Positions 1 through 35,252 of a stretch of 35,252 nucleotides of DNA are shown piece by piece. Numbering within the stretch: position 1 is the stretch's first letter; every line of letters begins with the position of its first letter. Origin of the DNA: a virus; IMG/VR virus record IMGVR_UViG_3300042890_001861, positions 1 to 35,252 of that record. One strand, written 5' to 3'. The position numbers and the translations under genes were made by a program. The notes beneath the pieces were generated by a model. That model searched no databases. It worked only from the letters and a program-made list of their open reading frames with translations, and was not told where the DNA came from.

Positions 1-127
1 GCTTTTTAGTTTCTTCTGAGCGTTCGGCTATTCGTGTTACTTTTGAACTATTAACCCCGTTTTCGCCTCTATATCGTCTAACGTTTCCCCTTACTGATTC
101 CAAACTATTGAAATCTAATTTATGATT
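1..127. repeat. Terminal direct repeat, copy 1 (circular assembly overlap)
   Basis: Bases 1-127 are identical to bases 35126-35252. Both copies lie inside the same metallophosphoesterase reading frame, which is continuous when the ends are joined. A 127-bp exact overlap is what a de Bruijn assembler with k=127 leaves on a circular contig. I therefore read it as an assembly overlap on a circular or circularly permuted genome, not a biological terminal repeat. The unique length is 35,125 bp. Confidence 0.95.
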
Positions 128-241
128 CTCAAAAATCATTCTTGCAATAGCCATCGTTGAAGCTTTTGAAAATTTATCCAGATATTGCAGGATAATATCT
201 TTTTTGTAAGTTGTAGCGTTTTGGTTTCCTTTTGTTGACAT
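1..241 (-). CDS. Metallophosphoesterase, N-terminal part (gene crosses the contig ends)
   Basis: This is the 5' part of the gene whose remainder is at 34341-35252. The ATG at 241-239 opens a frame starting MSTKGNQNATTYKK that runs off base 1 and continues at base 35125 of the circle. The full product is 341 aa. The first ~60 residues, before the phosphoesterase domain, are rich in short helices (IILQYLDKFSKASTMAIARM) and look like a small helical, possibly DNA-binding, domain; that is inference. A TTG inside the C-terminal fragment is not the real start, because the frame stays open upstream to this ATG. The gene starts 35 nt after the lysozyme stop. Confidence 0.88.
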   Translation of the reverse strand, partial: MSTKGNQNATTYKKDIILQYLDKFSKASTMAIARMIFENHKLDFNSLESVRGNVRRYRGENGVNSSKVTRIAERSEETKK

Positions 242-275
242 AATTTTAAGTTTTAAATTAGCTTATAAATATACT

Positions 276-731
276 TTATAAGGTTTTTTGAAAATATACT
301 AAAGCTTCTTTTTTTCGTCTATTTACCAAACCTTGAACAACGACTTTATTTGACTTTGTCCATCTTTTAAATTCCGATTTAATAGCTAAATCATTCGGGT
401 TTTCGTTTACTTTTTTTAATAGTGTTGAACTTGCAAAATTACCCGTTCCTACATTGTAAGCAAATGAAGTCAAAGCATTAAATTGATTTTGCGTTAATTC
501 TACTTTAACCATTTCATTAACTCTTTTAGCAAACCTATCAGCAACTTCCTTAAATATTTCAAGGGCATACTCTTTTGTGATTTCATCATCTAGTAAAGTC
601 ACTCTTTTACCATCTGGATAGTAAGTGTTACCATATCCAATAGTGCTAACTTTAGCCGAACAAAGATAAGGCGTAAGACTAAGACCTTCAAATTCACATA
701 TCAATTTATAGCCGTTTTTATCAAGTTTCAT
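276..731 (-). CDS. Endolysin, GH24 T4-type lysozyme (muramidase)
   Basis: The 151-aa protein fits a single-domain phage lysozyme that cleaves the MurNAc-GlcNAc bond of peptidoglycan. The N-terminus has the family signature: catalytic Glu15 in EFEGLSLTPY, then TIGYGNT. Aligned to T4 lysozyme (Glu11, Asp20, Thr26) the triad is Glu15-Cys24-Thr30, so Cys replaces Asp, the E-8aa-D/C-5aa-T variant known in some phage endolysins. A C-terminal helical GH24 region follows (QNQFNALTSFAYNVG, then the FKRWTK and GLVNRRKKE signatures). There is no signal peptide, so export should need a holin. Candidate holins lie just upstream at 834-1734. The gene has its own structured leader (743-801) and promoter-like site. 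Confidence 0.92.
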   Translation of the reverse strand: MKLDKNGYKLICEFEGLSLTPYLCSAKVSTIGYGNTYYPDGKRVTLLDDEITKEYALEIFKEVADRFAKRVNEMVKVELTQNQFNALTSFAYNVGTGNFASSTLLKKVNENPNDLAIKSEFKRWTKSNKVVVQGLVNRRKKEALVYFQKTL

Positions 732-742
732 ATTTATAAAGT

Positions 743-801
743 AAAAAATCCCTAATCACTCGCTACAAATGAAAAGGGATGTTATTTTTTTTATGTAGCG
801 A
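743..801 (-). promoter_or_regulatory. Structured leader of the lysozyme gene: interleaved inverted repeats plus U-run
   Basis: In the minus-strand RNA, TCGCTACA (801-794) can pair with TGTAGCGA (767-760), and ATCCCT (780-775) with AGGGAT (753-748). The second 3' arm is followed directly by six Us (748-743). The two pairings interleave, giving H-type pseudoknot topology with loops of about 13, 7 and 6 nt. They could also act as competing antiterminator and terminator-like hairpins. The lysozyme AUG lies 12 nt after the U-run. The pairing is read directly; function is inferred. Confidence 0.55.
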
Positions 802-805
802 TTAC

Positions 806-813
806 CAAATGTA
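806..813 (-). promoter_or_regulatory. Bacteroidota-type promoter -7 element upstream of lysozyme
   Basis: The minus strand reads TACATTTG, a full match to the Bacteroidota TAnnTTTG -7 consensus. A TTTG at 833-830 could serve as a -33 element, but the 16-nt spacing is a little short. Transcription would start near 800, exactly at the first arm of the structured leader. Confidence 0.5.
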
Positions 814-833
814 ACTAATTAATTTTGAACAAA

Positions 834-1184
834 CTAATTATCTTTCAATCTTTTTGCACTATTTTTAAATTCAGTTTCAAAATCCTGTGACTTAATAATT
901 TGGTCGAATGTAAAATTATTTAATTCGTCGGCTATGTTTTTATTATGCAACGCCCGTAAATTTTCTTCTTCTAACCTCTTATTTATTTGGTGTTTATCAA
1001 ATCTAATCCAAGCATTTAAAATAATAACTAATAACCCAACAACGGTTGAAACGGTTACTAAATCTGAGTTCAAAGTTGGGAATATTCTATTTATATGTCC
1101 TATACCCTGTAAAGCAACAAACTCAAAAACGTTTACACCCCAAATAACGTAGCCCAAATATTCTGCAATTTTTAAAATTCTCAT
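834..1184 (-). CDS. Small membrane protein with two predicted TM segments, lysis-region
   Basis: The 116-aa protein has hydrophobic stretches at about residues 9-31 (LGYVIWGVNVFEFVALQGIG) and 42-62 (LVTVSTVVGLLVIILNAWI). A charged, probably cytoplasmic tail follows, rich in Lys, Glu and Asn. It is the last of three consecutive membrane proteins before the lysozyme and overlaps the upstream gene by 4 nt (ATGA), so the two are likely translationally coupled. It could be a holin, antiholin or other lysis accessory. No specific family was recognised. Confidence 0.72.
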   Translation of the reverse strand: MRILKIAEYLGYVIWGVNVFEFVALQGIGHINRIFPTLNSDLVTVSTVVGLLVIILNAWIRFDKHQINKRLEEENLRALHNKNIADELNNFTFDQIIKSQDFETEFKNSAKRLKDN

Positions 1185-1402
1185 TCTGTTAATTCTTTTT
1201 CTTTTCTTATGTTATACACCGAGTACCCGCCTACTGCTAAAAATCCTATAAATACAAACTCCTTTACTTCAAACGTTGGAATGAAAGATGGTAAAAAAGC
1301 GTAAATTAACGCACCATAAAAAGAACTTACGCTTTGTATTCTTTTATGCTCAAACTTGCCTTTAGGTCGAAGTGTATCGTTAATTAAATCTTTTAAAATC
1401 AT
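1181..1402 (-). CDS. Small membrane protein, best holin candidate
   Basis: The 73-aa protein has a charged N-terminal segment (MILKDLINDTLRPKGKFEHK) and two hydrophobic stretches at about residues 26-44 (SSFYGALIYAFLPSFIPTF) and 47-64 (EFVFIGFLAVGGYSVY). The C-terminus is short and charged (NIRKEKELTE). Size, topology and position two genes before the lysozyme fit a two-TM (class II-like) holin. It overlaps both neighbours by 4 nt. The call rests on context and hydrophobicity; I cannot tell it from an antiholin. Confidence 0.65.
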   Translation of the reverse strand: MILKDLINDTLRPKGKFEHKRIQSVSSFYGALIYAFLPSFIPTFEVKEFVFIGFLAVGGYSVYNIRKEKELTE

Positions 1403-1734
1403 TTTTTAAATCTGTCCCAATTAAAATTCCTTTCAATCCAAAATATAAAAGGTGTTGCTATTATTAATAAATTCCAAAATATAAAAGTTTGATAATTGAA
1501 TCTTTGGTATTCATCTACAACCTTAAACAATAGATATACACCGCAAAAAATAAAAGAATCCCTTTGTAGTTTGTTAAGTGATTTGTATTTTGTAAAAAAA
1601 ACAATAACAGATGCAAAGTAAACTATAGTGTCTAACGTGTTTAAAGTTTGCCACACCTTAGCGTACCAATCAGTATTTAAAACCGACAAGCACGCTAAAT
1701 TATAGCATAGTAATATGATACCTAAGTTCTTCAT
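1399..1734 (-). CDS. Multi-pass small membrane protein of unknown function
   Basis: The 111-aa protein has three to four hydrophobic stretches, at about residues 3-20, 37-50, 59-72 and 83-99, and short basic connecting loops (KYKSLNKLQRD). It is the first of three overlapping membrane-protein genes that precede the lysozyme. Its start overlaps the stop of the upstream gene by 1 nt (TAATG). It may be a holin partner or an envelope-modifying protein. I do not recognise a family. Confidence 0.68.
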   Translation of the reverse strand: MKNLGIILLCYNLACLSVLNTDWYAKVWQTLNTLDTIVYFASVIVFFTKYKSLNKLQRDSFIFCGVYLLFKVVDEYQRFNYQTFIFWNLLIIATPFIFWIERNFNWDRFKK

Positions 1735-2012
1735 TAATCTCGAGGCCTAGGCGCACCAATTCCAATCGGCACTACTTCAAAAACATTTGCGCCACCTATT
1801 AACGGGTCGCTAAAAGCTTCAACTAAGTGTCCGCTATCCTCAGCACTTTGGATAAAACTTTCTGCATAATTTGAAGTATCAAATCTTTGAGCCTCAAATA
1901 CATTATCTGTATAAGTCACGCCTTTAACCGTAATCCCATCAAGTCCTAAAACTACATCTTTTAGATAGTTTTCTGTTCCTTTGATTCTGATAACTGTTGC
2001 TTTTTCTGTCAT
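1734..2012 (-). CDS. Hypothetical protein, tail-fibre/lysis junction
   Basis: The 92-aa soluble protein has mixed beta-like composition (TVIRIKGTENYLKDVVLG) and a Gly/Pro-rich C-terminus ending GIGAPRPRD. No transmembrane segment, signal peptide or known motif is visible. It lies between a fibre-associated small gene and the membrane-protein cluster, and its stop overlaps the next start by 1 nt. A role as small virion or fibre accessory protein is a guess from position. Confidence 0.65.
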   Translation of the reverse strand: MTEKATVIRIKGTENYLKDVVLGLDGITVKGVTYTDNVFEAQRFDTSNYAESFIQSAEDSGHLVEAFSDPLIGGANVFEVVPIGIGAPRPRD

Positions 2013-2034
2013 TTTATATAAATTTTATTAGTTA

Positions 2035-2304
2035 CTAATAATTAATCGTATTTATTACTACTTGTTCTTTAATTGGTTGCAATTCCATAGACGTAGGGTT
2101 TACTAATTCTTCAACCCAACTAATCATAATTGATTGTTCTATATCTTTAATTGGAATAAATGTATTAGATGAAGGTAATGGTAGCTCTAATGTTCCTCCA
2201 ATACTCTCAAATCCCTCTAAAGAATAATCCCAAGTTAATTGTATAATAACATCATTGAAGTTTTCTAATGAGTTAACATATCTTATTGATTTTATTTTTA
2301 TCAT
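2035..2304 (-). CDS. Small tail-fibre-associated protein (hypothetical)
   Basis: The 89-aa protein resembles short conserved phage proteins often found directly after tail fibre genes, with an N-terminal beta-hairpin-like segment (VNSLENFNDVIIQLTWDY), a central Gly/Pro/Ser stretch and a C-terminal helix with the motif IMISWVEE. Similar proteins are usually uncharacterised. It starts 3 nt after the stop of the 802-aa fibre gene, which fits a fibre chaperone or accessory role. That role is inferred only. Confidence 0.65.
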   Translation of the reverse strand: MIKIKSIRYVNSLENFNDVIIQLTWDYSLEGFESIGGTLELPLPSSNTFIPIKDIEQSIMISWVEELVNPTSMELQPIKEQVVINTINY

Positions 2305-2306
2305 AT

Positions 2307-4715
2307 TTAATTATTTGCTATTACTATCCAGTTCGTGCCTGTTGAAACTACGTGTATATACTTATTTACAACTCCTAAAGTTGCAGTAGTAACTCCGTCA
2401 ATAGTTTGTGATGAAGTTGTAGCTACTGTTACAACCGATGCGCCTGTGTTTTTTATAATATAATGTTTTCCAGTACAACCAACCGCAGTTGGTAAAGTTG
2501 CAGTTACTATTCCGCTTGTAATGTTTATTAAATAATCCGAAGTTTTAATAGCATAATTTGCAGTTTCGGCTCGGTATGGTAACACTACACTACCATTTAC
2601 AACTTCTATTGCTCTAAAATCGGCAGCTGATGTTAAAGTAGGGTTTATATAAAGACCTCTTGTGATTCCACTTGCACCACCTGTTTGGTTAATTGTAGCG
2701 TTGTAAGTTATTGCGTTAGTTGTACCAGTTCCAGATGTTGGAGAAAAAGGTCTATTAATAGTTAATAAATCAACATTTCCCGAAGTAGTTGCAAAAACAG
2801 TTCCACTATAAGTTAAACTTCCTATTCCTGATAAAGTTGTAACGACTACTTGTGTTGTTGTTACTACTCCAGCTTTACTAACTTTAAATTGACTAACTCC
2901 ACCAACTTGTAAATCCATTAAATTAGCACTCGCTCCAGATGCAGTATTTGTTACATTTAATTTTAATGCTATTGGATTACCTGTTGTATTCCAAGTTTGA
3001 GCCAAATCTAAAACACCAATTGCGGAAGTTCCTGTTTGTGTAGCACCAACCCCTGTTATTAATCCTGTATAGCTTGGTGATGCTGAGTTTAATTTTAAAG
3101 CTAAAGCATCAAAAACACCATTAGAACTAACCGCATTACTACTACCATCTGTCGGGGTTGCATCGACTGAAGGTATATCACTTAAATGTGCTATCGTTCC
3201 GTTACTGTCTTGTAGTGTGTATTTTCGGGTATCTGTTAATAAATCAGTTGAAATTCTAGCCATAATAGCACCATCTTTAGATAATACCGTTTGTCCATTC
3301 TCGTCAGCACTTGCATTTTCACCCAATAGATTAACATAACTAAAACCGTTTTCAAAACCAGCGCCACCACCTAAAGAATTAACGTGTCGGCCCACATTGT
3401 CATAACCAGCACCCGAACCAACGCTAAACACTTCATCGATTAAATCGTGGTTATTATCTAAAACCTCTTGAAGTGTTGGTATTACTATATTTTCATAAGT
3501 ATAATTCCCGCTTCCATCACAATAAAAAGTTATTGCCTGACCTATTTTATCTAAAAATACCGTACCGTCTGTAATTCCGTTTAATGTTTTGCCACTTCCA
3601 ACTGCTATAATGATTTTGAACGCAGCGATTCCAACTGTTTGGTGTGCATCTTGAATGGTTATTGTTTTGCCAGCGATAACGCCCGAACTCGGCAAAGTCC
3701 ATGTTCTGTTAGCAGTTAAATCAACGCTCGTTATCGCTCTTGTAGTACTAGCTAATATCGTAGCGTTTGCATCGCCTATAGTTTGAATGGTATTGATAAA
3801 TCCTAAGTTAACTAATTCTAAAGCGTTTGACAAAGATAAGGCACTATCGTATCTAAGTGGTACATTCGCACCGTAATAACCGCCAGCATTTAAACCAAAT
3901 TTTTGAGTGCCACCAAAGTCTGAAAGTCCACGACCAGCAAGAATAAATATGTCTTGACTTGTTATAAATCCGCCATCCCCGTGAACCGCCTTAGTAGTGT
4001 ATAATGTATTTCCGCTACCACCAAGAGCAATAAAAGGCATTGCTTCAACTAACCAACTATCAGTAGCTAATTTAGTTAAGATAAAAGCACTTCCTCCATT
4101 ACCTACCAATCCTAAAGGGTCTGTTAATGTAACCCCAACCGCTCCAGCTACTGTAAAAGTAACATTGTTTGTGTTTATCGCTTGTAAATAAATTCTGTCT
4201 CCAATTCCAAAAGCAACGGTTGCGTTTGTTGGAATGGTAACTGTTTTATTTGAAGTACTTGAAAAAGGTATTAAGCTATTAGAATCCGCTAATACTAAAG
4301 TGTAAGTAGTTCCCGTTTGTGTTGGTCGAATTGTTAAATTACCTCCTCCAACATCGGACATAGTCGCAAATGGGTTTACTCCCGTTGGAGCGTTTGCATT
4401 TTGAATAGCTTGTAATTGGTCGTTAGTCAATCCCGTAATATTTAAATAAGGTGTGTAACTTAACGCTATTAACCTCGCTAATAACAAAGCAACCGTGGCA
4501 AAGGTTTCGTCTACATTTGCTCCCGTTTCATCTCTAACTATTATGTTAGCTATTGGGACTTCAATATTTGGAACATTTGCACCGTTTTTACATTGAAGTA
4601 TATAAGTTTGAGCAACGGAATCTAAAACAATATCAAAAGAACTAATATTAACTTCTTTTGAGTTGTTATTAAATAAGTGCCAAAATCCGCTAGTTCTTTT
4701 GATTATTTCAAACAT
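2307..4715 (-). CDS. Large tail fibre / receptor-binding protein
   Basis: The 802-aa protein is rich in Thr, Ser, Gly, Val and Asn with few charges, typical of beta-structured fibres. The N-terminal ~130 residues are more globular and probably attach to the baseplate. The middle holds repeated beta segments, including two separate stretches of the form TIPTNATVAFG and TLPSSGVIAGKTITIQD. The C-terminal ~80 residues (VTATLPTAVGCTGKHYIIKNT onward) form a compact beta domain of a kind common at phage fibre tips. It is the longest gene downstream of the baseplate block and overlaps the upstream gene by 1 nt. Host receptor binding is inferred. Confidence 0.8.
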   Translation of the reverse strand: MFEIIKRTSGFWHLFNNNSKEVNISSFDIVLDSVAQTYILQCKNGANVPNIEVPIANIIVRDETGANVDETFATVALLLARLIALSYTPYLNITGLTNDQLQAIQNANAPTGVNPFATMSDVGGGNLTIRPTQTGTTYTLVLADSNSLIPFSSTSNKTVTIPTNATVAFGIGDRIYLQAINTNNVTFTVAGAVGVTLTDPLGLVGNGGSAFILTKLATDSWLVEAMPFIALGGSGNTLYTTKAVHGDGGFITSQDIFILAGRGLSDFGGTQKFGLNAGGYYGANVPLRYDSALSLSNALELVNLGFINTIQTIGDANATILASTTRAITSVDLTANRTWTLPSSGVIAGKTITIQDAHQTVGIAAFKIIIAVGSGKTLNGITDGTVFLDKIGQAITFYCDGSGNYTYENIVIPTLQEVLDNNHDLIDEVFSVGSGAGYDNVGRHVNSLGGGAGFENGFSYVNLLGENASADENGQTVLSKDGAIMARISTDLLTDTRKYTLQDSNGTIAHLSDIPSVDATPTDGSSNAVSSNGVFDALALKLNSASPSYTGLITGVGATQTGTSAIGVLDLAQTWNTTGNPIALKLNVTNTASGASANLMDLQVGGVSQFKVSKAGVVTTTQVVVTTLSGIGSLTYSGTVFATTSGNVDLLTINRPFSPTSGTGTTNAITYNATINQTGGASGITRGLYINPTLTSAADFRAIEVVNGSVVLPYRAETANYAIKTSDYLINITSGIVTATLPTAVGCTGKHYIIKNTGASVVTVATTSSQTIDGVTTATLGVVNKYIHVVSTGTNWIVIANN

Positions 4716-5560
4716 TATCTTACTATTTTAAAAGTGAAATCTCCACTTGCTGGATTTACTGAACCGCCTGATTTGTTATGTACAACAAAGGATATTTCGT
4801 CATTTGCAGTTGCTATTGGATAACCTACTATTAAATCAGCAGTTATTAAAGCTACTGGATAAGTCATTTGAACAAAATCGCCAACTCTTGCACCAATAAC
4901 CGAAGCTACAACAACTACACTCGAATTACTTCCTATACTTCCAATATCAATAGTTTCTGTAGATTCAATTACAGTATCTAACGGAGCAGTATAAATACTA
5001 GGCTCGGTGTTTTGGTTAATGTCGTTTAACTCTAGTTTCATACCATCAATAAACAACTTCTCTCCACTACCAAAGCTATCACTTTGTGCGACATATTGAA
5101 AGGTTACAACGTCTGTTTCTAACAAAGGTATCATTATTTGGTTATAGTAACAATTCCAATTACCCTCTACAAATCCGCTTGTTGCATCTAATGTTTGAGT
5201 GAAAGTTGTATCTGCTATATTGATTCCGTTTACGAAAATTTTAATTGTAAAATCAACTATTGAACTCGGATTGCTTTTATATAACCAATATTGTAAAATG
5301 TAATTACCATCTACTTCAATTGTTGTGTCCATAGAAGTACCCGTACGATTAAACTCAAACTCGCCAGTATCTAAGAAAGTAACTTTTAAACAAGAGTTAC
5401 CGTACATATACTTCTCGGTTGTGTTGTCGGCTTGTCCATTACTACCTCCGCTTACAGTATTCCAAGTAAAACTTGGCGAAATTGGAAATAAAAATTCTTT
5501 ATTTAATAAATTAGGCGTTGTTATTGCCTTGTTTTGATATGATAAAATACCTAGTGCCAT
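4715..5560 (-). CDS. Tail appendage protein with carbohydrate-binding-like N-terminal domain
   Basis: The 281-aa protein appears to have two modules. Residues ~15-195 look like a jelly-roll carbohydrate-binding fold: aromatic and Gly/Ser-rich strands, and a KLFIDGMKLEL strand near the end as in many CBM-like domains. Residues ~200-281 (IDIGSIGSNSSVVVVASVIG onward) match a small beta module often found at the C-terminus of phage fibre proteins, ending in FTFKIVR. It lies in the fibre gene cluster and may bind surface glycans. No catalytic motif is visible. Confidence 0.7.
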   Translation of the reverse strand: MALGILSYQNKAITTPNLLNKEFLFPISPSFTWNTVSGGSNGQADNTTEKYMYGNSCLKVTFLDTGEFEFNRTGTSMDTTIEVDGNYILQYWLYKSNPSSIVDFTIKIFVNGINIADTTFTQTLDATSGFVEGNWNCYYNQIMIPLLETDVVTFQYVAQSDSFGSGEKLFIDGMKLELNDINQNTEPSIYTAPLDTVIESTETIDIGSIGSNSSVVVVASVIGARVGDFVQMTYPVALITADLIVGYPIATANDEISFVVHNKSGGSVNPASGDFTFKIVR

Positions 5561-5571
5561 AGTTTTAAATT

Positions 5572-6036
5572 TTAGTCGTTAGTTTCGTAAAAACCATTAA
5601 TAGTGTAATCAGTAGCTATTAACATAGGTCGCCCGTTTTTAATTGTTCCCGTTGTTGTTCCTCCGATAAACTGCATTACAATACAAGTAGATGTACCAAG
5701 TTGACTTCCATTTATGTAGAAGATTTTATTATCTTTTGGTTTAAACTCTGCAGTTGTAAAAGTTGCGTATGTACTTAGCGTTGGTAAGGTAGAACTTCCG
5801 AAAACTTTTATAATCCCATTAACGTAGACTTTGTTGCCTACTTTGTTAAAGTCTAAATTATAATCAGCACTTGCATAGGTTTTAGTTATTACATTTGTTG
5901 TAGCATCTGTATCGTTTACAGAAGATTTCCAAAGTTCGTTAGTGTACTCTAAAAGCGCATTTCTAACTTTTACAATTGTTACTACAATTGATATAAAAGC
6001 GTTTACCGTTGATGTGAATGTAGCTTTATTTGCCAT
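5572..6036 (-). CDS. Small tail/fibre protein
   Basis: The 154-aa protein has a helical N-terminus (NAFISIVVTIVKVRNALLEY) and a beta-rich C-terminal half (YNLDFNKVGNKVYVNGIIKV, then GRPMLIATDYTINGFYETN). This looks like a short trimeric-fibre subunit with a head-binding helix and a beta tip. It sits between a baseplate gene and the CBM-like appendage gene and is co-oriented with both. I recognise no family. Confidence 0.65.
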   Translation of the reverse strand: MANKATFTSTVNAFISIVVTIVKVRNALLEYTNELWKSSVNDTDATTNVITKTYASADYNLDFNKVGNKVYVNGIIKVFGSSTLPTLSTYATFTTAEFKPKDNKIFYINGSQLGTSTCIVMQFIGGTTTGTIKNGRPMLIATDYTINGFYETND

Positions 6037-6040
6037 TTTA

Positions 6041-7225
6041 TTAAGTTGTTAAAAATTCTATGTTATCAAATTCCGTATCGTCAAATTCTCCGTTTGTTAT
6101 AGTTGTAATCCATTCGTTAAATGCATATCCTTGCCAAAGTTCAACTCCATTACCTACTCCGTTTGGTTTAACTACAATTGAATATACGCCATTAGCATAA
6201 GTGTAAGTTTGTAAATCGTCTAAATATAATCTATTGCCAGTAATTGAATAAACGTTTGATGTTAAAACCAAAACGTTATTTTCCCAAAGTTCATATTCAA
6301 AACTTGGAAGTGTAAAAGGTATTTTATTAAAATCAATGTACATTCCAAACGTTCCAACTCCTATATTGAAGTTTGCTAAAGTGTAAATTGAATTGTTAAA
6401 GACAAACCTTGCAGACGGAGCAAACGGCTGGAATAAACCATAGCTAAAAGGCAAAGTTTCATCTTGTGGATTAATTGTAAATTCAGCTGGTAAAAAGTTT
6501 GTTTGGTCAACCCTTTCATTTGCTTGAAAATCATTAACCGTAACACGTTGACTATCTACATAAATAAACGGACTGTCAAACATCGCATCCAATCTGTCGT
6601 TGATGAATAAATCAACGTTATCAATTAGATACTTTCGTTTATATGTCGTTATATTTCTGAAATTAGTTTGCTTACCGCTATATTTAGTGTATTGCGTTAA
6701 ATTCTTTTCATTAACTGGACTTTGGTCGTAACAGTTAACTATTCGTACCGATTGAATTTTAAAACTCGCTAAATCGTAAGCTATTCCGTTAATTTCAGTT
6801 GGAGAATAGAAGTCAAAACGTGTTGATAAGTCGGGATAAGTAACTAAGAAGTTGTAAGAATACCATTTGTTACCGTTTGTATTATCGGTTATTCTTAAAA
6901 ATAAAGGCGTTGTATAAAAGTCAATTCCTATAAATCCGAAAGTATATTCAATTTGTTGAACTCCAAACCTATCAATAAAACCATTATAATAAAAGTTACT
7001 ACTTATGTTAGCTTTTACCGTTTCGCATTGGTCCACTAATTCAACAGTAATCCCACCAACAAAGCTAATATCTGTAACTTCATTTGTAATAACGTGGAAT
7101 AGTTCGTTTGGTTTTTGTACTACAAAACCCTTATAATTTAGTTTGGCTATTGGAGTGTCGTCGCCTCGCTTCGCACTTGCAAAGTCATTTTTATACAACT
7201 TGAAAAAACTAAAATCTCTATTCAT
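6041..7225 (-). CDS. Baseplate / upper tail-tip protein
   Basis: The 394-aa protein is rich in aromatic and Asn residues with many beta strands and no transmembrane segment. It follows the large tail-tip gene with a 1-nt overlap and precedes the fibre genes, the usual place for a baseplate or fibre-anchoring protein. The N-terminus (MNRDFSFFKLYKNDFASAKR) is basic. The C-terminus is acidic and ends GEFDDTEFDNIEFLTT. The function is assigned from position and composition only. Confidence 0.68.
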   Translation of the reverse strand: MNRDFSFFKLYKNDFASAKRGDDTPIAKLNYKGFVVQKPNELFHVITNEVTDISFVGGITVELVDQCETVKANISSNFYYNGFIDRFGVQQIEYTFGFIGIDFYTTPLFLRITDNTNGNKWYSYNFLVTYPDLSTRFDFYSPTEINGIAYDLASFKIQSVRIVNCYDQSPVNEKNLTQYTKYSGKQTNFRNITTYKRKYLIDNVDLFINDRLDAMFDSPFIYVDSQRVTVNDFQANERVDQTNFLPAEFTINPQDETLPFSYGLFQPFAPSARFVFNNSIYTLANFNIGVGTFGMYIDFNKIPFTLPSFEYELWENNVLVLTSNVYSITGNRLYLDDLQTYTYANGVYSIVVKPNGVGNGVELWQGYAFNEWITTITNGEFDDTEFDNIEFLTT

Positions 7226-9837
7226 TATATTAATGCGTTCAATGCGGTTACTAAATTTCCTATTGAATTATATGTAACGTTGTTCAAAGATACAAAATTG
7301 TATTCATATAAATTACATATTGATCTACTTTGGTCATCAAAAAATTGTATAAAATTATTTTGTGTTTGAAACCAATTAGCGTTACCACTTAAATTATACC
7401 TTACATCGTTTACAAATAAGTCACTCCCGATAACATCAACTTTCAATATCTGAGGACTATATTTTTCTTCTAAGGTTAAATTTAACTCGTTTGTAGATAC
7501 GTTAAACGAACGATTTTGAACATAACCAAGTATTACATTTCCTTTTAAATCTAAGCATCTAACAAATCCTTTACGTCTTAAACTTCCTACTCCTGTCGTG
7601 TTTGGTAACTCGTATTTATTTAAGTAATCAATTTCATCTTGCCAATCACTTGCAACCGTTAAATTGATTATTTTACCAGTTAGTATCGGTGTAGGTAATT
7701 GACTAAATAAAATATTTGCATCCTCAGTTACGGGTGTACTTTCGGTTGTTAATTGCGTTTGTAAAGCACCGTTATTTTTAAAGTAAGTGTTTATTATATC
7801 TTTTTGATTGTACTGAACAAACGAAGCGATATATTTAAACCATCGCATAAAATTACGTTTGATTGTAAAGTTTAAATTACCGAATTTATCACTAACGCCA
7901 TTAATTAAACTAAATCCTTGATTTGTTCTAGTTTGCCATAATACATTAGTGTAAGGATGGTTTAAAGCAATAAAATACGTTCCATCAGGTATTGAATAGC
8001 TAAATTGAGGTGTTAACGTTAATATCGATATAGTAGTTGAAACAACCGTATAATTACCCGTTAATACGCCTACAATAGAAACGTTTTGACCGTTATTAAT
8101 TCCGTATCTAGTCCAATTTACTTCTGTTTCTGTGCTGGGGTCGTTAAAATCTCGGTTTAATATTTCAACATTTGAACCGTTTACTCTAACCGTAAAAGCA
8201 CCCGTAATAACTCCCGAACTATTAGGAGCAAGTTGTGTCATTTCTTCCAAGCACAACGTATCATCATTATCGGTTGAAGTGGATGGCTTGCTTATTTCTA
8301 AATTTATTATATTTTGTTGCTCTAACGGATCACGTACAAAGTCAATCTTAATTTCTTTTTTGTTTTCAACTTTATCGTTTTGTACTCGATTTTGACTGTC
8401 GGTGTGTACGCTTTCGTTTGTTCCAGTAAGTTGACGGTCTTGAGCGTATTTAGAATAAATAAAATCTAATCGATTAGCTGCAAATCGCTCATTTACATCA
8501 ATGGCTAACTCATTGCTTGGAACTTGGTTATAAACGCCAATTTCATCATTTGTATAAAATTTATCGTATTCATCAATAAACATTTCATTCTCTAATAACT
8601 CAACGTCCTGACAACATTCCATTAAATTTTCAGTCAAATCTTTAAAAGTAGTGTACATATTATCAACTCTTTGACTTACTGTTGATTTGTTGAAAACCGC
8701 TTGGTTATGATACTTACCGCCTACATCCAACAAAGGAGCGTAAAAAGGTAAGTTTCTAAACATCAAATTAGATTGTTTGTATAAATCAACTAATCTAACG
8801 GCTTTAATTACATTATCTAAAGGGTTTGCCGTTGCGTTTAATGTTATTTTAGAACCACCCCCAAAAGTAAAACCGCTATTTCTTCTAAAATATACTGCTA
8901 CACGTTCGCCAGTAAATACAAAAGGAATAGTAACTGTATTTTGATATACGTTATTTGTTCCCGTACCTACGGGTAATTGTATTGTTATATCGTGACTTAT
9001 AGAAACGTTATTAACGCCAACTAATATTTTTAAAACTAATTGGGTTGCAGATGGTGTGTAATAATTTAAATCAAAAGTTATTCTTAAATTTGTTTTTGTA
9101 TTTCTTGCTTTTATATATGAATAACTAAGTAATGCGCTTGTAGGGTCAACGGGATAAGTTGACATAAAAGTTAAAGTGTCAGTTATTCCGAACTTGGTAT
9201 AGTTTTTTATAGGGTTTGCAAACGGAATCAAAACTGACGTATTTATAATCTCATTTTGAGTTAACTCAAAAATACTTTCTTCTTGAATTGCAACCGAACG
9301 TTTTAAATAATTAAACGTTTGTAACGGCGCAATAGTTTGACCAAATACGCCTTTATCAGCAAACATATTTAACTTATCGTCATAACGTCTTTTATAATCC
9401 ATAACATTACTGTTATCGATTAATTTACATTGAAAATAAGTATATCCATCGGTTACTTCTTTGTCGTTTGCATCTAATCCGTAAATCTTAAAATCTACAC
9501 CATTAACAGTAATTTTAAAATCAACGTTTAACTCAAATCCGTATTTATTGAAAATATAAAGTAGCCATTGCAAACCGTAATCCAAATTGTCGCTTTGGTC
9601 TCCTTGTGGGTTTATTGTTTGAATAGTTGTAGCCAATCCCTCAAAAGTATTTACAAAGCGTAACTTATCAATAGCACCGTATTTGATGGAACGTGCAAAT
9701 CTGTTAGGCTCTTGGTCAACTACGAACTTTGCACCATCGAAACCAATCGGCTCAGCTATTTCATACCAATTCGTATGTCCTAAAGAATTGAACTTTAGCC
9801 AAAATTGTAATTCGTTTGTATTTAAAGGATTATTCAT
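7225..9837 (-). CDS. Tail-tip / baseplate hub protein
   Basis: The 870-aa protein is encoded directly after the tape measure gene with no gap (its start abuts that stop). This is where siphoviruses place distal tail and tail-associated hub proteins. The N-terminus (NTNELQFWLKFNSLGHTNWY) and a long beta-rich body resemble large tail proteins of Bacteroidota siphoviruses. I see no peptidase (NlpC/P60, M23) or lysozyme motif. It probably combines distal-tail and hub roles, as no separate Dit/Tal pair is visible; this is inferred. Confidence 0.72.
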   Translation of the reverse strand: MNNPLNTNELQFWLKFNSLGHTNWYEIAEPIGFDGAKFVVDQEPNRFARSIKYGAIDKLRFVNTFEGLATTIQTINPQGDQSDNLDYGLQWLLYIFNKYGFELNVDFKITVNGVDFKIYGLDANDKEVTDGYTYFQCKLIDNSNVMDYKRRYDDKLNMFADKGVFGQTIAPLQTFNYLKRSVAIQEESIFELTQNEIINTSVLIPFANPIKNYTKFGITDTLTFMSTYPVDPTSALLSYSYIKARNTKTNLRITFDLNYYTPSATQLVLKILVGVNNVSISHDITIQLPVGTGTNNVYQNTVTIPFVFTGERVAVYFRRNSGFTFGGGSKITLNATANPLDNVIKAVRLVDLYKQSNLMFRNLPFYAPLLDVGGKYHNQAVFNKSTVSQRVDNMYTTFKDLTENLMECCQDVELLENEMFIDEYDKFYTNDEIGVYNQVPSNELAIDVNERFAANRLDFIYSKYAQDRQLTGTNESVHTDSQNRVQNDKVENKKEIKIDFVRDPLEQQNIINLEISKPSTSTDNDDTLCLEEMTQLAPNSSGVITGAFTVRVNGSNVEILNRDFNDPSTETEVNWTRYGINNGQNVSIVGVLTGNYTVVSTTISILTLTPQFSYSIPDGTYFIALNHPYTNVLWQTRTNQGFSLINGVSDKFGNLNFTIKRNFMRWFKYIASFVQYNQKDIINTYFKNNGALQTQLTTESTPVTEDANILFSQLPTPILTGKIINLTVASDWQDEIDYLNKYELPNTTGVGSLRRKGFVRCLDLKGNVILGYVQNRSFNVSTNELNLTLEEKYSPQILKVDVIGSDLFVNDVRYNLSGNANWFQTQNNFIQFFDDQSRSICNLYEYNFVSLNNVTYNSIGNLVTALNALI

Positions 9838-12603
9838 TTATACTGTTTTACCTATTCCACGAATGCGACTGTTAGCGATTTCAACTGTTTGCTTGTGTTT
9901 TTTAACTACTGTTTTCAAATCTCCGTTTGAAATTAACTGACTAAATTCTGCTTTGTTTTCAATGGCGTTTACAATAGATTTCACTTGGCTATCTGTTAAA
10001 CCACCGTTATTGTTTACTTCAACTTTTGGCATTGATATACCGTTATTTAAAAGCATATTGTTAAGTCCGTTGTCAAACATTAAAGCACTTTCAGAAGCCG
10101 TAAATACTTTCGTGCCTTTCGGTGCATTTAATACCTTATTTCGCTCGTTAAACATTCTCATTTTACCATCAGGGGTTTGTACAATTTCTTTGTAGTTGCT
10201 TCCTTTCTGGTCGTTGATTTTCATTAATCCTCCTTTGTGGTTATCTGTTCCGTGTTCGTACTCAGGAATTGGAGTGGATGAAATAAGTCCAATTTGAATA
10301 GCACCTAAAGCTCCAATAAGTACAGCTAATGGAATTCCTTTAGGTCCTTCAGCTAATGCCGCAACTACACCTTGTGCAGTATCAATTATCGCATTAAATA
10401 TTGCAGTCTTTTTTGCTTCTTGTGCTTTTTTACGTTCGATTTCTTTTCGTCTTTGCTCATATTGTCGTTCGATTTCTTCACGCCCCGCAACGTTTTCGCC
10501 AGCAAAAGCCAAAGCAATTTCTTTTTCTTGGTTTAAGTTTTCAAGTGCATTTTCAAAACGTTGGTTTTGCATTTCCGTAATCTTATTAAAAACGTCTTGA
10601 GCAACGTCTCCAACTGCTTGAAAAGTAACCGCCATTTTTTCGCCTAAAGTATCAGCCCCTTTCATTAACTTATCAAAAGTACTCATTCCGTTTTCGTCGA
10701 AATCAAAAAACATTTTAGCGGAATTTAAACCAATATTGTCAAACGCTTTATTGAAAGCATCGGATTGTAAAACTTTTAACCAATCTTCAGTAGCTTTTTG
10801 CAAAGCAATCATTTCTTTTCGGGTTCTTTCAGCTTCGTTGATGGTGTCATAAAATACTTCTTCATCACTTAATAAAATAAAATCCTCTTGCGCTCCGGTT
10901 GTTTTTTTAACAGAACCGTATAATTCGTCATAAGTCTTTTTTAAAGAAGCTAGCGTGTTTATTAAAATTTCATAATCGCCATTTAATATAGAAGTAGAAT
11001 TTATTTGTTCTTCTAACAAACTAAAAGCGTTTTCAAAGTCTAACTTTGATAAAAATTCTTGAAGTTGTGTTGCTTTCTCTAGTTCTTTGTTTTTCTCTTT
11101 TATAGTTTTTACTTCTTGATATTTTAATAAAATACTTTCTTTTTGCTTTTCAATAGCAAAGCTTGTAAGTGTTGTGTTAATTTTGTCTTGTTCCGCTATA
11201 TCTTTATCTAAGCTTAATATGTCTTTTTTTAATGATTGTATTCTATCAGCTAAACTTAAAACCTTAAAAGCATCTACATCGCTTTTCCCAGTTTGTATTT
11301 TCTGCATTCTTTTAACAACTATTTCATAATCAGCAGTGGCTCTGTTTAATGCTTTTTGAGTTTCAAGTTTTTCTAACTCAAAATCAATTATTTTGGCTTG
11401 GTTTTCTGTTATTTTTGAAACCGCTGCGTTAGCTTTTGCTCTTGACAAAATAGCATCCGTAAGTGCTTTTTCAGCTAATGCAGTATTTCCAGCAAGTATT
11501 TGTTCTTTTTCTAAGTTACCAAAATAAGCTGGATATGTAGATTGTAATTCTTTAACGGCAATCATTCGTTCTTTATAACTTAATGCCGTATCTTTTGCAA
11601 TAGCTAATAACGCTTGTAGATTTACAGTTTCTTCAACTGCGTTTTTTCTACCCTCTTGGTTTATGTCGTTTAATTGTTTTTGACTTTCTTTAACGGCGTC
11701 AATAGATTTGCTTGTTTTGGTTAAACTACCAATCCACTCGCCAATCTCTTTTCCATAAACCGTTAATAAAGTAATACCAACACCTAACAAAGTTTGCCAA
11801 CTAAAAAAAGCACTTCCTAACTGACTTAATATGCTTGTTGTTGGCTTACCTTCTTTTTGAAGTAACTTATTTTGCGCAATAGCATTACCAATAGCATCGG
11901 TAAAAATTGGAATATTGTTAGATAATGCCATAAACCCCGTTTGAACGGAATAAGTAAACGCTGGCATTTCACGAGTTAATTGATTAATACTATTAGATAA
12001 CGGATTAAATGCACTTGCGTAATTACCTACATTACGTTGATGCTTGCCCATCGTAGCATCAACCGCTTTTAATGTTTTATCATACGTTTGTATTTTACCT
12101 TGTAAAAAATCGTATCTTTTACTTTCTTTATCAGTTAATGCAATACCTAACTCTCGACGTGTAGCCAAATTTTTATATTCAGCAGATAACAAGTTCATTT
12201 TAGCCTGAATCTTATTATAAATATTTTCGGAAGCATTTAGTTTTGCTTGTTCTTTATCAATAGCCGTCAATGCTTTTTGACGTTGTGCATCCAACGCTTG
12301 ACGTGATTTTGTTTCATTTTCTAACGCTCGCATCGTCTTTGCTATTGCGTTATTTTCAGTAGCTTTCTTCTCTACTAACTTTTGTATTTGTATTTGAAGT
12401 TTACGGATTGTTTCTTCTTGCTTTTGATAGTCAATAGTTAATTGTTTAATCGCTCCATCACTTCCGCTTGGTGTCGAAATACCTTTCATTTTTTGGTTGA
12501 CCTTATCGACATTTGCAACCATCGTTAAAAGTTCCGCATTTGCAGTAGTTAAGTCCTTTAAAGCCGATGGACTTAATAATTCTATAAATTCTCCGTTTGC
12601 CAT
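9838..12603 (-). CDS. Tape measure protein
   Basis: The 921-aa protein should set tail length and be ejected with DNA. The N-terminal ~190 residues are almost pure coiled coil (Lys/Glu/Gln-rich heptads). A hydrophobic stretch lies at about 267-292 (TLLGVGITLLTVYG), more coiled coil spans ~295-560, and a second hydrophobic region lies near 755-795 (GIPLAVLIGALGAIQIGLIS). A Gly/Asn/Lys-rich C-terminal region follows (GTDNHKGGLMKINDQKG). At roughly 0.15 nm per residue the tail would be near 140 nm. It is the longest gene, between the chaperone-like genes and tail-tip genes. Confidence 0.9.
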   Translation of the reverse strand: MANGEFIELLSPSALKDLTTANAELLTMVANVDKVNQKMKGISTPSGSDGAIKQLTIDYQKQEETIRKLQIQIQKLVEKKATENNAIAKTMRALENETKSRQALDAQRQKALTAIDKEQAKLNASENIYNKIQAKMNLLSAEYKNLATRRELGIALTDKESKRYDFLQGKIQTYDKTLKAVDATMGKHQRNVGNYASAFNPLSNSINQLTREMPAFTYSVQTGFMALSNNIPIFTDAIGNAIAQNKLLQKEGKPTTSILSQLGSAFFSWQTLLGVGITLLTVYGKEIGEWIGSLTKTSKSIDAVKESQKQLNDINQEGRKNAVEETVNLQALLAIAKDTALSYKERMIAVKELQSTYPAYFGNLEKEQILAGNTALAEKALTDAILSRAKANAAVSKITENQAKIIDFELEKLETQKALNRATADYEIVVKRMQKIQTGKSDVDAFKVLSLADRIQSLKKDILSLDKDIAEQDKINTTLTSFAIEKQKESILLKYQEVKTIKEKNKELEKATQLQEFLSKLDFENAFSLLEEQINSTSILNGDYEILINTLASLKKTYDELYGSVKKTTGAQEDFILLSDEEVFYDTINEAERTRKEMIALQKATEDWLKVLQSDAFNKAFDNIGLNSAKMFFDFDENGMSTFDKLMKGADTLGEKMAVTFQAVGDVAQDVFNKITEMQNQRFENALENLNQEKEIALAFAGENVAGREEIERQYEQRRKEIERKKAQEAKKTAIFNAIIDTAQGVVAALAEGPKGIPLAVLIGALGAIQIGLISSTPIPEYEHGTDNHKGGLMKINDQKGSNYKEIVQTPDGKMRMFNERNKVLNAPKGTKVFTASESALMFDNGLNNMLLNNGISMPKVEVNNNGGLTDSQVKSIVNAIENKAEFSQLISNGDLKTVVKKHKQTVEIANSRIRGIGKTV

Positions 12604-12606
12604 TTT

Positions 12607-13206
12607 TTACTTTTTTCGTGCTTGTTCAACTTTTTGCTCGTAAATCTTTTTACTTCTTTTTGCGTATGCGATGTATTTGTCTAACATAATTCCATCGGCA
12701 ATAGTTCTATCAATTACGCCCTCCATTGCTACTATATCATCTTCGTAATCAAAAGCCTTTGACTTGCTTTTTTTAATCATATCTTCAAACTCGGATTTCA
12801 ATGGCGTTAAATCATTTTGAATTATACCGACATCAACCGTTAAAATGCGTAATACCTCACTTGTAAAAGAAACCGTTAAATCAAAATCAATATTATAACC
12901 CTCTTTTAAACTTTTAACAAAATCGGCTTTCATTTCCTTTGTCGTTTCGTTATAGTGGTAAAAGTGTAGAACTTGCTTTAAAACGGCTATTTTGTACTCT
13001 AAAGTTGCTATTTCTTTTGTTAATTCTAAATATCTTTTTGCTTCTACATTCTCGGATTTAACGAAAAAATCATCGTAAATAGAAACAAATACTGCCTCCA
13101 ATCCCTTTTCACTTGGTTTTGGTTTTAATAGCTGAAAGTTCTTTGATTGTAATATTTCAAAGAAAGTCTTAGCTGGGATGTTATCTATATTGTTGTACTT
13201 AGGCAA
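12607..13206 (-). CDS. Tail assembly chaperone-like protein upstream of tape measure
   Basis: The 199-aa helical, charged protein ends three nt before the tape measure ATG, where siphoviruses encode tail assembly chaperones. The middle (residues ~60-90, KRYLELTKEIATLEYKIAVL) is a likely coiled coil. The C-terminus is strongly basic (AYAKRSKKIYEQKVEQARKK). No cysteine cluster or enzymatic motif is visible. It overlaps the upstream gene by 8 nt. The chaperone role is inferred from position. Confidence 0.65.
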   Translation of the reverse strand: MPKYNNIDNIPAKTFFEILQSKNFQLLKPKPSEKGLEAVFVSIYDDFFVKSENVEAKRYLELTKEIATLEYKIAVLKQVLHFYHYNETTKEMKADFVKSLKEGYNIDFDLTVSFTSEVLRILTVDVGIIQNDLTPLKSEFEDMIKKSKSKAFDYEDDIVAMEGVIDRTIADGIMLDKYIAYAKRSKKIYEQKVEQARKK

Positions 13207-13648
13207 TTTTGTAATTCTTTTTAATTTGATAAACTAAAGTTATTCGATAAATATTATTTTGTCTTTCGTTAAACCAATCTTGATTAATTCCTAAAATGTC
13301 TCGACCATAACGACCAACTAAATTATAAACGTCATTCATTCCAAAAATAAACTTACCGTTTTGCTCGTTTCTAACAAATAAACTTCGAGCAGTTGAGTAA
13401 GTGTATAGTAAATCTACATAACCATCGGCTTTTGGATTGATATAGAGTTTAAGTTGTCTGTACTCCTCATCTCTATAAGTTCCTATCCTATCCCCACTAG
13501 GTCTAAGTCCTAACTCAAACTCATTTATTTTTTGTTCTTTTAGTCGCTCTTGGTCGCTTAGAACTATCTCCGACACTATTTTTTGCATCGTCGCTTTGTT
13601 CAATAACGGTTGCAACCTTCTCATATATTCCTTTGCTGATATTGCCAT
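13199..13648 (-). CDS. Conserved-type phage structural or neck protein, overlaps upstream gene
   Basis: The 149-aa protein (from MAISAKEYMRRLQPLL) is of a kind I associate with Bacteroidota phages. It has a helical N-terminus, then LRPSGDRIGTYRDEEYRQLK, then KADGYVDLLYTYSTARSLFV with an aromatic-rich end. This resembles small head-tail or tail-morphogenesis proteins; the exact role is not known to me. An alternative ATG at 13666 would add six residues (MVNIKK). With either start the gene overlaps the upstream gene by 128-146 nt in another frame, far more than any other pair here except the helicase/nuclease pair. Confidence 0.65.
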   Translation of the reverse strand: MAISAKEYMRRLQPLLNKATMQKIVSEIVLSDQERLKEQKINEFELGLRPSGDRIGTYRDEEYRQLKLYINPKADGYVDLLYTYSTARSLFVRNEQNGKFIFGMNDVYNLVGRYGRDILGINQDWFNERQNNIYRITLVYQIKKNYKIA

Positions 13649-13853
13649 CTTCTTTATGTTTACCACAATCCAAACATTTACACTCTTTGCTAATATTCGG
13701 ATTATTTATAAATTCGTTAATCGCCTCCTCATTTCTTTGGTTTGTTCTTTTTAAAATCCACTCCCTTTTTTGCTCTTTACATAGTTTTAACCACGCATCA
13801 GCATCACTTCCAAAAAGCAACTTACCAAAAATATCTAATTGTTTTACTTCCAT
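13521..13853 (-). CDS. Hypothetical protein between tail tube and tape measure, possible chaperone
   Basis: The 110-aa protein starts MEVKQLDIFGKLLFGSDADA and contains a C-x-C-x2-C-x2-H cluster (CKCLDCGKH, about residues 58-66) that could bind zinc. Its Lys/Arg-rich tail ends RPRATKRTKNK. I reject an upstream ATG at 13901 because that segment forms a terminator-like hairpin. The last 128 nt overlap the following gene in a +1-shifted frame. The pair sits where lambda G/GT-type frameshifted chaperones occur, but I see no convincing slippery site, only a run of six A near the stop. Confidence 0.6.
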   Translation of the reverse strand: MEVKQLDIFGKLLFGSDADAWLKLCKEQKREWILKRTNQRNEEAINEFINNPNISKECKCLDCGKHKEDGNISKGIYEKVATVIEQSDDAKNSVGDSSKRPRATKRTKNK

Positions 13854-13864
13854 AATTATTGATT

Positions 13865-13903
13865 TAAAAAACAAAATGCAACCAAAATTAATTGATTGCA
13901 TTT
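13865..13903 (-). terminator. Intrinsic-terminator-like hairpin in the leader before 13853
   Basis: In the minus-strand RNA, AAATGCAATC (13903-13894) pairs fully with GGTTGCATTT (13883-13874), one pair being G-U, around a 10-nt AT loop. TGTTTTTT follows. The next AUG (13853) lies 12 nt after the U-run. It could terminate the capsid/tail-tube transcripts. Because a promoter-like site lies upstream of it (13926-13933), it could also act as an attenuator. Confidence 0.65.
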
Positions 13904-13925
13904 CATCCTTGTTTTATTCGCTTTA

Positions 13926-13933
13926 CAAATATA
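13926..13933 (-). promoter_or_regulatory. Bacteroidota-type promoter -7 element after the tail tube gene
   Basis: The minus strand reads TATATTTG, a full match to TAnnTTTG, in the short gap between the tail tube stop (13954) and the next gene. No clear TTTG -33 element is visible. Transcription would start near 13920, upstream of the terminator-like hairpin at 13865-13903. Confidence 0.4.
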
Positions 13934-13953
13934 GTAAATTATTCTTTATAAAA

Positions 13954-14877
13954 CTATGATACTGGCGTAATTGCACTTGTAGTACCTTCATAATATTTAG
14001 TTCCTACTTTTGCAACCGCAACCGAATTAACCGAATCGTACAATTGAACTACAATACTACTTGCAGTTGTAAAAGCACTTGTAGGCTCAAATTCCCACTC
14101 TTGTGTAGTTGGCTCATAAAGTAATGTACCTACTTGGATTACATCAGCAACACCATCAATAGTACATCTTAAATTAGCAATAGCCAATCCAAGTAAGTTA
14201 CTAGCTAAGTTCATTTTAAATTTAGCTTTGAAGTAAACCTTACCATCTGAAACATCAGCACGACCAGTCATAACAATATCTGTAATTGGAAGTAACGTAT
14301 TTGCATCAAAACCAAGTGTACCTCTATCAACAACCGCAGTATTTAGATTATATTCTGTTGAACTTGTTAACTGAATAACTGTATTAGAATAACCACTTAC
14401 CGCACCATCCGTGTGCATAAACGTACCCGTGTTGAACATACCTAAAGTATAACCGCTTAAAGTCGTGTTGTTTAATACTCCAGCAATACTACCATCTTCA
14501 AACACTAAAAGTATCTTATACGCTTGGAAGCTATTCATTGAGTACAAAGCACGAGCATAAGACCATCCTTTTAAGAATTTAAAAGTAAGCATTACAAGTC
14601 CATTACGAACAACAGACATAATACCACCTTGATATTCTTCTGTAGTTGCTTCGGGTGTACCGTTAACAACTTCAACCGCTCCCAATACTGGGATAAAAGT
14701 ACCTTGTTGAATTAAGTCGTTAATTTCGGCTTGGTCAAAAGTTCCACTTGTAGTATCTATTGACCAATCAGGCGCAACGGCAATCATCCCCGTGATACGC
14801 CCGTTATTTAATATGCAATCAGGAACGCCCAAATTTTGAACGCTAGTATTGCAGTTTCTTTGATTTACTAAAACCAT
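13954..14877 (-). CDS. Putative major tail tube protein
   Basis: The 307-aa beta-rich protein (many Val/Thr/Gly strands, no transmembrane segment) lies between the tail-terminator-like gene and the tape measure block, the usual place of the siphovirus tail tube. The N-terminus (MVLVNQRNCNTSVQNLGVP) is short and polar. The C-terminal ~70 residues (STYEPTT-like region to TTSAITPVS) could be a decorating domain. It is followed by a terminator-like hairpin, consistent with a highly expressed structural gene. The assignment is by position and composition. Confidence 0.7.
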   Translation of the reverse strand: MVLVNQRNCNTSVQNLGVPDCILNNGRITGMIAVAPDWSIDTTSGTFDQAEINDLIQQGTFIPVLGAVEVVNGTPEATTEEYQGGIMSVVRNGLVMLTFKFLKGWSYARALYSMNSFQAYKILLVFEDGSIAGVLNNTTLSGYTLGMFNTGTFMHTDGAVSGYSNTVIQLTSSTEYNLNTAVVDRGTLGFDANTLLPITDIVMTGRADVSDGKVYFKAKFKMNLASNLLGLAIANLRCTIDGVADVIQVGTLLYEPTTQEWEFEPTSAFTTASSIVVQLYDSVNSVAVAKVGTKYYEGTTSAITPVS

Positions 14878-14899
14878 TTTTTATGTTTTTTTTAATTAA

Positions 14900-15418
14900 T
14901 TAAAATATATCTTCTCTAACGCAATTAGAAGTATTGAAAAAAGTAATTCCTAAATCTAAAACAATAGCGTTCCAAACGTCTATTTGTTTAGTTTGCGATT
15001 CTTCTTTATAGCTTACCGAGTAATTAGGCACTCTTTCACTATTGAAATTACTATCATCATAGCGACTAATTCCGCTTAAACTTAACCCTGTTAAAAGATT
15101 GTTAACTATCGGTTGTAATAAAACCTTAAAATCATTCTCATACTGAAACGGGTTTAACTCCGATTCATTTAAAGAGCGAGTTGCTATAATTATACGTGCT
15201 TTGCGTGTAACGCTTGGCTCTCGTAAATCATTCTCATCTACTCCAGTTGATAGCCAAATTAAGGGATATTTTGATTGACTTTCAGGCAATAGCAAGTACT
15301 TATTCAATACTTCAATAGTACCCCAATTGTAATTCATTGGAAATACATTACTTCTAGCATCTGTTATCGATGGTAAAAGTTCTATTATTCTACCTAATTG
15401 CTCCTCAAAAACTATCAT
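14900..15418 (-). CDS. Putative tail terminator / neck protein
   Basis: The 172-aa protein has alternating helix and strand (MIVFEEQLGRIIELLPSITD, then YPLIWLSTG, then RKARIIIATRSLNE). It lies between the connector-like gene and the tail tube gene. In siphoviruses this slot holds the tail terminator or head-tail joining protein that caps the tube. It overlaps the upstream gene by 4 nt. No sequence motif identifies it firmly. Confidence 0.62.
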   Translation of the reverse strand: MIVFEEQLGRIIELLPSITDARSNVFPMNYNWGTIEVLNKYLLLPESQSKYPLIWLSTGVDENDLREPSVTRKARIIIATRSLNESELNPFQYENDFKVLLQPIVNNLLTGLSLSGISRYDDSNFNSERVPNYSVSYKEESQTKQIDVWNAIVLDLGITFFNTSNCVREDIF

Positions 15419-16056
15419 ATACCGAATGAGTTTTTTGTATCGTAAAACGCTCTAAATTTATCTTGTGACCAATCTACAAAATCAGCTTTTTTGTCTACTA
15501 AATATTTATACAAAGAAACTTCAATTTCATTATTAAAACCAAACCAATCGATAAACTCGCCATCATTGTAAATGATAGGTGCAGTTAAATAACCGCCTTG
15601 ATATTGTTGTATAAAGTTTGCGTTTGCATTTGCTATCTTGTAAGCTGGTGTATGTAAATTTGCACCTTGTGGATTAACTTTAGTGTCTCCGATTGCTGAC
15701 AATCTACTGTTAGTGTTGGTTACAAACATTTCGTAAATTCTATTTTGAAGTAAACCATAATCATAGTCTAATCCGTTCCAAATTTTACCATCGTATTCGT
15801 CGCCTTGCACTAACTTTTTATAAGAAGCGTAAAGCGGATTGTTTATATCCGCTAACGCTAATTGAAGTGTATTATAAGTTTGTAAACCTAACGCATTAAT
15901 TAACAACTCTCTTTCAACTTTTGTAATCAATAAAGTTAACGCTTCATTATTGTTTGGTGTTGCCATAGTCAAATTAGACTGAGGAACTGCCACACTCAAA
16001 GGAATGTTTAACTCATTTGCTTTTTGAAATTGCGATATAGTTGTTATGTTCGGCAT
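15415..16056 (-). CDS. Putative head-tail connector / adaptor
   Basis: The 213-aa protein is mainly helical, with conserved-looking segments ALTLLITKVERELLINALG and AYKIANANANFIQQYQGG and an aromatic-rich C-terminus (YLVDKKADFVDWSQDKF). It sits two genes after the major capsid protein, where HK97-like phages encode gp6/gp7-type adaptors that dock on the portal. It starts by a 1-nt TAATG overlap with a 41-aa gene. The function is inferred from position and the helical character. Confidence 0.65.
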   Translation of the reverse strand: MPNITTISQFQKANELNIPLSVAVPQSNLTMATPNNNEALTLLITKVERELLINALGLQTYNTLQLALADINNPLYASYKKLVQGDEYDGKIWNGLDYDYGLLQNRIYEMFVTNTNSRLSAIGDTKVNPQGANLHTPAYKIANANANFIQQYQGGYLTAPIIYNDGEFIDWFGFNNEIEVSLYKYLVDKKADFVDWSQDKFRAFYDTKNSFGI

Positions 16057-16181
16057 TATTTATCGGTTTTTACTTCTTTTACTTTTTTCTTTGTTTCGTA
16101 CAAATGAGCATCTTCTTTAGCTACTCTAGTAGTTTTACCGTTGTAGGTAACCTCTACCGTTGTATCATATAGATGGCTCAT
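16056..16181 (-). CDS. 41-aa protein between capsid and connector genes
   Basis: This short gene starts at the ATG at 16181, whose last base is shared with the capsid stop codon, and stops in a TAATG overlap with the next gene. It encodes MSHLYDTTVEVTYNGKTTRV followed by a Lys/Glu-rich tail. Overlaps on both sides and a full fit in the gap support it as real. It may be a small virion or capsid-stabilising protein, but no family is recognised. Confidence 0.7.
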   Translation of the reverse strand: MSHLYDTTVEVTYNGKTTRVAKEDAHLYETKKKVKEVKTDK

Positions 16182-17362
16182 TACGGTTTAGTTAATGCAG
16201 TAATCGCATCGCTAAAGTCACCATAAACGAAAGCACCGTAATGATTAGATTTTACTCTTTGAACCAATCTAGCCTCAGCCAAAATAGTCACTAAGTTTTT
16301 AGTAAAATCATCATTCTCATAACCTACATTAATAGTCAATCCTTCTTTGAATCTTACTCCAGCTTTGCTAAAGTCGCCTACTAAAAATTTATCTAAAGTA
16401 ACTCCAGTATTTGCAACAACTCTAATTCCTGATACAATAGTACCATCAAGCGCAGCGAATGGAGGCATAATGTATTGACCATCACTAGCTTTTGACAACT
16501 CCATTGCGGTTACATCCGTTGGGTGCAATACAATGTAAGTAGGCTCAAACAAGTTAACACGAACTTGATTGATAGCAGTTCTTAAAACATCCCATCTTGT
16601 TGGTGTTGGAATAGCTAAAGCAAAAGCACCAGCAGCCCAAGCAGTCGCATTAGTTACAATACCTGTTAAATTAACAGTCAATCCCGTACCGTTCAATAAT
16701 TGGTCATCGATTTTCAAGTTAATTAATTCCGTTAACTCTTGGTCAATTTCAGAACGCATTAATTGAACATCGTCTAACATTTCTTTTGTTATTTTGATGT
16801 AAGCAGTTACTTTCTTAACGTTTGCAGAAGCTACAACCAAATCAAAATCAGCTTGTGATTTAGCAGCACCCTCAGCAGTCATTGCAGCACCACCCTCAAC
16901 ATTCTTTTGCTCAACCCATTCCCAAACGTTCGACATAATTGTACCAACGTTAACCAATTCTAAAATAAAAGGGTTACGTCTTACAATTCTAGTGATACCA
17001 GCTTCTCTTTCAGCTTGTGGTATTTGTCCTGTTGTGTTTGTAGACAAAGCCATTGTACCAACCGTTTTCAAAGTAATCTGAACGCTTGCGCCCGATTTCT
17101 CTTTCATTGCTTTTAGTTCTTCAGCCTTTTCAGACAATAAAGAAGATAAAGTCTCAGGCGTGTTGCTAGGGATTCCTTTAGTTTCTAATTCTAAAATACG
17201 CAAAGCCACTTCTTCAATGTTTGATTTTAAAGTAGATACTTCTTCTCCTTTTGTTTCTAAGTCTTTTACTTGTGACAAAACTTGAATAAGTTCAGCTTTT
17301 GTAACCGATTCTGTTTTCATTGTGTCTATTTTAAGACCCAACTCTTTAATTAATTCATCCAT
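16181..17362 (-). CDS. Major capsid protein (HK97 fold)
   Basis: The 393-aa protein has an N-terminal coiled-coil scaffold-like region (residues ~1-95, MDELIKELGLKIDTMKTESV onward) as in the HK97 delta domain. It is probably removed near residue 100, before TMALSTNTTGQ, by the adjacent protease. The rest shows HK97-type features: VVASANVKKVTAYIKITKEM (E-loop/strand region), YIVLHPTDVTAMELSKASDG and a C-terminal AEARLVQRVKSNHYGAFVYG. It follows the protease gene with a 4-nt gap, the canonical portal-protease-capsid order. Confidence 0.9.
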   Translation of the reverse strand: MDELIKELGLKIDTMKTESVTKAELIQVLSQVKDLETKGEEVSTLKSNIEEVALRILELETKGIPSNTPETLSSLLSEKAEELKAMKEKSGASVQITLKTVGTMALSTNTTGQIPQAEREAGITRIVRRNPFILELVNVGTIMSNVWEWVEQKNVEGGAAMTAEGAAKSQADFDLVVASANVKKVTAYIKITKEMLDDVQLMRSEIDQELTELINLKIDDQLLNGTGLTVNLTGIVTNATAWAAGAFALAIPTPTRWDVLRTAINQVRVNLFEPTYIVLHPTDVTAMELSKASDGQYIMPPFAALDGTIVSGIRVVANTGVTLDKFLVGDFSKAGVRFKEGLTINVGYENDDFTKNLVTILAEARLVQRVKSNHYGAFVYGDFSDAITALTKP

Positions 17363-17366
17363 TTTT

Positions 17367-18197
17367 TTAAAATTTACTTAATAATTCTTTTAATAATTGT
17401 GTTTGTTTCTCTGTTTGAAGTGATTTCTCGGCTTCGTTGTCAAGAGTGTCATCCAACGGCTCTTGTTTATTTTCTAAAGTAGGTGTCGCAGAATTACTAC
17501 CCATTACAACCGCACTACCTTCTATTATCTTTGCTTCGCTTACTATCCACATATACCCTCTTTCGTCTGCTAATTCTTTATTAGCTACAACAGGATAATA
17601 TTTATCCCATAACTCTTTATACTCTTTGTCGTAATCAGCTTCCGAATTAATCGCTAATTCTAAATTAACGTAACGCATCCCAACACTATGATTTTTTACC
17701 CATCCGTTAGCATATTGTTTTAACATAAACCCGTTACGCAATCTGTCAATAGTACTTTCAAATACTAAAGCCTCTGTTTTGCCCTCGTATGGTAATCCTA
17801 GTTGCTTCCAAGTCATTGACTGAACCAAACCTTTAGCACTATCGCTAATAACGTGACTAAAGTCTCTATTATGCTCTTGTAAGTGTAAGAATGTTTTATT
17901 ATCAGCTACCGACTTATTCCAAATGCCGTTAATATGTAAATCCCCGTGACTATCTAGAAAGTTGGTAGTATTAATAACCACTTTTACATCTAAAGTATTA
18001 GGCAAATCAGCACTAGCAATAGCTTTATCAATGTTGTTTTTAGATATATTTTCAACGTAACCGTAAGAAATTGCATCGGCATTTTTAGTAACTGATTTTT
18101 TCAAAGAAATTAACTCCTTTTTGTGTTCGGTTAATGCTTTAAATAATTCCTCTTTCGTTTCAAAATCTCTATCTGGAAATTCAATAACTTTTATCAT
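17367..18197 (-). CDS. Prohead maturation protease (HK97-like, family S78)
   Basis: The 276-aa protein has candidate catalytic residues His109 in HLQEHNRDF and Ser171 in VKNHSVGMRYV, followed by EGSAVVMGSNSATP as in HK97-type proteases, where a Ser-His pair cleaves the capsid delta domain. An N-terminal ~45-residue helical segment precedes the catalytic domain, and a Glu/Gln-rich C-terminal tail follows residue ~240, perhaps for self-removal or scaffolding. It lies between a 42-aa gene (4-nt overlap) and the major capsid gene, its expected substrate. Confidence 0.88.
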   Translation of the reverse strand: MIKVIEFPDRDFETKEELFKALTEHKKELISLKKSVTKNADAISYGYVENISKNNIDKAIASADLPNTLDVKVVINTTNFLDSHGDLHINGIWNKSVADNKTFLHLQEHNRDFSHVISDSAKGLVQSMTWKQLGLPYEGKTEALVFESTIDRLRNGFMLKQYANGWVKNHSVGMRYVNLELAINSEADYDKEYKELWDKYYPVVANKELADERGYMWIVSEAKIIEGSAVVMGSNSATPTLENKQEPLDDTLDNEAEKSLQTEKQTQLLKELLSKF

Positions 18198-18322
18198 TTG
18201 GTAATAATTTTATCCTTCGTCAATATTTTCTTTTTATCAATCAAACTACTCTTTAAATCAGGGTTTAAATCCTTTTTTTCGAGTTGTTTATTTATTTCCG
18301 TTAGTGTTAGCTTAGTACTCAT
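18194..18322 (-). CDS. 42-aa protein between portal and protease genes
   Basis: The ATG at 18322 overlaps the portal stop (ATGA) and the TGA at 18194-18196 overlaps the protease ATG the same way. This indicates a coupled gene filling the whole gap. The product (MSTKLTLTEINKQLEKKDLN, then a Lys/Ile-rich end) is helical and basic. It may be a small scaffold or head assembly factor, but no family is recognised. Confidence 0.65.
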   Translation of the reverse strand: MSTKLTLTEINKQLEKKDLNPDLKSSLIDKKKILTKDKIITK

Positions 18323-19530
18323 AAACCTATCTTCATTTTAAATTCATTACTCATTTTTATTGCTTCATTTGATGTTATAGTACCATTTTCAATCCCTAAC
18401 TTAATAACCTCTTGCAACTCTTTAAACGATGTTAATTTTTGATTTAATATTGATTGCATAAAAGCCAGATGGTCATAACTTGCTATCAACTTTTCGCCTT
18501 TGTCAAATAATCCCCATTGTTGGCTAAGTGAGTTCATTGTGTTGGTTGCAGTTGTTTGAATTGAATTTTGCACCCAACTAATTAATCCTTGATTTTGATT
18601 TTCAAAAGTTGAATCCTTAGCAAAATAGTTAAGAATGTTTTTATTCATTTCAAACGCTAAAAGACATTTGTTTGCATCATCAGCAAATTGCTCATCTAAA
18701 TACAAACGCTTCATATCAGATACTAAATGTTTGGCATCTATTGAAGTGTTTGTTATGATTGTACTTTGACGTTCTAATTTTGAATAGATATCTTTACGGT
18801 CATCATCTTGTATTTGCGATTCGTTACCATCGCCTTTGTTTTGAACTAAATACTTTTGAGACATTTTAAGATTCATATTTTTTGACCTTAAATTCTCATC
18901 AATGTTTTGTAACACTCTTGAAATTCCTTTTACTCTACTCGGTGAAGTAAAGAAGCTATTATTTGTTAATCCGTTTGACAAATCGTACAAAGGAACTATC
19001 TCCGAAAGCTTTAAAAGATATTCCGTATTATCTAGTTTGTATTTTATCACTCGTTCTCCAAATGCTTTTTTCTCAGCTAAAGTTGTAATAAACTTACTTA
19101 CTTTGTGAGCGCTGTTTAAATCAACCTCACTCGGTATAAGATTATATATTGATTTTGGCAATTCATTAGAGAATGCTTTTTGCTGATATACTAAATTAGT
19201 TCCGCTTGTGGATAAAAACCACATTTGTTGGTAAAAGAAGTCATTTTGACTTTGGAAGTAGTTAGGTGTTTTCAATAGTTTTACTATTGGACTGTTTTCG
19301 ATTACCTTACCACTACTGTTGACGTGCTTAATCTCCATTTGTGCATAAACGCTTGAACGAATAGCACAAATAGCCATTAATACTGGATTTTCTAAAGAAG
19401 TCGCTAAATACCTATCGGAATCAACAAAATCGTTACCACCATCTAAAAAAGTGTACGTAAATTGTCCGTCACGATTGCGTTCAACTCTAAAAATCTGTCT
19501 ACCGAATAAACTAATTGACTTTGTTACCAT
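18319..19530 (-). CDS. Portal protein (HK97-like)
   Basis: The 403-aa protein has the expected length and order for an HK97-type portal, the dodecameric ring at the DNA entry vertex. Visible features are MAICAIRSSVYAQMEIKH near residue 53, the aromatic QSQNDFFYQQMWFLSTSGTN and YLVQNKGDGNESQIQDDDRK in the stem/wing region. A C-terminal ~60-residue helical segment ends EFKMKIGL. The gene follows the large terminase across a 173-bp leader and overlaps the downstream gene by 4 nt. Confidence 0.85.
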   Translation of the reverse strand: MVTKSISLFGRQIFRVERNRDGQFTYTFLDGGNDFVDSDRYLATSLENPVLMAICAIRSSVYAQMEIKHVNSSGKVIENSPIVKLLKTPNYFQSQNDFFYQQMWFLSTSGTNLVYQQKAFSNELPKSIYNLIPSEVDLNSAHKVSKFITTLAEKKAFGERVIKYKLDNTEYLLKLSEIVPLYDLSNGLTNNSFFTSPSRVKGISRVLQNIDENLRSKNMNLKMSQKYLVQNKGDGNESQIQDDDRKDIYSKLERQSTIITNTSIDAKHLVSDMKRLYLDEQFADDANKCLLAFEMNKNILNYFAKDSTFENQNQGLISWVQNSIQTTATNTMNSLSQQWGLFDKGEKLIASYDHLAFMQSILNQKLTSFKELQEVIKLGIENGTITSNEAIKMSNEFKMKIGL

Positions 19531-19607
19531 TAATATAAACGTAAAAATGCCCCAACCGAATTAAAATCAGTTAAGGCATTTAGCTTTAAAATGTGTTGTT
19601 TTATCAT
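19530..19607 (-). CDS. Possible 25-aa leader peptide upstream of portal
   Basis: The ATG at 19607 opens a 25-codon frame (MIKQHILKLNALTDFNSVGA, then FLRLY). Its TAA shares one base with the portal ATG (TAATG), the same overlap style as established genes here. The frame runs through the terminator-like hairpin at 19545-19581, so ribosomes translating it would melt the hairpin. It lies about 29 nt after the predicted start point of the promoter at 19641-19648. It may be an attenuation leader peptide; short length makes coding uncertain. Confidence 0.4.
   Translation of the reverse strand: MIKQHILKLNALTDFNSVGAFLRLY
19543..19581 (-). terminator. Strong intrinsic-terminator-like hairpin between TerL and portal
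   Basis: In the minus-strand RNA, AAATGCC (19581-19575) pairs with GGCATTT (19551-19545). The inner TTAACTGA (19574-19567) pairs with TCGGTTGG (19559-19552) using three G-U pairs. Together this gives a 15-bp stem, a 7-nt loop and a U-run to 19543. The portal AUG begins only 13 nt later, so as a simple terminator it would cut portal expression; conditional read-through is likely. Confidence 0.7.
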
Positions 19608-19640
19608 TTTATCCACGTTTCACAACGTTGTTGATTTATG

Positions 19641-19648
19641 CAAATATA
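19641..19648 (-). promoter_or_regulatory. Bacteroidota-type promoter -7 element for the head operon
   Basis: The minus strand reads TATATTTG, a full match to TAnnTTTG, in the gap between TerL and the portal gene. A 10-bp palindrome (ACAACGTTGT, 19622-19631) lies just downstream, near the expected start point, and could be an operator. No clear -33 TTTG is visible. Confidence 0.45.
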
Positions 19649-19703
19649 ATAATTTTATTGATAAGTTGTTTAAATTGTTTAATTATTTTTAATTTTGTAT
19701 GAT

Positions 19704-20897
19704 TTATGATAACCTTCTTGTTCGTGCATACCAATTACTTACATACTTACAGGCATCAATAGCGTGATCATTTCCTTGTTCTGGCTCATCTAATTGAAAG
19801 CCTTGTATAACACGCCACGAATGATTTTCATATTCTTTTTCAAGGTTATCGCTTGATTTAGTATAGTATATTGTTTTCTTTTGCAGTAATTCAATACCAG
19901 CTTTGACGCTTCCTTTTCCTTTTAAAGCAAAAATAATATTATAACCACTATTGCGTAATTTGCGCCCTTCTGTTTCGTTTATTTCGTTTGAGCTATCACA
20001 TATTATTTCTAATCTTTTATCTATACCTAGATTGTTTAATTCATCAGACAAAGTGCCTATCATTTTATTCATCGGCTTGTATAGTATTTCGTGAAAAAAG
20101 AAACTTTGGTCTCCGTCAAATTTCATAGCTACTAAAGTACTAGGAGCTGAAAGTCCAAAATCCATTCCGTAAAATAAAGGATAAGGCAAATCGTTGAACT
20201 CTTTATCGCTTATCACTTTCCAGTCTTTAAATATTCTGTTTGGTTTTTCGGCTTTTAATCCTAATCCGTAAACAGTCCAAAGATAATCACTTGCAGTATT
20301 CTGTTGTATATTATATTCGGTTGGCTCGTATGATAGTATTTTTTTCTTTTGCTCGGCTGGGCAAAAAGGATTGTCTTTAAAAGTTGAATGAATTACAATA
20401 GCGTTATCTTGTTTTATCAAATCATCACTCCACATTTTACCAAGTGGATTGTAGTCTAAAAAAATAGTGTCACTACAACGCATATCTAATTGATTAAACA
20501 CTTCTAAAGGCACTTTATAGATTTCATTGAACCAAAGATAGTCGGAATGATAACCGTGTACTTTCAACTCATCATCAGTACCCTCAATGTAAATCGTTGA
20601 ACCATTTGGAAACGATAAGGTACTTTCTGTTTTATTGTATTTTACTGCATCCCAATTTTCTAAAGTAGGGTAATACTTTAGCATATCTTGCAGAATGGTG
20701 TCTTTACAATCTTTTTTAGTATTACGAAATACTGCTAATTTAGTTCTGTCTTTTGTCCAAGCTAATATCCAAAAAATTTGAAGTATGCTAAAAGTCTTAC
20801 TAGAACGTGAAGAACCACTATTGATAATGTACTTGTATTTCTGGCTATTTAAAGCATCCCAATTTTGTTGAAATACTTTAGTCGCTTGTATCTTCAT
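19704..20897 (-). CDS. terL: Terminase large subunit
   Basis: This 397-aa DNA-packaging motor has an N-terminal ATPase domain with Walker A SGSSRSSKT (27-35) and Walker B LWFNE (121-125, Glu125 as catalytic base). The C-terminal RNase H-like nuclease has acidic residues Asp245 (FYGMDFGLS), Asp300 (LEIICDSSNE) and the final NDHAIDACKY motif (about 378-387). Length and motif spacing fit the Terminase_3/6 superfamily. It overlaps the small terminase gene by 20 nt. Confidence 0.95.
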   Translation of the reverse strand: MKIQATKVFQQNWDALNSQKYKYIINSGSSRSSKTFSILQIFWILAWTKDRTKLAVFRNTKKDCKDTILQDMLKYYPTLENWDAVKYNKTESTLSFPNGSTIYIEGTDDELKVHGYHSDYLWFNEIYKVPLEVFNQLDMRCSDTIFLDYNPLGKMWSDDLIKQDNAIVIHSTFKDNPFCPAEQKKKILSYEPTEYNIQQNTASDYLWTVYGLGLKAEKPNRIFKDWKVISDKEFNDLPYPLFYGMDFGLSAPSTLVAMKFDGDQSFFFHEILYKPMNKMIGTLSDELNNLGIDKRLEIICDSSNEINETEGRKLRNSGYNIIFALKGKGSVKAGIELLQKKTIYYTKSSDNLEKEYENHSWRVIQGFQLDEPEQGNDHAIDACKYVSNWYARTRRLS

Positions 20898-21261
20898 TTG
20901 GATTGACTATTTCAACTGTAATATTTGAGTTGGTATTGGTATTGGTATTATCGCTTTCAACATACTGCATTGACAACTTCTTTAATTCCTCTGGCGTTGC
21001 AATCAATTTCATCAAAGCCATCTGCAAAGCTGGAGCGTTACTCGTGTACCATTTTGAACGCATTGAAACCTTTAATGATACCCTGTTTGTTTCTAACAAT
21101 TCTTTTAGCTCGTTAAGTTCGTTAGAATCAACTTGAAAGAAATCATAAAAAGTAGGTTTTGAGCAAGGTAAAAAAGCAATAATATCATCCACAAAAAACA
21201 ATTTATGTTTTACTATTACTTCCTTTGCCTGCTCAAATATTTTATTCCTGTCGTATGCCAT
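20878..21261 (-). CDS. terS: Terminase small subunit
   Basis: The 127-aa protein is encoded directly upstream of terL (20-nt overlap). It has a helix-turn-helix-like N-terminus (DDIIAFLPCSKPTFYDFF, residues ~25-43) followed by long helices (LNELKELLETNRVSLKVSMR), as expected for a packaging-site recognition subunit. The C-terminus is polar and contains an Asn-Thr repeat (NTNTNTNS) encoded by a hexanucleotide repeat near 20930-20950. It overlaps the methyltransferase gene by 20 nt. Confidence 0.82.
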   Translation of the reverse strand: MAYDRNKIFEQAKEVIVKHKLFFVDDIIAFLPCSKPTFYDFFQVDSNELNELKELLETNRVSLKVSMRSKWYTSNAPALQMALMKLIATPEELKKLSMQYVESDNTNTNTNSNITVEIVNPNEDTSD

Positions 21262-22450
21262 TGCGTTTTATTTCTAGTGTTGGATCTAGTTTCTTCATTC
21301 GGTCGATTATAACTTGGCAGTATTTTGGATCTAATTCCATTCCGTAACATTTGCGTTTAAGTTGATGTGATGCTACCATTGTTGAACCGCTACCTAAAAA
21401 TAAATCAAGTATTAAATTGTTTTCTTTTGAACTAACCTTTTGATAAAAACTACAAATCTCAATAGTTTTTTGTGTTGGGTGAATTGATTTAGCGTTATGT
21501 TCAGTTGATTTAATTTCATTTAATGCTAAATAAGTATCAAGAAATCCATCGCCATTATATCTGCTATCATTCTTTGTGCTTTCTGAAACTTCTAATATCC
21601 CACTATTAAAACCTTTCTTGCCTTTATTAGAAAAATAACATACTTCATAATTATTTTTAAAATATCCGCTTGGACTTGGTTTATTTTCGTGTGTTATTCT
21701 TTGAATTAATATATTAGTTTGTTTAAAATATTCTTTTATTTTTGAAGCACATTCTGTTATAAATTGTATTCCAAAGTAAATATAAATATGACTATCTTCT
21801 TTTGAGAATAATTCAATATTTGGTAAGCACTCATTAAACACTTCTAAATCTTCATCTCCTAAAATACTTCCGTTTGTGTTTTTAATTGCTACACCATAAG
21901 GTGGGTCAGTAAATACCATATCAGCCTTTTGACCATCCATCAACTTTGCAACCGTATCACTGCAAGTACTATCCCCACAAAGTAACCTATGCTCTCCAAT
22001 TTCAAACAAGTCACCTAAAACAATATCCGTTTCAATCCCGCCTTCTGGCACTTCAAAATCATCTTCTTCTGCTTCGAGTACTTCTGTATTAAAATCAATC
22101 GGCAAATCTAATCCCCACGCTTCTAATTGGTCAGTATCCCACTCATTCGCTAATACATCCCAATCCCACTCGCCACCGCTTGTATTGTCTTTTATTAAAA
22201 ACTCCCTTTGTTGGTCTTCTGTTAAATCGGTTTTGATGATAGGTATTTCTTTTAGACCAGCTTCTTTACAAGCTTTGTATCGCATATTACCACCGAGTAT
22301 AATCATATCTTGATTAACTACAATAGGTCTTATGTTAAGCATCTCTGGAAAGTCTTTAATGCTTTGCACCAATTTTTTAAACTTATCGTCTTTAATAAGT
22401 CTTGGATTGTTTGGGTTTAGTTTAACCTCTGATATTTTTACTTTTTCCAT
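21242..22450 (-). CDS. ParB-like domain fused to DNA N6-adenine/N4-cytosine methyltransferase
   Basis: The 402-aa two-domain protein begins with a ParB/sulfiredoxin-type fold (residues ~1-115; VKLNPNNPRLIKDDKF and LGGNMRYKACKEAGLKEIPI). Residues ~140-402 form a SAM-dependent DNA methyltransferase with catalytic TDPPYG (181-186) first and SAM-binding LDLFLGSGST (348-357) after, the beta-class order. No cognate restriction enzyme is visible, so it is probably an orphan enzyme, for instance protecting phage DNA. It is the first gene of the packaging operon, directly before terS. Confidence 0.9.
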   Translation of the reverse strand: MEKVKISEVKLNPNNPRLIKDDKFKKLVQSIKDFPEMLNIRPIVVNQDMIILGGNMRYKACKEAGLKEIPIIKTDLTEDQQREFLIKDNTSGGEWDWDVLANEWDTDQLEAWGLDLPIDFNTEVLEAEEDDFEVPEGGIETDIVLGDLFEIGEHRLLCGDSTCSDTVAKLMDGQKADMVFTDPPYGVAIKNTNGSILGDEDLEVFNECLPNIELFSKEDSHIYIYFGIQFITECASKIKEYFKQTNILIQRITHENKPSPSGYFKNNYEVCYFSNKGKKGFNSGILEVSESTKNDSRYNGDGFLDTYLALNEIKSTEHNAKSIHPTQKTIEICSFYQKVSSKENNLILDLFLGSGSTMVASHQLKRKCYGMELDPKYCQVIIDRMKKLDPTLEIKRNGIRQE

Positions 22451-22458
22451 ATATTTTT

Positions 22459-22514
22459 AAAACCTAACAACCTAAGTCATTAGGCTATAACGGTATTTTT
22501 AATTTACTACCGTT
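22459..22514 (-). promoter_or_regulatory. Structured leader upstream of the ParB-methyltransferase gene
   Basis: In the minus-strand RNA, AACGGTA (22514-22508) pairs with TACCGTT (22495-22489). Downstream, CCTAA (22484-22480) can pair with either of two TTAGG copies (22475-22471 or 22467-22463), the second being followed by TTTT. The AUG (22450) lies nine nt further. The alternatives suggest a switchable leader, but stems are short and function is inferred. Confidence 0.35.
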
Positions 22515-22520
22515 TTTATA

Positions 22521-22733
22521 TTAGTTAAAACCTAATGTTTTTATTTTTAATACTGCTTTGATTTCTTCAAATATTTTATTATCGAATTGTAAGATATAGT
22601 CTTGTCCTTGTATAATAACACCCATTAATTCACTATCGATTACATATATACCATTCACGCTAGTTGGTGTAAAATAGAAAGTACGAAAATCTTGTCCGTC
22701 TTCTTCTTCAATTAATAATTTAGATGTTATCAT
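22521..22733 (-). CDS. Hypothetical protein, first gene after the early terminator
   Basis: The 70-aa protein starts MITSKLLIEEEDGQDFRTFY and looks like a small beta-rich domain (GIYVIDSELMGVIIQGQDY, then IFEEIKAVLKIK). No motif is recognised. I chose the ATG at 22733; an upstream TTG extension would read through the promoter. The gene begins four nt after a TATATTTG element, so its mRNA may be leaderless or nearly so. Confidence 0.65.
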   Translation of the reverse strand: MITSKLLIEEEDGQDFRTFYFTPTSVNGIYVIDSELMGVIIQGQDYILQFDNKIFEEIKAVLKIKTLGFN

Positions 22734-22737
22734 ACAA

Positions 22738-22753
22738 CAAATATACAAATTTA
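22738..22753 (-). promoter_or_regulatory. Two tandem promoter -7 elements of the packaging operon
   Basis: The minus strand carries TAAATTTG (22753-22746) and immediately after it TATATTTG (22745-22738). Both match TAnnTTTG. They lie directly between an intrinsic terminator (22761-22785) and the next ATG (22733), so a new transcription unit starts here. The predicted leader is 0-8 nt. Confidence 0.6.
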
Positions 22754-22760
22754 TTTAATA

Positions 22761-22785
22761 TAAAAAACCACTCGTTAAAGTGGTT
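22761..22785 (-). terminator. Intrinsic terminator ending the accessory operon
   Basis: In the minus-strand RNA, AACCACT (22785-22779) pairs perfectly with AGTGGTT (22772-22766) around a 6-nt loop, followed by a U-run (to 22761). It sits 8 bp after the stop of the 78-aa gene and before the packaging promoters, so it cleanly separates two operons. Confidence 0.8.
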
Positions 22786-22792
22786 GGGGAAT

Positions 22793-23029
22793 TTAGTTTT
22801 CAATATGATTTAATATGCCGGTTAGTTCACCGTTTGAAACTTCTCCGCTGATTATTTGTTTTTCTACATTGTATTTAAATCGATAAGATGAAATTAACAT
22901 CATAGCTTCTATACTTTCGGGTTCTTCTATTAATAAATTAATTTCAGATTCTAATTGAGTATTTTTGTTTTTTATTTCGTAATAGTCCGTGAAGTTTCTT
23001 AAAATGTAATTTAGTATTTTAGTTTTCAT
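22793..23029 (-). CDS. Hypothetical helical protein
   Basis: The 78-aa acidic helical protein (KNTQLESEINLLIEEPESIE, then RFKYNVEKQIISGEVSNGEL) has no known motif. It is the last gene before the intrinsic terminator at 22761-22785. It is co-oriented with a series of small genes typical of phage host-takeover regions. No function can be assigned. Confidence 0.65.
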   Translation of the reverse strand: MKTKILNYILRNFTDYYEIKNKNTQLESEINLLIEEPESIEAMMLISSYRFKYNVEKQIISGEVSNGELTGILNHIEN

Positions 23030-23046
23030 CTTTTATTTATTTTAAG

Positions 23047-23280
23047 TTATTCATATTTTGCGGTTATTAATAAATCCCATTCAAAATGCTTTGTAGCTTC
23101 TGATATTGCCATTTCTTTAGTAGAGTAATAAAAAGGTCTTTCGCTTAATCCACTGTATGATTCAATGTGAATCCAATACGTTGATGTGAAAAATAATAAA
23201 ACTCTTTTTGTTTTTTCTACTTCTACCGAATACCCTTGAGGATATTTTTTAACTCTTACTTTTAAATTTTGTAGCCACAT
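23047..23280 (-). CDS. Hypothetical protein
   Basis: The 77-aa protein starts MWLQNLKVRVKKYPQGYSVE and reads as a small beta-sheet domain with a C-terminal helix (ISEATKHFEWDLLITAKYE). An in-frame TTG at 23295 lies inside the promoter-like element, so I chose the ATG at 23280. No family is recognised. The promoter at 23293-23300 lies 12 nt upstream of the ATG. Confidence 0.65.
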   Translation of the reverse strand: MWLQNLKVRVKKYPQGYSVEVEKTKRVLLFFTSTYWIHIESYSGLSERPFYYSTKEMAISEATKHFEWDLLITAKYE

Positions 23281-23292
23281 AGTTAAGTTATT

Positions 23293-23300
23293 CAAATATA
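23293..23300 (-). promoter_or_regulatory. Promoter -7 element within the accessory region
   Basis: The minus strand reads TATATTTG, matching TAnnTTTG, with an ATG 12 nt downstream (23280). It would give a leader of about 8 nt. It lies between the 124-aa and 77-aa genes. Confidence 0.4.
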
Positions 23301-23308
23301 GTGATTAA

Positions 23309-23683
23309 TTATTTAATTTCAAAGCGTTTCACTATAAAACCATCATTGCCATTTATATACTTATTCCCTTTTTCTTCAGTATCAAAACAACTGTATATAA
23401 TTCCTGTGCTTTGAGAGATACAAAGCCAAACATATTTCTTTTCCTCTTTTACAACTTCCTCAGCTTTAACTTCTATTTCGTTTATTTTTTCTTGACGTAC
23501 AGAATTGAAAATATCTTCCAGACTATTCATAGAATAATAAAATAAATCACGGTCTAACTTAAAATCATAAAAATTCAATTCGTTTTCAATTTTAAATCTT
23601 TTTTTCGCATCTTTCTTTTTGCACTTACAGTCTAATGTTTTAATGTATCTTTTTTGTTCTGGTGTTGTTTTAAATTCTTCCAT
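23309..23683 (-). CDS. Hypothetical charged protein
   Basis: The 124-aa protein has a very basic N-terminal third (DCKCKKKDAKKRFKIENELN), an acidic middle (INEIEVKAEEVVKEEKKY) and a beta-like C-terminus ending FIVKRFEIK. The two close Cys residues (CKC) alone do not define a metal site. It is encoded 3 nt after the HTH gene and likely co-transcribed. No family is recognised. Confidence 0.65.
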   Translation of the reverse strand: MEEFKTTPEQKRYIKTLDCKCKKKDAKKRFKIENELNFYDFKLDRDLFYYSMNSLEDIFNSVRQEKINEIEVKAEEVVKEEKKYVWLCISQSTGIIYSCFDTEEKGNKYINGNDGFIVKRFEIK

Positions 23684-23686
23684 AAT

Positions 23687-23956
23687 TTATAAATTTGTTA
23701 AATAATTTAATTTGCTTTCGTATATTTCAATAGTTCTAGTCACGTATATTATTTCGGGGTTTAATGCTTTGAATTGCTTTTGGCTCTTTATATCAAACAT
23801 TGTGTAGACTTGATGCTGTGAGAATAAATAACTCTTACTGCCTGGCTTTTTTTTAATAGGAATTATTCCAAAAACTTTTGCTTTGTACGTTACCGTTCTT
23901 TCGGCTACTCCTTTTAAAATTGCTATTTCTTGTACTGTTAATAAATCTTCGTTCAT
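23687..23956 (-). CDS. Helix-turn-helix DNA-binding protein (MerR/excisionase-like)
   Basis: The 89-aa protein opens with LLTVQEIAILKGVAERTVTY (about residues 5-24), which fits a helix-turn-helix of the excisionase/MerR-like type, followed by a wing-like KKKPGSKSYLFSQHQVYTMF. The C-terminal ~30 residues are helical. It could regulate the accessory operon in which it lies. With no integrase in the genome, an excisionase role is unlikely. It overlaps the upstream 35-aa gene by 4 nt. Confidence 0.7.
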   Translation of the reverse strand: MNEDLLTVQEIAILKGVAERTVTYKAKVFGIIPIKKKPGSKSYLFSQHQVYTMFDIKSQKQFKALNPEIIYVTRTIEIYESKLNYLTNL

Positions 23957-24060
23957 AAGGCTAAGGCAATTATAATTGTTAGTAATACAAATATTCCGAA
24001 TAGAACTTTTCGTGCGTTTAAAACGATTCTTTGGTATTCATCTTGGTCATAGTTTTTCAT
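23953..24060 (-). CDS. 35-aa single-pass membrane protein
   Basis: The ATG at 24060 gives a 35-codon frame with a polar N-terminus (MKNYDQDEYQRIVLNARKV) and a hydrophobic C-terminal segment (LFGIFVLLTIIIALAL). It ends in a 4-nt ATGA overlap with the next gene. Coupling and the clean membrane segment support a real gene. Small membrane proteins of this type often act on the host envelope or exclude other phages, but no function is assigned. Confidence 0.6.
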   Translation of the reverse strand: MKNYDQDEYQRIVLNARKVLFGIFVLLTIIIALAL

Positions 24061-24066
24061 ATCTTT

Positions 24067-24246
24067 CTATTTTAAATTAATTACTTGTTTTACGCTATCA
24101 ACTATTTTTTCAAAATCTAAATTATCGCATCGAAAACTTTTAGACTTTGTAAGCCCATTTTTATCCCTAACTTGAATTAACAACTTTTGAGAATTATCTT
24201 TTTTTCTTCCTGAGTTTGATTTATTCATTGTTTCTTTTGGTATCAT
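24067..24246 (-). CDS. 59-aa basic protein
   Basis: The ATG at 24246 overlaps the upstream stop (ATGA). The product is Lys/Asn/Ser-rich (MIPKETMNKSNSGRKKDNSQ), then has a beta/helix end (LLIQVRDKNGLTKSKSFRC, then FEKIVDSVKQVINLK). A second ATG, six codons on, is also possible. Only six bp separate it from the next gene. No family is recognised. Confidence 0.6.
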   Translation of the reverse strand: MIPKETMNKSNSGRKKDNSQKLLIQVRDKNGLTKSKSFRCDNLDFEKIVDSVKQVINLK

Positions 24247-24437
24247 AGTTTCTCTATTTCGGTTTTAACTTCTTCCCAATACCAATCTCTTTCTAATCTA
24301 CATATTTCTAATATCTCATCAACTGCTATTAATGCACATTGTTTAGCTGATTGAATTGGTTTAATATCTTTTTCTGCCCTACTATGCTTAATAAAATCTG
24401 CTACAAGTCTATTTGCTTTTTCTTTTGGTGTTTGCAT
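24243..24437 (-). CDS. Small helical protein of a type common in Bacteroidota phages
   Basis: The 64-aa helical protein (QTPKEKANRLVADFIKHSRA, then QCALIAVDEILEICRLERDW) ends YWEEVKTEIEKL. I associate this ending with small conserved phage proteins near replication or accessory genes in Flavobacterium-type phages. The function is not known to me. It overlaps the next gene by 4 nt. Confidence 0.68.
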   Translation of the reverse strand: MQTPKEKANRLVADFIKHSRAEKDIKPIQSAKQCALIAVDEILEICRLERDWYWEEVKTEIEKL

Positions 24438-24463
24438 ATTTTTGATATTGATGTTATCTAGTA

Positions 24464-24478
24464 GTTAGGGGATATTAT
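24464..24478 (+). repeat. Inverted repeat, left copy, flanking the PP-loop gene pair
   Basis: GTTAGGGGATATTAT here matches GTTAGGGGATGTTAT on the opposite strand at 25697-25683 in 14 of 15 positions. The pair encloses exactly the PP-loop gene (including its last codons) and the Cys-cluster membrane gene. A chance match cannot be excluded. Confidence 0.45.
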
Positions 24479-25352
24479 AGAACAACGACCCCTCATAATT
24501 AATATCTTTTTCGGTCTTGTTTCTGTCAAAATCATTTATTCCACAAAGTCCGTTGCAATCAAATAAAGGCTCAACTTTACAATCAGGCATTTCATCAATG
24601 CTTTTTAAATTTGGATAGTCTGGATGCTTCACTAAAAAAACTAATTCATTAAAACTTTCCTTTGCTTCTTTGCTTTGGTCTTTTAACATCGTTTTAGGCT
24701 CTCCGCTTTCGTCTGTAAGTTCGTGTTCCATTTCAGCCATTGCATAAAACTTATCAGGAAATTCACGTTTCATTTTTTGCCAGTAACCTATACCGCCTTG
24801 AACGCATCCAGTCTTAAAACAGTTATTATTTTGAAATCCTAATTGATACATTTTAGGGATTTCAATTTCTGCATCTTCAACAATTTCAATACATTTCTTT
24901 TTATCGTAACCATACATCAATAAAGGATAAATTGCTTTTGCTTTCGGATGGTTCATTTTCATTCCTAATGCTCGGTTAAATTCTTTTTTCTCAAATTCAA
25001 ACCCAAATACTTGAAAATCATAAACTGCTGTTTTTTGCCAATCTTCTCTGCATTTACGTTTTAAAATACTTGAGCAAATTGCACCAGTAGCCACGTTTAA
25101 TGACAAATGCTTTCTCCATACATCTTGAATAGATGTGTATTTTTCGCCTATGTATGTAATCGTTTCAATTTCTTTGCCGTACCATTTTTCACAATCTGCT
25201 TTAAATCTATAAGTATCATCATCTTCATTGTGTGTATCAATCATTATTAATTTACATCTTTCAATTCCGTAAATATCAATAGCAATTTTACAAGCAACTG
25301 CGGAAGTAACTCCACCCGACCACCAGCAAATAACATCTTTTACTACTACCAT
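24465..25352 (-). CDS. PAPS-reductase-like PP-loop ATPase (adenine nucleotide alpha hydrolase)
   Basis: The 295-aa protein has an N-type ATP pyrophosphatase PP-loop, SGGVTSAVA, near residue 10 (CWWSGGVTSAVACKIA). Paired cysteines (NCFKTGCVQG, CNGLCGIN) could hold a metal or Fe-S cluster. Phages often carry such proteins; roles proposed for the family include sulfur assimilation and DNA or RNA sulfur modification, but no DndB/D/E partner is present here. I chose the ATG at 25352, because the longer frame overlaps the upstream gene heavily. A near-perfect 15-bp inverted repeat (24464-24478 and 25683-25697) brackets this gene and the next one. Confidence 0.82.
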   Translation of the reverse strand: MVVVKDVICWWSGGVTSAVACKIAIDIYGIERCKLIMIDTHNEDDDTYRFKADCEKWYGKEIETITYIGEKYTSIQDVWRKHLSLNVATGAICSSILKRKCREDWQKTAVYDFQVFGFEFEKKEFNRALGMKMNHPKAKAIYPLLMYGYDKKKCIEIVEDAEIEIPKMYQLGFQNNNCFKTGCVQGGIGYWQKMKREFPDKFYAMAEMEHELTDESGEPKTMLKDQSKEAKESFNELVFLVKHPDYPNLKSIDEMPDCKVEPLFDCNGLCGINDFDRNKTEKDINYEGSLFYNIP

Positions 25353-25654
25353 ATAAAATAAATTATAATAAAAACTATTGCTGCAAAAACTAAAGAAACA
25401 ATACATCCAAACTCTTTTTCTTCTTCTGTTCTTGGATTCCAATAATTATCTTCATCTATACATTCCTGAGCCGTTCCAGTGTTATAAAAATTATATTTTT
25501 TATGATTTGTAATAAGTAATAAATCATCAACTATTTTATTAGCATCTTCTTTACCGTATAAATCACGTACATTTTTATCGCATTTTTCACACTCTACTTC
25601 CCATTCACTACCGTAGTAAACAGAGTGAAATTTATGTAAACATTGTTTTTTCAT
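25346..25654 (-). CDS. Cys-cluster protein with C-terminal membrane anchor
   Basis: The 102-aa protein starts MKKQCLHKFHSVYYGSEWEV and has CEKC at about residues 22-25. With Cys5 and His8 this could form a small zinc ribbon (C-x2-H, C-x2-C). The C-terminus is a strong transmembrane segment (IVSLVFAAIVFIIIYFIW). The ATG at 25654 follows a purine-rich stretch. An upstream TTG frame is not needed. The next gene starts within its last codons (7-nt overlap), so the two are coupled. No function is assigned. Confidence 0.66.
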   Translation of the reverse strand: MKKQCLHKFHSVYYGSEWEVECEKCDKNVRDLYGKEDANKIVDDLLLITNHKKYNFYNTGTAQECIDEDNYWNPRTEEEKEFGCIVSLVFAAIVFIIIYFIW

Positions 25655-25664
25655 TTTATCTTTT

Positions 25665-25831
25665 TTAAAAATTATTAATAAAATAACATCCCCTAACAAT
25701 CGTTTGTACTAAGCGGCACTCGGTTTTCTTTGGATTTTTAGTCATTAATTTAAAGTTTAGTTTATGTTTTTTAATATGGTTTTTAATTCATCCGCAACGA
25801 CGAGCAAAGCCACAAAACGTTATAATTAACT
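25665..25831. other. Intergenic segment with imperfect dyad and higher GC arms
   Basis: This gap of about 170 bp has two arms richer in G/C than their surroundings, around 25689-25720 and 25790-25825. They show patchy inverted similarity, including TAAC and GTTTxGT blocks. The middle is AT-rich. A 26-codon frame from 25745 to 25665 exists on the minus strand but has little support. The arrangement recalls cassette-boundary (attC-like) hairpins, but R/L box matches are poor. Confidence 0.3.
25683..25697 (-). repeat. Inverted repeat, right copy, flanking the PP-loop gene pair
   Basis: This is the partner of 24464-24478 (14/15 match in inverted orientation). It lies upstream of the Cys-cluster gene, inside the unusual intergenic segment 25665-25830. 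Confidence 0.45.
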
Positions 25832-25951
25832 TTAATTACGGTTAAAAAGATTATGCTTTAAATCTTCGAGCATTTCTATAATTTCTTCGTAAGTGTAATT
25901 CATAATAGTTTCACTTTCTATTTTAGCTATTAATTTGTCTATTTCTTCCAT
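25832..25951 (-). CDS. 39-aa acidic helical protein
   Basis: The ATG at 25951 gives MEEIDKLIAKIESETIMNYT followed by YEEIIEMLEDLKHNLFNRN. It is strongly helical and acidic, preceded by a promoter-like TATATTTG at 25993-26000 with a leader of about 35-40 nt. No family is recognised. It is isolated from its neighbours by small gaps and could encode a host-interaction peptide. Confidence 0.55.
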   Translation of the reverse strand: MEEIDKLIAKIESETIMNYTYEEIIEMLEDLKHNLFNRN

Positions 25952-25992
25952 TTCTTTAGTTTGCCGTGTAAATCATTTCCTTAATTCTTTTA

Positions 25993-26000
25993 CAAATATA
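25993..26000 (-). promoter_or_regulatory. Promoter -7 element of the accessory operon
   Basis: The minus strand reads TATATTTG, matching TAnnTTTG, in the gap between the 78-aa gene (stop at 26048) and the 39-aa gene. No clear -33 TTTG is visible. It would start transcription toward 25951 and the genes beyond. Confidence 0.45.
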
Positions 26001-26047
26001 ACTATTAATATTAATTAAAATACATTCAACATTAATTTATATTCAAT

Positions 26048-26284
26048 CTAAATAACATTTAAAAAAGTATCACTATTATTTGTATGCAATTCAAAGCCAC
26101 CCGAATTTTCTAAATAGACGAATGAGTATATCCAGTGCCAACATTCAACTTTATTAACCCAACGTGCTGGCTTTGTTAAATCCTTTCGGATGCCGACATA
26201 TCTAAATGTTTTATTTAATGGAGAAGTCTGAGTAACCGAACCATCTAAATAAAATTTAATTCCTTTATATAAAATCGATTCCAT
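26048..26284 (-). CDS. Hypothetical protein after the VRR-NUC gene
   Basis: The 78-aa Trp-rich protein (PARWVNKVECWHWIYSFVYL) has beta-like character and no known motif. It overlaps the nuclease gene by 20 nt and ends the replication block before a ~95-bp gap with a promoter. It may be a partner of the nuclease, but that is only from position. Confidence 0.62.
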   Translation of the reverse strand: MESILYKGIKFYLDGSVTQTSPLNKTFRYVGIRKDLTKPARWVNKVECWHWIYSFVYLENSGGFELHTNNSDTFLNVI

Positions 26285-26537
26285 AATCTGTCCAGCATTT
26301 TACGTTAATACCCATTGATTGCATTTCTTTTATTCTTACTTTTTGAAGTTCTGAAAGTTTACCATTTGGCTTCTTTACCTCAATAAACATAGTATCATTA
26401 TTTTTAACCGCTAATAGATCAGGGTAGCCATTTTTGTTGCATTTAATTAATTTAAGAACTAAGTAACCTTGCTTTTCTAATTGAGTTATTATTTTCTTTT
26501 GTATCTGTTGTTCTGAAATCTCGTTTAAATGTTTCAT
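26265..26537 (-). CDS. VRR-NUC domain nuclease
   Basis: The 90-aa protein has the stand-alone phage VRR-NUC pattern (PD-(D/E)XK superfamily). Glu in SEQQIQKKI starts the fold, GYPDLLAV supplies the catalytic Asp, FIEVKKPNGKL supplies the E-x-K and LQKVRI the helical Gln. It likely acts on branched or flapped DNA during replication. It follows the SF2 helicase and overlaps its 3' end by 86 nt in a different frame, with the functional N-terminal helix inside the overlap. Confidence 0.88.
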   Translation of the reverse strand: MKHLNEISEQQIQKKIITQLEKQGYLVLKLIKCNKNGYPDLLAVKNNDTMFIEVKKPNGKLSELQKVRIKEMQSMGINVKCWTDYGIDFI

Positions 26538-27750
26538 TTGTATAATCTTTTTTATTCATTACTGATTTATAAATTTTTTCTTCAATTCCATTCTCCGCAA
26601 ATATCCAATAAATTTCATTTGATTTTCTGTCCATTGTAGTCAATCGGTCCTTTGCTTGAAAGTAACTAACGGCACTAAATTGTAGATTTAAAAATATAAG
26701 ATAATCCGCTTTTGATAAACTAATTCCTTCACGCCCAGAAACTATCTGAAGTGCTATATTTTTATTAGTTGTATTAAATTCATCTAAATCGCTTGTCAAG
26801 TTTTCTGCTCCAAATACTTGACTTAACATATTGAGTTCAGCAACAAAATTATAAAAAATAGCTATCTTTTTACCTTTAAACTTTTCTTTTATAAACTCGG
26901 CTTTTGTGTTGTCAATTATTTGAGTAGTTCCATCATTATACTTAATTGTACCACTAAAAAGCTGGTGTATCTTTTGTTGTAGTTTAACTCCCGTATCGGC
27001 TATAATTTGCTTACCACTTGTTGAACTTGTTACTACTAAATCTTTTATTAATTTTTCAGTAATAGCATAAGTAATAGGTTTCATTTTAACCTTTAAAATA
27101 TTCTCTTTTACTTCGGTTGTAAACCCAGCTTGCTCCTGTGTAAAAGTTAAAATATGATAGCGTATGTGATGCCAAAAGTCTTTTTTGCGTGCATTAGAAT
27201 AGTCTTTTACTTGTGCATATCCTAAATACTTCAATTTAATATCTACAAAATCATTCGCCCATTTATAGAAATTTGGGTATTTATTGAATGGACTATGATT
27301 TGATAAAGTAAATAAATGATAGTATTGAGAATAGCTTTCGGGCGTTGGTGTTCCTGATAACATAATCATTGGAATATCGCCAAACCTTGACTTAACGTCT
27401 TTATGATATTTACTAGGTTTTGGGTAAGAAGTATATCCGTGAACCTCATCAATAATAACTACATCAAAATCATTGGTTTCAATCTTATGTAATGATTCTC
27501 GATTGATAATAGTTAAATCAAAATCATTTAAATATTTAAAATCCCAATAATCATTTTCAATACTCGAAAAGGCTTTTATCTTTGTGATAAATAAAACTTT
27601 TTTAGCTCCAAAAAGTTTACACGTTTCCAAAGCTGTTGCGGTTTTACCACAACGAACCTCCATAAAAAGACAAACGATTTTCTTCATTTTTAAAATATCG
27701 TTTGCATCATTTGCAATACGAACTTGATAATCTCTTAAACTCTTTACCAT
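26452..27750 (-). CDS. SF2 DNA helicase (SNF2-like)
   Basis: The 432-aa helicase has a Q-like start (SLRDYQVRIAND), Walker A EVRCGKTA (31-38), Walker B with DEVH (101-104) and motif III SGTPTP (132-137). The second RecA domain carries VSGREGISLSKADYLIFLN (motif V region) and YFQAKDRLT (motif VI region, with Asp where many relatives have Gly before Arg). Phage relatives remodel replication intermediates. Neighbours on both sides, primase-helicase upstream and VRR-NUC downstream, place it in replication or recombination. Confidence 0.88.
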   Translation of the reverse strand: MVKSLRDYQVRIANDANDILKMKKIVCLFMEVRCGKTATALETCKLFGAKKVLFITKIKAFSSIENDYWDFKYLNDFDLTIINRESLHKIETNDFDVVIIDEVHGYTSYPKPSKYHKDVKSRFGDIPMIMLSGTPTPESYSQYYHLFTLSNHSPFNKYPNFYKWANDFVDIKLKYLGYAQVKDYSNARKKDFWHHIRYHILTFTQEQAGFTTEVKENILKVKMKPITYAITEKLIKDLVVTSSTSGKQIIADTGVKLQQKIHQLFSGTIKYNDGTTQIIDNTKAEFIKEKFKGKKIAIFYNFVAELNMLSQVFGAENLTSDLDEFNTTNKNIALQIVSGREGISLSKADYLIFLNLQFSAVSYFQAKDRLTTMDRKSNEIYWIFAENGIEEKIYKSVMNKKDYTNETFKRDFRTTDTKENNNSIRKARLLSS

Positions 27751-28004
27751 AAAAATAATGATTTTTTAAACTTACAAAGTAACACATCATTATATTTATC
27801 ATCATTCCACCCTACAAAATCCAAAACAAATCTTTTTGATACTGGTAAAATTGTTGGTAAAATATATCTACTATCATTTTTTTTATTAATCCAAAATCTT
27901 ATTTGATTTAATTCATAAGGAGTTAATACAAAATTTTCTTGAAAATCTATTTTTATAGATTTACCATTTAATTCTTTTCTAAATGTTGGGTTTAAATTTG
28001 CCAT
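27744..28004 (-). CDS. Hypothetical protein between primase and helicase
   Basis: The 86-aa protein (ANLNPTFRKELNGKSIKIDF, then RFVLDFVGWNDDKYNDVLLC) is mainly beta and has no known motif. It overlaps the helicase start by 7 nt and lies 2 bp from the primase stop, so it is surely part of the replication operon. A small replication accessory protein is possible. Confidence 0.65.
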   Translation of the reverse strand: MANLNPTFRKELNGKSIKIDFQENFVLTPYELNQIRFWINKKNDSRYILPTILPVSKRFVLDFVGWNDDKYNDVLLCKFKKSLFLW

Positions 28005-28006
28005 AA

Positions 28007-30352
28007 TTAAAAATCTATATCATCATTACTATTATCTTTTGTATCAAATCCTGAGACTGAAAACTTACGAATACCGCCATTAGTTGTATCTTCTCTTTTC
28101 CATTGCTTATAATCAAAGTACATACCTAACCAACGCCCAAACCAACTTATATTCATAGTTCTTGGCATTTCTCTAACTCCATCCGCATAAGATTGCATTA
28201 TTTCTTTTGTAGTATAAAAGTGATCAGGCTTCCATAAAAATTCATTCTCACAAAAATCGTAAAAATCCTCACAAGTATTTGCAATTAATTTTTTAGTTTT
28301 ACCAGTCTTTAATTCTGAATAAATTAATCCGTGTTTAAAATATTTTTGAATGTTTCCAATCATATAACTAAAAAAACAATTCCATTCATTAACATTCCAA
28401 TCCGTAAAAAATAATTTTCCAAACTCATTTATTGGTTTATATGTTTTTGAATAATGTCTATAAAGTTCTATTTCTACCTTTCTGGCATCGTGTGAATCAC
28501 CAACTCCAGACAAAATATAGTTTGAAGTAAATAATATTTTTGGACTTCTGTCGAATGGTATTTCAATAGGTTGTAAATTCTTTTTGTTTAAAACTAAGTT
28601 ACCAGTTATAATACTAAATAAAGTTTCAAATTTAAAACTACGTTCCATATCATCAAAACAAATAATGTTATCATCTAAGTTAATTGTTTGATATGGAAAC
28701 TGACCTTTATTGTTAAATTCTTTACCATTTAAAGTAACTAACTTTCTGCAATTTTGTAATGCTTTTGATATTAAAGTTTTACCAGTTCGACCGCTTGGAT
28801 TATCATTTAAAGTTTCATCATAAAAAATAATTGCTAATCCTTCATCTTGTTTTTTATAGTTGTTCAGCAAATAACCAATGGAAGTTTCAACTATTAATTT
28901 TCTTTTTTCGTCTTTGTTTGATACATTATTTATAAATGTTTCAAAATCTGTATTATCATTTGTAAATGTAAAATTATGTGGAATTATATTTTTTTGCCAA
29001 ACAAAACCACCTATATTAATATAATCTATTATTTCGGTAGTTTCTTCAGTTACTTTTAAAACTCCATTTTGAAAAAATAAATAAGAATTTTTATCATCAT
29101 CACGAACCATTGCTAAATCTTTTGTAGCTAATTGATTTAAATAATTTTCAGAAAACTTAGTAGTAGATTTAGCAAAAAAATTATAAACATTCATATCTAC
29201 ATCAACAACGTGATTTAAAACAAAATCTTTTATATGAACTTCATTTACTTCATTTATAATATTATTATAAACTTTTACAAATGTAAATTCTTTGTCATTT
29301 AATTGAACTTTATAATATCCTCTATTTTCTAAAAATAACTTAAACTTATAATCGTTTAATGATAGTTTACCATTTTTATCAGTATCCCAGAAAACAAGAA
29401 AATCATCCTCAAAATCAAAATCTATTATATCTTCAATATCTGAATCTCCTAATCCGTCTTTTCGAAATTCCTTCTTTGCTTTCTGAACTCCCTTTTTTAG
29501 TAGTTTTTGTGCCTCCATCACTTTATTATCATCAACTAAAGTTAAAGAATCAAATTCGTGTGTATTCTTGTAACCACTTTTAATAATTGTTTCAAGTTCT
29601 AAATCAGTTAATCCAGATGAATAATAATTTTTAAATAAACTTAGTGCCTCATCATTTTGCAAACCAGCACGATTTAAACCACAAGCTAATTTATAAAGAT
29701 TGTTGTTTCTTTCGCCAGCATTTAAAGTAAATTTTTTATTAAACCACTTTATAATAACATCAACTTTTTTTGATGTATCTGTAATTTGAAAATAAGTTGG
29801 ATAATTGTTTTTTCTTGTAACCTCTGTATATTCTTTTTTTAAAGTCCATACTTTAGAATTTTCATTAATAAATAAATTTGAATCAAAACTTTCATAACAA
29901 ACTCTTGAGATATCTTTTGTTGAAGTATCTAATTTCGTATCAAAAGTTTCGCAAAGTGCTTCATAATATTTTTTATGATTGTTTATTTCTGGTGGAATTT
30001 TTACTATTGCTTTTACTCCATTACCAGAAGGAGAAATAAAAGCCGAATAAATATATTCATTATCTTGTAATGAATCTCTTAAACAAACCGCATCATCTAC
30101 ATCATCAAAATCTAAACAAGCAAACCCAGAATGTTTAATGCAGTTTTTTGCTGACCTATAACTAAACTCACCAGAAAAGCAAACAGATTTTAATTCTGCT
30201 TTAGCTTTATTTCTTGTATGCTTATCTTCAATAGTTCTAACATTATCTATTTTAGATTTGTTTGAACCATCTTTAAAAGATAAAAGTACTTCGTTGATTT
30301 CTTTGTAGAATGGATTTTCTACATCTTTAACGTGTGCAAATATTGTAACCAT
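28007..30352 (-). CDS. Primase-helicase (VirE_N/BT4734-like primase region, SF3 helicase)
   Basis: The 781-aa multi-domain protein has an N-terminal part (~1-175) resembling the BT4734/VirE_N type found in Bacteroidota primases, with SGFACLDFDD (75-84, possible catalytic DxD) and SPSGNGVKAIVKI (107-119). A PriCT-like helical segment lies near residues 205-265 (AGERNNNLYKLACGLNRAGL). The C-terminal SF3 helicase has Walker A NPSGRTGKT (~517-525), Walker B NIICFDDM (~560) and motif C KILFTSNY (~605). It probably makes primers and unwinds DNA at the origin. A structured leader precedes it. Confidence 0.9.
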   Translation of the reverse strand: MVTIFAHVKDVENPFYKEINEVLLSFKDGSNKSKIDNVRTIEDKHTRNKAKAELKSVCFSGEFSYRSAKNCIKHSGFACLDFDDVDDAVCLRDSLQDNEYIYSAFISPSGNGVKAIVKIPPEINNHKKYYEALCETFDTKLDTSTKDISRVCYESFDSNLFINENSKVWTLKKEYTEVTRKNNYPTYFQITDTSKKVDVIIKWFNKKFTLNAGERNNNLYKLACGLNRAGLQNDEALSLFKNYYSSGLTDLELETIIKSGYKNTHEFDSLTLVDDNKVMEAQKLLKKGVQKAKKEFRKDGLGDSDIEDIIDFDFEDDFLVFWDTDKNGKLSLNDYKFKLFLENRGYYKVQLNDKEFTFVKVYNNIINEVNEVHIKDFVLNHVVDVDMNVYNFFAKSTTKFSENYLNQLATKDLAMVRDDDKNSYLFFQNGVLKVTEETTEIIDYINIGGFVWQKNIIPHNFTFTNDNTDFETFINNVSNKDEKRKLIVETSIGYLLNNYKKQDEGLAIIFYDETLNDNPSGRTGKTLISKALQNCRKLVTLNGKEFNNKGQFPYQTINLDDNIICFDDMERSFKFETLFSIITGNLVLNKKNLQPIEIPFDRSPKILFTSNYILSGVGDSHDARKVEIELYRHYSKTYKPINEFGKLFFTDWNVNEWNCFFSYMIGNIQKYFKHGLIYSELKTGKTKKLIANTCEDFYDFCENEFLWKPDHFYTTKEIMQSYADGVREMPRTMNISWFGRWLGMYFDYKQWKREDTTNGGIRKFSVSGFDTKDNSNDDIDF

Positions 30353-30360
30353 AATTTAAT

Positions 30361-30434
30361 AAAAAACCTTTTGAATTTCGTCGTCTCAAAACTACTCTTC
30401 AAAAGGTTACCTTTTTAATATTTTTAATTGAGAC
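30361..30434 (-). promoter_or_regulatory. Structured leader of the primase-helicase gene: interleaved inverted repeats plus U-run
   Basis: In the minus-strand RNA, GTCTCAA (30434-30428) can pair with TTGAGAC (30389-30383), and AACCTTTTGAA (30408-30398) with TTCAAAAGGTT (30375-30365), a perfect 11-bp stem running straight into U4-6. The two helices interleave, as in the lysozyme leader, with inter-helix loops of about 19, 8 and 7 nt. The AUG (30352) follows the U-run by 8 nt. At DNA level, AAAAGGT-T-ACCTTTT (30401-30415) is also a palindrome that could be an operator. Confidence 0.6.
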
Positions 30435-30444
30435 ATTATAAATA

Positions 30445-30452
30445 CAAATATA
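30445..30452 (-). promoter_or_regulatory. Promoter -7 element of the replication operon
   Basis: The minus strand reads TATATTTG, matching TAnnTTTG. Candidate -33 TTTG elements lie at 30471-30468 and 30478-30475, the latter with 22-nt spacing. Predicted start is near 30440, just before the first arm of the structured leader. Confidence 0.55.
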
Positions 30453-30697
30453 CAAATAAATTTAATACAAAAAACAAAACACCAAAAAAAAGCATAAAAA
30501 AAAATGCAGTTCCTTTATTTTATAGTAGCTAAGATATAAAAAAACAGCAAAACGGCATTTTTTTACTTTTTAAACAAAAAAATATTTTTTTACATACTTT
30601 TATAAATATATATAAGGATATTACGCTTTTAGTGTGTTTTAGTGTTTTAGTGTATTTTAAATAAAAAAGTAATATAATTATGTAATTTATTACATAA
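30453..30697. other. AT-rich region with iterons and palindromes, candidate replication origin
   Basis: This gene-free stretch between the ssDNA-binding-like gene and the primase-helicase has long A-runs and three direct copies of TTTTAGTG at 30627, 30637 and 30645. A perfect 9-bp inverted repeat, ATTATGTAA (30677-30685) and TTACATAAT (30690-30698), lies beside them. Iterons plus an AT-rich unwinding stretch next to the helicase gene suggest an origin. This is a hypothesis without direct evidence. Confidence 0.45.
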
Positions 30698-30724
30698 TAA
30701 AAAAACCCTCAATTAAGAGGGTTT
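30698..30724 (-). terminator. Intrinsic terminator after the ssDNA-binding-like gene
   Basis: In the minus-strand RNA, AAACCCTC (30724-30717) pairs perfectly with GAGGGTTT (30710-30703) around a 6-nt loop, followed by a run of U. It is 24 bp after the stop codon of the upstream gene and closes the first early operon. Confidence 0.82.
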
Positions 30725-30748
30725 AAATTAGTTGTGTTGTATTTGTAT

Positions 30749-31423
30749 TTAAAACTCTAAATCATCTCCATCAGGATCGTTTCCTAAAACTTCATCTTCA
30801 ATAATTGGTTCTGCTTTTACTAAGTAAGCTTTTAAATAAGTTTCTAAAGTGTTGAAGGCTTCGTCTGCCAAATTGGCTTCATCTTCAGAAAGTGATTTAA
30901 AAAATGTAAACTCTGGAGTATTAAATTTAACTGCTCCTTTTTTACCTTCTAAAGCGGTTGCAACTTGTACCCATTCATCAGGTAAACGATTACGTGTTTT
31001 TTGCGTAAACTCACCCCACTTTTGCACTGCTGATCCTTTTAATTGAATGTTTGCAAGTGTACCATCTTCAAGCATAATGTAAATGCTTTTAGTGTAATGC
31101 CCTCCAGCTGCAACAATTTTCTCTTTAATGTCTTTGTATAAACCTTTAGCAATTTCATTGCCTTTAAATGGTTTAACAGTCATAGGTTCTTTAGAAATGA
31201 ATTTCACTTCATTAGAATAGATTGCGCTTGATGTCGAATCATTCCATCCCTTAATGGTATGCAATTCATCTAATACCAAAAACTTAAAAGGCAAAGGAAT
31301 TGAAACGTTTAACGCTGTTTCTTTGTCGTAATAAGAAAAACATTTGTCATTTGATTTCCAGTCGATGAATTTTGTTGCTGGATTTGATTGTGGCGTTTGA
31401 AACGCCTGTCTGCGATTACTCAT
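30749..31423 (-). CDS. Putative single-stranded DNA-binding protein
   Basis: The 224-aa protein ends in an acidic tail with terminal Phe (IIEDEVLGNDPDGDDLEF), the hallmark of phage and bacterial SSBs such as T7 gp2.5, where the tail contacts replication partners. The body (IPLPFKFLVLDELHTIKGWN, then GTLANIQLKGSAVQKWGEF) is beta-rich and could be an OB-fold. The N-terminus is basic (MSNRRQAFQTPQ). It lies just upstream of the primase-helicase in a replication region. Its leader contains a predicted pseudoknot (31441-31473), and a hairpin (31392-31406) lies within codons 6-11. Confidence 0.7.
   Translation of the reverse strand: MSNRRQAFQTPQSNPATKFIDWKSNDKCFSYYDKETALNVSIPLPFKFLVLDELHTIKGWNDSTSSAIYSNEVKFISKEPMTVKPFKGNEIAKGLYKDIKEKIVAAGGHYTKSIYIMLEDGTLANIQLKGSAVQKWGEFTQKTRNRLPDEWVQVATALEGKKGAVKFNTPEFTFFKSLSEDEANLADEAFNTLETYLKAYLVKAEPIIEDEVLGNDPDGDDLEF
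31392..31406 (-). promoter_or_regulatory. Hairpin within the first codons of the putative ssb gene
   Basis: GGCGTT and AACGCC, separated by three bases, form a 6-bp perfect hairpin covering about codons 6-11 (18-32 nt after the A of AUG). Together with the pseudoknot upstream it flanks the otherwise unstructured start site. Confidence 0.4.
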
Positions 31424-31440
31424 AATATTTATTTATTTAT

Positions 31441-31473
31441 GGCTTTCAATGAAGGAGCGAAAGCCTTGCTCCT
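31441..31473 (-). promoter_or_regulatory. Predicted H-type RNA pseudoknot in the putative ssb leader
   Basis: The minus-strand RNA reads, in order, AGGAGC (31473-31468), AA, GGCUUUC (31465-31459), GCUCCU (31458-31453), UCAUU, GAAAGCC (31447-31441). Segments 1 and 3 pair perfectly (6 bp), as do segments 2 and 4 (7 bp). The helices interlock with loops of 2, 0 and 5 nt, the geometry of a compact coaxial pseudoknot. Seventeen nt of only A and U separate it from the AUG at 31423. A similar layout is known for T4 gene 32, whose product represses its own translation. Confidence 0.65.
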
Positions 31474-31500
31474 GTTAATTATGAATTGTAAATATACAAA

Positions 31501-31950
31501 TTAAAAGCTAATCGACAAAGAACTTTTGCGAATATTTTCACTTACTTTAGGAACTTCAACACCTTCTGAATCGTAAATAGTTTCATTTGATTTTTGAGCC
31601 ACTTTTAAAAGCATTTCTCTATCTGTTAATGCTTGTTTAATTTGTTGCCATTTTTCATCCTCTGAATAGTTTGGAGTACTTCCGCCATTGCGATACGTTC
31701 CTTTGATACCGTACGCTTCAAAATTTTCTGCTGGTAAACTATTTTTAAGTTCATCAGTTACAATTGATAATACTTCGTTTACTCTAACCGCCTGTGCGAA
31801 TAATTCCATTTTATCCATTTCGCCACTATCTAATAAGTTAGTAGTAAATTTCTTTGCAGAAAGTTGTAATTCTTTTTTTGAAGGTAAGAAGTTGTTAGTG
31901 TTAACTTCCTGTTCTTGCATTAGCATTAATAAATTTTTTGTTGCTCCCAT
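31501..31950 (-). CDS. Hypothetical protein upstream of the ssDNA-binding-like gene
   Basis: The 149-aa protein (from MGATKNLLMLMQEQEVNTNN) is helical and charged, with a Ser-rich end (IRKSSLSISF). I chose the ATG at 31950 because the upstream alternative is a TTG. I recognise no catalytic motif. Placement directly before the SSB-like gene in the same operon suggests a replication or recombination accessory, which is not testable from sequence alone. Confidence 0.66.
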   Translation of the reverse strand: MGATKNLLMLMQEQEVNTNNFLPSKKELQLSAKKFTTNLLDSGEMDKMELFAQAVRVNEVLSIVTDELKNSLPAENFEAYGIKGTYRNGGSTPNYSEDEKWQQIKQALTDREMLLKVAQKSNETIYDSEGVEVPKVSENIRKSSLSISF

Positions 31951-31954
31951 TATT

Positions 31955-32233
31955 TTAATGTTCAATTAATTGTTGATCTTTGAAAGCTTTAAAGTTGTTA
32001 AACTCCCAAACTGTGCCATCTTTATTTTTAATAACTTCTTTTATTCTATTCAGGTTTTTATTTACAAAATCCATCGAATCGCTATCTAAAATTTTATAAG
32101 CTACTTCTCTATCTCTAATATAAAGTAACTCAAACTTTTTACAGGACATATCTTTTACACTTTTGAAATTTTCAAAATATTGCATAACTGAAAAAGGCGT
32201 TTCATCATTGAATAATTTTTCTACTAATGTCAT
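31955..32233 (-). CDS. Hypothetical early protein
   Basis: The 92-aa helical protein starts MTLVEKLFNDETPFSVMQYF. The ATG at 32233 follows the HTH gene stop by 4 nt; a longer frame would begin with a TTG. Charged segments (YIRDREVAYKILDSDSMDF, then NLNRIKEVIKNKDG) suggest a compact helical fold. No family is recognised. Confidence 0.65.
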   Translation of the reverse strand: MTLVEKLFNDETPFSVMQYFENFKSVKDMSCKKFELLYIRDREVAYKILDSDSMDFVNKNLNRIKEVIKNKDGTVWEFNNFKAFKDQQLIEH

Positions 32234-32237
32234 AACT

Positions 32238-32516
32238 CTATTTTTTAACGTTAACAATTAAATCCGAAATTTCACATCCTAACTCTTTGCAAATTTTATC
32301 AATTAAAATTATCGGCCGAATGTTTAAATCTAAATAAGATTGTAAGTTTTCTTTATTTGAGAATATAACGGTCAGATGATTTTGAAGCGATTTGTTAAAC
32401 TTACTTTCTAAGTCGTAAATTGACTGAGGCGTTTCGTTTATTAATTCAGCTAAAGCAACCGCAGTTAATTTAGGCTTGAATTTTTGGCGGGTTTCTTTTA
32501 CTTTTACTTTGTACAT
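32238..32516 (-). CDS. XRE-family-like transcriptional regulator
   Basis: The 92-aa protein appears to be a helix-turn-helix protein: ALAELINETPQSIYDLES (about residues 22-39) fits the recognition helix region and ICKELGCEISDLIV (about 75-88) fits the final helices of XRE/Cro domains. Between them lies a longer insert than usual (residues ~40-70). The N-terminus is basic (MYKVKVKETRQKFKPK). It could repress early promoters; candidate operator palindromes lie at 33231-33251 and 30401-30415. No integrase accompanies it. Confidence 0.7.
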   Translation of the reverse strand: MYKVKVKETRQKFKPKLTAVALAELINETPQSIYDLESKFNKSLQNHLTVIFSNKENLQSYLDLNIRPIILIDKICKELGCEISDLIVNVKK

Positions 32517-32678
32517 CTAATTAAGTTTTTTATTATACAATGGGTTTTCGAGTCTTATTTCGTTTTGACATTTTGTAAATAACGCAATAGTTGATTGTGG
32601 GATGATTTGGTCAGATTTTAACCAAGCTTTGAAAAAATCACAATACTTTTTTTCTTTGTGGGTTTTTGCTACTTCCAT
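32517..32678 (-). CDS. 53-aa early protein
   Basis: The ATG at 32678 gives MEVAKTHKEKKYCDFFKAWL followed by a polar helix and NPLYNKKLN. The start overlaps the previous stop by 1 nt (TAATG) and the stop abuts the HTH start, so the frame fills the gap exactly. Basic and aromatic residues suggest a small helical protein. No family is recognised. Confidence 0.62.
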   Translation of the reverse strand: MEVAKTHKEKKYCDFFKAWLKSDQIIPQSTIALFTKCQNEIRLENPLYNKKLN

Positions 32679-32848
32679 TATGTAAAAAATTTATGTATTG
32701 GATTTTGTAAATTTACGTTTTTAGCTTCGATTTTATTAAAAGCACCTTGCATTTGGTTTGGGTTTGAAACATCGCCCCCTAATCGTTTATACCAATTCTC
32801 AAAGCTTTTACATTCTTTTGCCCAGTTGTTAAATTGTTTTGTTGTCAT
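32678..32848 (-). CDS. 56-aa early protein
   Basis: The ATG at 32848 gives MTTKQFNNWAKECKSFENWY, then a Gly/Asn-rich middle and a Phe-rich end (NPIHKFFT). It fits fully between the 104-aa gene (20-bp gap) and the 53-aa gene (1-nt overlap). A weak plus-strand frame over the same bases is rejected as its shadow. No function is assigned. Confidence 0.62.
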   Translation of the reverse strand: MTTKQFNNWAKECKSFENWYKRLGGDVSNPNQMQGAFNKIEAKNVNLQNPIHKFFT

Positions 32849-32868
32849 AATTATTTAAGTTTAAGTTA

Positions 32869-33183
32869 TTAAGCGTCTAATCCGTAAAATCCATAGTACG
32901 GGTCGTTTTGATAGTTTGAATCTTCTGTAAAGTGTTCTATTTCGACTTCACGGTATGGCGTATCGTCTAATCTTTTGAACATAGTTTTAACTTGCTTGTC
33001 TGTTGGGATTACGTCAAACCATTGACCGTTTACATTTTGACAAAATTGCTCTATGATATTTGTTCCGTTTTCATCTTTGTAAAAGTTTACGCAAATAAAT
33101 TGGTTTTTAAATTCGTAACTCCATTCGATGTCTGAAATGTAGTCTAATTTAGCTTCGGTTATTGCGGTGTTAAAGTTTTTCAT
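32869..33183 (-). CDS. First early gene, hypothetical acidic protein
   Basis: The 104-aa acidic, aromatic-rich protein (KNFNTAITEAKLDYISDIEW, ending PYYGFYGLDA) has no motif I recognise. It is the first gene after the early promoter (-7 TACATTTG at 33206-33213, about 23 nt upstream of the ATG) and the operator-like palindrome at 33231-33251. Its position suggests immediate-early expression and a host-takeover or anti-defence role, which is only inference. Confidence 0.7.
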   Translation of the reverse strand: MKNFNTAITEAKLDYISDIEWSYEFKNQFICVNFYKDENGTNIIEQFCQNVNGQWFDVIPTDKQVKTMFKRLDDTPYREVEIEHFTEDSNYQNDPYYGFYGLDA

Positions 33184-33205
33184 AGTTTTAATGTTTTAAG
33201 TTAGG

Positions 33206-33213
33206 CAAATGTA
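33206..33213 (-). promoter_or_regulatory. Early promoter -7 element
   Basis: The minus strand reads TACATTTG, matching TAnnTTTG, about 23 nt before the first early ATG (33183). The -33 region is AT-rich without a clear TTTG. The perfect palindrome at 33231-33251 overlaps the -33 region, a natural place for a repressor. Confidence 0.55.
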
Positions 33214-33230
33214 ATACAATTATTTTAAAT

Positions 33231-33251
33231 AAAATAAGATTTGCTTATTTT
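33231..33251. promoter_or_regulatory. Operator-like palindrome at the early promoter
   Basis: AAAATAAG (33231-33238), five bases, then CTTATTTT (33244-33251) form a perfect 8-bp dyad. It sits 17 bp upstream of the -7 element. The XRE-like protein encoded at 32238-32516 is the obvious candidate ligand. Confidence 0.45.
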
Positions 33252-33287
33252 TTTTATGTTAAATTTTATGTTTGCCTTATTTTACTG

Positions 33288-33340
33288 GGGTTAACAAATG
33301 AAAAAACGCTACCAAGTGATAGCGTTTTTAAACTTAACCC
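33288..33340 (-). terminator. Strong nested-palindrome terminator of the late operon
   Basis: AAAAACGCTA (33302-33311) and TAGCGTTTTT (33320-33329) form a perfect 10-bp stem with A/T runs on both sides, so it can terminate in either direction. It is enclosed by a second dyad, GGGTTAA (33288-33294) and TTAACCC (33334-33340). It follows the spanin-like gene by about 43 bp and separates late from early transcription on the circle. Confidence 0.82.
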
Positions 33341-33383
33341 AAACAAAAACTTAAATATGAAAATCAAATTTAGTAAATTTTTT

Positions 33384-33893
33384 TTAACTTGACAAATTAT
33401 TATCATCTTTTTTCTTCCCTATTCCAAAATACCACCAAATTAAAAACATTATAATCAAAGTTGCTACTATCATAATCTTTGTAAAATCAAATTGTTCACG
33501 CTCTATATTTTTTACTTGTTTACTTTTGTCAATTATAAGAACTTCTTTTAAATCGGTTTTAACATCGTTTTTTTGATTTGTAGCGACTTTCTCCGCTTTG
33601 TCTATAACTATATTGCTTTTTATTTTTTTGTGCTTTAAAATAGCGTTAAAATACTTTTTGCCGTTAACTGACATTTCTTTAGTATTATCAATGGGTGCAA
33701 TTTCAATTTCATCCGTATTTGTGCAGTCAATTACCTTTGTGTTAGTATCAGCTTTTATTTCTATTGTTGTATTATCAGTAGTGGTTAACTCGGTTGTTTT
33801 ATTTTCTTTAATTACTTCTTTGCTCTTTTCTACTTTTCGTGATCCGCACCCGATTAAAAAGAAAGCTGATAATAGTAAGATTGATTTTTTCAT
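33384..33893 (-). CDS. Spanin-like lipoprotein with C-terminal TM segment (candidate u-spanin)
   Basis: The 169-aa protein has an N-terminal lipoprotein signal with lipobox LIGC (Cys16) and a long hydrophilic periplasmic region (Lys/Asp/Thr/Asn-rich, ~20-135). A C-terminal transmembrane segment at about residues 139-158 (KIMIVATLIIMFLIWWYFGI) ends in a short cytoplasmic tail. An outer-membrane lipid anchor joined to an inner-membrane helix in one chain is the unimolecular-spanin layout of phage T1 gp11, which fuses the two membranes. On the circle it is the last gene of the lysis block, about 2.4 kb after the lysozyme, followed by a strong terminator. Confidence 0.75.
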   Translation of the reverse strand: MKKSILLLSAFFLIGCGSRKVEKSKEVIKENKTTELTTTDNTTIEIKADTNTKVIDCTNTDEIEIAPIDNTKEMSVNGKKYFNAILKHKKIKSNIVIDKAEKVATNQKNDVKTDLKEVLIIDKSKQVKNIEREQFDFTKIMIVATLIIMFLIWWYFGIGKKKDDNNLSS

Positions 33894-34015
33894 AATAATT
33901 TTAATTTTTGTTTTATAATTTTAAAATATACATTATTTACTCGTTCGCTACAAATACCACGATTATAGTAGAAATTCATTACTTTTTTTATTCTTTGGTA
34001 ATTTGAAGAACTCAT
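33890..34015 (-). CDS. 41-aa basic protein before the spanin-like gene
   Basis: The ATG at 34015 overlaps the Cys-rich gene stop (ATGA) and its TGA overlaps the spanin-like gene start in the same manner, so the frame fills the gap completely. The product is short and basic (MSSSNYQRIKKVMNFYYNRG, then a Lys/Leu-rich tail). Tight coupling supports a real gene. No function is assigned. Confidence 0.6.
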   Translation of the reverse strand: MSSSNYQRIKKVMNFYYNRGICSERVNNVYFKIIKQKLKLL

Positions 34016-34338
34016 AAATTAATTTGTATTTTTTGTGTTTCACATCCCAGTTTATGTACACCATTTATTTGATGGCAATATTTACAATAGTCATCTTGTA
34101 CGCACTTTGGATACGTACAGCACTCTAAATTGCAAATCTCTCCATCTCTTTTGACTCCACCTAATTTACATTTGTTTGAATCAATACCATTTGCCCAAAA
34201 CATATCGCAGTTATCAGCATCTTGTTCACGATTAAATACTCCATAAGTTTGGCAAAAAGTACTCAATTTTGCCGTAAACCTATAACAATAATCTTTTGAT
34301 GGACATAAAATATCTAAACACATTGATATATCAGCCAT
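34012..34338 (-). CDS. Cysteine-rich putative zinc-binding protein
   Basis: The 108-aa protein has about 15 cysteines. The N-terminal half (CLDILCPSKDYCYRF, later DNCDMFWANG) resembles a Cys-rich motif recurrent in small phage proteins. The C-terminal half (CNLECCTYPKCVQDDYCKYC, HKLGCET) could form one or two zinc ribbons. A role in DNA/RNA binding or metal-dependent folding is possible. It starts 2 bp after the metallophosphoesterase stop and is coupled to the next gene by 4 nt. Confidence 0.72.
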   Translation of the reverse strand: MADISMCLDILCPSKDYCYRFTAKLSTFCQTYGVFNREQDADNCDMFWANGIDSNKCKLGGVKRDGEICNLECCTYPKCVQDDYCKYCHQINGVHKLGCETQKIQINL

Positions 34339-34340
34339 CG

Positions 34341-35252
34341 TTAAACTATTTTATAATTGATAATTCGTATATTTTTTACTTTATAATCGCCATTTTTTTC
34401 GACTATTACGTGAGCAAACCCATTTGAGTAATTATTATAAGGAGCATACTCAGGCTCTAATCCACAAAGACAACCCGTTGACCATGTCGTAACAACATTA
34501 CCGCTTAAAGTTTTTTCGGTATGTTCAGACGCTCTGTGATGATGCCCAACGATGCAACTTTCTTTTGCTTTCATAAACAACCCCCTTGCTGGGTTAACTG
34601 GCGGAGCAAAACCACCAAACCACTCGTGACCGTGTAATATTGGAAGTTTGCCAGCTAAAGCCATTTGTTTATCTTTTACTAGCGTAACGCCAAACTCTCT
34701 AAATCTTAAAAGTTGTTCCAATTTAAAATCATCAATTCCTAATAATTCAGGTGCTTTTATCATTAGATAATCTTCATAACGCTTTTCGTGATTTCCGATT
34801 TTGTAATAAATAGGACATTTAAAAAGTTCCTGTAGTTGCTTTAAGAAGTTTCTAACCATTTCCAATTCGCCCGCCATATCCCTCAATCGTCTGTCTTTCG
34901 TAAACCGTGAACATTGATAAAAATCTGCAATGTCGCCATTTAAGTAAATAGCGTTTACATTGTTATCTAAGCCATATTGCAAAGCCAATTCTAGTGCTTT
35001 GTTATCCTGATAAGGGAAATGAATGTCGCTTAAAATTAGAATGTTATTTTGTCCTTTTGGAATAATAAAAGGCTCACATTTTTCGTAATCACTTTCGGGT
35101 AATTCAATTCTCTTTGACATAAATTGCTTTTTAGTTTCTTCTGAGCGTTCGGCTATTCGTGTTACTTTTGAACTATTAACCCCGTTTTCGCCTCTATATC
35201 GTCTAACGTTTCCCCTTACTGATTCCAAACTATTGAAATCTAATTTATGATT
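34341..35252 (-). CDS. Metallophosphoesterase, main part (N-terminus continues at 1-241)
   Basis: This is the C-terminal 304 codons of a 341-aa calcineurin-like phosphoesterase. Metal-binding motifs appear in order: LILSDIHFP (DxH), YLNGDIADF (GDxxD), KIGNHEKR (GNHE), LHGHEWF and IVGHHHRAS (GHxH). All metal ligands expected of the family are present, so it should be active on phosphoesters (nucleotide, RNA or DNA; substrate not determinable here). The frame stays open to base 35252 and joins the ATG at 241 on the circle. It lies in the lysis region, between lysozyme and the Cys-rich gene. Confidence 0.92.
   Translation of the reverse strand, partial: NHKLDFNSLESVRGNVRRYRGENGVNSSKVTRIAERSEETKKQFMSKRIELPESDYEKCEPFIIPKGQNNILILSDIHFPYQDNKALELALQYGLDNNVNAIYLNGDIADFYQCSRFTKDRRLRDMAGELEMVRNFLKQLQELFKCPIYYKIGNHEKRYEDYLMIKAPELLGIDDFKLEQLLRFREFGVTLVKDKQMALAGKLPILHGHEWFGGFAPPVNPARGLFMKAKESCIVGHHHRASEHTEKTLSGNVVTTWSTGCLCGLEPEYAPYNNYSNGFAHVIVEKNGDYKVKNIRIINYKIV
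35126..35252. repeat. Terminal direct repeat, copy 2 (circular assembly overlap)
   Basis: This is identical to bases 1-127. It marks the circle junction and should be removed once to obtain the 35,125-bp genome. Confidence 0.95.

What the first reader, a model, noticed from the sequence alone, without database searches (positions are those of the whole stretch)
31424..31473. T4 gene 32-like pseudoknot in the leader of a putative ssb gene
Six short segments in the leader pair as a compact H-type pseudoknot: AGGAGC with GCUCCU (6 bp) and GGCUUUC with GAAAGCC (7 bp), with loops of 2, 0 and 5 nt. Seventeen A/U-only nucleotides follow, then the AUG. The gene product has an SSB-type acidic tail ending in Phe. 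In T4, gp32 represses its own translation by nucleating on a leader pseudoknot and coating the adjacent unstructured A/U-rich start region. An equivalent autoregulatory leader in a Bacteroidota phage would be new to me. Pairing is seen in the sequence; autoregulation is inferred.
Basis: partly seen in the sequence, partly recalled or inferred. Interest (0 to 1): 0.78.

Follow-up and report, generated by a model that had tools for sequence, protein, structure and literature searches.

The report
Pseudoknot leader of phage SSB gene
In a large group of uncultured Bacteroidota phages, the mRNA for a probable single-strand-DNA-binding protein begins with a small, evolutionarily preserved RNA knot built almost exactly like the one phage T4 uses to switch off its own DNA-binding protein, so the same self-limiting control has probably arisen, or survived, in an unrelated protein family.

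Summary
On the minus strand, 31473-31441 forms an H-type pseudoknot (6 bp and 7 bp stems; loops of 2, 0 and 5 nt). Seventeen A/U bases and the AUG at 31423 follow. It is the strongest pseudoknot in the window, and 0 of 400 shuffles reach it. Among 162 distinct leaders of homologous genes, 133 keep it, in two sequence types. Both stems show heavy compensatory change: 151 double-changed cells against 26±6 shuffled. Tolerated G-U pairs place the function in the sense RNA. In viral contigs it precedes almost only this gene. The protein (PHROG 6706, unnamed) looks like a replicative SSB: a confident model whose best solved matches include T4 and RB69 gp32 (weak, Z 5-6), SSB-like tips such as DDLDF and DDIPF, and a primase next door; no classical SSB was found in 24 related contigs. 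The geometry nearly equals T4's own operator, read with the same scanner. No profile homology to gp32 and no Zn cysteines were found. Most likely: an SSB that represses its own translation, gp32-like. Repression is inferred, not shown.

The parts
31516..31519 (-). TTTG, candidate -33 promoter element, 19 nt from the -7 element
   Evidence: read; Bacteroidota consensus from general knowledge; position not tested in homologs
31489..31496 (-). TATATTTA, candidate -7 element (TAnnTTWR), 15-16 nt upstream of stem 1
   Evidence: 93 of 132 leaders with a knot have TAnnTTWR 15-17 nt upstream of stem 1; background 17% anywhere in 45 nt
31468..31473 (-). stem 1, 5' strand AGGAGC
   Evidence: all 5 core pairs covary
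31466..31467 (-). loop 1, AA, almost invariant
   Evidence: AA in 115 of 120 type I leaders
31459..31465 (-). stem 2, 5' strand GGCTTTC
   Evidence: 5 of 7 pairs have double changes
31453..31458 (-). stem 1, 3' strand GCTCCT (no loop 2)
31448..31452 (-). loop 3, TCATT
31441..31447 (-). stem 2, 3' strand GAAAGCC
31424..31440 (-). unstructured A/U tract AUAAAUAAAUAAAUAUU with three UAAA units, presumed ribosome site and spreading zone for SSB
   Evidence: knot-to-AUG distance mostly 16-19 nt; not exceptional for this genome
30749..31423 (-). ssb-like gene, 224 aa, PHROG 6706, acidic tail ending DDLEF
30696..30724 (-). intrinsic terminator AAACCCTC-TTAATT-GAGGGTTT followed by T run
   Evidence: found after 98 of 114 type I genes, background 1.3%
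28007..30352 (-). BT4734-like primase, next gene downstream
   Evidence: PF08800 present in 24 of 24 related records

Best explanation
This is an autogenous translational operator of a phage single-stranded-DNA-binding protein that works like that of T4 gene 32. A dedicated promoter starts a short leader just upstream of a compact H-type pseudoknot. The pseudoknot sits just outside the expected ribosome footprint, so by itself it should not block initiation (inferred). When SSB exceeds the available ssDNA, a molecule binds the pseudoknot (inferred), probably at its 3' end, where the near-invariant bases lie together: AA of loop 1, the terminal GG:CC pairs of stem 2, and the following AUAAA. 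More SSB then coats the unstructured (UAAA)n tract through the AUG and shuts off initiation (inferred). Shown here: the RNA fold by covariation, its sense-strand nature, its narrow range of distance to the AUG, its near-exclusive association with this gene, and the SSB-like character of the protein from predicted fold, C-tip and gene context. Inferred: RNA binding, cooperativity, repression.
For: Covariation: type I (65 distinct sequences) 98.5% of cells paired, 10 of 12 pairs with double changes, 151 doubly changed cells vs 26±6 shuffled; slid versions pair in only 32-54%. Type II (12 sequences) 100% paired, 24 vs 7. One-sided G-U is tolerated, and one type II pair is G-U in 12/12, so it acts as sense RNA. 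Specificity: stem-1-anchored pattern 75 of 76 hits before this gene, the exception lacking stem 2; stem-1-free type I pattern, all 73 hits with both stems before this gene; geometry scan of 2.9 Mb, 345 of 354 before this gene. Protein: AF2 pLDDT 87, pTM 0.80; RB69/T4 gp32 Z 5.0-5.8 over 143-145 residues, then OB folds; tips DLEF/DLDF/DLPF/DIPF; no classical SSB and no serine recombinase in 24 related records, primase in all. T4 control: scanner recovers UGCC-A-GCUAUGA-0-GGUA-AAGUG-UCAUAGC. T4 operator logic, with UUAAA/UAAA repeats 3' of the pseudoknot, from PMC535899. Tree: the knot labels need 3 changes against 25.8 in shuffles; the group L320-L326 without a knot has ssb right behind another gene. 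Own promoter and terminator in type I.
Against: No binding or repression measured. The A/U tract is shorter than T4's (17 vs 39 nt) and not exceptional for this genome. gp32 fold scores are modest (Z<8) and phiC31 RDF scores higher; no profile homology to gp32. Two phages carry the operator also before unrelated small genes, so it is not strictly ssb-only, though that would fit an SSB regulon too. The leaders counted for covariation were picked for having the fold (this inflates the percentage paired, but does not explain the double changes). The branch uniting types I and II is weak (84/76), so a single origin is likely but not secured.
Confidence: 0.72

Rival explanations
1. The pseudoknot is a constitutive 5'-leader element (mRNA stabiliser or ribosome standby/translation enhancer) that needs no SSB binding; a highly expressed ssb mRNA simply carries it.
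For: In most type I leaders it lies close behind a promoter-like element, so near the mRNA 5' end, and just upstream of the expected ribosome footprint. Bacteroidota start sites are A/U-rich anyway.
Against: A general stabiliser should also be found before other strongly expressed phage genes; scans of viral contigs and of 2.9 Mb of phage DNA find it almost only before ssb. In type II most leaders show no promoter-like element close by, so the knot need not be 5'-terminal. Near-invariant AA, GG:CC and AUAAA suggest a recognised surface.
Confidence: 0.15
2. The knot is the target of another factor: a small-molecule ligand (riboswitch), a host protein, or another phage replication protein.
For: H-type pseudoknots with short A-rich loops are common among riboswitches (general knowledge); no direct evidence here.
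Against: No Rfam match in the window or ten homologs. The motif tracks one protein family over about 42-100% identity, and loop 3 is variable; a ligand pocket normally has more fixed bases (general knowledge).
Confidence: 0.08
3. The protein is not an SSB but a recombination-directionality-like or other DNA-binding protein with an OB-like fold, so the gp32 analogy would fail.
For: phiC31 gp3 RDF is the top solved match (Z 7.1).
Against: No serine recombinase in 24 related records; SSB-like tips; neighbouring primase; no classical SSB elsewhere in these records; gp32 and OB folds fill the following ranks.
Confidence: 0.05
4. The element acts as structured single-stranded DNA (for example at an origin or a recombination site) and not as RNA.
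For: STAXI, another pseudoknot near ssb genes, has been discussed as possible ssDNA (PMC2864571); the element has been duplicated together with inserted genes.
Against: G-U/U-G cells are tolerated on the sense strand only; fixed orientation and distance to the AUG.
Confidence: 0.03

Closest known systems
T4/T2/RB69 gene 32 autogenous translational operator (PMC535899, PMC3014915; NMR structure 2TPK)
   Same: H-type pseudoknot 5' of the start region; stem 2 of 7 bp, no loop 2, short loops 1 and 3 (T4 4/1/7/0/4/5/7; here 6/2/7/0/6/5/7, sister clade 4/2/7/0/4/4-5/7); A/U-rich, UAAA-bearing tract between knot and AUG; the gene encodes a phage SSB with an acidic tail.
   Different: Protein without detectable sequence homology to gp32 and without its Zn cysteines; tract mostly 15-22 nt instead of 39 nt; no Shine-Dalgarno sequence seen; two-nt AA loop 1; kept across a broad clade, whereas a sample of seven other gp32-family leaders shows no strong knot.
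STAXI RNA motif (Weinberg 2010, PMC2864571)
   Same: Pseudoknot found near ssb and other DNA-handling genes.
   Different: STAXI is two or three tandem knots, often with UUCG tetraloops; here a single knot without them, and no Rfam hit.
PHROG 6706 proteins (unknown function), including Mycobacterium phages Gaia gp93 and Courthouse gp132
   Same: Same protein family, next to a primase/polymerase gene, acidic tips ending in Phe.
   Different: The mycobacteriophage genes have no pseudoknot leader that could be seen by eye; they are annotated hypothetical.

Membership tests
T4-gene-32-type autogenous operator | H-type pseudoknot in the leader: short loop 1, 7-bp stem 2, no loop 2 | tested here: met
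   T4 as positive control
T4-gene-32-type autogenous operator | unstructured A/U tract with UAAA/UUAAA units between knot and AUG | tested here: met
   AUAAAUAAAUAAAUAUU, UUAAA in type II; shorter than in T4 and not unusual for this genome
T4-gene-32-type autogenous operator | the gene encodes an ssDNA-binding protein | tested here: inconclusive
   fold, acidic tip and context agree; binding itself not testable here
T4-gene-32-type autogenous operator | the protein binds the knot and represses its own translation | not testable with these tools
   needs purified protein and reporter assays
gp32 protein family | sequence/profile homology to gp32 | tested here: not met
   hhalign of A3 against eight gp32-family sequences: probability 0.1, E 0.42
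gp32 protein family | Zn-binding Cys cluster in the core | tested here: not met
   only one alignment column with Cys in 30% or more of rows
gp32 protein family | gp32-core OB fold | tested here: inconclusive
   RB69 gp32 Z 5.8, T4 gp32 Z 5.5, gp32-Dda complex Z 5.0 over 143-145 residues, below the Z 8 caution line
PHROG 6706 | profile match | tested here: met
   E 6.4e-32 for the window protein; all 59 members of A3 match
Classical SSB (Pfam PF00436) | profile match | tested here: not met
   no Pfam match up to E 0.1 for the window protein
STAXI (Rfam) | covariance-model match; tandem knots with UUCG | tested here: not met
   no Rfam match at gathering threshold; single knot

The most novel reading that the evidence does not exclude
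gp32 and this Bacteroidota phage SSB family descend from one ancient phage SSB and have inherited the pseudoknot circuit, or they converged on the same knot because this geometry is what an SSB of the gp32 fold can nucleate on; and the operator is a portable module that can put other genes under SSB control, as in L410 and L411.
Probability: 0.2. Interest if true: 0.87.

Novelty: new variant of a known kind. Interest (0 to 1): 0.74.

Why it matters
[quoted passage not shown] Here is an apparently independent system with more than a hundred distinct natural leader variants, in a protein family without detectable sequence relation to gp32, in phages of a phylum whose ribosomes make little use of Shine-Dalgarno pairing (general knowledge). 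The variation (two knot types, a clade without a strong knot, two operator duplications) makes a long-open question directly testable: how a protein that binds any single strand picks out its own mRNA. It also gives a likely function to an unnamed phage protein family (PHROG 6706).

Tried and rejected
Rfam at gathering threshold on the window and ten homologous loci: nothing; weak Rfam hits at relaxed E-values look like chance. Nested folding cannot test a pseudoknot. A first AF2 run on close homologs failed (pLDDT 45); a diverse alignment fixed it. Foldseek against PDB alone found nothing below E 0.001. hmmsearch of PDB sequences gave only chance-level hits, among them ORF34p2 (the lactococcal phage p2 SSB, from general knowledge) at E 0.45. 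Profile comparison with gp32 was negative. The A/U tract as independent evidence was rejected because other genes have similar ones. A hairpin GGCGUUUCAAACGCC inside the first codons of the window gene is not general in the homologs looked at. The RDF reading was considered and set aside. A motif scan of Flavobacteriaceae genomes and a search of relatives could not be run. No tRNA near the ssb gene in the window or three homologous loci.

Full report
OBSERVATION. The minus strand of the window at 31473-31441 reads AGGAGC-AA-GGCTTTC-GCTCCT-TCATT-GAAAGCC, followed by 17 A/T-only bases and ATG at 31423. A scan of both strands of the window for such knots puts it first (-26.2 kcal/mol of stacking; next distinct hit -21.8), and none of 400 dinucleotide shuffles of the leader reaches it.

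HOMOLOGOUS LEADERS. The downstream protein found 80 close relatives in IMG/VR, and deeper scans reached 28% identity. Of 162 distinct leaders, 119 carry a type I knot (5-6 bp, AA, 7 bp, 0, 5-6 nt), 13 a type II knot (4 bp, mostly AA, 7 bp, 0, 4-5 nt), and one (L085) an irregular variant read by eye; 29 lack a strong knot. On 65 distinct type I sequences 98.5% of base-pair cells are paired, ten of twelve pairs have changes on both sides, and 151 cells are doubly changed against 26±6 in shuffles; sliding the partner by 1-3 columns drops pairing to 32-54%. Type II gives 100%, and 24 against 7. Stem sequences differ greatly between the two types. These sequences were collected because they fit the fold, which inflates the paired percentage but does not explain the double changes.

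RNA, NOT DNA. Many one-sided changes turn G-C into G-U or U-A into U-G, and one type II pair is G-U in all 12 sequences. On the other strand these would be C.A mismatches. The selected molecule is therefore the sense transcript.

SPECIFICITY. A stem-1-anchored pattern in 2.9 million viral contigs gave 76 hits, 75 of them 48-54 nt before the start of this gene; the exception lacks stem 2. A pattern free of stem 1 gave 73 hits with both stems, all before this gene, and five hits without the fold elsewhere. A geometry scan of 2.9 Mb of held (partly redundant) phage DNA gave 354 knots, 345 before this gene. Of the seven distinct others, five look like chance and two are real: in L410 and L411 the operator is duplicated, one copy before a 79-codon gene (the two genes are unlike each other) and the second, 290 bp on, before ssb. 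L300, a close relative of L411 (92-96% identity around the site), has only one copy. The knot is thus a portable unit.

THE PROTEIN. It belongs to PHROG 6706, function unknown, with no Pfam match. With a diverse alignment AlphaFold2 gives pLDDT 87 and pTM 0.80. Among solved structures the best VIA-align matches are phiC31 RDF (Z 7.1), then RB69 gp32 (5.8), T4 gp32 (5.5) and a gp32 complex (5.0), the gp32 ones over 143-145 residues, then BRCA2, RPA and other OB folds. These Z values are modest. The C-terminal tips are DLEF, DLDF, DLPF, DIPF, as in SSBs (general knowledge). In 24 related records there is no classical SSB and no serine recombinase, and every one has a BT4734-like primase; in the window it lies directly downstream. 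Distant relatives in mycobacteriophages also sit before a primase gene. Together this makes a replicative SSB by far the best reading, though binding is untested.

ARCHITECTURE OF THE UNIT. A promoter-like TAnnTTWR lies 15-17 nt upstream of stem 1 in 93 of 132 leaders with a knot. In type I an intrinsic terminator follows the gene in 98 of 114 cases (background 1.3%), in type II in 2 of 13. The knot ends mostly 16-19 nt before the AUG, about the upstream reach of an initiating ribosome (general knowledge), so it should not itself block initiation. The near-invariant bases (loop 1 AA, the outer G-C pairs of stem 2, AUAAA) come together at the 3' end of the knot, facing the tract. On the protein tree the labels type I, type II and none need three changes, against 25.8 when shuffled. 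The simplest reading is one gain, one change of type and one loss, but the branch joining types I and II has support of only 84/76. The group without a strong knot that the tree places inside type I (L320-L322, and by similarity L323-L326) has its gene a few bases behind another gene.

COMPARISON WITH T4. Read with the same scanner, the T4 gene 32 leader gives UGCC-A-GCUAUGA-0-GGUA-AAGUG-UCAUAGC, 39 nt before AUG; seven other gp32-family leaders show no strong knot. T4's operator is a knot plus UUAAA/UAAA repeats over the ribosome site, both essential for autogenous repression (PMC535899). The Bacteroidota phage leaders have the same parts in the same order with nearly the same dimensions. The protein is not a gp32 family member by profile comparison or by Zn cysteines. 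It looks built to work like the gp32 circuit; it is not shown to be homologous to it.

MECHANISM. Shown: fold, strand, spacing, gene association, predicted protein fold. Inferred: that free SSB nucleates on the knot and spreads over the UAAA tract to block the AUG. Probability 0.72. The A/U tract alone is weak evidence, since other genes of this genome have similar tracts.

NOVELTY. No Rfam family matches, and the literature searches held no report of a pseudoknot-bearing ssb leader outside T4-like phages; the library is open-access only. I therefore file it as a new variant of a known kind: the T4 gene 32 type of control, with an unrelated protein family, a different host phylum and a shorter spreading zone.

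Noticed in passing
L410:1949-2232 and L411 (near 10000, minus strand): Operator duplication: a second knot plus A/U tract precedes a 79-codon gene just upstream of ssb. The two small genes are unlike each other, yet both duplicated units are 290 bp long. L300 is a close relative of L411 without the extra unit.
   Followed up: partly
window 30749-31423 (model of the protein) against PDB 9teh_I: The phiC31 recombination directionality factor gp3 is the closest solved fold to this SSB-like family; RDFs of this type may be related to phage SSB-like OB proteins.
   Followed up: partly
L320-L326, leaders: A clade that the tree places within type I carriers lacks a strong knot; its ssb starts a few bases behind an upstream gene, so control may have shifted to translational coupling.
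   Followed up: partly
window 21242-22450: DNA methylase (N6_N4_Mtase) with a ParB-N-like domain in one protein, just upstream of the terminase genes.
   Followed up: no
window 31368-31411 (minus strand): A hairpin GGCGUUUCAAACGCC within the first codons of ssb; shared by L013 but not by most of the homologs looked at.
   Followed up: partly
window 34341-35228: Calcineurin-like phosphoesterase (Metallophos) at the edge of the window.
   Followed up: no
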